From: Crocinitomicaceae bacterium | GTDB lineage: Bacteria > Bacteroidota > Bacteroidia > Flavobacteriales_D > Crocinitomicaceae | DNA: 64,000 bases | Direction: 5' to 3' | Assembly (NCBI GenBank): GCA_024639405.1 | Contig: JAHEIL010000048.1 | Coordinates: 1 to 64,000, forward strand | Shown here: piece by piece, positions 1 through 64,000 of the stretch | How the letters are laid out: each line of letters opens with the position of its first letter | How positions within the stretch are numbered: the stretch's first letter is position 1 | The notes under the pieces: generated by a model | Told to the model about the DNA's origin: nothing | What the model saw: the letters and a program-made list of their open reading frames with translations, nothing else | Database searches by the model: none | Program-made: the position numbers and the translations under genes

Positions 1-30
1 CCTGAGCCAGGATCAAACTCTCCGTTGTAA
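1..30 (-). rRNA. rrs: 16S ribosomal RNA, 5' end (partial, runs off window)
   Basis: Reverse complement reads ...GGAGAGTTTGATCCTGGCTCAGG, the conserved 16S 5' terminus. Confidence 0.93.
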
Positions 31-90
31 AAACTTTGAATTTTGTTGTGGCTAGTTTAATTTAATTTCTTACGCTGTTTCCTTATTTCT

Positions 91-106
91 CAATATTTCA
101 AAGAAC
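91..106 (-). promoter_or_regulatory. boxA-like antitermination element in the rRNA leader
   Basis: Minus strand GTTCTTTGAAATATTG between the rrn promoters and the 16S start. Confidence 0.45.
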
Positions 107-194
107 TCTCTTGTTAGTTATAAGATGTTAATCTCAATTAACCATTGATCGCTTTTTACTTTTTACTTAATCCAATCTCGTTCGATTGGGGTTG

Positions 195-224
195 CAAAGG
201 TAATCAGTTATTTTATTCTGACAA
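195..224 (-). promoter_or_regulatory. rrn promoter P2 (Bacteroidota -33/-7 type)
   Basis: Minus strand TTG-N19-TACCTTTG. Confidence 0.75.
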
Positions 225-357
225 GCTTTTTTTAAAGTTTTTTTCACTTTTTTTTCTTTTCGACTCTTTTAAAGCTACTTAAAGATCTTTTAATGATTTA
301 TTATTAAAACCCTAACCTCCACTGTCAATCTTATTTACTTACCGTTGTAAGCGGGTG

Positions 358-387
358 CAAAGATAGACACTCTTTTTATATTGACAA
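358..387 (-). promoter_or_regulatory. rrn promoter P1 (Bacteroidota -33/-7 type)
   Basis: Minus strand TTG-N19-TATCTTTG. Confidence 0.75.
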
Positions 388-476
388 GGGTTTTTAACAA
401 TCTTTTTTTGAAAAAGTTTTATTGCTTTACTTAACTCATTGAAAAATATAGGTTTGGTGATGAAAGATTTTTAAAT

Positions 477-1451
477 TTATTTTGATAAATCTACTAATTC
501 TTCAATAATTCTAAGTTTTTGATTGAAATCTTGTGATAATTTACCTATATTATTTAAATCGTGTAAGCAAACTTTATTGTTTTTAATGGAAACCATTTTA
601 TTAGTGTTGCCTGCAATTAATTCATTTACTGCAAAATTACCCATTGAAGTGCCTAATATACGATCAAACGCAGAAGGTGAACCGCCTCTTTGTATATGAC
701 CTAATATTGTTTGCTTGATATCAACACCTTCTAAATATGGTTTTACTTTTTCAATAATAATCGATGAATTGCCAGCATCATCGCCTTCTGCTACAATAAC
801 GATCGTTGCTTTTATATTTTCTCTATTTGACTTAATTTGTTGAACCAACTTCAAGATATCAGTTTGTTCTTCTGGGATAAGTACCGTTTCTATAGCAGAT
901 CCTAAAGCACTATCAATTGCCAAAGAACCCGCATCTTTGCCCATAACTTCAACTAAAAAAACACGGTGGTGACTACTCGCTGTGTCACGTATTTTATCAA
1001 TGGAAGCTACAACTGTATTTAAAGCAGTATCAAATCCGATGGTATAATCAGTGCCTTTTATGTCGTTGTCAATTGTTCCAGGTATACCGATGATTGGGAT
1101 ATTCATCTCTTTCCCTAATAACATAGCTCCTGCAAATGTTCCATCTCCACCAATTACGATCAATCCATCAATTTCTTCTTTTCTTAAAAATTCTATCGCT
1201 TTACCTCTTCCTTCTAATGTCATAAATTCTTTACATCTAGCTGTTCCTATAATAGTACCTCCTAGTTGAATACAATTTTCAACATCTTTTGATTCCATGA
1301 TTCGACCTCTTCCTTCTAACATACCTTGATAACCATCGTAAATAGCAAACGGAATGCAATTAAAATGTAAACACGTTTGAACAATCGAACGAATTGCTGC
1401 GTTCATGCCAGGAGCATCACCTCCAGAAGTTAAAAAGGCTATTTTTTTCAT
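477..1451 (-). CDS. pfkA: 6-phosphofructokinase
   Basis: ORF; MKKIAFLTSGGDAPGMNAAIR, GGDGTFAGA, PGTIDNDIKGTD motifs. Confidence 0.97.
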   Translation of the reverse strand: MKKIAFLTSGGDAPGMNAAIRSIVQTCLHFNCIPFAIYDGYQGMLEGRGRIMESKDVENCIQLGGTIIGTARCKEFMTLEGRGKAIEFLRKEEIDGLIVIGGDGTFAGAMLLGKEMNIPIIGIPGTIDNDIKGTDYTIGFDTALNTVVASIDKIRDTASSHHRVFLVEVMGKDAGSLAIDSALGSAIETVLIPEEQTDILKLVQQIKSNRENIKATIVIVAEGDDAGNSSIIIEKVKPYLEGVDIKQTILGHIQRGGSPSAFDRILGTSMGNFAVNELIAGNTNKMVSIKNNKVCLHDLNNIGKLSQDFNQKLRIIEELVDLSK

Positions 1452-1564
1452 ATTAATAGTTGTTAAAAAGATTTCCTCCTTCTAAGTTAGTGAATATTCG
1501 TGTTTTTTAGTAATATTAGGATAGAATTTATGGAAAATAGTTTTTTATGCATCTCTAAGAAGTT

Positions 1565-2152
1565 ATGGGTTTAATTAAACGTTTATATTATAAATCATTA
1601 ACAGATGAAGCTTTGGTTGATTTAATTAAAAATCAAGAGGCGGAAGCTTTTAGTGAACTTTATATGCGTTATGCTCATCTTGTAATAGGTGTTTGCATGA
1701 AATACCTGAAAAATAAAATGCTCGCTGAAGATCTTACGATGCAAGTATTTGAGAAAATTCAACATAAATTGATTACTCATTCGGTTTCAAATTTCAAGTC
1801 ATGGCTGTATATGGTGACTAAAAATGAATGCTTTATGTATTTAAGGTCAATAAAAAGCTATAATGAAACAGCCGATTTTACAACCCTAACAAATGAAGAT
1901 GAAGAAGATGATCCCGTTTTAAAAGATATTAAATACAATCTTCTAGAACAGCATTTGAACGATTTAAAAGAAGAACAACGAGAATGTTTGGTTCGGTTTT
2001 ACATAATGAATGAATCATATGTAGAAATTAGTGATGCACTTAAAATTAGTATCAAGCAAGTTAAAAGTGCTTTGCAAAACGGGAAACGGAATCTTAAAAT
2101 TAATTTAGAAAAAAACAGCATTTTCATAGAAAATAACAACGATGAAGATTAA
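1565..2152 (+). CDS. ECF-type RNA polymerase sigma factor
   Basis: Sigma-70 region 2-like (AFSELYMRYAHLVIGVCMKYLKN...AEDLTMQVFEKI) and region 4-like HTH. Confidence 0.85.
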   Translation: MGLIKRLYYKSLTDEALVDLIKNQEAEAFSELYMRYAHLVIGVCMKYLKNKMLAEDLTMQVFEKIQHKLITHSVSNFKSWLYMVTKNECFMYLRSIKSYNETADFTTLTNEDEEDDPVLKDIKYNLLEQHLNDLKEEQRECLVRFYIMNESYVEISDALKISIKQVKSALQNGKRNLKINLEKNSIFIENNNDED

Positions 2153-3203
2153 ATTATTAAATAGATCCACTATTCAACGCTATTTTTCTGAGAAAAACCA
2201 GAAGAAACGAAATGCAATAGAACAACAAGCACAAACAAGTTTGTTTGAATCTGACGCGTTGGAAGGTTGGGAATTACTTGCAACTGATTCGTTTGATTTC
2301 AAAAAGTTGGATCGGCGTTTTGGACCAAAAGATTATTTTTTTACAAAAGGTTTAATTGGTTTAATAGCTCTATCTGTTATTGGGAGCATTCTCTTGTTTC
2401 AAATCAAACCTACAACTTCTGTAATAAAACAAACTAAGAAAAGATTTGAACTAACAACAAGAATCAATACTGACAATAATAAAACGACTCCTATTCTATT
2501 AAATGAACACACAAACGAAAAAAATAACAACTCCATTACAATTGTTCCTTTTAAAAAATCGGTTAACATTAAACCAACAAATCATATAGATTTTGAGTTC
2601 ACACAATTACGACTTCCATTTAAAGGAGCCAACGGAATACAAACGATACCCAATAGAGCAATTTCAATTCAAACCAAAAAAGGAGCTGAATTTTATTTGT
2701 ATGCGCTTAAACTAGTTGATTATAGAAATTATCGTTCAAAACAAATAAAGATAACAACAGATGGATTCATTACAGGAACACCTGCAAACATAAATGAAGC
2801 TTCTAAAACAAATGCAGATGAATTGGAAAATAAAATCAATTTTACCTACATAGAATTTTTAGGAAAAGCGATGGAAGTTTTTTCAAAAAATGACTATATA
2901 AAGTCTCTTTGGTATTTTAAAACAATATTAGCTAATTACCCTGATGATGTCAATGCTCTGTTTTACAGTGGCATCTGCTGGTTTCAATTAAAAGAGTATG
3001 ACAATGCAACAACTGCTTTTCAAAAGGTAGTTGACGCGCCTTTTTCTAACTTTAACGAAGAAGCAGAGTGGTATACTGCACTTTCTCTTTTGAAACTACA
3101 TCGAATCGAAGCAGCCGAAACAAAGTTGGCTGAAATAATTCGATTGAATGGTTTTTATGCAACACAAGCAAAAAAACATATTATCACAATTAGTACTTAT
3201 TAG
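2142..3203 (+). CDS. Single-TM protein with C-terminal TPR domain, overlapping the sigma factor gene
   Basis: TM segment GLIGLIALSVIGSILLF; TPR-like C-terminus (DVNALFYSGICWFQLKEYDNATTAFQKVVD); overlaps upstream CDS by 11 bp. Confidence 0.75.
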   Translation: MKIKLLNRSTIQRYFSEKNQKKRNAIEQQAQTSLFESDALEGWELLATDSFDFKKLDRRFGPKDYFFTKGLIGLIALSVIGSILLFQIKPTTSVIKQTKKRFELTTRINTDNNKTTPILLNEHTNEKNNNSITIVPFKKSVNIKPTNHIDFEFTQLRLPFKGANGIQTIPNRAISIQTKKGAEFYLYALKLVDYRNYRSKQIKITTDGFITGTPANINEASKTNADELENKINFTYIEFLGKAMEVFSKNDYIKSLWYFKTILANYPDDVNALFYSGICWFQLKEYDNATTAFQKVVDAPFSNFNEEAEWYTALSLLKLHRIEAAETKLAEIIRLNGFYATQAKKHIITISTY

Positions 3204-3275
3204 ATAATATCTTTTAAGTATAAAAAAAGTTTAAGCTTAAAAGAAAGAAAAGAAAAATATTTGAAAATAATTTTT

Positions 3276-4439
3276 TTAACCTTTATAATTAAATACTGAT
3301 TTTTGCTCGTTCACCATACGCTTTAATAATGGATTGGGACGATAACGATCTTCGCCATATTCGTCGAATAGTTGATTTAATGTGTCAAGAACAGTTGAAT
3401 AGCCTATTTCTTCCGCCCACTTTAATAATCCTTTTGGATAGTTTACGCCTTTTGTCATGGCAATGTCAACATCTCCGGCAGATGCAACTTGCATAAATAC
3501 AGCATCAAACGCTTCATTGATTAACATAGCGAGGATTCGATTAGAAATTTTCTTTCCAAGCACCTCATCTTGTGTGGCAGAAGGTACAATTGCATTTTCT
3601 GAATAATCATAAAATCCACGCCCCGTTTTTCGGCCAAAATAACCTGCTTCTTTGTGGCGTTTTTGCGTAAACGAAGGTTTAAATCGTGGGTCAAAATAAA
3701 AAGCTTCAAAAACAGATTCAGTTACTGTATAATTCACATCATTTCCAATGTAATCCATCAAGGTAAAAGGTCCCATTTTAAACCCAATAGATGTCATTGC
3801 CCAATCGATTGTTGCAAAATCTGCCATTCCTTCTTCATAAATTCTTAACGCTTCACCATAAAATGGGCGAGCTACTCTGTTCACTATAAAACCTGGAGTG
3901 TCTTTACATACAACTCCAAATTTACCCCAAGAATCAATTAATGCTTTTGAAAAATCTAATGTTTCTAAACTCGTTTGAACAGCTGGGATGATTTCAACCA
4001 AAGGCATTAATGGTGCTGGATTAAAAAAATGAATTCCAATCACACGTGAAGGATTTGTTAAAGCTGCTCCAATTGAAGCAATTGACAAGGATGAAGTGTT
4101 AGATGCCAAAATACACTCATCCGAAACAACTGCTTCTAATTGTTTGAAAACGGAATGTTTTATTTCTAATTTTTCAACAATTGCTTCGATCACTATTTTA
4201 CATGCTCTAAAATCTGCAATATCTGTAGAATAACTAATTCTTCCTTGAATATTAATTTTGTCATCTGCTGATAGTGTGTTTTTCTCAACCAATCGCGCCA
4301 AAATCTTGTCCAAATTGTTTTCAGCTTTTGTTAATACATCTTGATTTAAATCAACCAACACGACTTCACATGCATGTTGAGCTGCCACTTGAGCAATTCC
4401 AGCACCCATTGTTCCCGCACCTAATACTCCTACTACCAT
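3276..4439 (-). CDS. 3-hydroxyacyl-CoA / 3-hydroxybutyryl-CoA dehydrogenase (PaaH-like)
   Basis: GAGTMGAGIAQVAAQ Rossmann motif, IGIHFFNPAPLMPLVEI, DTPGFIVNRV. Confidence 0.92.
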   Translation of the reverse strand: MVVGVLGAGTMGAGIAQVAAQHACEVVLVDLNQDVLTKAENNLDKILARLVEKNTLSADDKINIQGRISYSTDIADFRACKIVIEAIVEKLEIKHSVFKQLEAVVSDECILASNTSSLSIASIGAALTNPSRVIGIHFFNPAPLMPLVEIIPAVQTSLETLDFSKALIDSWGKFGVVCKDTPGFIVNRVARPFYGEALRIYEEGMADFATIDWAMTSIGFKMGPFTLMDYIGNDVNYTVTESVFEAFYFDPRFKPSFTQKRHKEAGYFGRKTGRGFYDYSENAIVPSATQDEVLGKKISNRILAMLINEAFDAVFMQVASAGDVDIAMTKGVNYPKGLLKWAEEIGYSTVLDTLNQLFDEYGEDRYRPNPLLKRMVNEQKSVFNYKG

Positions 4440-4529
4440 ATTTTAGATTTTTTGACTTTTGGAGTCAAGATACAGGACTTATTTCAAAAAACAATTCCAA
4501 TATGAATCCAATAGTAAAGTTATTTTTTT

Positions 4530-4883
4530 TTATTTTAATGCATTTATTTTCCGTTTCAACCCACCAATCATTCGTTGATTAATGTGTAATTTTTCTATAA
4601 TAAAATCTACTTCAATAGCGAAAATTTCATTACATAGTAATAATTGTGTTTCCAATTCATATGAAGAAGAAATTGCAATACTCAAAAAATGAAGAAATTC
4701 TTTATCTGATGTTCTTCCTGAACCTTCTGCAATATTAGAAGGAATTGAAATAGCACATCTTTGAATTTGACTTTTTAAACCATATTTTTCTTCAGAAGGT
4801 AATTTAACACATAAATCATAAACATCTTTTACGATATTAAATGAATCTTTCCAAATTCCTAGATCTCTAAAGTTATGTTTCAT
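4530..4883 (-). CDS. Four-helix-bundle (S23/Avd-like) protein
   Basis: MKHNFRDLGIWKDSFNIV...YGLKSQIQRCAISIPSNIAEGSGR...FLHFLSIAISSSYELETQL is typical of this family. Confidence 0.92.
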   Translation of the reverse strand: MKHNFRDLGIWKDSFNIVKDVYDLCVKLPSEEKYGLKSQIQRCAISIPSNIAEGSGRTSDKEFLHFLSIAISSSYELETQLLLCNEIFAIEVDFIIEKLHINQRMIGGLKRKINALK

Positions 4884-4904
4884 ATTCCAGAATAATTTTT
4901 TATT

Positions 4905-4981
4905 TTCTTACCTCCTGACTCCAATTACCCCAAGTCAAATCTTCAATCTTTCTTAACTCCTGACTCCAATTATCCCAAGTC
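4905..4981. repeat. Two 32-bp direct repeats with 45-bp period (TTCTTAmCTCCTGACTCCAATTAyCCCAAGTC)
   Basis: Copies at 4905-4936 and 4950-4981 with two mismatches. Confidence 0.85.
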
Positions 4982-4989
4982 TATTTTAT

Positions 4990-5793
4990 CTATTCCCCCT
5001 TAAAAACAGGTTTTCTCTTTTCTAAAAAAGCGTTCACTCCTTCTCTAAAATCATAGGTTAAGCCAGCTTCTGTTTGCAACGTCTCTTCCAATGCAAGTTG
5101 TTCTGTCAAGGTGTTTCCATAACTTTCATTAACTGCTTTTTTGGTCAAGCCTAACGCTCTTGTCGGCATCAAAGCTATTGATTTTGAGAAAGCATTTACT
5201 TCCTCATCAAACAATTCATCTTCTACCGCTTTGTATATCATATTTAATTGATCCGCTTGCTCACCAGATATTTTATCACCCGTCATGAATAAAGCCATTG
5301 CTTTTTGAGTTCCAATTATTCTTGGTAAAAAATAAGTACCTCCTGAATCAGGAATTAAACCAATTTTCGAAAATGCTTGAACAAAAGCGGCACTCTTCTT
5401 CGCAATTGTAATATCACAAGCCAACGCAATATTAGCGCCTGCTCCAGCTGCCACACCATTTACTGCTGCAATGATTGGCTTTTCTATTGTTCGAATTCGT
5501 TCTATTATTGGATTGTAATGGTCTCGAACAATTGCTTGTAATTCTGGTCCTTCTGGATCAATTGCTTCTGACAAATCTTGGCCAGCGCAAAACGCTTTTC
5601 CTTCACCTGTTAATACAATTACTCTAACTTGGTCATTCAATGCTGCTTTGTCTAATTCACTTTGTAATAATAAAGCCATTGCTTTGTTGAAAGAATTAAA
5701 AACGGCAGGTCGATTTAATTTCAATTGACACACTCCATTTTCGATCGTTGTAAGAATTTCCATTTTCAAAAATTTTATGCAACGAAGATACAA
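4990..5793 (-). CDS. Enoyl-CoA hydratase/isomerase (PaaG-like)
   Basis: GEGKAFCAGQDLSEA, AAVNGVAAGAGANIALACDI crotonase motifs; real start probably the second Met (MEILTTIENG). Confidence 0.9.
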   Translation of the reverse strand: MYLRCIKFLKMEILTTIENGVCQLKLNRPAVFNSFNKAMALLLQSELDKAALNDQVRVIVLTGEGKAFCAGQDLSEAIDPEGPELQAIVRDHYNPIIERIRTIEKPIIAAVNGVAAGAGANIALACDITIAKKSAAFVQAFSKIGLIPDSGGTYFLPRIIGTQKAMALFMTGDKISGEQADQLNMIYKAVEDELFDEEVNAFSKSIALMPTRALGLTKKAVNESYGNTLTEQLALEETLQTEAGLTYDFREGVNAFLEKRKPVFKGE

Positions 5794-5839
5794 TATACTC
5801 CTGAATTAGCTTTAATTTCTGGCTAAAAACAAGTAGTTT

Positions 5840-6856
5840 TTACATTTTATAGATTTCGTTCATTTTTTTAATTCGATCCATCAATACTATTTGTAAACTG
5901 AGTGGCTTGTTTACTTTTATTTCTCCCCCAAATGATAAAAGTGTTCGAATTAATTCTTCTGATACCAACACTTCTAATTTAAACAATGTGAATTTTGTGG
6001 TTTCTTTTATTTTTTCTTGAGAAGCATGCAATGGTTGAGTGGCAATGTATTTGGCGGCGATTGGATTCGCCTCTAGTTCAATTTTTACAGGGTTTTCATT
6101 GTTACTTGCTGAAATTCCTACCGCATATTTAAAATAAGAGTCAGGATTGAAATCTGTTGGTTTTTGAACAACTTCTTCCGTAATTGTTAACTCTTTTAAA
6201 CGGTCCAAAGCATACGTGATTATTGCTACTTTGTCTTGATCGAAACTTATTAAATACCATCTGTTTCGGTATTCTTTTAATAACAAAGGAACTACTTTTC
6301 TATTTTTAGGTTGGTCGGTAACAAAACTCGCATAAGAAAAAGTCACAAGTGTCGACGATTTAATTGCGTCTAATAATTGTGGTAAAAACTCACTTCCTCC
6401 AGTTGAAACAGCAGATTCAAATTGTATGTAGTTATTTATTTCTTGATCGTTTGGATTACTCGCAATAGAAACGCGATCCACAATTTTATCGATGGCATTT
6501 CCAAATTGTTTAAAAAGTTCAACTTCTCTAAATTGCATCAATGTGCTTACTGCAAACTTAATAGAACTCAAATCGTCTTCCGTTAAAGGAATATCATTGA
6601 TGGAAAAATCAGGATCTTCGTAATAATATCCTTTATTAATTTTGCTGTATTTGATGGGAGCGTCGTGTTCCATTTTCATGGAAAACATGTCTTTTTCGAT
6701 GGTTGAATCACAAATATTAACACCATCAATTGTGCCATACAATGCTTCTTCACAGGCTTCTCTTAGGTCCTGCTTTGTTGGAAATTTTTTATATTTATTT
6801 CGAATGCAGCGATCGATGATTCGATATCTAATAAGTGCATTCTTAATATGAGGCAT
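5840..6856 (-). CDS. WYL-domain transcriptional regulator
   Basis: N-terminal HTH-like region and WYL-like segment (VPLLLKEYRNRWYLISFDQDK...YALDRLKEL). Confidence 0.82.
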   Translation of the reverse strand: MPHIKNALIRYRIIDRCIRNKYKKFPTKQDLREACEEALYGTIDGVNICDSTIEKDMFSMKMEHDAPIKYSKINKGYYYEDPDFSINDIPLTEDDLSSIKFAVSTLMQFREVELFKQFGNAIDKIVDRVSIASNPNDQEINNYIQFESAVSTGGSEFLPQLLDAIKSSTLVTFSYASFVTDQPKNRKVVPLLLKEYRNRWYLISFDQDKVAIITYALDRLKELTITEEVVQKPTDFNPDSYFKYAVGISASNNENPVKIELEANPIAAKYIATQPLHASQEKIKETTKFTLFKLEVLVSEELIRTLLSFGGEIKVNKPLSLQIVLMDRIKKMNEIYKM

Positions 6857-6858
6857 AA

Positions 6859-8271
6859 TTAATTCAAGGCTTTCTCTTGGTGATAACCAAACAATTCATA
6901 AAACTTAATTGCTTTTGCTACTTCTTCTGGAACATCTTCTTCCCAGTGTGCATTGGCTTTTATTTTAGACAAAACATCATCCGACATAATATGCAACAAA
7001 TGACTATCAAATTCTTCAATAGCCTCCATTTTATTATTGTCTTTCAAGTATTGCAATAAACCTTTCAAGTGTTTTGGAATGACTAATTCATTCAAGGAGT
7101 ATAAATCACCAGAATCCACTTCATTTGCTGGATAAACAAACATTTTTATATTGTGTCCGAATCCACGGCCAAATGCTTCCAATAATCCACCTGGTAGATT
7201 GTCGTAATAACGCTCATCAAAAATAGTATGTAGATTGTAAACACCAACGATTACACCCATGCGTTTTCCTTTGGCAATAGTGGCTAAATAATCAACCATT
7301 TTGTAATGCTTCAAATAATTAGAAATCATTACTGTATAACCCAAAGTACCTAAAAGTTCAGCGCGATCCACAAAATCTTTGTCAGAGATTTTTCCGTCTG
7401 CTGTTAAATCTTTCAGCGTTAATTCAAAAATTTCACAAACGTTTTCAGCTTGAACATCTTCTTCTTTCAAGAATTGTTTTCTGCCTGATTCGATCATGTC
7501 AATATGAACTTTTGTTACGGGTCTGAATCGGCCACGCATCAATAAAATATTCTTTTTGTATAAAGCTGCTGCAGGTTGTAAAACATTTCCACACAAATCA
7601 AACATTGTTGCATCTGTGATTCCTCTTTTCACTAGATTCAATGCTACGATTCGGTTGTCTATTTCTTCCATATCTGGACCAGAAACACGCAACATGTCTA
7701 TTTCCATTCGGTCACGGGGCAAGCGGTGTACTAAACTAGATAAAAATTCATTGAAATCTGCTGAAAAATAACATGCATGAACCAAATTTACCCCTAAAAT
7801 ACCCAATGCTTCTTGTTGCGCTTTGTGGCTATTATCATGCATTTGAATGTGCAAAATAACTTCGTTTGGCTCCGCTTCTAAATGCATTTGAAAACGAATA
7901 CCAACCCAACCTTGACCTTGATTTGTTTTGTGGTAATTTAATGATTCAACCGTATTACAAAAAGCAAAAAAGCGCGATTCTTTGTATTTATTAGGTAAAC
8001 GGTATTTTAATGTTTCATATTCCGTATTCAACATCGTAATTAAGCGCTCTTCACAAACGTAACGCGAAGCTTCACCATACATTGAATCAGATACTTTCAT
8101 ATCGTATGCTGACTGCGTATATGCTATTGTACCAGAACTACCTCCTGCTTTAAAAAAGTTAGCTGCAACTTCTTGACCTGCACCAATCTCAGCAAAACAT
8201 CCATAAATATCTGGAGTTAAGTTGATTTTAAGTGCTTTTTCTTCTGTTGTTAATCTACGTTCGTCAATCAT
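6859..8271 (-). CDS. Conserved hypothetical protein (Bacteroidota-type, unknown function)
   Basis: 470-aa ORF; 2-bp gap to the WYL regulator; no motif I can assign with confidence. Confidence 0.7.
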   Translation of the reverse strand: MIDERRLTTEEKALKINLTPDIYGCFAEIGAGQEVAANFFKAGGSSGTIAYTQSAYDMKVSDSMYGEASRYVCEERLITMLNTEYETLKYRLPNKYKESRFFAFCNTVESLNYHKTNQGQGWVGIRFQMHLEAEPNEVILHIQMHDNSHKAQQEALGILGVNLVHACYFSADFNEFLSSLVHRLPRDRMEIDMLRVSGPDMEEIDNRIVALNLVKRGITDATMFDLCGNVLQPAAALYKKNILLMRGRFRPVTKVHIDMIESGRKQFLKEEDVQAENVCEIFELTLKDLTADGKISDKDFVDRAELLGTLGYTVMISNYLKHYKMVDYLATIAKGKRMGVIVGVYNLHTIFDERYYDNLPGGLLEAFGRGFGHNIKMFVYPANEVDSGDLYSLNELVIPKHLKGLLQYLKDNNKMEAIEEFDSHLLHIMSDDVLSKIKANAHWEEDVPEEVAKAIKFYELFGYHQEKALN

Positions 8272-8317
8272 ACTTTTGAATCAAGCCACAAAGAAACTAA
8301 TTTTTTGTCTCTTGTCG

Positions 8318-9394
8318 TTACTCTGGGTCTTGAAATTTAGGATTATTAATAAAATTATAATCTGTTAATGTTTTTAAAAAAGCAATTAACAGTGATTTTT
8401 CTTGTGCGTCTAATTGAACTCCACCTTGAAAAGCAAATTCTATTAATGGATCAATTGTTGCACTTTGTTGTATACCGGAAGAATAATGATTGACAACTTC
8501 TTCTAATGTTTTAAATCTTCCGTCATGCATGTAAGGCGCTGTCAATTGTACATTTCTAAGTGATGGTACTTTAAACTTCCCATTATCATTTGAGCTTCCA
8601 GTTATTGCGCCTCTTCCTAGATCTGAAAAAACAGCATCCAACCCATTGTTGCTGAATTTTTTGACTTGCATTAATGGTCCATTATGACAATGAAAACAAT
8701 CTGCACCGTTTAAACTTTTAAACAAGTCGTAACCTCCCCATTCTTCTGGAGTTACCAATGCTAATAATTGTTGTTCTTTAATAGATAAGCTTAAATTATT
8801 TTGAAATTTGTACATTACATCGTATTTTGAAGATGCTGAAATCAAGGTGCGAATAAATTGTGCCAATGCTTTTGTTACTCTCGATGGATCAATTCCTGGG
8901 GTCCCAAAAGCTTTCAAAAAACGATTTCTATACACTTCATTTTCATTGAGTTTAGAAACAGTTGATTTCCAAGACTGGTGCATTTCAATTGGATTTGGAA
9001 CTGGTTCTAAAATTTGATCTTCCAATGTTTTTGCTCTTCCATCCCAAAAATAAAAATCTTGCCAGCCCATATTAAATAAAGGCATAGCGTTGCGTGTACC
9101 TTTAATCCCATCAATTCCAGTTGAATACTGGGTCGAATCAGAAAAAGCTATAGAAGGAGCGTGACATGTTGCACATGATTGAGTATTATCCCCGCTTAAA
9201 AGTTCTTCGTAAAACAAATTCCTCACTAACTCAATTCCTTCAATAGTGAAAGGATTATCCTCTGGCACAAGCATTTTTGGGAAATGAGCTGGTGTTTCAA
9301 TTGTAACAAAAGTTGGCTCAAATGAAACCTTGTCTTTTTTACAAGAAACAACAATTAAAACACTACAGAAAATAATCAATAAATACTTCATCAA
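8318..9394 (-). CDS. Di-heme cytochrome c peroxidase, MauG/MbnH-like
   Basis: Two CXXCH motifs (SCATCHAPSIAF, DCFHCHNGPLM); lipoprotein-like signal (VLIVVSCKK). Confidence 0.9.
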   Translation of the reverse strand: MMKYLLIIFCSVLIVVSCKKDKVSFEPTFVTIETPAHFPKMLVPEDNPFTIEGIELVRNLFYEELLSGDNTQSCATCHAPSIAFSDSTQYSTGIDGIKGTRNAMPLFNMGWQDFYFWDGRAKTLEDQILEPVPNPIEMHQSWKSTVSKLNENEVYRNRFLKAFGTPGIDPSRVTKALAQFIRTLISASSKYDVMYKFQNNLSLSIKEQQLLALVTPEEWGGYDLFKSLNGADCFHCHNGPLMQVKKFSNNGLDAVFSDLGRGAITGSSNDNGKFKVPSLRNVQLTAPYMHDGRFKTLEEVVNHYSSGIQQSATIDPLIEFAFQGGVQLDAQEKSLLIAFLKTLTDYNFINNPKFQDPE

Positions 9395-10143
9395 TAAACA
9401 CTTATGGCAGATTTAAATTGATCCATTACTTTCTGTGTTAAAGCTTCTTGTCCAGCGGAAGAATGTGTGGAAAATTCCTCTTTTAAGTCAATAGAAAATG
9501 TGCCATTATTTAAAAATTTTTGCGCGTCAAATTTCAGTTTAAACTGCTTTAAATTTGGAGATAAAGCTTGCCAATTCAGGTTACTGAAAGACATTTTTCT
9601 CAAATAGCTGTCACCTCCAACATGAAAAACAGCTACGTGATTAAATGTTTCTATTCCGTCAATTAAAGTGTCAACTTTTGCTTCAATTTTTACAAAAATA
9701 TAACCTGGATTCCAATCCCAATGCATGTCATTTGCAACTGCAATATTTAATGGATTTGTAGTTGGAAATGTAGAAGGATCGATGTGATTGTAGCTTGAAT
9801 CTACACCTAATAAAAATACTAAAGAATCATCATCTTTGGCTGAGCTTTTTGCTTTAATTACAAACGACCCTTTCTGACGGTAATCAAATAAAGCTGCAGT
9901 GGTATATAAATTAGAACCAATAAAGAGTGATGTAAAATAACATTTAATATCAGTAAATTGAATTGCATATCCTTCATCACTAATATACGTTTGATCTAAG
10001 GCTAATGGTTGAGCCCCGAAAGTTGGTTGTAGTAAAAATTGAACTTCGTTTTCTTTTGGAAGGGATGGCGTATTTTTATCTGATTGACACGCTTGTGCCA
10101 ACATAACAACAAAAGAAATTAATCCTAAATATTTACACTTCAT
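9391..10143 (-). CDS. MbnP-like lipoprotein (putative copper-binding partner)
   Basis: MHWDWNPGYIFVKIEA core, lipobox LAQACQSD, 4-bp overlap with the di-heme peroxidase. Confidence 0.82.
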   Translation of the reverse strand: MKCKYLGLISFVVMLAQACQSDKNTPSLPKENEVQFLLQPTFGAQPLALDQTYISDEGYAIQFTDIKCYFTSLFIGSNLYTTAALFDYRQKGSFVIKAKSSAKDDDSLVFLLGVDSSYNHIDPSTFPTTNPLNIAVANDMHWDWNPGYIFVKIEAKVDTLIDGIETFNHVAVFHVGGDSYLRKMSFSNLNWQALSPNLKQFKLKFDAQKFLNNGTFSIDLKEEFSTHSSAGQEALTQKVMDQFKSAISVY

Positions 10144-10215
10144 ATTCTAACAAATATAATGAATGTGTATGAATTTATGCTTAATTTTATTCTTTTAACT
10201 TTTTAAAATCACACT

Positions 10216-13200
10216 ATGACTGACGCATTAAAAACCGATTTAAAGCCATTGAAAATTGTAGATGCATCAGCAGGAAGTGGTAAAACATATCGATTGGTTA
10301 AAGAATACTTACTTTTATTGCTCAATGAAAGTGAAGATGTGAAACGATTTTCACGCATCATTGCAATGACATTCACCAATAAGGCAGCAATTGAGATGAA
10401 AATCAGGATTGTTAGGGCTTTAGATGAATTAAGTCACCCAAACCTTTACGGTGAAAAGTCACTTAAGTTTGGTAAGGAATTGAGTGATGAATTAAAGGTG
10501 AAACCGGAACAAATCCACGAAAGATCGAAATTTATTTTAAAAACGATATTGCATTCTTACGAGGATTTTTATGTCATGACCATTGATAAGTTCAACTTAA
10601 AATTAATCCGTTCATTCAGTCGAGACTTAGATTTACCGAATGATTTTGATGTAATTTTGGAGGAAAAAATACTTATCGAACAAGTTGTTGATACCATAAT
10701 GAATAAAATTGGTGCAACAGGATTAACAAATTTAACAGAAACAGTATTTAAATACGCTCAAAATAATTTAGACGAAGGCGAAAAATGGAATTTTAGAGAT
10801 AAATTAGTTGAATTCGGAAAGTTGTTAAGCAATGAAAAAGACCAAGTTTTAATTGAAAAATTGATGCAATTAGATTTTTCAACCCAACGATTTATGCAAT
10901 TAAAAACTGCTTATACTCAAACAAACGAGTTGTTTTTATCTAAATGCAAAGCTGTTTACAACCAATTTATTTCGCATAACATACCAACAAGTAGCTTGCC
11001 TGGTGGTTCTAAACTTTTGAACAAATACGAAGCAATTAACCAATTGAATTCGTATCCAAATGATGGGTTTTTCACCAATACTTTTATCAATAATATTGTT
11101 GAACCTACTCCTAAAAACAAAACTTATCCTGACGATTTAAAACGTGTATCTCTTGAATTGCTAAAATATTACGAAGAAACAAAGGCTTCTTATTTCTTAC
11201 AAAAACATTTTTTAGCAAATTTTTACAACATGGCATTGCTGAAATTTATGGCAATGGAATTGTTTGAAATCAAAAAAAGTGAGCAATTGATTCGAATTTC
11301 AGAATTCAATAAATTAATCGCAGACTTAGTTAAAAACGAAAACGCACCTTTTATATACGAGCGTTTAGGAGTTCGCTATAAGAATTTCCTGTTGGATGAA
11401 TTCCAAGACACTTCTCGCTTACAATGGCTTAACATGGTTCCGTTAATTCTTGAATCCATTTCAAAAATGGATAAAAATTTAATTGTTGGTGATCCTAAAC
11501 AGTCCATTTACCGATTTAAAAACGGTGTCGCAGAACAATTTGTAGCGCTTCCAAAAATTTACAACCCTGAAAATGAACCTTCAATCATGAAGAATTCACG
11601 TTACTTTGAGGAAATGGGAGAAGTGGATTTTTTAAAAGAAAATTGGCGATCAGCAAAATCGATTGTTACATTCAACAATGAATTATTTCCTATACTAAAA
11701 GAACATTTATCGGACGAAGCAAAAGATTTTTACACATCAATTCATCAAAATGTTGTTTCAAAACAAGTCGGCTTAGTTGACATTTTTTCAAAGGAAATTG
11801 AAGACGAAGAAATTGATCTTGTTGGAAAAATTATCGAGAAAATAGAGCAATGTGAAAAAGACGGATTTAAACGTGGTGATATTTGTATTTTGGGAGATCG
11901 AAACAAACGGACAAATAATTGGGCAAATGCATTGTCTGAGAAAGGTTACAAAGTAGTTTCAGCTGATTCATTATTAATTAAACACGATTTAAAAATCAAA
12001 TTAATCATATCTTATTTCAAACTTAGATTGAATCCGTCTAATGCGAGTGAGCAAAGAAAATTTATTGATCTGTATTATAGAATTAAAAAAGAAGAAACAT
12101 TTGTAGGAATGAGTCGCTTTTTAGAGGAAAAAATCTCCAAAGAAGGTCGAAAATATTTTTTCTTAAACTTTGATGCATTTGTAATATCAACGTTTCAACA
12201 TTTAACTGATTTTTATTGTAAATACGAGAATATATACGACTTAACTCAATCTTTTTATAGCTTTTTAAATTGGAATGAATTAGAAAATCCATATTTACAT
12301 CATTTTGCAGATTTTGTTCACGATTTCGAATTGAAAAAAGGTCCAGATTTGAAAGATTTTTTAAATCATTTTGAAGTACAAAAATCTAAAACTGCTATTC
12401 AAATTCCTGAAAGTGATGATGCGATTAAAATAATGACCATCCATAAATCAAAAGGACTTGAATTCCCCGTTGTTATTCTTCCTGATGTCAATTTCACAAC
12501 GGAATTAAAAGCGACTAAAAAGTACTTATTTGAAACAAATGGTACAATTCTGTATTCAACCTTAAAAGAAGAATCACCAATTTCAATGATTAGTGAATTA
12601 CATAAATCTGAATACAACCAACAATTTACAGATGTATTAAACCTATGTTATGTAGCATTTACACGACCTGAATCAAGGTTGTATGTGCTTAATTATTTTA
12701 CAAAAAAAGGCTTTGGAAAAACCATTCATGAATGCTTCAAGAAAATCACAGATGCATCCGTAACTTCAGATAAGATGCTGTCCATTCATATTGGTGAAGC
12801 TTCTGTGAAAGAACATAAAAAAACAAAAGAATCCGCGTTTTTCATCCCTGAAAATTTTTCTGATATACTTTGGTATCCTGAGATTGCTCTTCAAGACAAA
12901 AAAGAAATGAAACAGCAAGATTACTTATCAAATGAACAACGGTTTGGCAATCAATTTCATCTTGCAATCGATCAAATTTCAGATGCTTCGCAAATTGATT
13001 CAACAATTGATCAATTGATCAACCAAGGTGAAATCGAGCGTTTATTCAAAGTAGAAATGATCAGAAAATTAACATTACTATTTGAAAATAAAACCTATAC
13101 ATCTTTGTTTGAAAATGCGACAGAAATTTTGAGTGAACAATCTATATTAATTGACAGTCAAACAACAAAACGTCCAGATAAAATTATATTAAAAGAACAT

Positions 13201-13368
13201 GAAACGATTGTAATTGATTACAAAACAGGTTCTATTAAACCAACGCATTCACAACAAATATTGCTTTACATTTCATTGATGAAGGAGATGAATTTTCCTT
13301 CAGTGAAAGGTTATATTTATTATTCCACTACGAATGAATTAATAGCTATCAATCCATTAGCGTTGTAA
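10216..13368 (+). CDS. UvrD/AddA-like helicase-nuclease
   Basis: Walker A DASAGSGKTYRLV; LLDEFQDTS; VGDPKQSIYRF; MTIHKSKGLEFPVVILPD; C-terminal nuclease-like IVIDYKTGS. Confidence 0.9.
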   Translation: MTDALKTDLKPLKIVDASAGSGKTYRLVKEYLLLLLNESEDVKRFSRIIAMTFTNKAAIEMKIRIVRALDELSHPNLYGEKSLKFGKELSDELKVKPEQIHERSKFILKTILHSYEDFYVMTIDKFNLKLIRSFSRDLDLPNDFDVILEEKILIEQVVDTIMNKIGATGLTNLTETVFKYAQNNLDEGEKWNFRDKLVEFGKLLSNEKDQVLIEKLMQLDFSTQRFMQLKTAYTQTNELFLSKCKAVYNQFISHNIPTSSLPGGSKLLNKYEAINQLNSYPNDGFFTNTFINNIVEPTPKNKTYPDDLKRVSLELLKYYEETKASYFLQKHFLANFYNMALLKFMAMELFEIKKSEQLIRISEFNKLIADLVKNENAPFIYERLGVRYKNFLLDEFQDTSRLQWLNMVPLILESISKMDKNLIVGDPKQSIYRFKNGVAEQFVALPKIYNPENEPSIMKNSRYFEEMGEVDFLKENWRSAKSIVTFNNELFPILKEHLSDEAKDFYTSIHQNVVSKQVGLVDIFSKEIEDEEIDLVGKIIEKIEQCEKDGFKRGDICILGDRNKRTNNWANALSEKGYKVVSADSLLIKHDLKIKLIISYFKLRLNPSNASEQRKFIDLYYRIKKEETFVGMSRFLEEKISKEGRKYFFLNFDAFVISTFQHLTDFYCKYENIYDLTQSFYSFLNWNELENPYLHHFADFVHDFELKKGPDLKDFLNHFEVQKSKTAIQIPESDDAIKIMTIHKSKGLEFPVVILPDVNFTTELKATKKYLFETNGTILYSTLKEESPISMISELHKSEYNQQFTDVLNLCYVAFTRPESRLYVLNYFTKKGFGKTIHECFKKITDASVTSDKMLSIHIGEASVKEHKKTKESAFFIPENFSDILWYPEIALQDKKEMKQQDYLSNEQRFGNQFHLAIDQISDASQIDSTIDQLINQGEIERLFKVEMIRKLTLLFENKTYTSLFENATEILSEQSILIDSQTTKRPDKIILKEHETIVIDYKTGSIKPTHSQQILLYISLMKEMNFPSVKGYIYYSTTNELIAINPLAL

Positions 13369-15364
13369 ACAAATTGTCATCAACATTTTGAGGAACTGTT
13401 ACTTTTAATAAAGGTTCAGCTTCCATTGCGCGTTCGATTGCAAACACAGCTCCTTCGTTTCTTGCCCAAGAACGACGAGCAATTCCATTGTTTACATCCC
13501 AATGCAGCATCATTTTCAAACGACGATCAGCTTCTTTCGAACCATCTAACAACATTCCAAATCCACCATTGATTACTTCTCCCCAACCTACACCTCCACC
13601 ATTGTGAATAGAAACCCAAGTTGCTCCTCTAAAACTATCGCCAATTACATTTTGAATGGCCATATCAGCTGTAAAACGAGATCCATCATAAATGTTTGAA
13701 GTTTCACGATAAGGAGAATCTGTCCCTGAAACATCGTGGTGATCTCTTCCTAATACAATCGGACCAATATCGCCCTTTTCGATTGCTTTGTTGAATGCTT
13801 CAGCAATGCGCATTCTTCCTTCAGCATCCGCATAAAGAATTCTAGCTTGCGAACCAACTACTAATTTATTTTCTTGAGCTCCTTTAATCCATTTGATGTT
13901 GTCAGCCATTTGCTGTTTGATTTCTTCAGGGCTAGTCAACATCATTTCTTCTAAAATAGCACACGCAATTTCATCCGTTTTTTGTAAATCTTCTGGTTTA
14001 CCACTAGCACAAACCCATCTAAATGGTCCAAAACCATAATCAAAGCACATTGGACCTAATATATCTTGAACGTAAGAAGGGTATTTAAAATCAATATGGT
14101 TTTCAGCCATTACATCAGCACCCGCTCGAGAAGCTTCTAATAGAAATGCATTACCATAATCAAAAAAGTATGTTCCATTTTGAGTATGTTTATTCACAGC
14201 AGCAGCATGTCGTCTCAACGATTCTTGAATTTTTATTTTAAATGCTTCAGGTTGATTTGCCATTAATTCATTTGCCTCTTCAAAAGTTAATCCAGCTGGA
14301 TAATAACCACCAGCCCAAGGATTGTGTAATGACGTCTGATCTGAACCTAAGTCTACATAGATATTTTCTTGTTCAAATTTCTCCCAAATATCAACGACAT
14401 TTCCAACATATGCAATTGAAACAACTTCTTTGGATTCTTTAGCTTTTTTAACTCGTTCACACAATAGATCTAAATCATTGATCACTTCATCTACCCATCC
14501 TTGAGAATGACGTGTGTGTACAGCTTTTGGATTTACTTCTGCCGTAACTGAAATACAACCAGCAATAGATGCGGCTTTTGGTTGTGCTCCTGACATTCCT
14601 CCGAGTCCTGCAGTAACAAACAACATTCCATTTATTGCATCTTTCTTCGATGATATTTTTCGCGCTGCATTCAATACAGTTATTGTAGTTCCGTGCACAA
14701 TTCCTTGCGGACCAATATACATGTAAGAACCAGCTGTCATTTGTCCATATTGTGTTACTCCCAATGCATTAAACTTTTCCCAATCATCTGGTTTAGAATA
14801 ATTCGGAATCATCATACCATTCGTTACAACGACACGTGGTGCTTCTTTATGAGATGGAAACAAACCCATTGGATGACCTGAATACATTACTAAAGTTTGT
14901 TCATCTGTCATTTCAGCCAAATACTTCATCGTCAAACGATATTGGATCCAATTTTGAAAAACAGCACCATTGCCACCATACGTAATTAATTCATGTGGAT
15001 GTTGCGCAACAGCATAATCCAGATTATTTTGAATCATTAACATGATGGCCTTAGCTTGTATTGATTTTCCTGGATAATCTTCAATTGGTCGAGCATGCAT
15101 TACGTAATCTGGACGATAACGATACATGTAAATCCGACCATACTCTTTTAATTCTTGGTAGAATTCTTTTATGAGTTCCGCATGTTGATTTTTGGGGAAA
15201 TAACGCAATGCATTTTGAATAGCTAATTTCTTTTCATCAGCACGCAAAATATCTTTTCTTTTAGGAGCGTGATTTATTGCTACTTCGTATTCTTTTTTGG
15301 AAGGAATTTCAGAAGGAATACCTTCTAATATTGCTTGATGAAAGTCTCTTAGTGTCATATTCAA
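13349..15364 (-). CDS. hutU: Urocanate hydratase
   Basis: 671-aa ORF; YGGNGAVFQNWIQYRLTMKYL, GPQGIVHGT, SGTDSPYRET, HNGGGVGWGEVINGGFGM. Confidence 0.95.
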   Translation of the reverse strand: MNMTLRDFHQAILEGIPSEIPSKKEYEVAINHAPKRKDILRADEKKLAIQNALRYFPKNQHAELIKEFYQELKEYGRIYMYRYRPDYVMHARPIEDYPGKSIQAKAIMLMIQNNLDYAVAQHPHELITYGGNGAVFQNWIQYRLTMKYLAEMTDEQTLVMYSGHPMGLFPSHKEAPRVVVTNGMMIPNYSKPDDWEKFNALGVTQYGQMTAGSYMYIGPQGIVHGTTITVLNAARKISSKKDAINGMLFVTAGLGGMSGAQPKAASIAGCISVTAEVNPKAVHTRHSQGWVDEVINDLDLLCERVKKAKESKEVVSIAYVGNVVDIWEKFEQENIYVDLGSDQTSLHNPWAGGYYPAGLTFEEANELMANQPEAFKIKIQESLRRHAAAVNKHTQNGTYFFDYGNAFLLEASRAGADVMAENHIDFKYPSYVQDILGPMCFDYGFGPFRWVCASGKPEDLQKTDEIACAILEEMMLTSPEEIKQQMADNIKWIKGAQENKLVVGSQARILYADAEGRMRIAEAFNKAIEKGDIGPIVLGRDHHDVSGTDSPYRETSNIYDGSRFTADMAIQNVIGDSFRGATWVSIHNGGGVGWGEVINGGFGMLLDGSKEADRRLKMMLHWDVNNGIARRSWARNEGAVFAIERAMEAEPLLKVTVPQNVDDNLFTTLMD

Positions 15365-15410
15365 TAATTTCTACAAATTTAACAGAAAGTAATGAACTTA
15401 ATTATAAATC

Positions 15411-15441
15411 AAAAAAAAAGCTCAGAAAAACTGAGCTCTTT
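15411..15441. terminator. Rho-independent terminator hairpin
   Basis: A-tract/AGCTCAG-AAAAA-CTGAGCT/T-tract, downstream of the minus-strand T9SS gene. Confidence 0.8.
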
Positions 15442-15443
15442 TA

Positions 15444-18359
15444 TCATCTTAATACGTTAATATAACCACTGAAATTATACTTGCCATCGTTAACGATGTC
15501 TTTCGCTTGAATCGTCCAATTGTAAGTGCCTTCTGAGACAATTTTACCATTGAATGTTCCATCCCATGACATTTTAGGATCATTTGATTCCCAAATAATT
15601 TCTCCCCATCGATTAAAAATCAATAAATTGAACTCAGTAATATCAATTCCTTCTATATAAATTCCCCAATGCTGGTTGTGTTCATCATTGTCTGGAGTGA
15701 ATGAATTAGGAGCGTAAATAATTAATTCTGGTAGAACAATAACATCCAATTCAAGAGAATCCACACAACCAAAATCTGATCTTGTAATTAATAATACAGG
15801 ATATTCACCTGTAACTCCATCTGGAAAAACAGTAGTAACATTTGGTTGATTAGAATACGCTGGGTTTCCATTTGTAATAAACCATTCAAAAGTCGCTCCA
15901 TTCGTTGAGTAATTTGTTAAATTAACCAAGGTGTTAAACATTTTAACAGGATTTGGTGTGTATTTAAACAAAGATTCTGGCTTAGGGTGAACAGTTAAAA
16001 AATTAGGAAATGTCGTTGAATCAATACATCCTTGAGGTGATGTAACAATTAATTGTACGGTATAATTACCTGCGAATAAATCATCAACATCAATAGTTTC
16101 TTGATCTATGTATGTAGTTCCATTAGAAACATGCCAAACCAAATGATCAGTCATTAACGGATCAGTTTCATTTTGAAGTGTAAATGATGCTTTTTCACAT
16201 TTTTCGCTGATTGGCGTACTAATCTGAGGAACAGGTAAAGGCAAAAGAGCTACTGATGTTGTTAAAATTAAAGGTGATGATTCACATGCGTCTGTTATAG
16301 TTACCCCATATTGTGTTAAAGAAGTTGGACTTACTACTATTGAAGATCCATTTCCAGTTAATGTCTGACCATTTGTCCAATTATAATTGTACGGCGCGCC
16401 TATACCACCAGTAGTTGTTACGTCAATTGTAGCAGAATACCCAGGGCAAACTGCCAGATTAGTTGAAATAGTACCTGACAATGAATCTCTTACTTGAATT
16501 ATTATTGATTCAGTTGAAGTTACACAACCTAAATCGCTTGTTGCAAAAACAGTAACAATTGTGTCATTCACAGGTGAATAATCTTGAGTACTCGCTTGAT
16601 TATTGGTGAAATTCCATGTATAATTAAAAGAATTTCCACCAGCTGCTAAAGCAGAAAGATGAGCTGTTCCGTTTTGACAAATAATTGTATCATTACTTGT
16701 TGTAAAAGAAAGTTGAACTGGATCAGTAATTGTTATCGAGGAACATACTTGACAATTTAAATAATTTTTTGAGCATACTGTATATGTACCTGAAGCTAAT
16801 CCAGTCTTTACTGAATCGGCCTGCCAAGTGACTCCATTATCAAAACTATAAGAATTTGCAATTGGATTGTTAACAATAATTTTTCCATCACTAAATCCAA
16901 AACAACTTGGTTGAACTGAAGACAAAGTTTGTTGTGCTTTAATAACTGTAATTTTTACCGTATCTCTTACAATTCCGCAAACAGTATTTGTTTCTCGTAA
17001 AATAAATCTATAAGTTCCAGGCTGATTTACAGTAACATTTGGAGTTAAAGATGAAAAGTTAGGCGAAAATGAAATAGTTGGTGTTGGCACAATTCCAGAT
17101 GAATTAGCAGACCAATTCATTGTATTTGAAGGACTTGTCTGAATCCCTGACAAATGTATAATTTCACCTAGACACACAGAATCATCTATACCTGCATTTG
17201 GTGTTGGAGGTAAATATGCATTAATTACAATATCAACAGTATCTGTAGGACATGATGGATTTAACGAAATTGAAGTCATTGAATAAGTATGGGGTCCTTG
17301 TGTTAATGGTGTTGCAACATTTGTAGCACCTAATGTTGTACTTAATTCAGGATTTGGAATCCAAGTGTAAATTCCATTTCCTCCACTTGCTGTTAATGTT
17401 ACAGTATTTCCAATACAAAGGTTTGTAGATGGAGCAGAAATTTGTCCTGAAACTTGAATTCCAGAATTAACACCAATGACATAATTACATTGGTCACCAG
17501 CATATCCGTCAATCATCATGTAATAGGTGTTACCTGGGACTAAACCTGTTGCAGTGACTACAGATGGTGATGAAGTTGATGCCGTTGGAGCAACTGGAGA
17601 AACACATGTATGAGTAGTTACAGCACCTCCACATGATGTTGTAGAAAAAATCATAACCTGAATACCAAGATTAGATGTAGAAGAAGTGACCCAAACATTT
17701 AATGAAACAGTACTTGCATTTGCTACAAATTGTATAAATGAATTATTTTCAATCGAGCCACAAAATGCGGAAGACAATGCTGGCCATGAATCTGGAGCAT
17801 AACTTGTTGTGTTTCCACAATACCCATTTACATCACAAATGAACGTTGCTAAAGCACAAGTTTCACCGGCTGGTGTTGATGTGGCGCAGTTGGGCATCAA
17901 CATCGCTTGAGAAACACAAATCGTAAAAGTAGGTGTAGTTGGTGCAGTTGGTGCAAAATGATAAACTCTAATGTGATATGTAACCCCTATAATTAATGTG
18001 GTTAATGACACAGCTTCTGTCCCGCCATTTCCTGTATTATTTACGCATGCCAAAGATGATTGTGAAATACAACCCCCTGAAAAAACTTGAACAACTGGAT
18101 TAAAACCTGTGGTTCCAGAAACAATAACAGATAAATTAGATTGTGTAGCGACAAATGAATACCAAACATCATCATCTGCTGTACCTGTACACCCAGGAAT
18201 AGATTGTGTTGCTTGTAAAACTGTTCCAGTTACAGGAGTACACGTTGAACTAGGTGTTAACGAAATAGCGCTAAAACATTCATCGTTTGATGGCTGAGCA
18301 AATAAACAGTTTGATATTAATACTATCAATAAAACTAAAATGCTTTTTATAAATTTCAT
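15444..18359 (-). CDS. T9SS type B sorting domain (gliding motility-associated C-terminal) protein
   Basis: Signal peptide; C-terminus IIYAPNSFTPDNDEHNQHWGIYIEG...FNRWGEIIWESNDP...GTYNWTIQAKD...GYINVLR. Confidence 0.92.
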   Translation of the reverse strand: MKFIKSILVLLIVLISNCLFAQPSNDECFSAISLTPSSTCTPVTGTVLQATQSIPGCTGTADDDVWYSFVATQSNLSVIVSGTTGFNPVVQVFSGGCISQSSLACVNNTGNGGTEAVSLTTLIIGVTYHIRVYHFAPTAPTTPTFTICVSQAMLMPNCATSTPAGETCALATFICDVNGYCGNTTSYAPDSWPALSSAFCGSIENNSFIQFVANASTVSLNVWVTSSTSNLGIQVMIFSTTSCGGAVTTHTCVSPVAPTASTSSPSVVTATGLVPGNTYYMMIDGYAGDQCNYVIGVNSGIQVSGQISAPSTNLCIGNTVTLTASGGNGIYTWIPNPELSTTLGATNVATPLTQGPHTYSMTSISLNPSCPTDTVDIVINAYLPPTPNAGIDDSVCLGEIIHLSGIQTSPSNTMNWSANSSGIVPTPTISFSPNFSSLTPNVTVNQPGTYRFILRETNTVCGIVRDTVKITVIKAQQTLSSVQPSCFGFSDGKIIVNNPIANSYSFDNGVTWQADSVKTGLASGTYTVCSKNYLNCQVCSSITITDPVQLSFTTSNDTIICQNGTAHLSALAAGGNSFNYTWNFTNNQASTQDYSPVNDTIVTVFATSDLGCVTSTESIIIQVRDSLSGTISTNLAVCPGYSATIDVTTTGGIGAPYNYNWTNGQTLTGNGSSIVVSPTSLTQYGVTITDACESSPLILTTSVALLPLPVPQISTPISEKCEKASFTLQNETDPLMTDHLVWHVSNGTTYIDQETIDVDDLFAGNYTVQLIVTSPQGCIDSTTFPNFLTVHPKPESLFKYTPNPVKMFNTLVNLTNYSTNGATFEWFITNGNPAYSNQPNVTTVFPDGVTGEYPVLLITRSDFGCVDSLELDVIVLPELIIYAPNSFTPDNDEHNQHWGIYIEGIDITEFNLLIFNRWGEIIWESNDPKMSWDGTFNGKIVSEGTYNWTIQAKDIVNDGKYNFSGYINVLR

Positions 18360-18360
18360 G

Positions 18361-21186
18361 TTATCTTAAAATGTTTATGTAACCATTAAATTCGTATTTA
18401 CCATCATTCAATAAGTCTTTTGCTCTGATTATCCATGAATAAGTTCCTTGAGGTATAATTGAACCGTTATAAGTCCCGTCCCAAGTTCCTGATGGATCAT
18501 TTGATTCCCAAATAATTTCTCCCCAACGATTAAAAATCAACAAATTAAAATCTGTTACATCAATACCTTCAATATGAATTCCCCAGTGTTGGTTATGCTC
18601 ATCATTATCAGGAGTAAATGTGTTTGGAGCATAGATTAAAACTTCTGGCATCACTACAATTTTTTGAATAGAGGTATCTTTGCAACCAAATTCTGAAGTG
18701 ACTTCAAGTGAAACGTAATACTCACCTGTTTCACCATCAGGTAATTGGGTTGTAGGATTTTCTAATTGAGAAAATGCAGGGGAACCTTGTTCTATATTCC
18801 AAATAAATGATTCTGCTCCAGTTGAATAATTTGTAAAAATAACCTGAGTATTATACATGTAAACAGGATTTGGATTAAACTTGAACATAGATATTGGTTT
18901 CGGATAAACCGTTAAATAGTTATTAAATGTAGTAGAATCTATACAACCCTGTGGAGATGTAACAATTAATTGAATATCGTATAATCCAGCAGATAAGCCT
19001 TCAACTGAAAGTGTATCTAAATTTGTAGAACTTAAGCCATTTGAAACATTCCATATCACCGATTGAGACATGGTTGTATCTGTAATATTTAACACTTCAA
19101 AATCAGCGATTTCACATTTTTTATCGATGCCATCGGGAATTTGAATCAAAGGTACTGGTAATGGCGCTAAAATCACTTTTGTTGTTAATGTTAATGGGCT
19201 AGATTCACATCCATCAGTTATTGTAACCGTATATACAGAGTCAGTTGTAGGTGTGACAAAAATCGTATCAGAAATACCTGTACCAACACTTCCGTTACTC
19301 CAAACAAAATTATAAGGCGAACCTAATCCGTCATTACCTGTTACAGACAATGTTGCTGGATAACCAGGACAAACAGTATCTTGAGGAGAAATAATTCCAG
19401 ATATTGGAAGTCTAACTGATACTATTATTGAATCAATAGCTGACAAACAACCGTTTTCACTTTCTGCTTGAACGTAATAAGTAGAGTCTCCAATTGGGTT
19501 TACGCTTACACTGTCATTAGTACTAGCTATATTTGTCCAATGGAAATCATAAGTTGTACCACCAGTAGCACTTGCAGATAAATAACCTGTCCCATTCTGA
19601 CAAATCAAAGTATCGTTACTTGTAGTAATACCAATTGCGACTGGATCAGTAACAACAATTGTTGAACATGCTTTACATAAATTATTGTCTCGAACACAAA
19701 CTGTATAATTACCAGCAACAAAACCAGTACCTATTGGATTATTCGTCCATGTTACGCTATTATCAAAACTATATTCTTGAGCTTGGTTTCCTCCAAGTAG
19801 TATTTCGCCATCTGAATAACCAAAACAAGAAGGTGATGTAACCTGAGCTGTTATGTTCATTTTTTTTACGTAAATACTCACTGTATCTCTAAACGCTCCA
19901 CATAAAGTGTTTGTTTCTTTTAAAATAAAACGATACAAACCTGGCTGACTAACATTTACAGTTGGTGTTAATGTTGTGAAATTTGGAGAAAAAGTAACAT
20001 TAGGCGTTGGTGTAATTCCTGTCGCTAAATAAGTCCATATTTTAGAATCTGTTGCGATCGTCAAAGCTCCATTTAAAGAAAATGGAGAACCAAAACATAC
20101 AGTATCATCTAAACCTGCATTAGGAGTAATAGCTGGATTAATAACTACTGTTGTATAAGCTGTATCTGTACAACCTGTCCCAGTAACAACTACCCCATAT
20201 GATCCAGCGTTAGCTGTTGTAATATTTGTTATTGTTGGGTTTTGTAAAGATGAAGTAAATCCATTTGGACCAACCCAACTGTATGTTAATCCAGATGAAG
20301 CATGCAATGAAATAGTTCCACCAGCGCAATATGGCCCTGTATTAGAAGCAGAGACACCTCCTGTATTTACTATAGCACTTCCATTCCCTTGATTCACATC
20401 AGAAACACACCCAGATCCAGGAGGAAAAAAACTTGATCCGCCTCCACCTGCTCCACCACCTAAAGAGCCGGCACCAAAACAATCACTTCCGCCGCCGCCG
20501 CCACCATAATAACCGCCGCCACCGCCACCGCCTGGACCTAAATTAAAACAAGGATCTGACCCACCGTTTCCTCCTTGTAAATAAGAGCCTGGAGAACCAG
20601 CATTCCCACTTGCAATCCATGGAGGACCTCCTGTACCACCTGCGGTTTGAGTTCCATTGCCTCCACCTGAACCAAAAGGTGAAACAGCTGTTCCAGAACC
20701 TGTTAGACACCCTCCATTTGCAGCAACCGCAGAAGTATTACCTCCTCCTTGACCACCTCCAGCACCAGCAACAGCAACCAAAACACCATTTATATATATC
20801 ATTGAAGCACCCCCGCCTCCAAAAGACTCATATCCAGGAGTACTTGAAGCAGCACCATTACCTCCATTTGGATAACCTCCATTTATACCCGTTGCTGATT
20901 GCCCAATAATATAGGTCACTACATCACCTGGTTGTACAGGAATATTTAAATTCAATTGAGCACCTCCTCCACCATTTGGGCCACCTCCACCTGCTCCACT
21001 TAATGTAACATTAAGAGTAGAAACACAAGCTGGCACGGTAATATTTGTAGGAGAACCTGTATATCCGATAGTGATATTTTGTCCAATAGCATAATTATGA
21101 ATAATAAATAAGGAAAAAACATATAAAATAAAACGTTCAAAAATTGAATTGAATGATAGTATAACGTGTTTATTAATTATTTTCAT
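18361..21186 (-). CDS. T9SS type B sorting domain protein with glycine-rich N-terminal domain
   Basis: Gly-rich GPGGGGGGGYYGGGGGGSDCFGAGSLGGGAGGGGSSFF; C-terminus LIYAPNTFTPDNDEHNQHWGIHIEG...GYINILR. Confidence 0.92.
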   Translation of the reverse strand: MKIINKHVILSFNSIFERFILYVFSLFIIHNYAIGQNITIGYTGSPTNITVPACVSTLNVTLSGAGGGGPNGGGGAQLNLNIPVQPGDVVTYIIGQSATGINGGYPNGGNGAASSTPGYESFGGGGASMIYINGVLVAVAGAGGGQGGGNTSAVAANGGCLTGSGTAVSPFGSGGGNGTQTAGGTGGPPWIASGNAGSPGSYLQGGNGGSDPCFNLGPGGGGGGGYYGGGGGGSDCFGAGSLGGGAGGGGSSFFPPGSGCVSDVNQGNGSAIVNTGGVSASNTGPYCAGGTISLHASSGLTYSWVGPNGFTSSLQNPTITNITTANAGSYGVVVTGTGCTDTAYTTVVINPAITPNAGLDDTVCFGSPFSLNGALTIATDSKIWTYLATGITPTPNVTFSPNFTTLTPTVNVSQPGLYRFILKETNTLCGAFRDTVSIYVKKMNITAQVTSPSCFGYSDGEILLGGNQAQEYSFDNSVTWTNNPIGTGFVAGNYTVCVRDNNLCKACSTIVVTDPVAIGITTSNDTLICQNGTGYLSASATGGTTYDFHWTNIASTNDSVSVNPIGDSTYYVQAESENGCLSAIDSIIVSVRLPISGIISPQDTVCPGYPATLSVTGNDGLGSPYNFVWSNGSVGTGISDTIFVTPTTDSVYTVTITDGCESSPLTLTTKVILAPLPVPLIQIPDGIDKKCEIADFEVLNITDTTMSQSVIWNVSNGLSSTNLDTLSVEGLSAGLYDIQLIVTSPQGCIDSTTFNNYLTVYPKPISMFKFNPNPVYMYNTQVIFTNYSTGAESFIWNIEQGSPAFSQLENPTTQLPDGETGEYYVSLEVTSEFGCKDTSIQKIVVMPEVLIYAPNTFTPDNDEHNQHWGIHIEGIDVTDFNLLIFNRWGEIIWESNDPSGTWDGTYNGSIIPQGTYSWIIRAKDLLNDGKYEFNGYINILR

Positions 21187-21278
21187 CTATAGTGCACTTT
21201 AAGTTTCTCAAATGACGAACTAATTCTACAAAAGTTGCCAATCAAGTAGCTAAAGATAATATAAAAAAATAGTAACAC

Positions 21279-21308
21279 AAAAAAAGAGGAGCAATGCTCC
21301 TCTTTTTG
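21279..21308. terminator. Rho-independent terminator after eno
   Basis: AAAAAGAGGAGC-AAT-GCTCCTCTTTTT. Confidence 0.85.
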
Positions 21309-21326
21309 TTAATATTTAAACGAATT

Positions 21327-23710
<2,384 letters not shown>

Positions 23711-23765
23711 TTAAACTAATTTATGCAAAGTTAGGATTTCAAATTGATTTCTAAAAATAGAATCC

Positions 23766-23798
23766 AAAAAAAAGGGCAATGTTACCATTACCCTTTTT
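23766..23798. terminator. Terminator downstream of rplQ
   Basis: AAAAAAAGGGCAATG-TTAC-CATTACCCTTTTT hairpin. Confidence 0.75.
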
Positions 23799-23820
23799 AT
23801 ATTCAATCAAATGATCAAAA

Positions 23821-24363
23821 TTATTTTTCTTCAGAAGTTTCTTCAGAAGCCTCTTCAGCAGCAGGTGCTTCAGGAGTTTCTTCAACTGTATCAACAACTT
23901 CTTCAACAACTGCATCTTCAACAACTTCTGTTGTTTCAGCTTTAGCTGTAGCTGTTTTTCTTGAACGACGCGTATTTTTCTTCGCTTTTTCGTTAGTATA
24001 GATTTCATTGAAATCAACCAATTCAATCATACACATTTCAGCGTTATCACCTAAACGGTAACCTGTTCTAATAATACGTGTATATCCTCCATTTCTATTT
24101 GCAATTTTTGGAGCAACTTCTCTGAATAATTCAGAAACGATTTCTTTATTTTGCAAATAACTAAATACAGTTCTACGGTTGTGTGTAGAATCAGTTTTAG
24201 ATTTTGTTAATAATGGCTCAACATATCCTCTTAACGCTTTAGCTTTTGCAACTGTAGTGTTAATTCTTTTGTGAAGGATAAGAGAAGAAGCCATATTAGA
24301 TAGCATTGCTTTTCTGTGTGAAGCAGTTCTACCTAAATTGTTTACTTTATTACCGTGTCTCAT
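23821..24363 (-). CDS. rplQ: 50S ribosomal protein L17 with acidic C-terminal extension
   Basis: [21 protein letters not shown]; position after rpoA. Confidence 0.97.
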
Positions 24364-24384
24364 CTCAAAATATTATTTCGATTA

Positions 24385-25377
24385 TTAATCTTTGTCTAAT
24401 TTATATTTAGAAACATTCATTCCAAAATTCAAACCTTTGTTATCAACAAGGTCTTCCAATTCTGTTAATGATTTCTTACCGAAGTTTCTGAATTTCAATA
24501 AATCGTTCTTATTGTAAGAAACCAATTCACCTAATGTTTCAACATCTGCAGCTTTTAAACAGTTCAATGCTCTAACAGAAAGATCCATATCAACCAATTT
24601 TGTTTTCAATAATTGGCGCATATGCAATGAAGTTTCATCAAATTCTTCTGTTTCAGCTTTAATTTCACTATCTAAAGTAATGCGTTCATCAGAGAACAAC
24701 ATGAAATGGTGAATTAAAATTTTTGCTGCTTCTTTCAATGCATCTTTAGGATGAATTGAACCATCTGATGTAATGTCAAAGACTAATTTTTCATAATCAG
24801 TTTTTTGCTCTACACGGAAGTTTTCGATTGCATATTTTACATTTTTGATAGGTGTAAAAATTGAATCGATAAAAATTGTACCGAATGGAGCTCCACTTAC
24901 TTTATTTTCTTCAGCTGGAACATAACCACGACCTTTAATAATCGTTAATTCCATTTCCAATTTAACTGAAGGTTCCATATTACAAATAACCAAATCAGAA
25001 TTTAAAACTTGGAACGCAGAAGTAAATTTACCCAAGTCACCTGCTGTCAACTTGTCTTGACCTGAAATAGAAACTACAACAGTTTCTGAATCAGTTCCTT
25101 CGATTTGTTGTTTGAAGCGAACTTGTTTTAAATTTAAAATAATTTCAGTTACATCCTCTACTACTCCTTTAATTGTAGTGAATTCATGATCTGCACCATC
25201 AATTCTAATGGAAGAAATTGCAAAACCTTCTAAAGAAGATAATAAAATTCGACGTAAAGAATTACCTATAGTAATACCATATCCTGGTTCAAGCGGACGG
25301 AATTCAAATTGTCCGTGATGCTCATCGGACTGAATCATTATAACCTTATCAGGTTTTTGGAAATCTAGAATTGCCAT
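24385..25377 (-). CDS. rpoA: DNA-directed RNA polymerase subunit alpha
   Basis: [21 protein letters not shown]-terminal domain LRNFGKKSL-like. Confidence 0.98.
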
Positions 25378-25391
25378 GTTAATGCTTTTTA

Positions 25392-26000
25392 TTATTTAGA
25401 ATATAATTCGACGATTAACTGTTCTTTGATGTTTTCAGGAATCATGTCACGAGATGGAACACTTAATAATTTTCCTGTCATATCAGAAGAATTCCAATCT
25501 AACCAGTCGTATTTCTTATTATTTGAAGCTAATGAAGATGTGATTGCTTCTAAAGATTTAGATTTTTCACGAACACCAACAACATCACCTACTTTTAACG
25601 TATAAGAAGGGATGTTAACAACCTCTCCGTTTACAGTAATGTGTTTGTGAGAAACTAATTGACGAGCTCCACGACGTGTTGGAGAAACTCCCATTCTATA
25701 AATTGTATTATCTAAACGAGTCTCACACAATTGTAATAAGTTCTCACCAGTAATACCTTTCATACGAGAAGCTTTCTCAAATAAGTTAGAGAATTGACGC
25801 TCTAAAATACCGTACGTGTACTTCGCTTTTTGTTTTTCACCCAACTGGATCGCATATTCTGATTGCTTTCCACCACGTCTTTTTGAAGGACCGTGTTGAC
25901 CTGGGCCATAACTTCTTCTGTCTAATGCTTTGTCTGGTCCGAAGATTGGATCTCTGAAACGACGTGCAATTTTTGATTTTGGACCTGTATATCTTGCCAT
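25392..26000 (-). CDS. rpsD: 30S ribosomal protein S4
   Basis: [42 protein letters not shown]. Confidence 0.98.
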
Positions 26001-26077
26001 TTTTATTTGTTTAAAAGAGCGACTATGAATTAAGGCTTTCCTTCGATAATCGTTTTGCTCTTTAGTTATTAATTATA

Positions 26078-26464
26078 CTATACTCTTCGTCTTTTAGGAG
26101 GACGACATCCATTGTGTGGTAATGGAGTAACATCAACGATTTCAGTTACTTCAATTCCAGCATTGTGTAACGCTCTGATTGCTGATTCACGTCCAGCTCC
26201 AGGACCTTTTACAAATACTTTTACTCTACGTAATCCGAAGTCATGTGCTTCTTTCGCTGCATCTTCTGCTGAAACTTGTGCAGCATAAGGAGTGTTCTTT
26301 TTAGAACCTTTGAAGCCCATTTTACCAGCTGATGACCAAGAAATAACTTGACCAGCATTGTTTGTCAAAGAAATAATAACATTGTTGAAGGTAGCTTGAA
26401 TATGCGCTTCACCCAATGCCTCTACTTTGACATTCTTCTTCTTTTTTTGATTAGACTTTGCCAT
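26078..26464 (-). CDS. rpsK: 30S ribosomal protein S11
   Basis: [32 protein letters not shown]. Confidence 0.98.
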
Positions 26465-26522
26465 TTAAATTTTAATTTTTAACTGCGGTAACGCTTGTTA
26501 TTATCAAACGCTAAGCGTTTTC

Positions 26523-26897
26523 TTATTTAGTTGCTTTTTTCTTGTTAGCAACAGTTTTTCTTCTACCTTTTCTTGTACGAGAATTGTTTTTCGTTCTTTG
26601 ACCTCTTAATGGTAAACCAGAACGGTGACGAATTCCTCTTTGACAACCAATATCCATTAATCGTTTAATGTTTAATTGAATCTCAGATCTTAATTGACCT
26701 TCAGTTTTAATTTCATTAATCGAGTTACGAATAGCTGACAAATGATCATCATTCCAATCTTGAACTTTGATGTTTTCATCAATTCCGTTATCCTTCAAAA
26801 TTTTACTTGAAGTGCTTTTACCAATTCCGAAGATGTAAGTCAAACCGATTACTCCTCTTTTGTTTTTTGGTAAATCTATACCTGCAATACGTGCCAT
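26523..26897 (-). CDS. rpsM: 30S ribosomal protein S13
   Basis: [26 protein letters not shown]. Confidence 0.98.
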
Positions 26898-26909
26898 ACT
26901 TTTTTACTT

Positions 26910-27026
26910 TTACCCTTGTCTTTGTTTAAGTTTAGGATTCTTTTTATTAATCACATAAACTCTACCTTTTCTCTTAACGATTTTGCAATCTGCAGTTCGT
27001 TTTTTTACTGATGCTCTTACTTTCAT
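26910..27026 (-). CDS. rpmJ: 50S ribosomal protein L36 (38 aa, absent from the ORF track)
   Basis: Read directly: [38 protein letters not shown]. Confidence 0.95.
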
Positions 27027-27049
27027 CTTTTTTCTTTTTAAGGAAATTC

Positions 27050-27268
27050 CTATTTGTATCTAAATGATATTCTTCCTTTTGTTAAATCATAAGGAGACAT
27101 TTCAACTTTTACGCGATCACCTGGAAGAATTTTAATGTAAAACATTCTCATTTTCCCGGAGATATGAGCTGTAATGATGTGACCATTTTCAAGTTCTACT
27201 CTAAACATAGCGTTAGAAAGTGCTTCAATGATTACGCCATCTTGCTCAATTGAGGATTGCTTTGCCAT
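27050..27268 (-). CDS. infA: Translation initiation factor IF-1
   Basis: [41 protein letters not shown]. Confidence 0.98.
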
Positions 27269-27270
27269 AA

Positions 27271-28617
27271 TTAAAATCCTGATAATTCGTTTGGTTGTCT
27301 TCTACCTTTAACTCGTGTCCCTTCCATTAAACCATCCATGTGACGATTTAACAAATAAGATTCAATTTGTTGTAAGGTATCTAGAACAACTCCAACCATG
27401 ATTAAAATTGACGTTCCTCCAAAGAACATAGCAAATGCATCATTAACACCAGCAATCTTTGCGATTGAAGGTAAAATAGCAATTGCTGCTAAAAACAATG
27501 AACCTGGAAACGTAATTCTCGAAACCAATGTGTCAATGTAATCAGCTGTTTCTTCACCTGGTCGAACACCTGGTATAAAACCACCGCTTCTTTTTAAATC
27601 ATCGGCAATTTTACGAGGATTAATCATAATCGCTGTGTAGAAATAAGTAAAGATAATAATCATCAATGCTAATAAAACATTGTATGTTAAACCATACATA
27701 TCACCCAACGTTTTTTGAATAAATCCTGCTGGCTCAGCATTATTACCAGAAAACAACATCATTGGAATTGTCATGATTGTTTGAGCAAAAATGATCGGCA
27801 TTACTCCACTTGCATTTACCTTGATAGGCAAATAGTTTCTTGCTCCTTGGTCATCAACAGCTCTCGCACCAACAACTCTTTTTGCAGTGTTTAATGGAAT
27901 TCTTCTAACACCTTGAACAATTAAAATTGTACCTAAAACCACTAACATAAATGCCACGATTTCAATCACCATTTTAATTAAGTTACCAGATCCTAAATTA
28001 AATCCAAACTCAGCTGTAAATGCTTCTGGTAATCTAGCAAGAATTCCTACAGTAATTAATAATGAAATACCATTACCAATTCCTTTTTCAGTAATTCTTT
28101 CCCCTAACCATACAGCAAACATAGAACCTGCAATCAATACTAATATTGTTTGCGTCCACCAGAATGTACCAGCATCAGCAGGCATTGCACCTTTAGATTC
28201 TACGTACAATGCTAAATAACTAGGAGCTTGCAAAGCACAAATAACAACAGTTAAAATACGAGTGTAGTTATTGATTCTTTTTCTTCCTGATTCACCTTCA
28301 TTTTGCATTTTTTGAACAGCAGGTACTGCCATTCCTAACAATTGCATAATGATGGATGCACTAATGTATGGCATGATACCCAAGGCCATTACTGACGCAT
28401 GTGTAAAACCACCACCAGAAAATAAAGACAACAACGTTTCCAACGTATTTTGCCCACCGTTTGCTTGTGCATTCATCAAGGCTGTGTAATTTACCCCTGG
28501 TAAAATCACAAACGAACCAAGACGATATACCAAGATAAGCCCAAGAGTTAAGATAATTCTTTTTCTTAACTCTTCAACTTTCCAGATGTTTTTGATATTT
28601 TGTATAAAACGTTTCAT
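27271..28617 (-). CDS. secY: Preprotein translocase subunit SecY
   Basis: SecY TM pattern; start placed at [21 protein letters not shown] rather than the ORF-track Met, which would overlap rplO. Confidence 0.95.
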
Positions 28618-28640
28618 TTTAAAAATATTGGCAAAGTTAA

Positions 28641-29087
28641 TTAGATTTCTGAACAATTCCCACCTTGACCTTCAATAACAGTTTTTGCTGTTGATGAAAA
28701 CTTGTGAGCAGTTACATTAATCTTCGCTTTCAACTCTCCTCTTCCTAAAATTTTAACTAGCTCATTTCTAGATACCAAACCATTGTCACGTAAAACATCA
28801 GGAGTAATTTCTGATACGTTTTTACGATCAACCAAAGCTTGAATAATATCTAAATTGATTGCTTTGTATTCCACTCGGTTTATGTTTTTAAAACCAAATT
28901 TAGGAACACGTCTTTGTAACGGCATTTGCCCACCTTCGAAACCAATCTTAGTTTTATAACCAGATCTTGATTTCGCTCCTTTATGTCCACGAGTAGAAGT
29001 ACCACCGTGACCAGAACCCTGACCACGAGCGATTCTTTTTTCTCTTTTAACAGAACCTGATGCAGGAGTTAAATTATGTAAATTCAT
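28641..29087 (-). CDS. rplO: 50S ribosomal protein L15
   Basis: MNLHNLTPASGSVKREKRIARGQGSGHGGTSTRGHKG. Confidence 0.98.
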   Translation of the reverse strand: MNLHNLTPASGSVKREKRIARGQGSGHGGTSTRGHKGAKSRSGYKTKIGFEGGQMPLQRRVPKFGFKNINRVEYKAINLDIIQALVDRKNVSEITPDVLRDNGLVSRNELVKILGRGELKAKINVTAHKFSSTAKTVIEGQGGNCSEI

Positions 29088-29107
29088 TGTAAATCGATTT
29101 TAAAGTT

Positions 29108-29284
29108 TTACTGAACAACCTCTAACATGTGTTGTACTTTCTTAACCATCCCTAGAATTTGAGGAGTTGCTTCATGTTCAACAACTTGATTCAATTTTCT
29201 AAATCCTAACGCTTTTATCGTAGCTTTTTGATCAGCTGGACGTTTAATAGCGCTTTTAACTTGCTTAATTTTAATTGTAGCCAT
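29108..29284 (-). CDS. rpmD: 50S ribosomal protein L30 (58 aa, absent from the ORF track)
   Basis: Read directly: MATIKIKQVKSAIKRPADQKATIKALGFRKLNQVVEHEATPQILGMVKKVQHMLEVVQ*. Confidence 0.95.
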   Translation of the reverse strand: MATIKIKQVKSAIKRPADQKATIKALGFRKLNQVVEHEATPQILGMVKKVQHMLEVVQ

Positions 29285-29295
29285 TTTTTCGTCTA

Positions 29296-29814
29296 TTAAC
29301 CGTTAAATACTTTATCCAAACTGATTCCTCTTTGTTTTGCTACAGCAACAGCATCTCTCATTTTAGAAAGTGCATCGATTGTTGCTTTAACAACGTTATG
29401 AGGATTTGAAGATCCTTGAGATTTTGCCAATACATTGTGTACACCAACGCTTTCTAAAACTGCACGCATCGCACCACCGGCGATAACTCCAGTTCCGACA
29501 GTAGCTGGCTTCAACAATACTTGAGCTCCACCGAATTTACCTTTTTGAAGATGTGGAACAGTACCTTTTAAAATTGGAACTTTGATCAAATTTTTCTTTG
29601 CATCATCAATTCCTTTTGTAATTGCTTCTGTTACCTCTTTTGCTTTTCCTAAACCATGACCAACGATTCCGTTTTCATCACCTACTACAACAATTGCAGA
29701 GAATGTGAAAGTTCGACCTCCTTTAGTTACTTTAGTAACACGGTTTACAGCAACGAGTTTATCTTTTAACTCTATATCTGCAGATTTTACTCTATTCAAT
29801 TCTTGTGCTGCCAT
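29296..29814 (-). CDS. rpsE: 30S ribosomal protein S5
   Basis: [30 protein letters not shown]. Confidence 0.98.
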
Positions 29815-29817
29815 TTT

Positions 29818-30171
29818 TTAAAATTTTAAACCGCCTTCTCGAGCTGAGTCAGCTAATGATTTAACTCTACCGTGGTATAGATAACCATTGCGATCAAACA
29901 CAACGCTCTCGATTCCGGCTTTTAATGCTTTTTCTGCAACTTCTTTACCAATAACAGCAGCTTGTTCAGACTTGTTTTTGTTCTCAACCGCTTTGTTTTT
30001 GTAAGAAGATGCTGATGCCAAAGTTACTCCGCTTGCATCATCAATCAACTGTGCGTAGATTTGTTTGTTGCTTCGGAATACTGTAAGGCGAGGCACCTTA
30101 GAAGTACCAGTAATTCTTTTTCTGATTCTTCTTTTAATTTTTGCTCTTCTGTTTATTTTACTGAATGCCAT
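29818..30171 (-). CDS. rplR: 50S ribosomal protein L18
   Basis: [38 protein letters not shown]. Confidence 0.98.
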
Positions 30172-30178
30172 AACTTAA

Positions 30179-30733
30179 TTATTTTTTACCTGCAGATTTA
30201 CCAGCTTTTCTTCTAATTTCTTCACCTAAGAAGCGAATACCTTTTCCTTTGTAAGGTTCAGGTTTGCGAAGGGAACGAATTTTGGCAGCGACCTGGCCCA
30301 AAAGTTGTTTATCGTACGATTCTAACGTAACAACAGGTGCCTTACCCTTTTGGGTGTCTGCAGATACCTTAATTTCATTAGGAACTTCTAAAATAATAGC
30401 GTGAGAGTATCCCAATGCTAATTCCAACTGTTGACCAGTTGCTGTAGCACGGTAACCTACACCGATTACTTCTAATTCCTTTTTGTACCCTTCCGATACA
30501 CCTACAACCATGTTCTGCAATAAAGCGCGGTATAAACCATGCTTTGCACGGTGTGCAGGCGCGTCTGATTCGCGGCTGAAAGTTATTGTGTTGTCCTCAA
30601 TTAATAAAGTAACACATGAATCGATTTCTTGTGTTAATTCACCTTTAGGACCCTTAACGGTAACAATGTTTCCGTTTAACTTTACGTCTACTCCACTCGG
30701 GATGTTAACTGGGGATTTACCTATCCTTGACAT
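30179..30733 (-). CDS. rplF: 50S ribosomal protein L6
   Basis: MSRIGKSPVNIPSGV; KPEPYKGKGIRFLGEEIRRKAGKSAGKK. Confidence 0.98.
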   Translation of the reverse strand: MSRIGKSPVNIPSGVDVKLNGNIVTVKGPKGELTQEIDSCVTLLIEDNTITFSRESDAPAHRAKHGLYRALLQNMVVGVSEGYKKELEVIGVGYRATATGQQLELALGYSHAIILEVPNEIKVSADTQKGKAPVVTLESYDKQLLGQVAAKIRSLRKPEPYKGKGIRFLGEEIRRKAGKSAGKK

Positions 30734-30751
30734 TTCTAACTATTCTTAAAA

Positions 30752-31150
30752 TTAATATACGTAGCAAAGAACTTCTCCACCTACGTTGTGTTTTCTTGCT
30801 TCTTTATCAGTAATTACACCTTTTGAAGTAGAGACGATTGCAATACCCAAACCGTTTAATACACGTGGCATTTCAACTGCACCGCTGTATTTTCTTAAAC
30901 CTGGTCTTGAAGCTCTTTGCAATTTAGTAATTGCAGGAACTTTTGTTGATGGGTTATACTTCAAGGCAATTTTGATAATACCTTGTTTGTCATCTTCTTC
31001 AAATTTGTAATTTGTGATGTATCCTTGATCGAATAAAATTTGTGTCATAGCACGTTTTACATTCGAGCTTGGAATTTCTACCATTTTCAAACCTGCTGAA
31101 CTCGCATTACGAATTCGGGTTAGAAAATCTGCTATAGGATCTGTATTCAT
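30752..31150 (-). CDS. rpsH: 30S ribosomal protein S8
   Basis: [53 protein letters not shown]. Confidence 0.98.
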
Positions 31151-31173
31151 AATATTCCTACTTAATGTTTAAA

Positions 31174-31488
31174 TTACCAACTTGCTTTTTTAACTCCTGG
31201 GATTTTACCAGATAAAGCCATTTCACGGAAAGTTACCCTTGAAAGACCAAACTGGCGCATATAACCTCTAGGTCTTCCTGTCAAACCACAACGGTTATGA
31301 ACACGAATTTTAGAAGAATTTGCAGGCAATTTTTGAATTGCCATCATTGCATCCCACTTAGCTGCTTGAATTTCTTCAGAAGTGTCAGTTGACTTTAAAA
31401 TTTTTGTCAACTCTTCACGTTTCTTAGCATATCTAACAACCATTTTTTCTCTTTTGCGCTCACGCGCTTTCATTGATTCTTTTGCCAT
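31174..31488 (-). CDS. rpsN: 30S ribosomal protein S14
   Basis: [28 protein letters not shown]. Confidence 0.98.
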
Positions 31489-31494
31489 TTCTAC

Positions 31495-32046
31495 TTATTT
31501 TTTAATAAATGGGAAACCAAATGCATCTAACAAAGCCATTGCTTCTTCATCACTATCAGCAGAAGTAACAAATGTAATATCCATACCTAATATACGGTTT
31601 ACTTTATCAATGTCAATTTCTGGGAAAATGATGTGTTCCTTGATACCCAAGTTGAAATTTCCACGACCATCAAATCCTTTTGGATTGATACCACGGAAAT
31701 CACGTGTTCTTGGTAAAGCAACAGCAATTAAACGATCAAGAAAATCATACATTTTCTCACCTCTTAATGTTACTTTCGTACCAATTGGCATTCCTTTTCT
31801 TAGCTTAAAGTTAGAGATGTCCTTTTTTGAAATTGTCGTAATCGCTTTTTGACCAGCAATTCTTGACAAATCTACTACAGCATTATCAATTAACTTTTTA
31901 TCCGCTACTGCGTCTCCCATTCCTTGGCTCAACACAATTTTCTCAAGTTTAGGTACTCTCATAATTGTTTTGTACCCGAACTTTTCAGTTAATGCAGGAA
32001 TAATCTCAGCATTGTACTTTTCTTTAAGTCTTGGTGAATAACTCAT
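31495..32046 (-). CDS. rplE: 50S ribosomal protein L5
   Basis: [33 protein letters not shown]. Confidence 0.98.
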
Positions 32047-32363
32047 TACTTAATCTCCTCCCCTGATTTTTTTGAATAACGAACTAATTTTCCTTCTGTG
32101 TTAACTTTACGGCCAATGCGTGTAGCTTGACCTTTAACAACGTTCATAAGGTTTGAAATGTGGATACCGGCTTCCTTCTCCACTATTCCTCCTTGAGGAT
32201 CTGCTGCACTTGGTTTAGCGTGTTTCTTAACTAAGTTAACACCTTCAACAATTGCACGCATTTTTTTTCTGTCTATAGTAAGGACTTTGCCTTCTTGACC
32301 TTTTGATTCACCGCTAATTACTTTAACAGTGTCACCTACTTTAATGTGTAATTTCTGTTGCAT
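32046..32363 (-). CDS. rplX: 50S ribosomal protein L24
   Basis: [28 protein letters not shown]. Confidence 0.97.
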
Positions 32364-32376
32364 AACTTCAATTAGT

Positions 32377-32745
32377 TTAAAGTACCTCAGGAGCTAATGA
32401 AACAACTTTCATATAGTTGTTTTCACGCAGCTCACGAGCAACTGGTCCGAAAATACGAGTTCCTCTCATTTCACCCGCTTGATTTAAGATAACGCAAGCG
32501 TTATCATCAAAACGAATATAAGAACCATCCGCACGGCGTACTTCTTTTTTTGTTCTTACTACTACTGCCTTGGCTACCGTTCCCTTTTTGACGGCACCAG
32601 AGGGCATTGCACTCTTAACAGCGACTACGATTTTATCTCCTACGGAAGCATAACGTCTTTTCGTACCGCCTAAAACGCGGATTACTAATACAGTTTTTGC
32701 TCCAGAGTTATCTGCGACTGCAAGTCTTGATTCTGTTTGTATCAT
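32377..32745 (-). CDS. rplN: 50S ribosomal protein L14
   Basis: [27 protein letters not shown]. Confidence 0.98.
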
Positions 32746-32754
32746 TACTAAAAC

Positions 32755-33012
32755 TTATTTAGCTCGTTCAATAATTTCCACCAATCTCCAGTTCTTTGAT
32801 TTACTCAAAGGACGTGTTTCCATGATTTTAACTGTATCACCTTCGTTACAGTCATTGTTTTCATCGTGGGCGACAAATTTAGTAGTTTTTTTGACAAACT
32901 TACCATATTTTGGATGTTTTACTTTACGCTCTACAGAAACTACAATAGATTTCTGCATTTTATTGCTTGTAACGACTCCAACTCGCTCTTTTCTTAAATT
33001 ACGCTTTTCCAT
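32755..33012 (-). CDS. rpsQ: 30S ribosomal protein S17
   Basis: [34 protein letters not shown]. Confidence 0.97.
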
Positions 33013-33044
33013 GTCAAGCTAATTTCATTTGTTTAAACAAGCAA

Positions 33045-33239
33045 CTAAGCCTGTGCTTCACGTTTAGTTAATTCAGTATTCAATCTTGCGATTGTTTTTC
33101 TGACATCTCGAATCTGTATAGGATTCTCCATTGGCGCAACACTGTGCGACAATTTCATCTTAGCTAGTTGCTCAGACAAGTCCGATATACGTTTCTTAAC
33201 GTCTTCAACTGAAAGCTTTGTGATTTCTTGCTGCTTCAT
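33045..33239 (-). CDS. rpmC: 50S ribosomal protein L29
   Basis: MKQQEITKLSVEDVKKRISDLSEQLAKMKL; start moved downstream of the ORF-track Met, which overlaps rplP. Confidence 0.93.
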   Translation of the reverse strand: MKQQEITKLSVEDVKKRISDLSEQLAKMKLSHSVAPMENPIQIRDVRKTIARLNTELTKREAQA

Positions 33240-33247
33240 ATTAATAA

Positions 33248-33676
33248 CTATTTCTCTGGTATAACATAATCGTTGCGGACAACGAATTTGCATTTCACTG
33301 GTAATTTTTGAGCTGCCAAACGCAATGCTTCTTTAGCAATTTCGTATGACACACCATCCGCTTCAAACATGATGCGACCTGGTTTAACTACTGCTACCCA
33401 GTGACTTGGAGCACCTTTACCTTTACCCATACGTACTTCCGCTGGTTTTGAGGTAACTGGTTTGTCTGGGAAAATACGGATCCACACCTTTCCTTCACGT
33501 TTCATGTATCGAGTAACGGCAATACGTGATGCTTCGATTTGGCGTGATGTAATCCATCCAGGCTCCAATGTTTTTAATCCGAAAGATCCGAAAGCAATTG
33601 TACTACCTCTTTGGGCCATACCTCTGTTTCGACTTTTCTGAACTCTTCTAAATTTGGTTCTTTTTGGCTGTAACAT
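33248..33676 (-). CDS. rplP: 50S ribosomal protein L16
   Basis: [25 protein letters not shown]. Confidence 0.98.
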
Positions 33677-33700
33677 CTTCTGTAAATTTTACTGTCCTGT

Positions 33701-34429
33701 TTATTTTTTCTTTCTCTTTGCTCCCATTGGTTTTCTTGACCCTTGACCGTTACCTGCTTTCGCAGCGGCTGCAGCCATTCCAACATTTGGAGAAAGATCG
33801 CGTTTTCCGTAAACTTCGCCTTTGCATATCCACACTTTGATACCCAAACGACCATACGTAGTATGTGCTTCGGAAACTGCATAATCGATGTCAGCTCTGA
33901 ACGTATGTAACGGAGTACGTCCATCTTTGTACATCTCTGAACGAGCCATCTCTGCTCCATTTAAACGTCCGGAAATCTTAACTTTGATCCCTTCAGCTCC
34001 CATGCGCATAGTGCTCGCGATTGCCATTTTAATAGCTCTTCTAAAAGAAATACGCGCTTCTAATTGACGAGCAATTCCATCCGCAACTAAACGAGCATCC
34101 AATTCTGGACGTTTCACCTCGAAAATGTTAATTTGGATTTCTTTTTTCGTTAATTTTTTTAACTCCTCTTTTAGTTTATCTACTTCTTGTCCACCTTTAC
34201 CAATAATAACTCCAGGACGAGCTGTGTTGATCGTAACAGTAACAAGTTTAAGTGTTCTCTCGATAATAATTTTCGCGATACTAGCTCTAGATAAACGAGC
34301 ATTAAGGTATTTACGGATTTGATCATCTTCGATGATTTTATCTCTGTAATTATCCCCTCCATACCAGTTAGACTCCCATCCGTGGATGAAACCAAGTCTA
34401 TTTCCTATTGGATTTGTTTTTTGTCCCAT
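33701..34429 (-). CDS. rpsC: 30S ribosomal protein S3
   Basis: [38 protein letters not shown]. Confidence 0.98.
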
Positions 34430-34438
34430 TCTATCTAC

Positions 34439-34834
34439 TTATTTTGCACCATCAACTACAATGGTAACATGGTTTGATCTTTTTCTTACTCTGTGCGCTC
34501 TACCTTGAGGAGCAGCTTGAATTCTTTTCAACATAGCACCACCACCAACTTCAATTGATCGAACTACCAATGTTTCTTCTTCAATGCTTTTACCCTCGTT
34601 TTTTTGTTCCCAGTTCGCAATTGCTGAACGCAATAACTTACCTAAACTAGTTGACGCATCTTTCGCATTATGTTGCAATATATTTAGAGCTTTATTTACT
34701 TCAACTCCCCTTACAAGATCTGCAACTAATCTCATCTTTCTTGGAGCGATAGGCGAATCGTTCAAACGTGCAATTGCCGTTGTACTTTTCGTCTGCTTCA
34801 AATTTTCAGCTCTTAACCTTTTTCTAGCACCCAT
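34439..34834 (-). CDS. rplV: 50S ribosomal protein L22
   Basis: ARLNDSPIAPRKMRLVADLVRG; AAPQGRAHRVRKRSNHVTIVV. Confidence 0.97.
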   Translation of the reverse strand: MGARKRLRAENLKQTKSTTAIARLNDSPIAPRKMRLVADLVRGVEVNKALNILQHNAKDASTSLGKLLRSAIANWEQKNEGKSIEEETLVVRSIEVGGGAMLKRIQAAPQGRAHRVRKRSNHVTIVVDGAK

Positions 34835-34852
34835 GACTTTGCTATTTAAATT

Positions 34853-35131
34853 CTATCTTTTTTTATCTTTTTTATTCCCTCCATGGCCACGGAAATTTCG
34901 TGTAGGTGAAAACTCACCTAACTTATGACCAACCATGTTTTCACTTACGAAAACTGGAATAAACTTATTACCATTGTGTACGGCAAACGTTAACCCGACG
35001 AAGTCAGGAGTTATAGTTGAAGCACGTGACCAAGTTTTGATTACTGCTTTACTACTTGATGCTTGCGCATCATCCACTCGTTTCATTAACTTGTAATGTA
35101 CAAAAGGTGGTTTTTTCAACGAACGACTCAT
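34853..35131 (-). CDS. rpsS: 30S ribosomal protein S19
   Basis: [32 protein letters not shown]. Confidence 0.98.
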
Positions 35132-35137
35132 ATCTTC

Positions 35138-35962
35138 TTATTTTTTTCTTCTTTCGATGATAAACTTATCTGAATACTTCTTCTTATTACGCGTTTTGTA
35201 ACCTTTAGCTGGCACACCATTACGCGAACGTGGATGACCTCCGGAGTTACGTCCTTCACCACCACCCATTGGGTGATCGACAGGATTCATAACAACACCA
35301 CGTACACGTGGACGGCGACCTAACCAACGAGAGCGTCCTGCTTTACCAGAGACTACTAAGTTGTGTTCAGAATTTGAAACAGAACCGATTGTTGCCATAC
35401 ATGTTGTTAAAATCATTCTAGTTTCACCAGAAGGCATTTTAACAATAGCATAACGACCATCACGTGCGTTCAATTGAGCGTAAGTACCTGCTCCACGAGC
35501 AATAGCACCACCCTTTCCAGGTTTTAATTCAATATTATGAATTACAGTACCTAATGGAATGTCACTTAATAAAAGTGCGTTTCCTACATTAGGCGCAGCA
35601 GATTTTCCAGCTACAACAACATCACCAACTTTTAAACCATTTGGTGCGATAATGTAACGTTTTTCCCCATCTGCATAAAATAACAACGCAATGTTTGCTG
35701 TACGGTTTGGATCATACTCGATCGTTTTAACCGTAGCAGGCACATCATGCTTGTCTCTTTTAAAATCAACGATACGGTATCTTTGTTTATGACCACCACC
35801 CATATAGCGCATCGTCATTCTACCGTCGTTGTTTCGACCTCCAGATTTCTTCATTGGCGCAACAAGGCTCTTTTCAGGAACGTTTGTTGTGATTTCTGAA
35901 TAATCACTGTTGATCTTGTGTCTTTGCCCTGGAGTAATAGGCTTGAATTTTTTAAGACTCAT
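35138..35962 (-). CDS. rplB: 50S ribosomal protein L2
   Basis: [39 protein letters not shown]. Confidence 0.98.
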
Positions 35963-35973
35963 TTGTCAACTAC

Positions 35974-36276
35974 TTAAAAATTATTAAATAAATCAATCGT
36001 TTCTCCTACTGCAACAGTAACAACAGCTTTTTTCCATTGTTTGCTAGGTTGCTCAACGATACCTTTGTTAGTATATTTAACAGAGGATTTTCCACCGCCA
36101 TAATTCATTGTACGAACGTCAGTAATACTTACTCCGTACATTTTCTCGACAGCATTTTTAATTTCTATTTTGTTTGCCTTCTTATCAACTGCAAAAGTAA
36201 AACGATTAAATTTTTCGCTTGCTCCTGTAGCTTTCTCAGAGATAATTGGCTTTTTGATAATTGCTTTCATCATCAA
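35974..36276 (-). CDS. rplW: 50S ribosomal protein L23
   Basis: IIKKPIISEKATGASEKFNRFTFAVDKKANKIEIKNAVEKMYGV. Confidence 0.95.
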   Translation of the reverse strand: MMMKAIIKKPIISEKATGASEKFNRFTFAVDKKANKIEIKNAVEKMYGVSITDVRTMNYGGGKSSVKYTNKGIVEQPSKQWKKAVVTVAVGETIDLFNNF

Positions 36277-36903
36277 TTAGTTTAGAATCTTTTCGATTAC
36301 TTCAATTGAACTTTCTGCCAAAACAACTTTACGTGCATTTAATACATCAAATGTATTAACAGAATCAGCTGTTACGACTTTAACTCTTCCTAGGTTACGA
36401 GATGATAAATAAACATTATCATTTTGGTCACCTAATATCATTAGAACTTTCTCATTCTCTAATTTCAAAGCAGCTAATAACGATTTAAAATCTTTCGTTT
36501 TAGCAGCATCAAATTTAAGATCTTCTAACACCATAATAGCATCACCTTGCGCTTTGTAAGAGAATGCAGATTTACGTGCTAATCTTTTCAATTTGATATT
36601 CAATTTGAAATGATAGTTTCTTGGTCTAGGTCCGAAAATACGTCCACCACCCACACGAGTACCAGATTTAATATTCCCGGCACGAGCTCCACCAGTTCCT
36701 TTTTGTTTCTTAATTTTTCTACTAGATCCAGCGATTTCAGCTCTTTCTTTAGCTTTATGCGTTCCTTGACGACGATTTGCCAAGTGTTGCTTAACATCTA
36801 AATAAATTGCGTGATCGTTTGGTTCAATTCCAAACACTGTATCTGAAAGGGTTACCTTTTTAGAAGTAGCTTTACCTTTCGCGTCAAATACTTTTACTTC
36901 CAT
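36277..36903 (-). CDS. rplD: 50S ribosomal protein L4
   Basis: KKQKGTGGARAGNIKSGTRVGGGRIFGPRPRNY. Confidence 0.98.
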   Translation of the reverse strand: MEVKVFDAKGKATSKKVTLSDTVFGIEPNDHAIYLDVKQHLANRRQGTHKAKERAEIAGSSRKIKKQKGTGGARAGNIKSGTRVGGGRIFGPRPRNYHFKLNIKLKRLARKSAFSYKAQGDAIMVLEDLKFDAAKTKDFKSLLAALKLENEKVLMILGDQNDNVYLSSRNLGRVKVVTADSVNTFDVLNARKVVLAESSIEVIEKILN

Positions 36904-37517
36904 TATTTCAAAATTGTTACGGTTGAACCTTTAGATCCAGGAATTGACCCTTTCACTACTAATAAATTCTTGTCTCCTAGAATTTTCAAAACTTCTAAGT
37001 TTTCCGCTACAACGCGTTTGTTACCCATTTGTCCACCCATGCGCATTCCTTTGAATACACGTGCTGGGTAAGAACAAGCTCCAATAGAACCTGGTGCACG
37101 CAAACGGTTATGTTGTCCGTGAGTTGCTTGTCCAACACCACCAAAACCGTGACGTTTAACAACCCCTTGGAAACCTTTTCCTTTTGAAGTTCCTACGATA
37201 CTAACGTATTCACCTTCCTCGAAGATGTCAACATTAACAAGATCTCCGAGATTAACGTTTTCGAAACCTTTAAATTCAACCAACTTCGCTTTTGGAGTTG
37301 TGTTAGCTTTTTTAAAGTGACCTTTCAATGCGTTTGGAGTATTTTTTTCCTTACGGTCTCCATAACCCAATTGAATAGCCTCGTAACCATCTCTGTCTTG
37401 TGTTTTAACCTGAGTTACAACACAAGGACCCGCTTCTATCACCGTGCATGGCATTGCTTTACCCTCGGCACTGTAGATGCTAGTCATTCCGACTTTTCTA
37501 CCAATAATTCCTGGCAT
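36903..37517 (-). CDS. rplC: 50S ribosomal protein L3
   Basis: [32 protein letters not shown]. Confidence 0.98.
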
Positions 37518-37535
37518 ACTTTAACTATTTAATTA

Positions 37536-37841
37536 TTAAACTTTGATTTCTACGTCTACCCCACTTGGCAACTCTAATCTCATTAAAGCATCAACAGTTT
37601 TCGATGAAGAACTGTAGATGTCTAACAATCTTTTGTATGCACATAACTCAAATTGCTCACGCGCTTTTTTGTTAACATGTGGAGATTTTAACACTGTGTA
37701 AATGCGTTTATGAGTTGGCAATGGAATTGGACCACTAACTACTGCACCTGTTGCTTTTACTGTTTTAACGATTTTTTCAGCTGATTTGTCAACTAAGTTG
37801 TAATCGTATGATTTTAATTTGATTCTAATTTTTTGGCTCAT
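37536..37841 (-). CDS. rpsJ: 30S ribosomal protein S10
   Basis: [41 protein letters not shown]. Confidence 0.98.
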
Positions 37842-37852
37842 TTACCTGAATA

Positions 37853-39958
37853 TTAAGCTGAAACTTTACCATTACTTTTTGCTACTACTTCTTCTGCAAC
37901 ATTTTTAGGTGCTTCAGCGAAGTGAGAGAACTCCATTGTTGAAGTTGCACGACCTGATGAAATTGTACGTAATTGAGTTACGTAACCGAACATTTCAGAT
38001 AATGGAACGTCTGCTTTTAACACTTTAGATCCGTTTTTATCATCCATTCCTTTCATCATACCACGACGACGGTTTAAGTCACCTACAACATCACCCATGT
38101 TTTCTTCTGGAGTGATTACTTCCAATTTCATAATCGGTTCCAATAAAATTGGGCGCGCATTTTTCAATGCAGCTCTATAAGCCATTTTCGCACACAATTC
38201 GAACGACAATGAATCTGAATCGACAGCATGGAAAGAACCATCTAACAATTCAACTTTCATAGCTTCTACTGGGAAACCAGCCATTACTCCATTTTTCATA
38301 GACTCTTTGAATCCTTTTTCAACAGAAGGAACAAATTCACGAGGAATGTTACCACCTTTAATTGAGTTAATGAATTCTAATCCTGATTTCTCTGGATTGT
38401 CTTGTGGACTAATTTTCACAACAATATCAGCAAATTTACCACGACCACCTGATTGTTTTTTGTAAACTTCTCTGTGATCAACAGAAGCAGTAATATCTTC
38501 ACGGTAAGTTACTTGAGGTGCACCTTGGTTTACTTCAACTTTAAACTCACGTTTCAAACGGTCGATAATAATTTCTAAGTGCAACTCACCCATTCCAGAG
38601 ATGATCGTTTGACCAGACTCTTCATCCGTATTTACACGGAAAGTTGGATCTTCCTCAGCTAATTTATTTAAACCTGTAGATAATCTATCTGTATCTGCTT
38701 GCGTTTTAGGTTCAATAGCTACCCCGATAACTGGATCTGGGAAATCCATAGATTCTAATACGATTGGATGACCTTCAGCACATAATGTATCACCTGTACG
38801 AATGTCTTTAAATCCAACAACAGCTCCAATATCTCCAGCACCTAACTCATCAATTTGATTTTGTTTATTTGCGTGCATTTGGAAAATACGAGAAATACGT
38901 TCTTTATTTTCTGAACGTGTATTGTATACATAAGAACCAGCTGGTAAAACACCAGAATATGCTCTTACGAAACATAAACGTCCAACGAAAGGATCCGTTG
39001 CAATTTTAAATGCTAAACCAGCGAATGGCTCATCATAAGAAGGCTGACGCGTAATTGCTTCATCCGTTTTAGGATTGATACCTGTAATTGCTTCAACATC
39101 TAATGGAGAAGGTAAAATTTCCATTACCATATCCAACATTGCTTGAACACCTTTGTTTTTAAAAGAAGAACCACACATCATTGGAACAACTTTACCAGAA
39201 ATTGTAGCTGCACGTAATGCATTTAAAATTTCTCTTTCTGTCAATGAATTTTCGTCTTCGAAGAATTTCTCCATCAACGTTTCATCAAATTCAGCAACTG
39301 CTTCCAATAATTCACTTCTTAATCTTCTTGCATCTTCAATGATATCAGCAGGAATTTCAACTTCTTGGAAAGTCATTCCCATGTCGTTATCATTCCAAAC
39401 AATACCTTTAAAGTTAATCAAATCAACAACTCCTTTGAAGTTGTCTTCATCACCGATGTTGATTTGTAATGGCAATGCGTGACTTCCTAACATTTCTTTT
39501 ACCTGACGGCAAACATTTAAGAAATCAGCTCCTTGACGGTCCATTTTATTAACGAAACCAATACGAGGAACGTTATAATTGTTTGCCAAACGCCAGTTTG
39601 TTTCAGATTGTGGCTCAACACCATCAACTGCTGAAAACAAGAACACTAAACCGTCTAATACTCTTAACGAACGATTCACCTCAACTGTAAAGTCAACGTG
39701 TCCCGGTGTGTCAATGATATTAATATGGTAATCTTGTCCTCTATATTTCCAACCAACTGTAGTTGCAGCAGAAGTAATTGTAATACCTCTTTCTTGCTCT
39801 TGCTCCATCCAGTCCATTGTAGCTCCTCCGTCGTGTACCTCACCAATTTTGTGATTTACCCCAGAGTAGAAAAGGATTCTTTCTGTTGTAGTGGTTTTTC
39901 CAGCATCAATGTGAGCTGCAATACCAATGTTACGTGTAAATTTAAGATCTCTAGCCAT
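37853..39958 (-). CDS. fusA: Elongation factor G
   Basis: [46 protein letters not shown]. Confidence 0.98.
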
Positions 39959-39963
39959 ATCAA

Positions 39964-40434
39964 TTAAAATCTAAAGTGTGAGAATGCTTTGTTAGCCTCA
40001 GCCATTCTTAATGTATCTTCTTTTTTCTTGTAGGCAGCACCTTCTTCTTTCGAAGCAGCAATGATTTCAGACGCTAATTTACCAGCCATCGTTTTCTCAT
40101 TACGTTTACGTGAGTAACCAATTAACCATTTCATTGCTAAAGAAGCTTTTCTTTCTTCACGAACTGGTGTAGGGATTTGGAATGTAGCTCCACCAACACG
40201 ACGACTACGAACCTCAACACTTGGTGTAACATTTTCCAATGCTTTTCTCCAAACGTCTAATCCTGCTTGGTCTTCAATTTTTTTATCTACGATTTCGATT
40301 GCCTCGTAGAATATTTTAAATGCTAAATTCTTTTTCCCGTCGTACATTAAGTTATTAACGAATTTTGTTACAACAACATCGTTAAACTTTGGATCCGGGA
40401 GAATGGCAATTTTCTTGGCTTTTCTTCTTCTCAT
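39964..40434 (-). CDS. rpsG: 30S ribosomal protein S7
   Basis: [44 protein letters not shown]. Confidence 0.98.
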
Positions 40435-40450
40435 CTCTTAAAAGCTTTAA

Positions 40451-40828
40451 TTATTTTTGTTTAGGTCTTTTCGTTCCATACTTAGAACGACGTTGTGTTC
40501 TTCCTTCTACTCCAGCTGTATCTTCAGCTCCTCGTACGATGTGGTATCTAACCCCTGGAAGATCTTTTACTCTTCCTCCTCGTACAAGCACCAAAGAGTG
40601 CTCTTGTAAATTGTGACCTTCACCACCGATATAAGCGTTGACTTCCTTTCCGTTAGTCAAACGCACCCTTGCAACTTTACGCATTGCAGAGTTCGGCTTT
40701 TTAGGAGTAGTGGTGTAAACACGTACACATACCCCTTTACGCTGTGGACAAGAATCAAGTGCAGCAGATTTACTCTTCTTCACTACCGCTGTTCTTCCTT
40801 TGCGAACTAATTGTTGAATAGTTGGCAT
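40451..40828 (-). CDS. rpsL: 30S ribosomal protein S12
   Basis: [43 protein letters not shown]. Confidence 0.98.
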
Positions 40829-40884
40829 AAAATACTCTTAATTTTATAAATAAATAAATTCCCCCAAACACACTTTGAGGGGTG

Positions 40885-40914
40885 CAAAGATAAACAATTA
40901 TTTTTATAAACCAA
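40885..40914 (-). promoter_or_regulatory. Promoter of the str-S10-spc-alpha cluster
   Basis: Minus strand TTG-N19-TATCTTTG upstream of rpsL. Confidence 0.75.
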
Positions 40915-40984
40915 CTAGTTAGCTAAAAAAGATGATTTTTTTCACATTTAAGTGTTTGCATCTTTATTTTAGAAATTTTGAAAT

Positions 40985-41015
40985 AAAAAAAGCGCCTATT
41001 AAGCGCTTTTAATTT
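40985..41015. terminator. Hairpin terminator between the degraded membrane-protein gene and rpsL
   Basis: AAAAAAGCGC-CTATTAA-GCGCTTTTAATTTT. Confidence 0.7.
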
Positions 41016-41031
41016 TATACAGGAAAATTAA

Positions 41032-41653
41032 TTATTGTCCAAATGGGTAATAAACACCTAATGTCATTAAAAATTTAGTGTCTCTTGTGAAACCTGAAGT
41101 AGAATTAATACCGTATGTGAAAGAACCTCGAACTCCTAACAAACGATCACTCATTTCAAATTGACCGCCTAAACCAAGTGTTGGTCCTACAACTGCTCCA
41201 ATTACAGGTGCAACGAAAGAATCTCCAAACTCTGCAGTAGATGTTGACTAAGCATATCCATAAGAGAAACCTAAACCAATATTAAAGTTAGCATCATCTA
41301 TGTCACCCATGTAATATTCTGCCATAATAGGAAATTGGTATCCTAAAGACCCACCTGTTTGAGAATTTAAGTTAAAACCAAGTGATGGATAAGCAGAAAC
41401 AGCAAAATTTGAATGTCTTGACAATTCAAACCCTAATGTGGCTTTATAAAAGATACTTGGAACTGATGCAATAGAAAAAACCTGATTCTGAACCAGAAGA
41501 AATTCCACTTCCATCAAAAAAAGTATAATCATAATCATAGCTATAAATCCCAATCAAAGCTTGTGCGCCAATTCCATGAAAGTATTCTTGTGCATGAGCT
41601 TTTTGTTTAAACATTGCAGCAAAAAGCGAAACTGCGATAATTAATTTTTTCAT
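41032..41653 (-). pseudogene. Outer-membrane beta-barrel-like protein gene, disrupted by a frameshift and a TAG stop
   Basis: Signal-peptide start MKKLIIAVSLFAAMFKQKAHAQ; reading frame shifts at a T6 run (~41475); in-frame TAG at 41248-41250; downstream frame continues STSTAEFGDSFVAPVIGAVVGPTLGLGGQFEMSDRLLGVRGSFTYG...VYYPFGQ*. Confidence 0.8.
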
Positions 41654-41703
41654 AACTATTATTTAAGGTTTCAACAAATGTAACAATAAAAGAAAATGAA
41701 AAT

Positions 41704-41731
41704 AAAAAAGAGGCCGAAAAAGCCTCTTTAT
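41704..41731. terminator. Terminator after pdhB
   Basis: AAAGAGGC-CGAAAAA-GCCTCTTT. Confidence 0.75.
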
Positions 41732-41751
41732 AAAATAATATAGAATAAATT

Positions 41752-42732
41752 CTAATTTCTATACAATGTACTTTTAACTGCTTTTATTAATCGTTCTACA
41801 TTTGGTAAAGCTTCATCAATTAATGTTGGTGAAAAAGCAAATGGTGTGTCTGTTTGAGTAACACGCATAACTGGTGCATCTAAATAATCAAATGCATATC
41901 GTTGTAGATGATACGATATCTCTGAAGAGATTGAAGCCAATGGCCAAGACTCTTCCAAAACAACACATCTGTTAGTTTTCTTAACGGATTCAACTACACA
42001 CGCATAATCAATTGGACGTATAGTTCTTAAATCTATAATTTCAACAGAAATACCTTCTTTTTCTAATAACTCAGCAGCTTCATATGCTACTTTAATTATT
42101 TTTCCAAATGAAACTATTGTTACATCTGTTCCTTTTCTTTTAATATCAGCAACTCCAATTGGAATAATGTATTCTCCTTCTGGAATCTCTCCTTTATCTC
42201 CATACATTTTTTCAGATTCTAAAAACACAACTGGGTCATTATCTCTAATTGCAGCTTTTAATAATCCTTTAGCATCGTAAGGATTTGATGGAGTAATAAC
42301 TTTCAACCCCGGTACATGCGCATAAAATGCTTCAAAAGATTGTGAATGAGTTGCAGCTAATTGACCCGCTGTTCCATTTCCTCCACGGAAAACAATTGGA
42401 CAATGGTATTGACCTCCAGACATTTGCAGCATTTTTGCTGCACTATTAATGATTTGATCTGCTGCTAAAATCGCAAAGTTCCAAGTCATAAATTCAACGA
42501 TTGGCCGTAAACCATTCATAGAAGCCCCAACAGCAATTCCAGCGAAACCTAATTCAGCAATTGGCGTGTCAATAACTCTTTTTGGTCCGAATTCATCTAA
42601 CATGCCTTGCGACACTTTATAAGCACCATTGTATTCAGCAACTTCTTCACCCATTAAAAAAACGGATTCATCTCGACGCATTTCCTCAGACATTGCCTCT
42701 CTTAATGCCTCTCTAAATTGAACAGTTTTCAT
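41752..42732 (-). CDS. pdhB: Pyruvate dehydrogenase E1 component subunit beta
   Basis: MKTVQFREALREAMSEEMRRDESVFLMGEEVAEYNGAYKVSQG; start placed at the internal Met. Confidence 0.93.
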   Translation of the reverse strand: MKTVQFREALREAMSEEMRRDESVFLMGEEVAEYNGAYKVSQGMLDEFGPKRVIDTPIAELGFAGIAVGASMNGLRPIVEFMTWNFAILAADQIINSAAKMLQMSGGQYHCPIVFRGGNGTAGQLAATHSQSFEAFYAHVPGLKVITPSNPYDAKGLLKAAIRDNDPVVFLESEKMYGDKGEIPEGEYIIPIGVADIKRKGTDVTIVSFGKIIKVAYEAAELLEKEGISVEIIDLRTIRPIDYACVVESVKKTNRCVVLEESWPLASISSEISYHLQRYAFDYLDAPVMRVTQTDTPFAFSPTLIDEALPNVERLIKAVKSTLYRN

Positions 42733-42766
42733 AGCTATAAATTTAATCGCTTTTGTTTGTAACAAC

Positions 42767-42810
42767 TAAATTGAATTAATTTCATCAAATGTTTCTAATA
42801 ATTCAATTTA
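42767..42810. repeat. 12-bp perfect inverted repeat upstream of pdhB
   Basis: TAAATTGAATTA (42767-42778) and TAATTCAATTTA (42799-42810), 20-nt spacer. Confidence 0.8.
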
Positions 42811-43046
42811 GGATGCCAAAAATAATAAACTTTAAACAATGTACAATACCCTTTTTTTAAAGATCTTTCAAAAAATCACATCGGTTAGTGTAAAAATGAC
42901 GCTTTGTCTATTATTCCTATGAATCTAAAATCCTTTATTCCATTGATTTTTTGTTTTTTATTTCAAAATCTTTTTTTCAAGATTAAATGAACATTCTAGT
43001 CGGAATTTTTGTTTTAAATTTGCAACCGATAGAAAAAAAATCAAAG

Positions 43047-43787
43047 ATGAAAATACTTGTTTGTATAAGTAAATCACCAGACACAACTTCAAAAATTGCC
43101 TTTACAGACAATAATACAAAGTTTGATGAAAATGGTGTTCAATACATTGTTAACCCTTATGATGAGTGGTACGCATTGGTTAGAGCCTTAGAATTGAAAG
43201 AAACAATTGGAGGAAATGTTACGATTGTTACAGTAGGAAATGCAGCAGATGAGGCAATCATCCGTAAAGCATTAGCTATTGGAGCAGATGAAGCAGTTAG
43301 AATTGATGCTGATCCAACAGATGCCTATTATACGGCAATGCAAATTGCGGATTATGCTAAATCAAATGGATTTGATTTAGTGTTGACTGGAAAAGAAACA
43401 ATTAATTACAATGGTTCACAAGTTGGAGGAATGATTGCTGAAGCAATGGATTTACCTTTTGTATCATTGGCTACAAAATTAGATGCTGCCGGTACAACAT
43501 TAACATTAGAACGCGAAATTGTTGGTGGTGTTCAAGTTGTAGAAGTTCAAACTCCAGCGGTTATTTCTTGTGCAAAAGGAATGGCAGAACAACGTATTCC
43601 AAACATGCGTGGTATCATGGCTGCCAGAACAAAACCTCTTCAGGTAATTGCTCCAGTTGCAGTTGAAACTTTGACAACATACACAACGTATACAATGCCA
43701 AACGCTAAATCAGCATGCAAACTAATAGATCCTTCAAATATGGATGAATTAGTTGAGTTATTGCACAACGAAGCAAAAGTAATTTAA
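43047..43787 (+). CDS. etfB: Electron transfer flavoprotein subunit beta
   Basis: MKILVCISKSPDTTSKI; start placed at the internal Met of the ORF. Confidence 0.93.
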   Translation: MKILVCISKSPDTTSKIAFTDNNTKFDENGVQYIVNPYDEWYALVRALELKETIGGNVTIVTVGNAADEAIIRKALAIGADEAVRIDADPTDAYYTAMQIADYAKSNGFDLVLTGKETINYNGSQVGGMIAEAMDLPFVSLATKLDAAGTTLTLEREIVGGVQVVEVQTPAVISCAKGMAEQRIPNMRGIMAARTKPLQVIAPVAVETLTTYTTYTMPNAKSACKLIDPSNMDELVELLHNEAKVI

Positions 43788-43803
43788 TCTTAAAAAAGTA
43801 AAT

Positions 43804-44748
43804 ATGTCTACATTAGTATATATAAATAGTAACAACGGATTAAATAAAGCAGCTTTAGAAGTCGTTACGTATAGTAAAAATTTAGGTGGAAATGTAACTG
43901 TAATTGCTACAGGTTCATCTAATCAAGAATTGTTAGCAACATTAGGTCAATACGGTGCCTCAAAAGTAATTTTTGAAGCGTCCGTAACAGCCGATGATGC
44001 TCAACAATTAACAGAATTAATTGCAACTGTTGCTCAAGCAGAAAATGCAGCAACAATTGTATTTTCTCACGATGTTGTCGCAAAAGCAATCGCTCCACGT
44101 TTATCTGTTAAATTAAAAGCTGGCTTAGTTTCTGGAGCAATTGAAGCACCAAATGCTGATGGTTCAATTAAAGTGAATGTTTTCTCAGGAAAAGCATTTG
44201 GTAGTGTAAAGGTTACAAGTGATAAAAAAATTATTTCTCTTTTACCTAATAGTATTCAACCAAGTATTTCAGGAAGCAATTGTTCTGTAGAAGCATTTAA
44301 TGGAACACTAACTACTTCCAAAATTAAAGTTATCAGCACCAAAAAACCAGAAGGAGCAATTCCACTTCCTGAAGCAGAATTAGTTGTTTCAGCAGGAAGA
44401 GGATTAAAAGGACCAGAAAACTGGGGAATGGTAGAAGATTTAGCAGCTGCTTTGGGAGCAGCAACAGCTTGTTCTCGACCTGTAGCTGATATTGGCTGGA
44501 GACCTCACCACGAGCATGTTGGCCAAACAGGTGTTGCCATTCGTCCTAACTTATACATTGCTGCCGGAATTTCTGGTGCAATTCAACATTTAGCTGGCGT
44601 TAATGGATCAAAAGTGATAGTTGTTATTAATACTGACGCTGAAGCGCCTTTCTTTAAAGCTGCTGACTATGGTATTATAGGTGATGCTTTTGAAGTTTTA
44701 CCAAAATTAACTGCTGCAGTTAAAAAATTCAAAGCAGAAAACCATTAA
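43804..44748 (+). CDS. etfA: Electron transfer flavoprotein subunit alpha
   Basis: VSAGRGLKGPENWGMVEDLAAALGAATACSRPVADIGW; HVGQTGVAIRPNLYIAAGISGAIQHLAG. Confidence 0.96.
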   Translation: MSTLVYINSNNGLNKAALEVVTYSKNLGGNVTVIATGSSNQELLATLGQYGASKVIFEASVTADDAQQLTELIATVAQAENAATIVFSHDVVAKAIAPRLSVKLKAGLVSGAIEAPNADGSIKVNVFSGKAFGSVKVTSDKKIISLLPNSIQPSISGSNCSVEAFNGTLTTSKIKVISTKKPEGAIPLPEAELVVSAGRGLKGPENWGMVEDLAAALGAATACSRPVADIGWRPHHEHVGQTGVAIRPNLYIAAGISGAIQHLAGVNGSKVIVVINTDAEAPFFKAADYGIIGDAFEVLPKLTAAVKKFKAENH

Positions 44749-44791
44749 TTTACAATGATAATATTGTAACTTTACTGAAAATAAATTAATT

Positions 44792-44821
44792 AGGGAAGCA
44801 GATTTGCTTCCCTATTTGTTT
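44792..44821. terminator. Hairpin after etfA
   Basis: AGGGAAGCA-GAT-TTGCTTCCCT followed by a T-rich tract. Confidence 0.75.
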
Positions 44822-44848
44822 CAATAACAATTAAACTTCTTAGGAAGG

Positions 44849-45436
44849 ATGAATAAAATAAAATTAGAAATTGCTGGACTTTCATACAGTCAAACACAAT
44901 CGGGTGCGTATGCACTTGTCCTAGTTGAGACAGGTGGAAAAAGACAATTACCAATTATCATTGGAAGCTTTGAAGCGCAAGCAATTGCGATTGAATTGGA
45001 GAAAATGACTCCTACTCGACCATTGACACATGACTTATTTAAAAGTTTTGCGCAATCCTTTTCTATACAAGTAAATGAAGTTGTTATTTACAATTTGAAT
45101 GAAGGAATATTTTATGCAAAATTGATTTGTGAAAAAGATGGATTAATCACTGAGATTGATGCGCGAACTTCTGATGCAATTGCTATTGGAATTCGATTTA
45201 ATGCAACAATTTACACGTTTGAATCTATATTATCAAATGCTGGAGTTCTTTTAGATGAGAATGAATTCGATGTTCCAAAATTAGAAGAAGCAGAAAATAA
45301 TGAAATAGAAACAAATTCTTTTTTAAATTTATCGATTGAAGAATTAACAGATCAATTAAATGAGGCCCTTGAAAATGAAGCCTATGAAATTGCATCAAAA
45401 ATTCGTGATGAAATTAATAAAAGAACATCTAAATAA
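44849..45436 (+). CDS. Bifunctional nuclease (BFN/DUF151) domain protein with C-terminal UVR-like motif
   Basis: RQLPIIIGSFEAQAIAIELEKMTPTRPLTHDL; C-terminal LTDQLNEALENEAYEIASKIRDEI. Confidence 0.88.
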   Translation: MNKIKLEIAGLSYSQTQSGAYALVLVETGGKRQLPIIIGSFEAQAIAIELEKMTPTRPLTHDLFKSFAQSFSIQVNEVVIYNLNEGIFYAKLICEKDGLITEIDARTSDAIAIGIRFNATIYTFESILSNAGVLLDENEFDVPKLEEAENNEIETNSFLNLSIEELTDQLNEALENEAYEIASKIRDEINKRTSK

Positions 45437-45455
45437 TAACATAAAAACTACTGCC

Positions 45456-46715
45456 ATGCTTTCTATTAAACAACGTTTGATTTACATGAATTTCTTGCAA
45501 TTTTTTGTTTGGGGAGCTTGGTTAATCACAATTGCGAATTATTGGTTTGACACAAAACATTGGTCGCCGTCGGAATTTGGAGCGATTTTTTCTACACTTG
45601 GAATTTCTTCGTTGTTTATGCCAACAATAATGGGGATATTAGCTGATCGTTGGGTCAACGTTGAAAAGCTATATGCTATTTTACACATTTTTGGAGGACT
45701 GTTATTAGCATATATTCCTTTTGTCTCAAATTCATCGGATTTCTTCTGGGTTATATTTTTTGCAATGATGTGCTACATGCCAACAATAGCACTTTCGAAT
45801 TCTATCTCATATTCCACGTTAAAAAATAATAATTTAGACATTGTAAAAGATTTTCCACCGATTCGCGTATGGGGTACAATTGGATTTATTGCAGCAATGT
45901 GGGTAACGAATTTAACTGGAAATAAAGCTTCTGAAAATCAATTTTACATCGCTGCAATTTCTGCCATTTTATTAGGTATTTATTCATTTACATTGCCGAA
46001 ATGTCCACCTCAAAAGACAAGTGAAAAAAGCAAAAAGTTAGATAAAATCATTGGATTAGATGCTTTTAAGCTATTTAAAACATACAAAATGGCGTTGTTT
46101 TTCTTATTTTCCATGTTGTTAGGCGCAGCATTGCAACTGACAAATATGTACGGCGATGTTTATTTATCAGAATTTAAAAATATTGCAGCGTATAAAAATT
46201 TATGGGTGGTCGAACATTCTACCATCATCATGTCTATTTCACAAGTATCAGAAACATTATTCATTCTTGCAATCCCTTTCTTTTTAAAACGTTTTGGAAT
46301 CAAACGTGTCATGTTAATAAGCATGTTTGCTTGGGTACTCAGATTTGGATTATTAGCCTATGGGAATCCTGCTGAAGGCTTGTGGATGATAATAGTGTCA
46401 TGCATAGTTTATGGAATGGCATTTGACTTTTTCAATGTTTCAGGCTCATTATTTATTGAAACAACAACATCTTCAAGAATACGATCAAGTGCGCAGGGAT
46501 TATTTATGATGATGACTAATGGATTTGGGGCTATTCTAGGTAGTTTTTCAAGCGGTATAATCATTGAAAGATTTTACAAATTAGCTGATGGAGGAAATGA
46601 TTGGAAAGGGATTTGGCTATTATTTGCTACGTATGCTTTAATTGTTGCATTGTTATTTGCATTGTTTTTCAAACACAAACACGATCCCAACCAACGTGTA
46701 GAAATCAATCATTAA
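45456..46715 (+). CDS. MFS transporter, nucleoside:H+ symporter-like
   Basis: LIYMNFLQFFVWGAWLITIANYW; many TM segments; start placed at the internal Met (MLSIKQRL). Confidence 0.82.
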   Translation: MLSIKQRLIYMNFLQFFVWGAWLITIANYWFDTKHWSPSEFGAIFSTLGISSLFMPTIMGILADRWVNVEKLYAILHIFGGLLLAYIPFVSNSSDFFWVIFFAMMCYMPTIALSNSISYSTLKNNNLDIVKDFPPIRVWGTIGFIAAMWVTNLTGNKASENQFYIAAISAILLGIYSFTLPKCPPQKTSEKSKKLDKIIGLDAFKLFKTYKMALFFLFSMLLGAALQLTNMYGDVYLSEFKNIAAYKNLWVVEHSTIIMSISQVSETLFILAIPFFLKRFGIKRVMLISMFAWVLRFGLLAYGNPAEGLWMIIVSCIVYGMAFDFFNVSGSLFIETTTSSRIRSSAQGLFMMMTNGFGAILGSFSSGIIIERFYKLADGGNDWKGIWLLFATYALIVALLFALFFKHKHDPNQRVEINH

Positions 46716-46716
46716 A

Positions 46717-47688
46717 ATGCCTAATTTTTCATCGATATTTAATATCCAATCAGCACGTGAATTTGAGAAAATTGCATTAGATATTTTCGACTATCAATCA
46801 GAAAATTGTTTGATTTATAAAGCCTTTATTCATTCACTTGGCAAAAAAAGACCAACAAAATTAGAGGAGATTCCTTTTCTTCCAATTGATTTTTTTAAAA
46901 CACACACTGTAACTTGTTTCACAGAAGTTGATCCTGAAAAAATATTTCTAAGTAGTGGCACAACTCAAAGTATAAAAAGTCAGCATCCAATTCACGATCT
47001 AAAACTTTACGAGACTTCATTCTTAACAACTTACCAACAATTCATTGGTCAACCTAAAGATCAAATTATTCTTGCACTATTACCCAATTATGTTGAACAA
47101 GGGTCTTCAAGTTTGGTATACATGGTCGATCGATTAATTAAGGAAAGTATGAACGACTTATCAGGTTTTTTACTAAACGATCTTTTTGAAGTAGAAAAAC
47201 GCTACCAGCAAGCATTAATTTCAGGAAAAAAAGTAGTGATTTTTGGTGTTTCATATGCTCTTTTAGACTTAGCGGAACAACATATTGATCTTTCAAATGC
47301 AACGATTATTGAAACAGGTGGAATGAAAGGTCGACGGAAAGAAATGACCAAATCTGAATTGCATACTGCCTTGAAAAAGGGATTAAATGTTCCTGTTATT
47401 CATTCAGAATATGGAATGACCGAATTACTTTCACAAGCATATAGTGACCAAAACGAATTGTTTACCCCTCCAACTTGGATGAAAATAATCTGTCGAGACG
47501 TTAATGATCCTTTTCACCTTGTAGCTGAAGGAAAAACTGGAGGAATCAATGTGATTGACCTTGCAAATATCAATAGCTGTTGTTTTATTGCTACCCAAGA
47601 TCTAGGTCAAATTCACGGAAACCAATTTAAAGTTATGGGTCGCTTTGATCAATCAGATATTAGAGGGTGTAATTTATTAATTGAATAA
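46717..47688 (+). CDS. LuxE-like acyl-protein synthetase/ligase domain protein
   Basis: IPFLPIDFFKTHTV, FLSSGTTQS, ETGGMKGRRKEMTKSELH, HSEYGMTELLSQAYS. Confidence 0.82.
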   Translation: MPNFSSIFNIQSAREFEKIALDIFDYQSENCLIYKAFIHSLGKKRPTKLEEIPFLPIDFFKTHTVTCFTEVDPEKIFLSSGTTQSIKSQHPIHDLKLYETSFLTTYQQFIGQPKDQIILALLPNYVEQGSSSLVYMVDRLIKESMNDLSGFLLNDLFEVEKRYQQALISGKKVVIFGVSYALLDLAEQHIDLSNATIIETGGMKGRRKEMTKSELHTALKKGLNVPVIHSEYGMTELLSQAYSDQNELFTPPTWMKIICRDVNDPFHLVAEGKTGGINVIDLANINSCCFIATQDLGQIHGNQFKVMGRFDQSDIRGCNLLIE

Positions 47689-47722
47689 TTCAAAAAAATA
47701 ATTAATTACATTTACAGAAATT

Positions 47723-48112
47723 ATGACAAATTCAACGCTTTTAATTTTATTATCTATTGGACTTGGCGCTGGCATGCTTAGCGGCTTTGTTGGAATTGGC
47801 GGCGGTGTTGTTATTGTTCCTGCATTGGTGTTTTTATTAGGTTTAAGTCAACATGAAGCGCAAGGGACGAGTTTATTTGTACTCGTTATGCCTGTTGTTT
47901 TTCTTGCTTTAACAAATTATTGGAAAACAGGTAATGTCAATTGGAAATATGGTCTGATCATTGCAATTGCATTTATTATTGGTGGTTATTTCGGTTCTAA
48001 ATTATCATTAAAACTATCACCTCAAATTGTTAAATTAATATTCGGTCTTTTAATGGCATATGTTTCATTCAAACTAATTTTTTCAAGTATTCAAGAAATA
48101 AAAGCAAAATGA
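47723..48112 (+). CDS. Half-size TauE/SafE (TSUP)-family membrane protein
   Basis: GAGMLSGFVGIGGGVVIVPALVFLLGLSQHEAQGTSL; only 129 aa. Confidence 0.8.
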   Translation: MTNSTLLILLSIGLGAGMLSGFVGIGGGVVIVPALVFLLGLSQHEAQGTSLFVLVMPVVFLALTNYWKTGNVNWKYGLIIAIAFIIGGYFGSKLSLKLSPQIVKLIFGLLMAYVSFKLIFSSIQEIKAK

Positions 48113-49296
48113 ATTCAACAATTATTGATACAATAAATTCAAAAGCAGCAGCAATCTTTCAGAAAGTAATCGCTTACAGAAAGCATCTTCATGCGCATCC
48201 TGAATTATCTTTTCAAGAAGTTGAAACCATGAAATTTGTAGCTGAAAAATTAACTGAATTAGGAATTGAACATACTGCTGGTGTTGGAAAAACTGGAGTT
48301 GTGGCACTTATAAAAGCAGCTCACCATACAGACGAAATGTCGTGCATTGGACTCCGTGCAGATCTTGACGCATTGCCTATTTTAGAAGAAACAGGATTAG
48401 ATTTCGCTTCTAAAAACAAAGGCGTAATGCACGCTTGTGGTCACGATGTTCACACATCAATTTTATTAGGTACTGCTGAAATATTAGCCGAATTGCGCCA
48501 TGAACTTCCTCAACCTGTAAAATTAATTTTCCAACCAGGAGAAGAACAAAACCCAGGCGGTGCAACTTTTATGCTTGCTGATGGCGTATTAGAAAATCCG
48601 ACTGTAAAAGAAATGTATGCTTTACATGTATTTCCTGAGATGGAAACAGGTAAAATAGGATTTAAAGAAGGATTATACATGGCTTCTAGCGATGAAATAC
48701 ATTTAACAATCCATGGAAAAGGAGGTCATGGAGCCACACCTGCAGCTTGTATTGATCCCATCGTAATTGGCGCTAATTTAATCGTTCAATTGCAGCAAAT
48801 CATCAGCAGAAAATGCAACCCAAGTATTCCTTCTGTATTAACCTTTGGACATTTTGAAGCACTCGGATCTACCAATGTAATTCCATCTAAAGCAATTTTG
48901 AAAGGAACCTTTCGAACAATGGATGAGACATGGAGAGCAGAAGCACTTTCTTTAATTAAAACACAAATTCATGCCCTTGTTGAAAGTCAAGGTGCAACAG
49001 TTGAATTAACGATAAGTAAAGGTTATCCATTTTTAAAAAATGACCCTGTTACAACATCAAATCTAAAGTCGAAAGCGGCTCAAATACTTGGAAAAGAAAA
49101 TGTTATTGATTTACCAATTCGAATGACTTCTGAAGATTTCGCATTTTATGCACAACAAATACCCGTTTGTTTTTTTAGATTAGGTGTTAGGAATGAAGCA
49201 AAAGGAATTATTCATGCAGTTCATAATTCAAAGTTTGACAGTGATGACGCTGCTTTGTTAACAGGAATGAAATCAATGGCAATCGCAGTTTTTTAA
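48109..49296 (+). CDS. M20-family amidohydrolase (N-acyl-amino-acid/hippurate type)
   Basis: HAHPELSFQE; LRADLDALPI; MHACGHDVHTSILLG; QPGEEQNPGGA. Confidence 0.92.
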   Translation: MNSTIIDTINSKAAAIFQKVIAYRKHLHAHPELSFQEVETMKFVAEKLTELGIEHTAGVGKTGVVALIKAAHHTDEMSCIGLRADLDALPILEETGLDFASKNKGVMHACGHDVHTSILLGTAEILAELRHELPQPVKLIFQPGEEQNPGGATFMLADGVLENPTVKEMYALHVFPEMETGKIGFKEGLYMASSDEIHLTIHGKGGHGATPAACIDPIVIGANLIVQLQQIISRKCNPSIPSVLTFGHFEALGSTNVIPSKAILKGTFRTMDETWRAEALSLIKTQIHALVESQGATVELTISKGYPFLKNDPVTTSNLKSKAAQILGKENVIDLPIRMTSEDFAFYAQQIPVCFFRLGVRNEAKGIIHAVHNSKFDSDDAALLTGMKSMAIAVF

Positions 49297-49712
49297 TGAT
49301 AAAAGTACTTCAAATAGCACTTATCTTCATGCTTCTTTTAGCTTGTAACAAAGAACAAACTTTGTTAGACGAATTAAATGGTGCTTGGAAAATTAATGGT
49401 GTTACTTTAACTGACAGTGAAGGAATACGATATGAAGGAACAACAACAGTTGGACAATTAAATTTCAATAGTAATTCAAAAACATATACATTCAACTTGA
49501 AATATAATACAAGTTTTGTATCCAATAATTATAATTTCAATGGAACGTTTACATTAAGTTCAGACAATAAAACAGTTCATTTAAACTATTTAAAAACTTC
49601 CAATGAGCTTTATTCTTTTGAATTCAAACTCATTTATGCTTCTAAAGATTATTTGAAAATCGAATATTGGGACGAGTCTTATCGATTGAATACCCTACTT
49701 TTTTCACGTTAA
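49296..49712 (+). CDS. Small lipoprotein, lipocalin-like
   Basis: LLLACNKEQ lipobox; beta-rich WKINGVTLTDSEG...; TAATG overlap with the upstream gene. Confidence 0.65.
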   Translation: MIKVLQIALIFMLLLACNKEQTLLDELNGAWKINGVTLTDSEGIRYEGTTTVGQLNFNSNSKTYTFNLKYNTSFVSNNYNFNGTFTLSSDNKTVHLNYLKTSNELYSFEFKLIYASKDYLKIEYWDESYRLNTLLFSR

Positions 49713-51892
49713 TTCGCTAGTTCACTCATAAAGCGAATGCGCATTAAACGCAATTCCTCTTCTGAATAATCACCATCAAATTCGTGGTAAGCATCTTTTA
49801 AATCGTCTGTTTCAGCCTCTCTAAAATAATCAAAGATCTCTTTTTGATTTTCAGGATCTAAGATATCATCGATGTAATAATTAATGTTCACACGCGTACC
49901 AGAAGAAACAATAGCTTCTAATTCTTCTAAAACTTCGTCCATTGATTTACCCTGCGCCTTACCAATGTCTTCCAGTGGTAATTTTCGGTCAATATTTTGA
50001 ATTAATTGAACTTTTAAACCTGATTTATTAACCAAAGATTTAACAACCATGTCTTGTGGACGTTCAATTTCATTGTCCTCAACGTATTGCTCTATCAATG
50101 CAACAAAAGGCGCACCATATCTTGCAGCTTTACCTGTTCCTACACCTTGAATATTGGTCAACTCATCCAACGTAATTGGATATTGAAAACACATATCTTT
50201 CAAAGAAGGCTCTTGAAAAATCACAAACGGTGGAATATTTTTTTGTTTGGAAATAGATTTTCTTAAATCAACCAATAAGCCATATAAAACATCGTCAAAA
50301 GCAGCGCCTTTTCCACTCAATGTAACACCAGCATCTTCCTCATCATCAGAAGAATAGTCATGTTCTTTTATTAATTTGAAACTACTTGGATTTTGTAAAA
50401 ATAGATGTCCTTCATCCGTAATTTTTAACGTTCCATAAGTTTCAATGTCTTTTGAAATAAATCCTGCTACAATCACTTGTCGAATAACAGCATTCCAAAA
50501 ATGTTCATCTTTGTGTTTACCGCTTCCAAAACCTTTTAGCGCATCGTGTTTGTATGTTTTGATATCAGAAGTAAGGTTGCCAGCTAAAAACGAACAGTAA
50601 TGTTTCGCTTTTTGCGTTTCTTGCAATTCGATTAATGCTTTTAACAACAAAACAACTTCTTCTTGACCTTCAGATTTTTCTCTAGGATGTTTACAATTAT
50701 CACAAAAAGAGTTGCATTCTTTTTCATCAAAATTCTCACCAAAATAATGCAAGATGAATTTTCTTCTACAGACAGACGTTTCAGAATAGGAAACGATTTC
50801 ATTCAAGAGTTGTTTACCGATTTCTTGTTCTGCTAGCGGTTTTCCTTGTAAGAATTTTTCCAACTTTTCAATGTCTTTGTAGCTATAGAAAGTAACACAT
50901 TCTCCTTCTCCTCCATCTCTTCCTGCTCTTCCTGTTTCTTGGTAATAGCTTTCTAAAGATTTAGGAATATCGTGGTGAATTACATACCGAACATCCGGTT
51001 TATCAATTCCCATTCCGAATGCAATCGTTGCAACAATAACACTTGCTTCCTCCATCAAAAACATGTCTTGGTGATTGGCGCGTGTATTTGCATCTAAACC
51101 AGCATGATAAGCTAATGCATTAATCCCATTTACTTGCAATAATTCCGTTAATTCTTCAACCTTTTTACGGCTTAAGCAATAAATAATACCACTTTTACCT
51201 TCTTTCGTTCGAATATATTTGATGATTTGTTTTTCTACATCGCGTTTCGGACGAATTTCATAGTATAAATTATCACGATTAAACGAAGATTTAAAAACAA
51301 CTGCGTCCAACATGTTCAAGTTTTTCTGAATATCATATTGAACTTTTGGTGTAGCTGTAGCAGTTAATGCTATGATTGGAACGTTGGATATTTTTTCAAA
51401 AATTTCTCTTAAACGACGGTATTCTGGTCTAAAGTCATGTCCCCATTCAGAAATACAATGTGCTTCATCGATGGCAAAAAACGAAATTGAAACGGAAGTA
51501 AGAAAATCAACATTCTCTTGTTTTGTTAAGGACTCAGGTGCTACATACAAGAGTTTAGTTACTCCATCTTGAATATCTTTCTTTACACGTGTAATTTCTG
51601 TTTTTGAAAGAGATGAATTTAAAAAGTGTGCTACCGCTTCATTTTCACTTACATTTCGAATAGCATCAACTTGATTTTTCATTAATGCAATCAAAGGGGA
51701 GACAATAATCGCTGTTCCTTCAGAAATCAAAGCTGGTAATTGATAACACATTGATTTCCCACCACCAGTAGGCATAATTACAAACGTGTTTTTTCCATCT
51801 AAGACATTTGTAATTATAGCTTCCTGCTTACCTTTAAAACTATCGAATCCAAAATATTTGCGCAATGCTACTTTAAGATCGTTTTTTACCAT
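49709..51892 (-). CDS. recQ: ATP-dependent DNA helicase RecQ
   Basis: MPTGGGKSMCYQLPAL; AIDEAHCISEWGHDFRPEYR; RAGRDGGEGEC; RQC and HRDC-like C-terminus. Confidence 0.96.
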   Translation of the reverse strand: MVKNDLKVALRKYFGFDSFKGKQEAIITNVLDGKNTFVIMPTGGGKSMCYQLPALISEGTAIIVSPLIALMKNQVDAIRNVSENEAVAHFLNSSLSKTEITRVKKDIQDGVTKLLYVAPESLTKQENVDFLTSVSISFFAIDEAHCISEWGHDFRPEYRRLREIFEKISNVPIIALTATATPKVQYDIQKNLNMLDAVVFKSSFNRDNLYYEIRPKRDVEKQIIKYIRTKEGKSGIIYCLSRKKVEELTELLQVNGINALAYHAGLDANTRANHQDMFLMEEASVIVATIAFGMGIDKPDVRYVIHHDIPKSLESYYQETGRAGRDGGEGECVTFYSYKDIEKLEKFLQGKPLAEQEIGKQLLNEIVSYSETSVCRRKFILHYFGENFDEKECNSFCDNCKHPREKSEGQEEVVLLLKALIELQETQKAKHYCSFLAGNLTSDIKTYKHDALKGFGSGKHKDEHFWNAVIRQVIVAGFISKDIETYGTLKITDEGHLFLQNPSSFKLIKEHDYSSDDEEDAGVTLSGKGAAFDDVLYGLLVDLRKSISKQKNIPPFVIFQEPSLKDMCFQYPITLDELTNIQGVGTGKAARYGAPFVALIEQYVEDNEIERPQDMVVKSLVNKSGLKVQLIQNIDRKLPLEDIGKAQGKSMDEVLEELEAIVSSGTRVNINYYIDDILDPENQKEIFDYFREAETDDLKDAYHEFDGDYSEEELRLMRIRFMSELAN

Positions 51893-52054
51893 TTTTCGTA
51901 TTTAAAATACTTATCTAAAATTTTACATAAAGATAATACGATTTTTTTAGAAAAATCAGTTAATACCCCTAAAATATTGACAAATCTTTAATAAATAAGT
52001 AAAAATACAGATAGATTGGATTATATTTTATGAATTGAGAGTATTTGCTTAAAT

Positions 52055-52852
52055 TTGCCGACAATGTCAGAAGATAAAAAAATGTCATTCTTAGACCATC
52101 TTGAAGAATTAAGATGGAGATTGGTGCGAATTTCAGTTTCGATTTTGGTAGTTGCAAGTACCTTGTTTTATTTCCAAGAGTGGATCATGAATACTTTTTT
52201 TATGTCGATGAAGAATTCAAACTTCATTACTTTTAAAGTGATGTGTCGCTATTTCAATGTTTGCATTGAAGATATTCCGGTTAGTTTTCAAAGCACAACT
52301 ATGTCAGGGCAATTTAGTTATGCTTTAATGATGAGTTTGATGGGTGGTGTAGTAATTTCTTTTCCATTTATTTTTTATCAATTGTGGTCTTTTGTTAAGC
52401 CTGGTTTAAAGCAAAACGAAAAATCTGTAGCCAAAGGAATTGTTTTTTACGTAAGCATCTTGTTTTTTATAGGGATTTTATTTGGCTATTTTGTGGTTGC
52501 TCCTTTAAGTGTTCAATTCTTTGGTGCCTACAAGATCAGTACTGAGATTCAAAATATCTTTACAATCAGCTCATATTTAAGCATGATTTTGTCAACAGTA
52601 TTTTACTCTGGATTACTCTTTTTACTTCCTGTAGTAGCGCACTTATTAACGAAATTAGGTGTTTTGTCATCTGCATTTTTAAAAAAATACCGAAAACATG
52701 CGATTGTAGGTGTATTGATTTTATCAGCAGCGATTACACCACCAGATGTAATATCACAAATAATTGTAGCCATTCCAATCGTTATTTTATACGAAATTGG
52801 AATTCTTGTTTCTAGAAAAGTTGAACGAGAACGCGAAAAAAACATTCTTTAA
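52055..52852 (+). CDS. tatC: Sec-independent protein translocase TatC
   Basis: MSFLDHLEELRWRLVRI; FVKPGLKQNEKS; SAAITPPDVISQI. Confidence 0.95.
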   Translation: MPTMSEDKKMSFLDHLEELRWRLVRISVSILVVASTLFYFQEWIMNTFFMSMKNSNFITFKVMCRYFNVCIEDIPVSFQSTTMSGQFSYALMMSLMGGVVISFPFIFYQLWSFVKPGLKQNEKSVAKGIVFYVSILFFIGILFGYFVVAPLSVQFFGAYKISTEIQNIFTISSYLSMILSTVFYSGLLFLLPVVAHLLTKLGVLSSAFLKKYRKHAIVGVLILSAAITPPDVISQIIVAIPIVILYEIGILVSRKVEREREKNIL

Positions 52853-52879
52853 TCCACTGATTTATTAATACTTAGTAAC

Positions 52880-53608
52880 GTGAAATTATACACCGAAGAC
52901 ATCAAGAAAACCTACAAAGGAAGAGGCGTTGTAAAAGGCGTTACGATTGAAGTGAATCAGGGAGAAATTGTTGGTTTATTAGGTCCTAACGGCGCAGGTA
53001 AAACGACCTCTTTTTACATGATTGTTGGATTGGTAAGTCCTGATTCAGGCAAGGTATTTCTTGACGATGTTGACATTACCAACTACCCCATGTACAAACG
53101 TTCTCAATTAGGAATTGGTTACTTACCACAAGAAGTCTCTGTTTTTAGAAAATTAAGCGTGGAAGATAATATCATGGCGATATTAGAAATGACTGATTTA
53201 ACGAAACTTGAACGAAAAGAAAAATTAGAACAATTATTGGAAGAGTTTAGCTTAACGCATGTCCGAAAAAACTTAGGCAATCGTTTATCAGGTGGTGAAA
53301 AAAGAAGAACAGAAATCGCTAGAGCATTGGCAACGAATCCTAAATTTGTTTTGTTAGACGAACCATTTGCAGGTGTTGACCCAATTGCCGTTGAAGACAT
53401 ACAAAGCATTGTGGCTGATTTGAGAAAAAGAAATATTGGGATTTTAATTACCGATCACAACGTACAAGAAACACTATCGATTACAGATAGAGCCTATTTA
53501 TTGTTTGAGGGGAATATTTTGAAAACTGGAACTGCAGAAGAACTTGCAGCCGACGAACAAGTTCGAAAAGTTTACCTTGGACAAAATTTCGAACTGCGTA
53601 AAAAATAA
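52880..53608 (+). CDS. lptB: LPS export ABC transporter ATP-binding protein (GTG start)
   Basis: [58 protein letters not shown]. Confidence 0.95.
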
Positions 53609-53633
53609 AAAAGGTCATTTTTCAATGACCTTT
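53607..53633. terminator. Bidirectional terminator after lptB
   Basis: AAAAAAGGTCATT-TTTC-AATGACCTTT. Confidence 0.8.
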
Positions 53634-53650
53634 CACAATATCTAATAAGC

Positions 53651-53791
53651 TTATTTAGCTGAGTTTACACGAATAGTTTTAGAGTCATTCTGTGAATAAG
53701 CATCACATTTTGATCTTTTAGAAGTACTACATGCAGAAAAAGCTGCTGTCATAAATAATCCAACGATTGTAACTAATACTAATTTTTTCAT
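53651..53791 (-). CDS. 46-aa putative lipoprotein (absent from the ORF track)
   Basis: Read directly: MKKLVLVTIVGLFMTAAFSACSTSKRSKCDAYSQNDSKTIRVNSAK*; lipobox FSAC; terminator just downstream. Confidence 0.75.
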   Translation of the reverse strand: MKKLVLVTIVGLFMTAAFSACSTSKRSKCDAYSQNDSKTIRVNSAK

Positions 53792-53905
53792 TTTTATAAA
53801 TTTGCGTTGTTTGATGGTGTAAAAATAATCAATTTTATGTTTAAGCGAAAAATTATCTTCATTTTTGCAGAAATTAATATTGTAACAACTTCATTTAGAG
53901 AAAAA

Positions 53906-55603
53906 ATGCTGCGTTTATTCCTATTTCTAGCTATTTCCTTTTGTATAAATGAAGCAAACAGTCAATCTCCTGTTTATCTTAACTTTAGAACGAAAGATTA
54001 TATAAAGGTTACGAAAAAGGTTCCTGCAACAGTCTCAAGTAACAAAGAAGCACTTGATTTTTTAAAGAATTTACAACTTGAAGCCATAAAAAAAGGGTAT
54101 TTAGGAGCTTCAGTGGATTCATTAAAGTATCAACAAGATACACTTTTTGTTTCATTTGATATTGGGGAACGTTATTCTTATCTACAACTCAACGCGCCAA
54201 CAGAAACGATTGATTTCATAAAGAAAAACAGCCATCTTTCTGAAAAAATATTAGCAAAATCTAGCTTAAACCCAACCGAAATTAGTCGCTTAATTAAGAC
54301 CATTCTACTTTCATTCAATTCAAGTGGTTACCCTTTTGCTAAATGTTATCTTGAAAATTTATCAGAGACAAATCAATTACTGACAGCAGATTTAAGCATT
54401 CAAAAAGGAGATTTATATCAACTTTCAGAGATTCATGTGAAGGGAGATTCAGCAATTTCGACATCATTTATTAGCACATTAATTGACCTTAAAATCGGTG
54501 AACTTTACGATGAATCTAAATTAGCTGAAATTTCAAAAAAAATTGCACAATTGAATTATTTGAAAGAAATAAAACCCTTTGAGTTGTTATTTACAGACCA
54601 TGGTTTTGAAATTTATTTTTATTTAAAATCTGTTCCATTATCTTCCTTAAATGGAATTGTTGGACTTCAACAAAACGATCAAAATAAGTCGGTTAGTTTT
54701 ACTGGAGAACTTGATTTAAAACTTTTAAACACACTAAAAAGAGGTGAACAAATCAATTTAAATTGGAGAAGTATCCAAGCTCAAACCCAAAACTTAAAAG
54801 CATCGATCAATTACCCCTTTCTATTTAAAAGTAGATTTGGTGTGGATGGTCAATTTCAATTGTACAAAAGAGATACTACATTTTTAGAGCTTAAAACAAC
54901 TGTAGGAATTCAATACGCTTTGAATAGTGGTAGTTTATTTTCTGTGTTTTATCAAAATTCCAATTCATCTCGTTTAGGAGGAAGCAGTAACAATCCTCTT
55001 TTTACCAATCTTTCTTCCGTCAACACCAACGCTTACGGAATCAGTTATAGCAATCGTTCAATTGATTACCTTCCCAATCCAACTAAAGGAAGAAATATCC
55101 AAACTTCCATCGCAATTGGAAATCGAATCGCTCAAAATAGTGACACAAGTAAAACCTTACAAAACACAACGATTAAAGGAATGATTAAACTTGAATTCTA
55201 TTTTCCAATAAGCGCTAGAAATATATTTCACCTTTCCACAAAAACGGATTTTTACCTTGCTCCAATCATTTATCAAAATGAAGTTTTTAGGTTTGGTGGG
55301 CAAACATCTTTAAGAGGATTCAATGAAGAAGAATTGTATGGAACGACCACATCAATTGTATCGCTGGAATATCGATTTCTATTAGATAAGAACTCTAATT
55401 TATTTGCTTTTTACGACCAAGCATTTATGGAGAACAATGCTGTGAAATACTACAAAGATGCTCCTTTTGGATTTGGTGCTGGTTTATCTTTTGGGACAAA
55501 AATTGGGGTGTTTTCTATTTCTTATGCCTTGGGAAAACAATTTTCAAATCCTGTTTTGTTGAGTAATGGAAAAGTGCATTTTGGCTACATTGCCTATTTT
55601 TAA
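53906..55603 (+). CDS. BamA/TamA-family outer membrane protein (POTRA plus barrel)
   Basis: Signal peptide; POTRA-like YQLSEIHVKGDSAISTSFISTLIDLKIGELYDESKL; C-terminal FRFGGQTSLRGFNEEELYG and GFGAGLSFGTKIGVFSISYALGKQ. Confidence 0.85.
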   Translation: MLRLFLFLAISFCINEANSQSPVYLNFRTKDYIKVTKKVPATVSSNKEALDFLKNLQLEAIKKGYLGASVDSLKYQQDTLFVSFDIGERYSYLQLNAPTETIDFIKKNSHLSEKILAKSSLNPTEISRLIKTILLSFNSSGYPFAKCYLENLSETNQLLTADLSIQKGDLYQLSEIHVKGDSAISTSFISTLIDLKIGELYDESKLAEISKKIAQLNYLKEIKPFELLFTDHGFEIYFYLKSVPLSSLNGIVGLQQNDQNKSVSFTGELDLKLLNTLKRGEQINLNWRSIQAQTQNLKASINYPFLFKSRFGVDGQFQLYKRDTTFLELKTTVGIQYALNSGSLFSVFYQNSNSSRLGGSSNNPLFTNLSSVNTNAYGISYSNRSIDYLPNPTKGRNIQTSIAIGNRIAQNSDTSKTLQNTTIKGMIKLEFYFPISARNIFHLSTKTDFYLAPIIYQNEVFRFGGQTSLRGFNEEELYGTTTSIVSLEYRFLLDKNSNLFAFYDQAFMENNAVKYYKDAPFGFGAGLSFGTKIGVFSISYALGKQFSNPVLLSNGKVHFGYIAYF

Positions 55604-56370
55604 TGCTTGTTTTTAGTTTGCATCATTACACGAATATCTTTCATAAATTCAGATGCATAAACAAAATTTTCAATTTCTTTATTTTCGGTTTTAATAATTG
55701 AATTACGATCGCCTTCCCACCAATTCTGACCTTTGTAAATAAACAAGATGTTTTCTCCAATCTCTATCACACTATTCATATCATGTGTAATGACAATTGT
55801 TGTCATATTGTATTCGTAAGTAATTTCTTTAATCAAACTATCAATTACAATTGACGTTAATGGATCTAAACCAGAATTTGGTTCATCGCAAAACAAATAC
55901 TTTGGCTTCATAGCTATTGCACGTGCAATTCCGATTCTTTTTTGCATTCCTCCACTACATTCAGAAGGTAAAAGATGATTGTTTCCAGCTAAATTAACCC
56001 TGTCCAAACAAAAATCGACTCTTTTTTGCATTTCTCCTTTTGTCATATTTGTAAGCATCGACAATGGGAAAGACACATTTTCTTCTACTGTCATTGAATC
56101 AAACAAAGCAGATCCTTGGAACAACATTCCAATTTCCTTTCTAATTTCAGTGCGCTCCAAACGGTTCATCTTAGAAAAATCGCGACCATCAAACAAAATT
56201 TGCCCTTTGTCAATCTCGTGTAAACCAATGATACATTTGGCTAAAACAGATTTTCCATGACCTGATTGACCAATAACAAGGTTTACTTTGCCTTTTTCAA
56301 AATGTGCATTGATGTTTTGCAACACTTGCTTTGAACCAAACGATTTGGACACATTCACCACTTCTATCAT
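55600..56370 (-). CDS. ABC transporter ATP-binding protein, MlaF-like
   Basis: NLVIGQSGHGKSVLAKCIIGL; SECSGGMQKRIGIARAIAMKPKYLFCDEPNSGLDPLTS. Confidence 0.92.
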   Translation of the reverse strand: MIEVVNVSKSFGSKQVLQNINAHFEKGKVNLVIGQSGHGKSVLAKCIIGLHEIDKGQILFDGRDFSKMNRLERTEIRKEIGMLFQGSALFDSMTVEENVSFPLSMLTNMTKGEMQKRVDFCLDRVNLAGNNHLLPSECSGGMQKRIGIARAIAMKPKYLFCDEPNSGLDPLTSIVIDSLIKEITYEYNMTTIVITHDMNSVIEIGENILFIYKGQNWWEGDRNSIIKTENKEIENFVYASEFMKDIRVMMQTKNKH

Positions 56371-57107
56371 AACAACATCAATTGCGTTAATATGAAATTG
56401 GCAATCAAAATAGCAATACTACTGCTAACAACAGACTTAGTTGATGCTTTTCCAACATCCAATGCTCCACCTTTCGTATAGTAGCCATAAAATGAAGAAA
56501 TCGAAACAATTAAAAAACCAAATACTACCGTTTTCGTCAATGCATAAAACACATTGTAAACATTAAAATAGTAGCGAATACCTAAGATATAAGTTTCAGA
56601 AGTCAATAATCCAGATGCTGTTAATGCAATCCAACCACCTATCATGCTCAGAGCCATTGAAAAGATTATTAAAACTGGGAAAAATAAAATAGCAGCAATA
56701 ATTTTTGGAAGAACTAAGAAATTCAAAGAATTTACACCCATGATTTCCAAGGCATCAATTTGTTCAGTAACACGCATTGTTCCAATTTCTGATGCAACAT
56801 TTGACCCAACCTTTCCAGCTAATATCAATGAAATAATAGTTGGAGAGAACTCTAAAACGGTAGAGTTTTGTGTAATAAAACCAATGGTATAATCCGGCAT
56901 GATTGGACTATCGATGTTGGAAGCAGTTTGCAATGCAATAACAGCACCCATAAAAACTGACATCAACGCAACAATTGGTAATGAATCAATTCCAATGCCT
57001 TCGATTTCAGTAAAAACGCGTTTACGAAATATTTTGAACTTCTCTGGTCGTGAAAAAACAACATAGAGCATCAACATGTATTTGCCAATATTTGAAATAA
57101 CTTTCAT
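56367..57107 (-). CDS. MlaE-like ABC transporter permease
   Basis: IDSLPIVALMSVFMGAVIALQTA; GTMRVTEQIDALEIMGVNSLNFLVLPKIIA. Confidence 0.93.
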   Translation of the reverse strand: MKVISNIGKYMLMLYVVFSRPEKFKIFRKRVFTEIEGIGIDSLPIVALMSVFMGAVIALQTASNIDSPIMPDYTIGFITQNSTVLEFSPTIISLILAGKVGSNVASEIGTMRVTEQIDALEIMGVNSLNFLVLPKIIAAILFFPVLIIFSMALSMIGGWIALTASGLLTSETYILGIRYYFNVYNVFYALTKTVVFGFLIVSISSFYGYYTKGGALDVGKASTKSVVSSSIAILIANFILTQLMLL

Positions 57108-57199
57108 GCTTCACAAAGTTAAATTTAATTTCTTTGATTCACATTTTATTGCTGAAAACTTTATTAAAAATAATCAACTTAAAAATTTAAATTTACGCT

Positions 57200-57853
57200 A
57201 TGAAAGTAGCAGCAATCAAGCGAAAAGAATTGGTTATTGAAGGGTTTAAAAAATACCTTCCAGAAGCTTTCGTTTTGTATGTTGTTGAAATATTTCTGAC
57301 GGCAAATGTGAAATTTAAAATTGTCAACGGAAGAAAAACAAAATTAGGAGATTTTAGAGCTGGCATAAATGGAGAAAAACATCAGATTAGTGTTAATGGC
57401 GATATGAATTCGTATTCCTTTCTAATAACTACCTTACATGAATTTGCGCATTTACAAACATTTAACACTTATCAAAACCGAGTAGCTCCTCATGGTGAAG
57501 AATGGAAAAATGCCTATAGAAAATTATTAATTCCAATTGTAAATAGCGAACATTTACCCGAAGACATTCGGAAAGCATTGGTCAATTCTTTGATTAACAC
57601 AAAAGCATCATCTTGCACAGACCATCAACTTTCTCGGGTATTAAATTCATATAACAAACCCATCGAAGGTGTAGAAATTTTAGAACGATTGCCAAAAAAT
57701 TCTACCTTTGTATTGAATGGTCGTGAATTTATTAAAGGACCATTGCGACGCAAACGTTTTATTTGCGAAGATGTTAAAACAAAAAAATCATATTTGGTCA
57801 ATGCGTTGGCAAATGTATACCCAAAAGAACTTATAGAAAATGAAGAAAAATAA
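57200..57853 (+). CDS. SprT-like zinc metallopeptidase domain protein
   Basis: TTLHEFAHLQTF (HExxH) with later APHGEEWKNAYRKLL. Confidence 0.85.
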   Translation: MKVAAIKRKELVIEGFKKYLPEAFVLYVVEIFLTANVKFKIVNGRKTKLGDFRAGINGEKHQISVNGDMNSYSFLITTLHEFAHLQTFNTYQNRVAPHGEEWKNAYRKLLIPIVNSEHLPEDIRKALVNSLINTKASSCTDHQLSRVLNSYNKPIEGVEILERLPKNSTFVLNGREFIKGPLRRKRFICEDVKTKKSYLVNALANVYPKELIENEEK

Positions 57854-58910
57854 TTATTGCGTAATCATGGCAGGCGGTGTTGGTAGTCGTTTTTGGCCAA
57901 TGTCAACTCCTGAAAAACCAAAACAATTTTTAGATGTATTGGGCATAGGAAAATCATTGATTCAAATGACTTATGAACGCTTGCTTCAAATTGCACCGAG
58001 TGAGAACATTTATGTTTTAACCAACACTGCATATGCTGAGCTTGTAAAAGAACAATTACCTGCTTTAACATACGATCAAATTTTAACGGAGCCTAGAAGA
58101 AAAAATACAGCTCCTTGTATAGCGTATGCTGCAGCGAAAATCATGGCTAAAAACGGTGATGCCACTATGATTATTTCACCGGCAGACCATTTAATAATCA
58201 AAGAACAACGCTTTTCTGAAATCGTTCATGCTGCAATCGATCAAGCAAACAAAGGTGAACGTTTGGTAACATTAGGTATTTTACCATCTCGTCCAGATAC
58301 AGGATATGGATACATTGAAGTTGCTACTAAAATTGAAGCTGGAGCAGCAACAGAAGTTTTACAATTTAGAGAAAAACCAGATTTAAAGACAGCACAATCA
58401 TTTTTAGACAGTGGGAATTTCTACTGGAATTCAGGATTGTTCGTTTGGAAAGCAGCTACCATTTTATCTTCACTAAAAAAATTCCAACCTGCACTACATG
58501 GTTTATTTGCAGGTGATTTAAGTCAATACAACACTTCGGAAGAACAACATAAAGTTAACCATTGTTTTGAAGTTTGTGAAGATATTTCAATTGATTTTGC
58601 TGTAATGGAACATGCTAAGAACACTGATGTTGTGTTGGCTGATTTTGATTGGAGCGACTTAGGAACATGGGGGAGTTTAAGTGAGCATTTAAAGACAGAT
58701 GCCAACAATAATTCTGTGATTGGTCAAAATGCATTTTTATTTAATTCTAAAAATTGTCAGATCAATGTGCCTAATGACAAATTGGTTTTGATAGATGGAT
58801 TAGAAGATTACATCGTTGTAGAATCTGACAACATGTTGATGATTCTTAAAAATGAAAATGAACAAGAATTAAAAAATTATTTGAAGCACATCGACGAGAA
58901 TAAAGCATAA
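57840..58910 (+). CDS. manC: Mannose-1-phosphate guanylyltransferase
   Basis: CVIMAGGVGSRFWPMSTPEKPKQFLDV; EPRRKNTAPCIAYAA; FREKPD. Confidence 0.92.
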   Translation: MKKNNYCVIMAGGVGSRFWPMSTPEKPKQFLDVLGIGKSLIQMTYERLLQIAPSENIYVLTNTAYAELVKEQLPALTYDQILTEPRRKNTAPCIAYAAAKIMAKNGDATMIISPADHLIIKEQRFSEIVHAAIDQANKGERLVTLGILPSRPDTGYGYIEVATKIEAGAATEVLQFREKPDLKTAQSFLDSGNFYWNSGLFVWKAATILSSLKKFQPALHGLFAGDLSQYNTSEEQHKVNHCFEVCEDISIDFAVMEHAKNTDVVLADFDWSDLGTWGSLSEHLKTDANNNSVIGQNAFLFNSKNCQINVPNDKLVLIDGLEDYIVVESDNMLMILKNENEQELKNYLKHIDENKA

Positions 58911-58942
58911 AAAAAACGGGGTGAATTTACCCCGTTTATTTT
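58911..58942. terminator. Bidirectional terminator between convergent genes
   Basis: AAAAAACGGGGT-GAATT-TACCCCGTTTATTTTT. Confidence 0.82.
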
Positions 58943-59683
58943 TCAATTTTTCGCAGCTTCTTTTTTCGCTTCACTTCTTTTCCAGTCGCGGTACAAATCA
59001 AAATAACCTTTTGTTTCTACTACAATTACACCGCCCATCGTATCTCCATACTTGGCAGGAATTCCTCCAGTATAAATCATCATATTTGCGATTGAACAAC
59101 TTGGAACGTTAAATACTTGTGTACTTTTCATACCGTCCAACATGTAAATCATATCACCTTTTCGAGCACCACGGAACATTAGATCACCATTTTCATCGAC
59201 TTTTACCTCAGAAGACATGGATGTTGCTAAACTTTTAATGTCAAATTTTGCTGCACTGTGCGCAATTTCTTCTGAAGTAATTTTTTTTACGGGAAGAAAA
59301 CCATACTCTAATTTTACACGATCATTGTTTTGTGCATAAACAGTAATTGCTTTGAATTCCTTTTCTTTAGAAAAAAGAATCGTACCTGCATTACAAATTC
59401 CATCCATTGGAACATTCACTTCGATGCGGTTACTTATAGTGTCTTTTCTGTATTTAACCATTAATTCATAAGTCCCAGAGGGAATCGCACTGATTCTAAA
59501 ACGACCATCAACATCTGTAATTGCTTGGTACTTCTTATCAACGTCTTGTACAAATGCTTCTGCACCATAAATGATTTCCTTGGTATTTTTATCGATTACT
59601 GTTCCGATAATTTCTCCTTGAGCCTGTTGACCGAATGTTGAAAAACCTACCAACATACAACCGATTGTGATCCATTTTTTCAT
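58943..59683 (-). CDS. Carboxypeptidase-regulatory-like plus TonB plug-like protein lacking a barrel
   Basis: GEIIGTVIDKNTKEIIYGAEAFVQDVDKKYQAITDVDGRFRISAIPSGTYEL; plug-like MFRGARKGDMIYMLDGMK...MMIYTGGIPAKYGDTMGGVIVVETK. Confidence 0.82.
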   Translation of the reverse strand: MKKWITIGCMLVGFSTFGQQAQGEIIGTVIDKNTKEIIYGAEAFVQDVDKKYQAITDVDGRFRISAIPSGTYELMVKYRKDTISNRIEVNVPMDGICNAGTILFSKEKEFKAITVYAQNNDRVKLEYGFLPVKKITSEEIAHSAAKFDIKSLATSMSSEVKVDENGDLMFRGARKGDMIYMLDGMKSTQVFNVPSCSIANMMIYTGGIPAKYGDTMGGVIVVETKGYFDLYRDWKRSEAKKEAAKN

Positions 59684-59733
59684 GACTAATTGATTTAAAT
59701 TTTAAGTAAGATGAAAAAAGAAAAAAATTCCAT

Positions 59734-59763
59734 AAAAAAAGGCTCACAAATGTGAACCTTTTT
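59734..59763. terminator. Terminator after fabD
   Basis: AAAAAGG(C)TCAC-AAAT-GTGA(A)CCTTTTT. Confidence 0.7.
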
Positions 59764-59780
59764 CATTATTAATGATTTTA

Positions 59781-60665
59781 TTAAGCTATTTCAGCGCTTG
59801 AACACGGAAAAGCTCTGTCCACTTTTTTAAACAAACCTTGCAACACTTTACCTGGCCCAACTTCTATCACTTCAGAAGCGCCATCTGCAATCATTTGTTG
59901 CATGATTTGCGTCCAACGAACAGGTGCAGTTAACTGTGCTACTAAATTTCGTTGAATTTCTGCAGGATCTGTCGTTCCTTTAGCGGTAACATTTTGGTAA
60001 ACAGGACAAGTAGGCTCATTGAACGTAGTTGCTTCAATAGCAGCAGCTAATTCTTCTCTTGCAGGCTCCATTAAAGGAGAATGGAATGCTCCACCAACTT
60101 GTAAAAGCAATGCTCTTTTTGCTCCAGCTTCTGTAAGTGCTTCGCACGCTTTTTCAACTGCTGGAATTGCACCTGAAATCACTAATTGACCTGGACAATT
60201 ATAATTTGCAGCAACAACAACACCTTCAATTTTAGCACAAATCTCTTCCACTATTGCATCTTCCAATCCTAAAATCGCAGCCATTGTTGATGGTTGAATT
60301 TCACACGCTTTTTGCATGGCCAAAGCTCGTTTGTATACCAATCTTAATCCATCTTCAAAATTCAATGTTTTATTAGCTACTAAAGCAGAAAATTCACCTA
60401 AAGAGTGTCCTGCCACCATATCAGGCGCAAAAGAATCACCTAAACAAGCAGCTAAAATTGTAGAATGTATGAAAATTGCAGGTTGCGTAACTTTCGTTTC
60501 TTTTAATTCCTCATCTGTTCCTTCGAACATGATTTTTGTAATGTCAAAACCAACAATTTCATTGGCTTTATGAAATAATTCTCTCGCTAATTCAGATTGA
60601 TCGTAAAGATCTTTTCCCATACCTGAAAATTGAGCTCCTTGACCTGGAAAAACGTATGCTTTCAT
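59781..60665 (-). CDS. fabD: Malonyl-CoA:ACP transacylase
   Basis: MKAYVFPGQGAQFSGMGKDLY; VAGHSLGEFSALVA. Confidence 0.96.
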   Translation of the reverse strand: MKAYVFPGQGAQFSGMGKDLYDQSELARELFHKANEIVGFDITKIMFEGTDEELKETKVTQPAIFIHSTILAACLGDSFAPDMVAGHSLGEFSALVANKTLNFEDGLRLVYKRALAMQKACEIQPSTMAAILGLEDAIVEEICAKIEGVVVAANYNCPGQLVISGAIPAVEKACEALTEAGAKRALLLQVGGAFHSPLMEPAREELAAAIEATTFNEPTCPVYQNVTAKGTTDPAEIQRNLVAQLTAPVRWTQIMQQMIADGASEVIEVGPGKVLQGLFKKVDRAFPCSSAEIA

Positions 60666-60686
60666 AATAGTAATTTAAATTTTAAA

Positions 60687-60716
60687 CAAAAGTAATGAAA
60701 CAAACTTAGTAAACAA
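60687..60716 (-). promoter_or_regulatory. Candidate fabD promoter
   Basis: Minus strand TTG-N19-TACTTTTG. Confidence 0.65.
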
Positions 60717-60742
60717 AAAAGGGCCGGAAAAACCGACCCTTT
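60715..60742. terminator. Terminator after the T9SS type-A gene
   Basis: AAAGGG(C)CGG-AAAAA-CCG(A)CCCTTT. Confidence 0.7.
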
Positions 60743-60765
60743 CAATGTATTAAAAACACTTCGTA

Positions 60766-62616
60766 TTATTTACGAACGTTCAATTTTTTAGTAGCGATTG
60801 CTCCATCAACATTGATTGAAACTGTGTACATTCCATTTGCAAATTCTTGCGCTGGAATAACAACATTTTGAGCACCGTTAACATTTGCTAAAGCTGAAGT
60901 ATAAACAACTTTACCTGCTAAATCAGTAACTTGAATCGCAACTGAAGATGCATTTTTCACATCAAATGCAACTGTTGCTTCTGCAGAAGCAGGGTTTGGG
61001 TATACAGATAAACCAAAAGTTGAAGCTAATTCATTAATACCTGTTTGATCACCCATTTTCAAACGAATTGCAAAACTATTACCATTTGTATATGATGTTG
61101 CAACACCAGCATCACTCAATGTGTTAACCATTGCAGCAAAATTAGGCTGAGGAATAGTAATATCATCTAAAACTCGAACTGGTGTTGAACCTGAATTTCC
61201 TGTTTTAACTACTGCATAATATGCACCAGCTGGTAATGAAATAGGTTGAGGGAAAGCGATACCAACTTTACCTGCTGTAATATCTGCTGCTGTAACAAAT
61301 TGAGTTAAAGCTTCAGCTGAATTACCATTGTTATCAACTACTGGCACAACTGCATCTGCGAAGAACGTTGCTGTATCAACAATAGATATAGTCAATTCAC
61401 TTCCAGCTACAGATGAACTAGCCAAACCGATTTCAAAGCCAGAAATTAAATTGTTTGTAGCTTTTAAAGAATAATAATTTGCTAAGTATGTATCTTGTGG
61501 ATTACCAAAAGACTCAGAACCAAAACTATTAACTGCAAGATTTTCTGTTGGGTGAACACCAATTCCATCTTGAGAATACAAGTTATTTGTTACAGCAAAA
61601 TTTCTTTTAACAACGTTATTTGCTGCTTCTGTACCTCCTGTTAAATCTAATGCAGAAACTGCAGTATAGATTCCATTATATTGTCCAATACTTAAAGAAG
61701 GTGTTTGTGTACTTGTATAAACTGCAGTATCACCTGACAAAATTGTTCCAATAGTAAAAGGTACATTAAATGAACCAAAGTTAGCAACAACACCTACATT
61801 TGTTTGTGTATTTACACCAAAGTTGATTACTTGACCACCAACATCATAACTCGCATCTAATTGATCGATTGGTGTTCTACCATACTCAATTCCTTCATTG
61901 TTAGTACCAACAAAAACTGGTCCGTTGTTAATGATATCATTCAATGGTTGATCAATAATTTTAATATCATCAATCATCCAAGCATAATCCCAAGAACCTT
62001 TGTAGTTAAAACGCAATTTAACGTTTGCTTGACCACCCGCAGCAGATGAAATGTTTACAGACATTTTTTCTTCAAAAGCGACAGATACTGGTCTTCCAGC
62101 GTTAACTTCAAAGTCAGTCCAAGTTGTACCTCCATTTGTACTAATTTGAACAAATGATTGTGTCGTTTGCCAAATTCTGATACGTTGATTAAATTCTAAA
62201 ACAACATTTGGGTGACCTGTTAAATTGATTGTATTTGCAAATGTGATACTCGCATCTTGAGTTCCTCCATCAGCACCTACTGCATCTGAATCGAATAATG
62301 CATATCCATTTTCATTCGATACAGTAATCGCTGTTTCTTTCCAGCTTCCAGTATTGTAACCCATAGTGTTGTTAGCTGCATTCGTGATTACCCAGTTTTG
62401 AGCGTCATTTGTTGCATTCGTAATTGCCCACTCTGATGGAGTTGAGAAATCATTTGTCCAAACAACAGCTTTTGTAGAAGCTTGTTCATGACTTACAGGT
62501 TTAGCTGATTTTTCAACAGCACCTAAAACTTTCATTTTACTTTCTGAGATGTTTCTTTGAGCTTTAACTCCAAAAACACTCAAAGCTGCAAAACTTAATA
62601 AGTATATTTTTTTCAT
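60766..62616 (-). CDS. T9SS type A sorting domain secreted protein
   Basis: Signal peptide; C-terminus LSVYPNPASAEATVAFDVKNASSVAIQVTDLAGKVVYTS...GMYTVSINVDGAIATKKLNVRK. Confidence 0.92.
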   Translation of the reverse strand: MKKIYLLSFAALSVFGVKAQRNISESKMKVLGAVEKSAKPVSHEQASTKAVVWTNDFSTPSEWAITNATNDAQNWVITNAANNTMGYNTGSWKETAITVSNENGYALFDSDAVGADGGTQDASITFANTINLTGHPNVVLEFNQRIRIWQTTQSFVQISTNGGTTWTDFEVNAGRPVSVAFEEKMSVNISSAAGGQANVKLRFNYKGSWDYAWMIDDIKIIDQPLNDIINNGPVFVGTNNEGIEYGRTPIDQLDASYDVGGQVINFGVNTQTNVGVVANFGSFNVPFTIGTILSGDTAVYTSTQTPSLSIGQYNGIYTAVSALDLTGGTEAANNVVKRNFAVTNNLYSQDGIGVHPTENLAVNSFGSESFGNPQDTYLANYYSLKATNNLISGFEIGLASSSVAGSELTISIVDTATFFADAVVPVVDNNGNSAEALTQFVTAADITAGKVGIAFPQPISLPAGAYYAVVKTGNSGSTPVRVLDDITIPQPNFAAMVNTLSDAGVATSYTNGNSFAIRLKMGDQTGINELASTFGLSVYPNPASAEATVAFDVKNASSVAIQVTDLAGKVVYTSALANVNGAQNVVIPAQEFANGMYTVSINVDGAIATKKLNVRK

Positions 62617-62995
62617 ATCTAATAGTTTTTAATTGGGGTAAAAATAATAAAATTTCAATAACCACCTACTTTTAATTAAAAAAATTATAATTGTATAAAT
62701 TGATTTTTTTAATACAGTAAGTTGTTATAAAAACAAGTATAATATGTTGAATAAATTTTTTATTATCAAACCAAAAACGAGTAAATTAATTGTTATTTGA
62801 ATTTGTTAAGCTAAGACTAAGACTTAAATATAGATCATTATAGAATTGAGTAATGACCTAAAATACTATTGGCAATAACAATTTTAGAAGACGATTGGAA
62901 TTTATTTGAAAAGAAAAATCCCAAACACAAAGTGAATGGGATTAATCAATACGAAAGGTGGAAGCCAATTCGTATGTTTTTAATGTTTTAAAACT

Positions 62996-63026
62996 AAAAA
63001 GAGTCTCTGAGATTCAGAGACTCTTT
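62996..63026. terminator. Terminator downstream of the tRNA pair
   Basis: AAAAAGAGTCTCTGA-GAT-TCAGAGACTCTTT. Confidence 0.85.
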
Positions 63027-63028
63027 AG

Positions 63029-63112
63029 TACTCGGAGCGGGACTTGAACCCGCACGCCCATACAGGCACAGGATTTTAAGTCCGGCGTGTCTACCAATTC
63101 CACCATCCGAGC
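63029..63112 (-). tRNA. tRNA-Leu (anticodon TAA)
   Basis: Minus strand GCTCGGATGGTGGAATTGGTAGACACGCCGGACTTAAAATCC...GGGTTCAAGTCCCGCTCCGAGTA; anticodon loop CTTAAAA. Confidence 0.93.
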
Positions 63113-63119
63113 GGACTTG

Positions 63120-63192
63120 AGCGGGAGACGAGATTCGAACTCGCGACCCCAACCTTGGCAAGGTTGTGCTCTACCAACTGAGCTACTCTCGC
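63120..63192 (-). tRNA. tRNA-Gly (anticodon GCC)
   Basis: Minus strand GCGAGAGTAGCTCAGTTGGTAGAGCACAACCTTGCCAAGGTTGGGGTCGCGAGTTCGAATCTCGTCTCCCGCT. Confidence 0.93.
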
Positions 63193-63262
63193 AATATTTC
63201 AATTCATTACTGAATCCAGAAACAAAAAATTGAAAACCGATGTTTTCGTTTGTTACGGGCGA

Positions 63263-63292
63263 CAAATGTATAAAGTTTTTCTAAAAAGACAA
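63263..63292 (-). promoter_or_regulatory. Promoter of the tRNA-Gly/tRNA-Leu unit
   Basis: Minus strand TTG-N19-TACATTTG. Confidence 0.7.
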
Positions 63293-63324
63293 TACACTTT
63301 GTTGGTTTTTTTTAATTTATTTTT

Positions 63325-64000
63325 TTAACCGCCAGTTAACTTCTTGATTTCGTTCAACTTCATCAATGCTTCTACCGGTGTCAACGCATTGATATCTATA
63401 CTTACCAATTCATCTCTAATTTGCTCCAAAACAGGATCGTTTAATTGAAAAAAGCTTAACTGCATCGAATCTGAAGCAACTGCTTTCTTCACTTTTTCTT
63501 TCATTTCAGTTTTCTCGCCTAAGTCATGACTTTTTTCTAATTCCTTCAACATCAATTCTGCTCGGTGTAATACCTTTGCAGGCATACCCGCTAGTTTTGC
63601 CACATGAATACCAAATGAATGCTCGCTTCCACCTTCTACTAATTTTCGGGTAAATAATATCTTCGAACCAGTTTCTTTAACAGAAACATTGAAATTTTTA
63701 ATCCGTGAAAATAGATTGGTCATTTCATTCAATTCGTGATAATGCGTCGCAAACAAAGTTTTTGCTTTCGATTTTGGATGCTCATGAATGTACTCAGCAA
63801 TCGCCCAAGCAATGGAAATTCCATCATAAGTGCTTGTACCTCTTCCTATTTCATCCAATAAAATTAAACTGCGATCCGATAAATTATTCAAAATACTTGC
63901 AGTTTCATTCATTTCCACCATAAATGTGGATTCTCCTGATGAAATATTATCAGATGCACCTACACGTGTAAATACTTTGTCTACGAGTCCAATTTCTGCT
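63325..64000 (-). CDS. mutS: DNA mismatch repair protein MutS, C-terminal part (runs off window)
   Basis: Frame continues to the window edge: [66 protein letters not shown]. Confidence 0.96.

Follow-up and report, generated by a model that had tools for sequence, protein, structure and literature searches.

The locus described here lies in a 64-kb stretch of DNA (the window), in which a paaG-like enoyl-CoA hydratase gene (4990..5793; PF00378), a short ORF (4530..4883; 117 aa) and a paaH-like 3-hydroxyacyl-CoA dehydrogenase gene (3276..4439; PF02737/PF00725) are all encoded on the minus strand. As originally predicted, the ORF separates two fatty-acyl-CoA genes; the paaG-like gene is located upstream and the paaH-like gene downstream, and the insertion as a whole occupies the 550 nt that separate the stop codon of the former from the start codon of the latter (4440..4989, minus strand). 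Assignment of the ORF to the S23/Avd-like four-helix-bundle proteins was corroborated by profile matches to PF05635 (E 4.7e-32; 110.8 bits vs a cut-off of 33.8) and TIGR02436 (108.6 vs a cut-off of 24), and by an AlphaFold2 model with four helices (pLDDT 96), so that both profile score and fold place it in PF05635. Foldseek matched this model to 2GSC (the pentameric Xcc0516), the S23-family structure 2RLD and Avd (4DWL; prob 1.0, TM 0.79), with no nuclease fold among the matches. The four-helix bundle is the sole ORF of the element, which encodes no recombinase. Free-standing 'four helix bundle protein' genes were present in 54 of the 60 relatives examined. The dN/dS ratio was 0.07-0.14 between the window ORF and its orthologues and mostly 0.02-0.25 across pairs of S23 ORFs; by this measure, the S23 protein is functional and under purifying selection.

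The ORF is bracketed by repeats, all on the minus strand. On its 3' side, immediately before the start codon of the paaH-like gene, an arm with the sequence TCTTGACTCCAAAAGTCAAA (4451..4470) represents the CT-strand of a heptamer arm; it takes part in the inverted pairs I3/I4 (12 nt, 92%) and is kept in the related genomes G006 and G025. The 5' arm consists of a unit copy nearest the ORF, GACTTGGGGTAATTGGAGTCAGGAGGTAAGAAA (4904..4939), with the AG-strand heptamers GGAGTCA and GGAGGTA, and a distal copy, GACTTGGGATAATTGGAGTCAGGAGTTAAGAAA (4949..4981), located 45 nt from the first and predicted by folding to pair with the 3' arm. Together they form direct repeat D1 (4904-4936 and 4949-4981; 33 nt, 94% identity), which contains both right-hand copies of TGACTCCAA. 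The predicted strings were recovered in full: TTGGAGTCA at 4459-4467, TGACTCCAA at 4916-4924 and 4961-4969, the left element reading in reverse as TGACTCCAA-AAGTCAAA (4451-4467) and right copy 1 as TGACTCCAA-TTACCCC-AAGTCAAA (4916-4939). The suggestion that left and right are the same element with a 7-nt difference did not hold, as the arms are instead arrays of 7-nt units with a sequence that differs by element; in the window 5' arm, heptamers have also been amplified as a higher-order unit of ~45 nt. This ~45-nt unit of GGAGTCA heptamers is more numerous at paaG|paaH in G006 and G025 than in the window, which has two copies. A coding origin of the repeats, suggested by a spacing (45 nt) divisible by three and by a short frame that reads TWDNWSQELRKIEDLTWGNWSQEVRK, was set aside in view of the diverged extra copies of ~45-46 nt in orthologues.

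By itself, the left-right arm pair of the window is weak (12 nt, 92%): in the arm test described below its own-arm score is 19, a value equalled or exceeded by 67 of its swapped pairings. TGACTCCAA occurs three times in the window, always at this locus, where 0.6 occurrences were expected and three of 100 shuffles reached three. The window element is a degenerate member whose left-right pair alone would not be significant; its significance derives from the family-wide pattern and from the orthologues at paaG|paaH, of which the G023 arms outscored every swapped pairing. A role of TGACTCCAATTAYCCCAAGTC as genome-wide repeat was rejected, since the window's own genome holds just two copies, both at this locus; the letters are therefore site-specific, while the architecture is shared.

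Inverted heptamer arms at PF05635 loci

Of 33 PF05635 ORFs examined in the window's own and related genomes, nearly all were flanked by their own degenerate 5' repeat, with its complement on the 3' side. Arm complementarity was scored by aligning each 5' flank (Smith-Waterman) with the reverse-complemented 3' flank of either the same or another element, in three sets comprising 235 testable loci, which were ranked by profile score, non-random and derived mostly from MAGs. Set 1 extended from genus to order (92 usable elements), set 2 represented GTDB species from an independent scan (77 usable loci) and set 3 (66 usable) covered a Gammaproteobacteria sample, Clostridia, Ignavibacteria, Balneolota, Patescibacteria and cyanobacterial plasmids. 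Own arms exhibited mean scores of 32.1, 34.5 and 39.5 in sets 1, 2 and 3, respectively, compared with 18.2, 18.5 and 17.0 for swapped arms, and exceeded the swapped 95th percentile at 67 of 92, 45 of 77 and 54 of 66 loci. The own mean of set 2 was reached in none of 10,000 permutations (p<1e-4), and restricting swaps to one genome, as a control for base composition, gave 34.9 vs 18.4 (p=5e-5).

Furthermore, own arms scored higher than the arms of orthologues within the same site at S0 (p=5e-5), S1 (p=1e-4), S2 (p=0.01) and the window site paaG|paaH (S4; p=0.05), the difference not being significant at S3. Under the Smith-Waterman scoring used, 30-40% of PF05635 loci had no significant arms. 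The notion that arms are the most conserved part of the gap was rejected, since arms (0.82) are no better conserved than the remainder of the gap (0.88). With respect to the predicted recurrence of the repeats around other four-helix-bundle ORFs, the letters themselves are absent elsewhere, but equivalent, element-specific inverted heptamer arms were found at most PF05635 ORFs. By these alignments, the same arm architecture surrounds PF05635 ORFs in at least four bacterial phyla.

Tandem periodicity near S23 ORFs was observed at a lag of 7 nt (at some loci 8, and at multiples), other lags showing no more than traces; the signal weakens at distances of more than ~200 nt on the upstream and ~150 nt on the downstream side. 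The unit logo is AGWNNTN, with AG nearly fixed and the AG strand on the ORF's own 5' side; a first, over-diverse alignment yielded no searchable motif. Units vary freely among the elements of a single genome. Under a strict criterion (a lag-7/8 array with an inverted partner), 108 of 244 S23 loci were recovered, whereas 797 kb of other sequence yielded a single instance, itself an S23 element, and two genomes without PF05635 matches contained five arrays in 333 kb, none of which had an inverted partner.

At one locus shared by the close relatives G016 and G008 (L097 and L100), the S23 element is present in opposite orientations; both arms are built entirely of GAATTAC units in one relative and of GAGTTAC units in the other, which suggests concerted rewriting of the arms, and the enclosed hairpin GGTGGCTGAGGTG..GAAGCCAC is conserved. 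The unit GAGTTAC also makes up an ORF-less hairpin at sdhA|sdhB in G008.

Empty, full and relic gaps and same-site transfer

The empty allele anticipated in relatives exists: the paaG|paaH ORF is present in just four of 22 resolvable genus members (G000, the window genome, and G006, G025 and G023) and absent from 18, G010 being at a contig edge. The closest relatives of G023 (G005, G007 and G021) lack the ORF, and the gap in genus members without the element measures about 1-210 nt. In these three relatives, the ORF-less gaps (L040, L042 and L046) contain palindromes like GTCGAATTGCAATTCGAC in two copies. The gap of G002 (L039) holds four tandem heptamers ATCACGA with neither an ORF nor an inverted partner and is otherwise empty.

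At sdhA|sdhB, empty gaps of 18-42 nt, full gaps of 454-517 nt, ORF-less heptamer hairpins of 78-79 nt (G008, G011 and G024) and deletion relics were observed, the latter including an internal-deletion relic in G021. This gap is empty in the window's own genome (34 nt), holds a 468-nt element in G025 and, in G006, a 298-nt relic of a different element with other arms and only the C-terminal half of another S23, despite sdhB proteins that are practically identical in the three genomes. Another gap carries one element in G021 and G023 and a different one, in the opposite orientation, in G005 and G007, and is empty in other genus members; the right-hand boundary of the two elements is identical, and their AG polarity tracks the ORF, not the operon. 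Empty and full gaps are alignable only at the gene ends, and a target-site duplication is not readable from them. Presence/absence polymorphism at the same site and ORF-less relatives, as looked for in DNA transposons and MITEs, were thus both found. These empty sites, along with the family-wide arms, support the original prediction of a small insertion consisting of a four-helix-bundle ORF and inverted ends between operon genes.

S23 elements between co-directional neighbours were sense in 178 cases and antisense in ten, and catabolic operons (sdhAB, fadJ-fadA and kynU-KMO) represent the recurrent sites. The S23 protein probably relies on the host operon transcript for its expression, which would explain the sense bias.

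Transfer was examined by counting changed synonymous codons in the S23 ORF and in adjacent genes for pairs of genomes with an ORF in the same gap. Synonymous changes amounted to about 1-6% in the S23 ORF, compared with 27-39% in adjoining genes: 1/112 vs 110/383 for G005/G007 (p=3e-13), 2/113 vs 240/654 for G004/G008 (p=1e-17), 6/96 vs 310/803 for G003/G009 (p=4e-12), 12/112 vs 244/657 for G005/G023 (p=5e-9) and 4/114 vs 88/326 for G016/G004 (p=6e-9). The control pair G012/G015 showed no such difference (8/107 vs 60/857, p=0.84). In the clearest pair, G004/G008, an identity plot revealed an island of 98-100% at the ORF between flanks of 80-93%, the other pairs being patchier. Codon constraint was dismissed as the cause of the low divergence, because in a G004/G016 comparison the S23 ORF is more diverged (dS 1.90) than adjacent genes (0.57-0.67), and a fully vertical, site-locked host gene is ruled out by the islands. 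Spread to the same site between genomes with diverged flanks, the hallmark sought for homing elements, was accordingly observed, although ordinary short-tract homologous recombination could in part contribute to the islands.

At the window site, the low-divergence island is mild (16/108 vs 157/597 against G006, p=0.01; 10/110 vs 156/582 for G006 against G025, p=3e-5). On this codon evidence, the descent of the window element is mainly vertical, with inheritance within the G000/G006/G025 clade, and it is therefore not a fresh insertion. In the protein tree, which has few columns and uncertain deep forks, S23 ORFs cluster by site across families of the order, and those of paaG|paaH fall inside the fadJ|fadA clade, which indicates a rare move from fadJ|fadA to paaG|paaH, both beta-oxidation gaps; the window element would thus derive from the lineage of the fadJ|fadA gap.

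Proposed mobile element and competing explanations

Taken together, we consider it probable that the ORF and its heptamer arms constitute a small mobile DNA element, which inserts in sense between cistrons, spreads in a homing-like manner and decays to ORF-less arms. The unit would comprise the S23 ORF and its flanking heptamer arrays, about 0.45-0.55 kb in total. The S23/Avd-like protein, a pentamer in the solved relative 2GSC, may bind its own arms multivalently, with one AG per 7 nt, and the putative arm-bound protein could recruit host replication or recombination enzymes, by which the element would be copied into the cognate gap. Slippage or hairpin-templated correction might keep the arms complementary at the DNA level, and internal deletions would give rise to ORF-less heptamer hairpins. 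The suggested route of mobility would therefore involve an Avd-like, nucleic-acid-binding pentamer in place of a transposase.

Mobilization in trans by a reverse transcriptase or Y1 transposase encoded elsewhere in the genome was rejected. A profile search of the window's own genome for reverse transcriptase (RVT_1) and Y1 transposase returned neither, G030 harbours seven S23 ORFs with neither enzyme and many S23 carriers lack a reverse transcriptase; since carriers without either exist, neither is required in the same genome.

It is rather unlikely that the element acts as an RNA-level intervening sequence, in which the operon mRNA would contain a stem made by the arms that is excised by RNase III and is under selection as RNA. 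The ORFs of 23S rRNA intervening sequences (IVSs) belong to the same protein family, the Coxiella IVS has a 28-bp terminal stem that is cut by RNase III (PMC4990558) and the sense bias of 178 to ten fits such a role, as does the predicted transcript fold, in which the arms pair as the outermost stem, beginning at the stop codon of paaG and ending immediately ahead of the paaH start (z -1.98). However, RNA selection should favour G-U pairs, whereas arm mismatches are strand-symmetric (154 of GU type vs 159 of CA type, the latter pairing only on the antisense strand), it is not obvious what a 7-nt period would do in an RNA helix, and some elements are antisense to their operon. By the mismatch test, the RNA stem, although predicted, is unsupported as the selected feature, and the symmetry of mismatches argues that, as far as the GU/CA test can see, arm complementarity is maintained at the DNA level.

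That S23 is an operon-internal regulatory host gene, binding the arms to tune the flanking cistrons and patchy through losses, seems improbable. Purifying selection, the clustering of protein clades by site across families of the order and the recurrence of catabolic operons are consistent with such a role, but it does not sit well with the patchy presence among sister species, the occupation of one gap by two different elements (one of them antisense), horizontal replacement into the same gap or the free variation of heptamer units within one genome. Finally, it is scarcely conceivable that heptamer arrays are merely common intergenic slippage products in gaps that happen to hold S23 ORFs: short ORF-less arrays do occur, and heptameric SSRs are known to be over-represented in some bacteria (PMC4692102, PMC4679880), but the only inverted pair in the 797 kb of comparison sequence was at an S23 locus, and the arrays of the two S23-less genomes were unpaired.

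Known elements and heptameric repeats

The mobile element proposed here shares features with several known systems. The 23S rRNA IVSs (for example those of Coxiella and Leptospira), for which a selfish or once mobile nature has been proposed (PMC4990558), likewise encode a PF05635 protein, the ORF being in sense with the host transcript and enclosed by terminal inverted repeats, and such repeats were found at the window element and family-wide. Unlike the IVSs, the window element is located between paaG- and paaH-like genes, outside any 23S rRNA gene, and S23 elements exhibit tandem 7-nt arms, no GU bias and same-site horizontal transfer. The window protein has the fold of Avd of diversity-generating retroelements, a resemblance of PF05635 that was pointed out in PMC10053308; in contrast to these retroelements, and to IS200/605 or RAYT/REP elements, its genome lacks a reverse transcriptase and a Y1 transposase, respectively. 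Spread between species at the same site with diverged flanks is reminiscent of homing elements (homing endonuclease genes and group I introns), and ORF-less derivatives that retain ends of this type are reminiscent of MITEs, but S23 elements carry no endonuclease, splicing or transposase gene, and their ends are element-specific heptamer arrays. A list in PMC5524665 files such S23/four-helix ORFs as phage elements. No prior description linking these ORFs to heptamer arms was found in the literature searched, preprints and most subscription journals being outside that search.

The S23 family is widely annotated without a function, and heptamer-arm elements that transfer between species would provide it with a testable biology.

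The S23 arms, as 7-nt tandem units between genes, also resemble heptameric SSRs, among which are the cyanobacterial STRRs. Published accounts describe the units GGGAATC in Xanthomonas and GGGGA(C/T)T in Nostoc (PMC4692102) and TAACTGA in Beggiatoaceae (PMC4679880), report 70-75 inverted heptamer pairs in Xanthomonas genomes without explanation, and state that such repeats are generally unassociated with mobile elements (both PMC4692102); no link of the repeats to an ORF was found in the passages searched of either paper. A gammaproteobacterial genome with GGGAATC arrays (G434), likened to Xanthomonas on the basis of the published repeat, contains a single S23 ORF. This ORF is truncated, has accB- and accC-like genes as neighbours (identified by eye in the translated flanks) and is bordered by GGGAATC/GATTCCC arms, the unit of which recurs in the dispersed ORF-less inverted pairs of that genome.

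S23 elements may thus represent a possible origin for several heptameric repeat families that have been described as unexplained, and we hypothesize that they are linked to all published heptamer repeats. The wider proposal, that Avd-like pentamer genes with inverted heptamer arms form a new, recombinase-less class of homing-like mobile elements in many phyla, the arms and ORF-less relics of which would be the source of the heptameric SSRs of Xanthomonas, cyanobacteria and others, is put forward tentatively, as a possibility somewhat short of an even chance.

Three further loci in G434 (L313, L316 and L319) consist of ORF-less inverted GGGAATC arrays around short spacers, and two of these enclose a shared palindromic repeat, CCCTCCCCTTCAAGGGGAGGG..TGGGTGGGGATGGG; heptamer arms can therefore flank other cargo. 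On a plasmid of Pseudanabaena galeata (L286), an S23 ORF with heptamer arms is located between cas6 and cas4.
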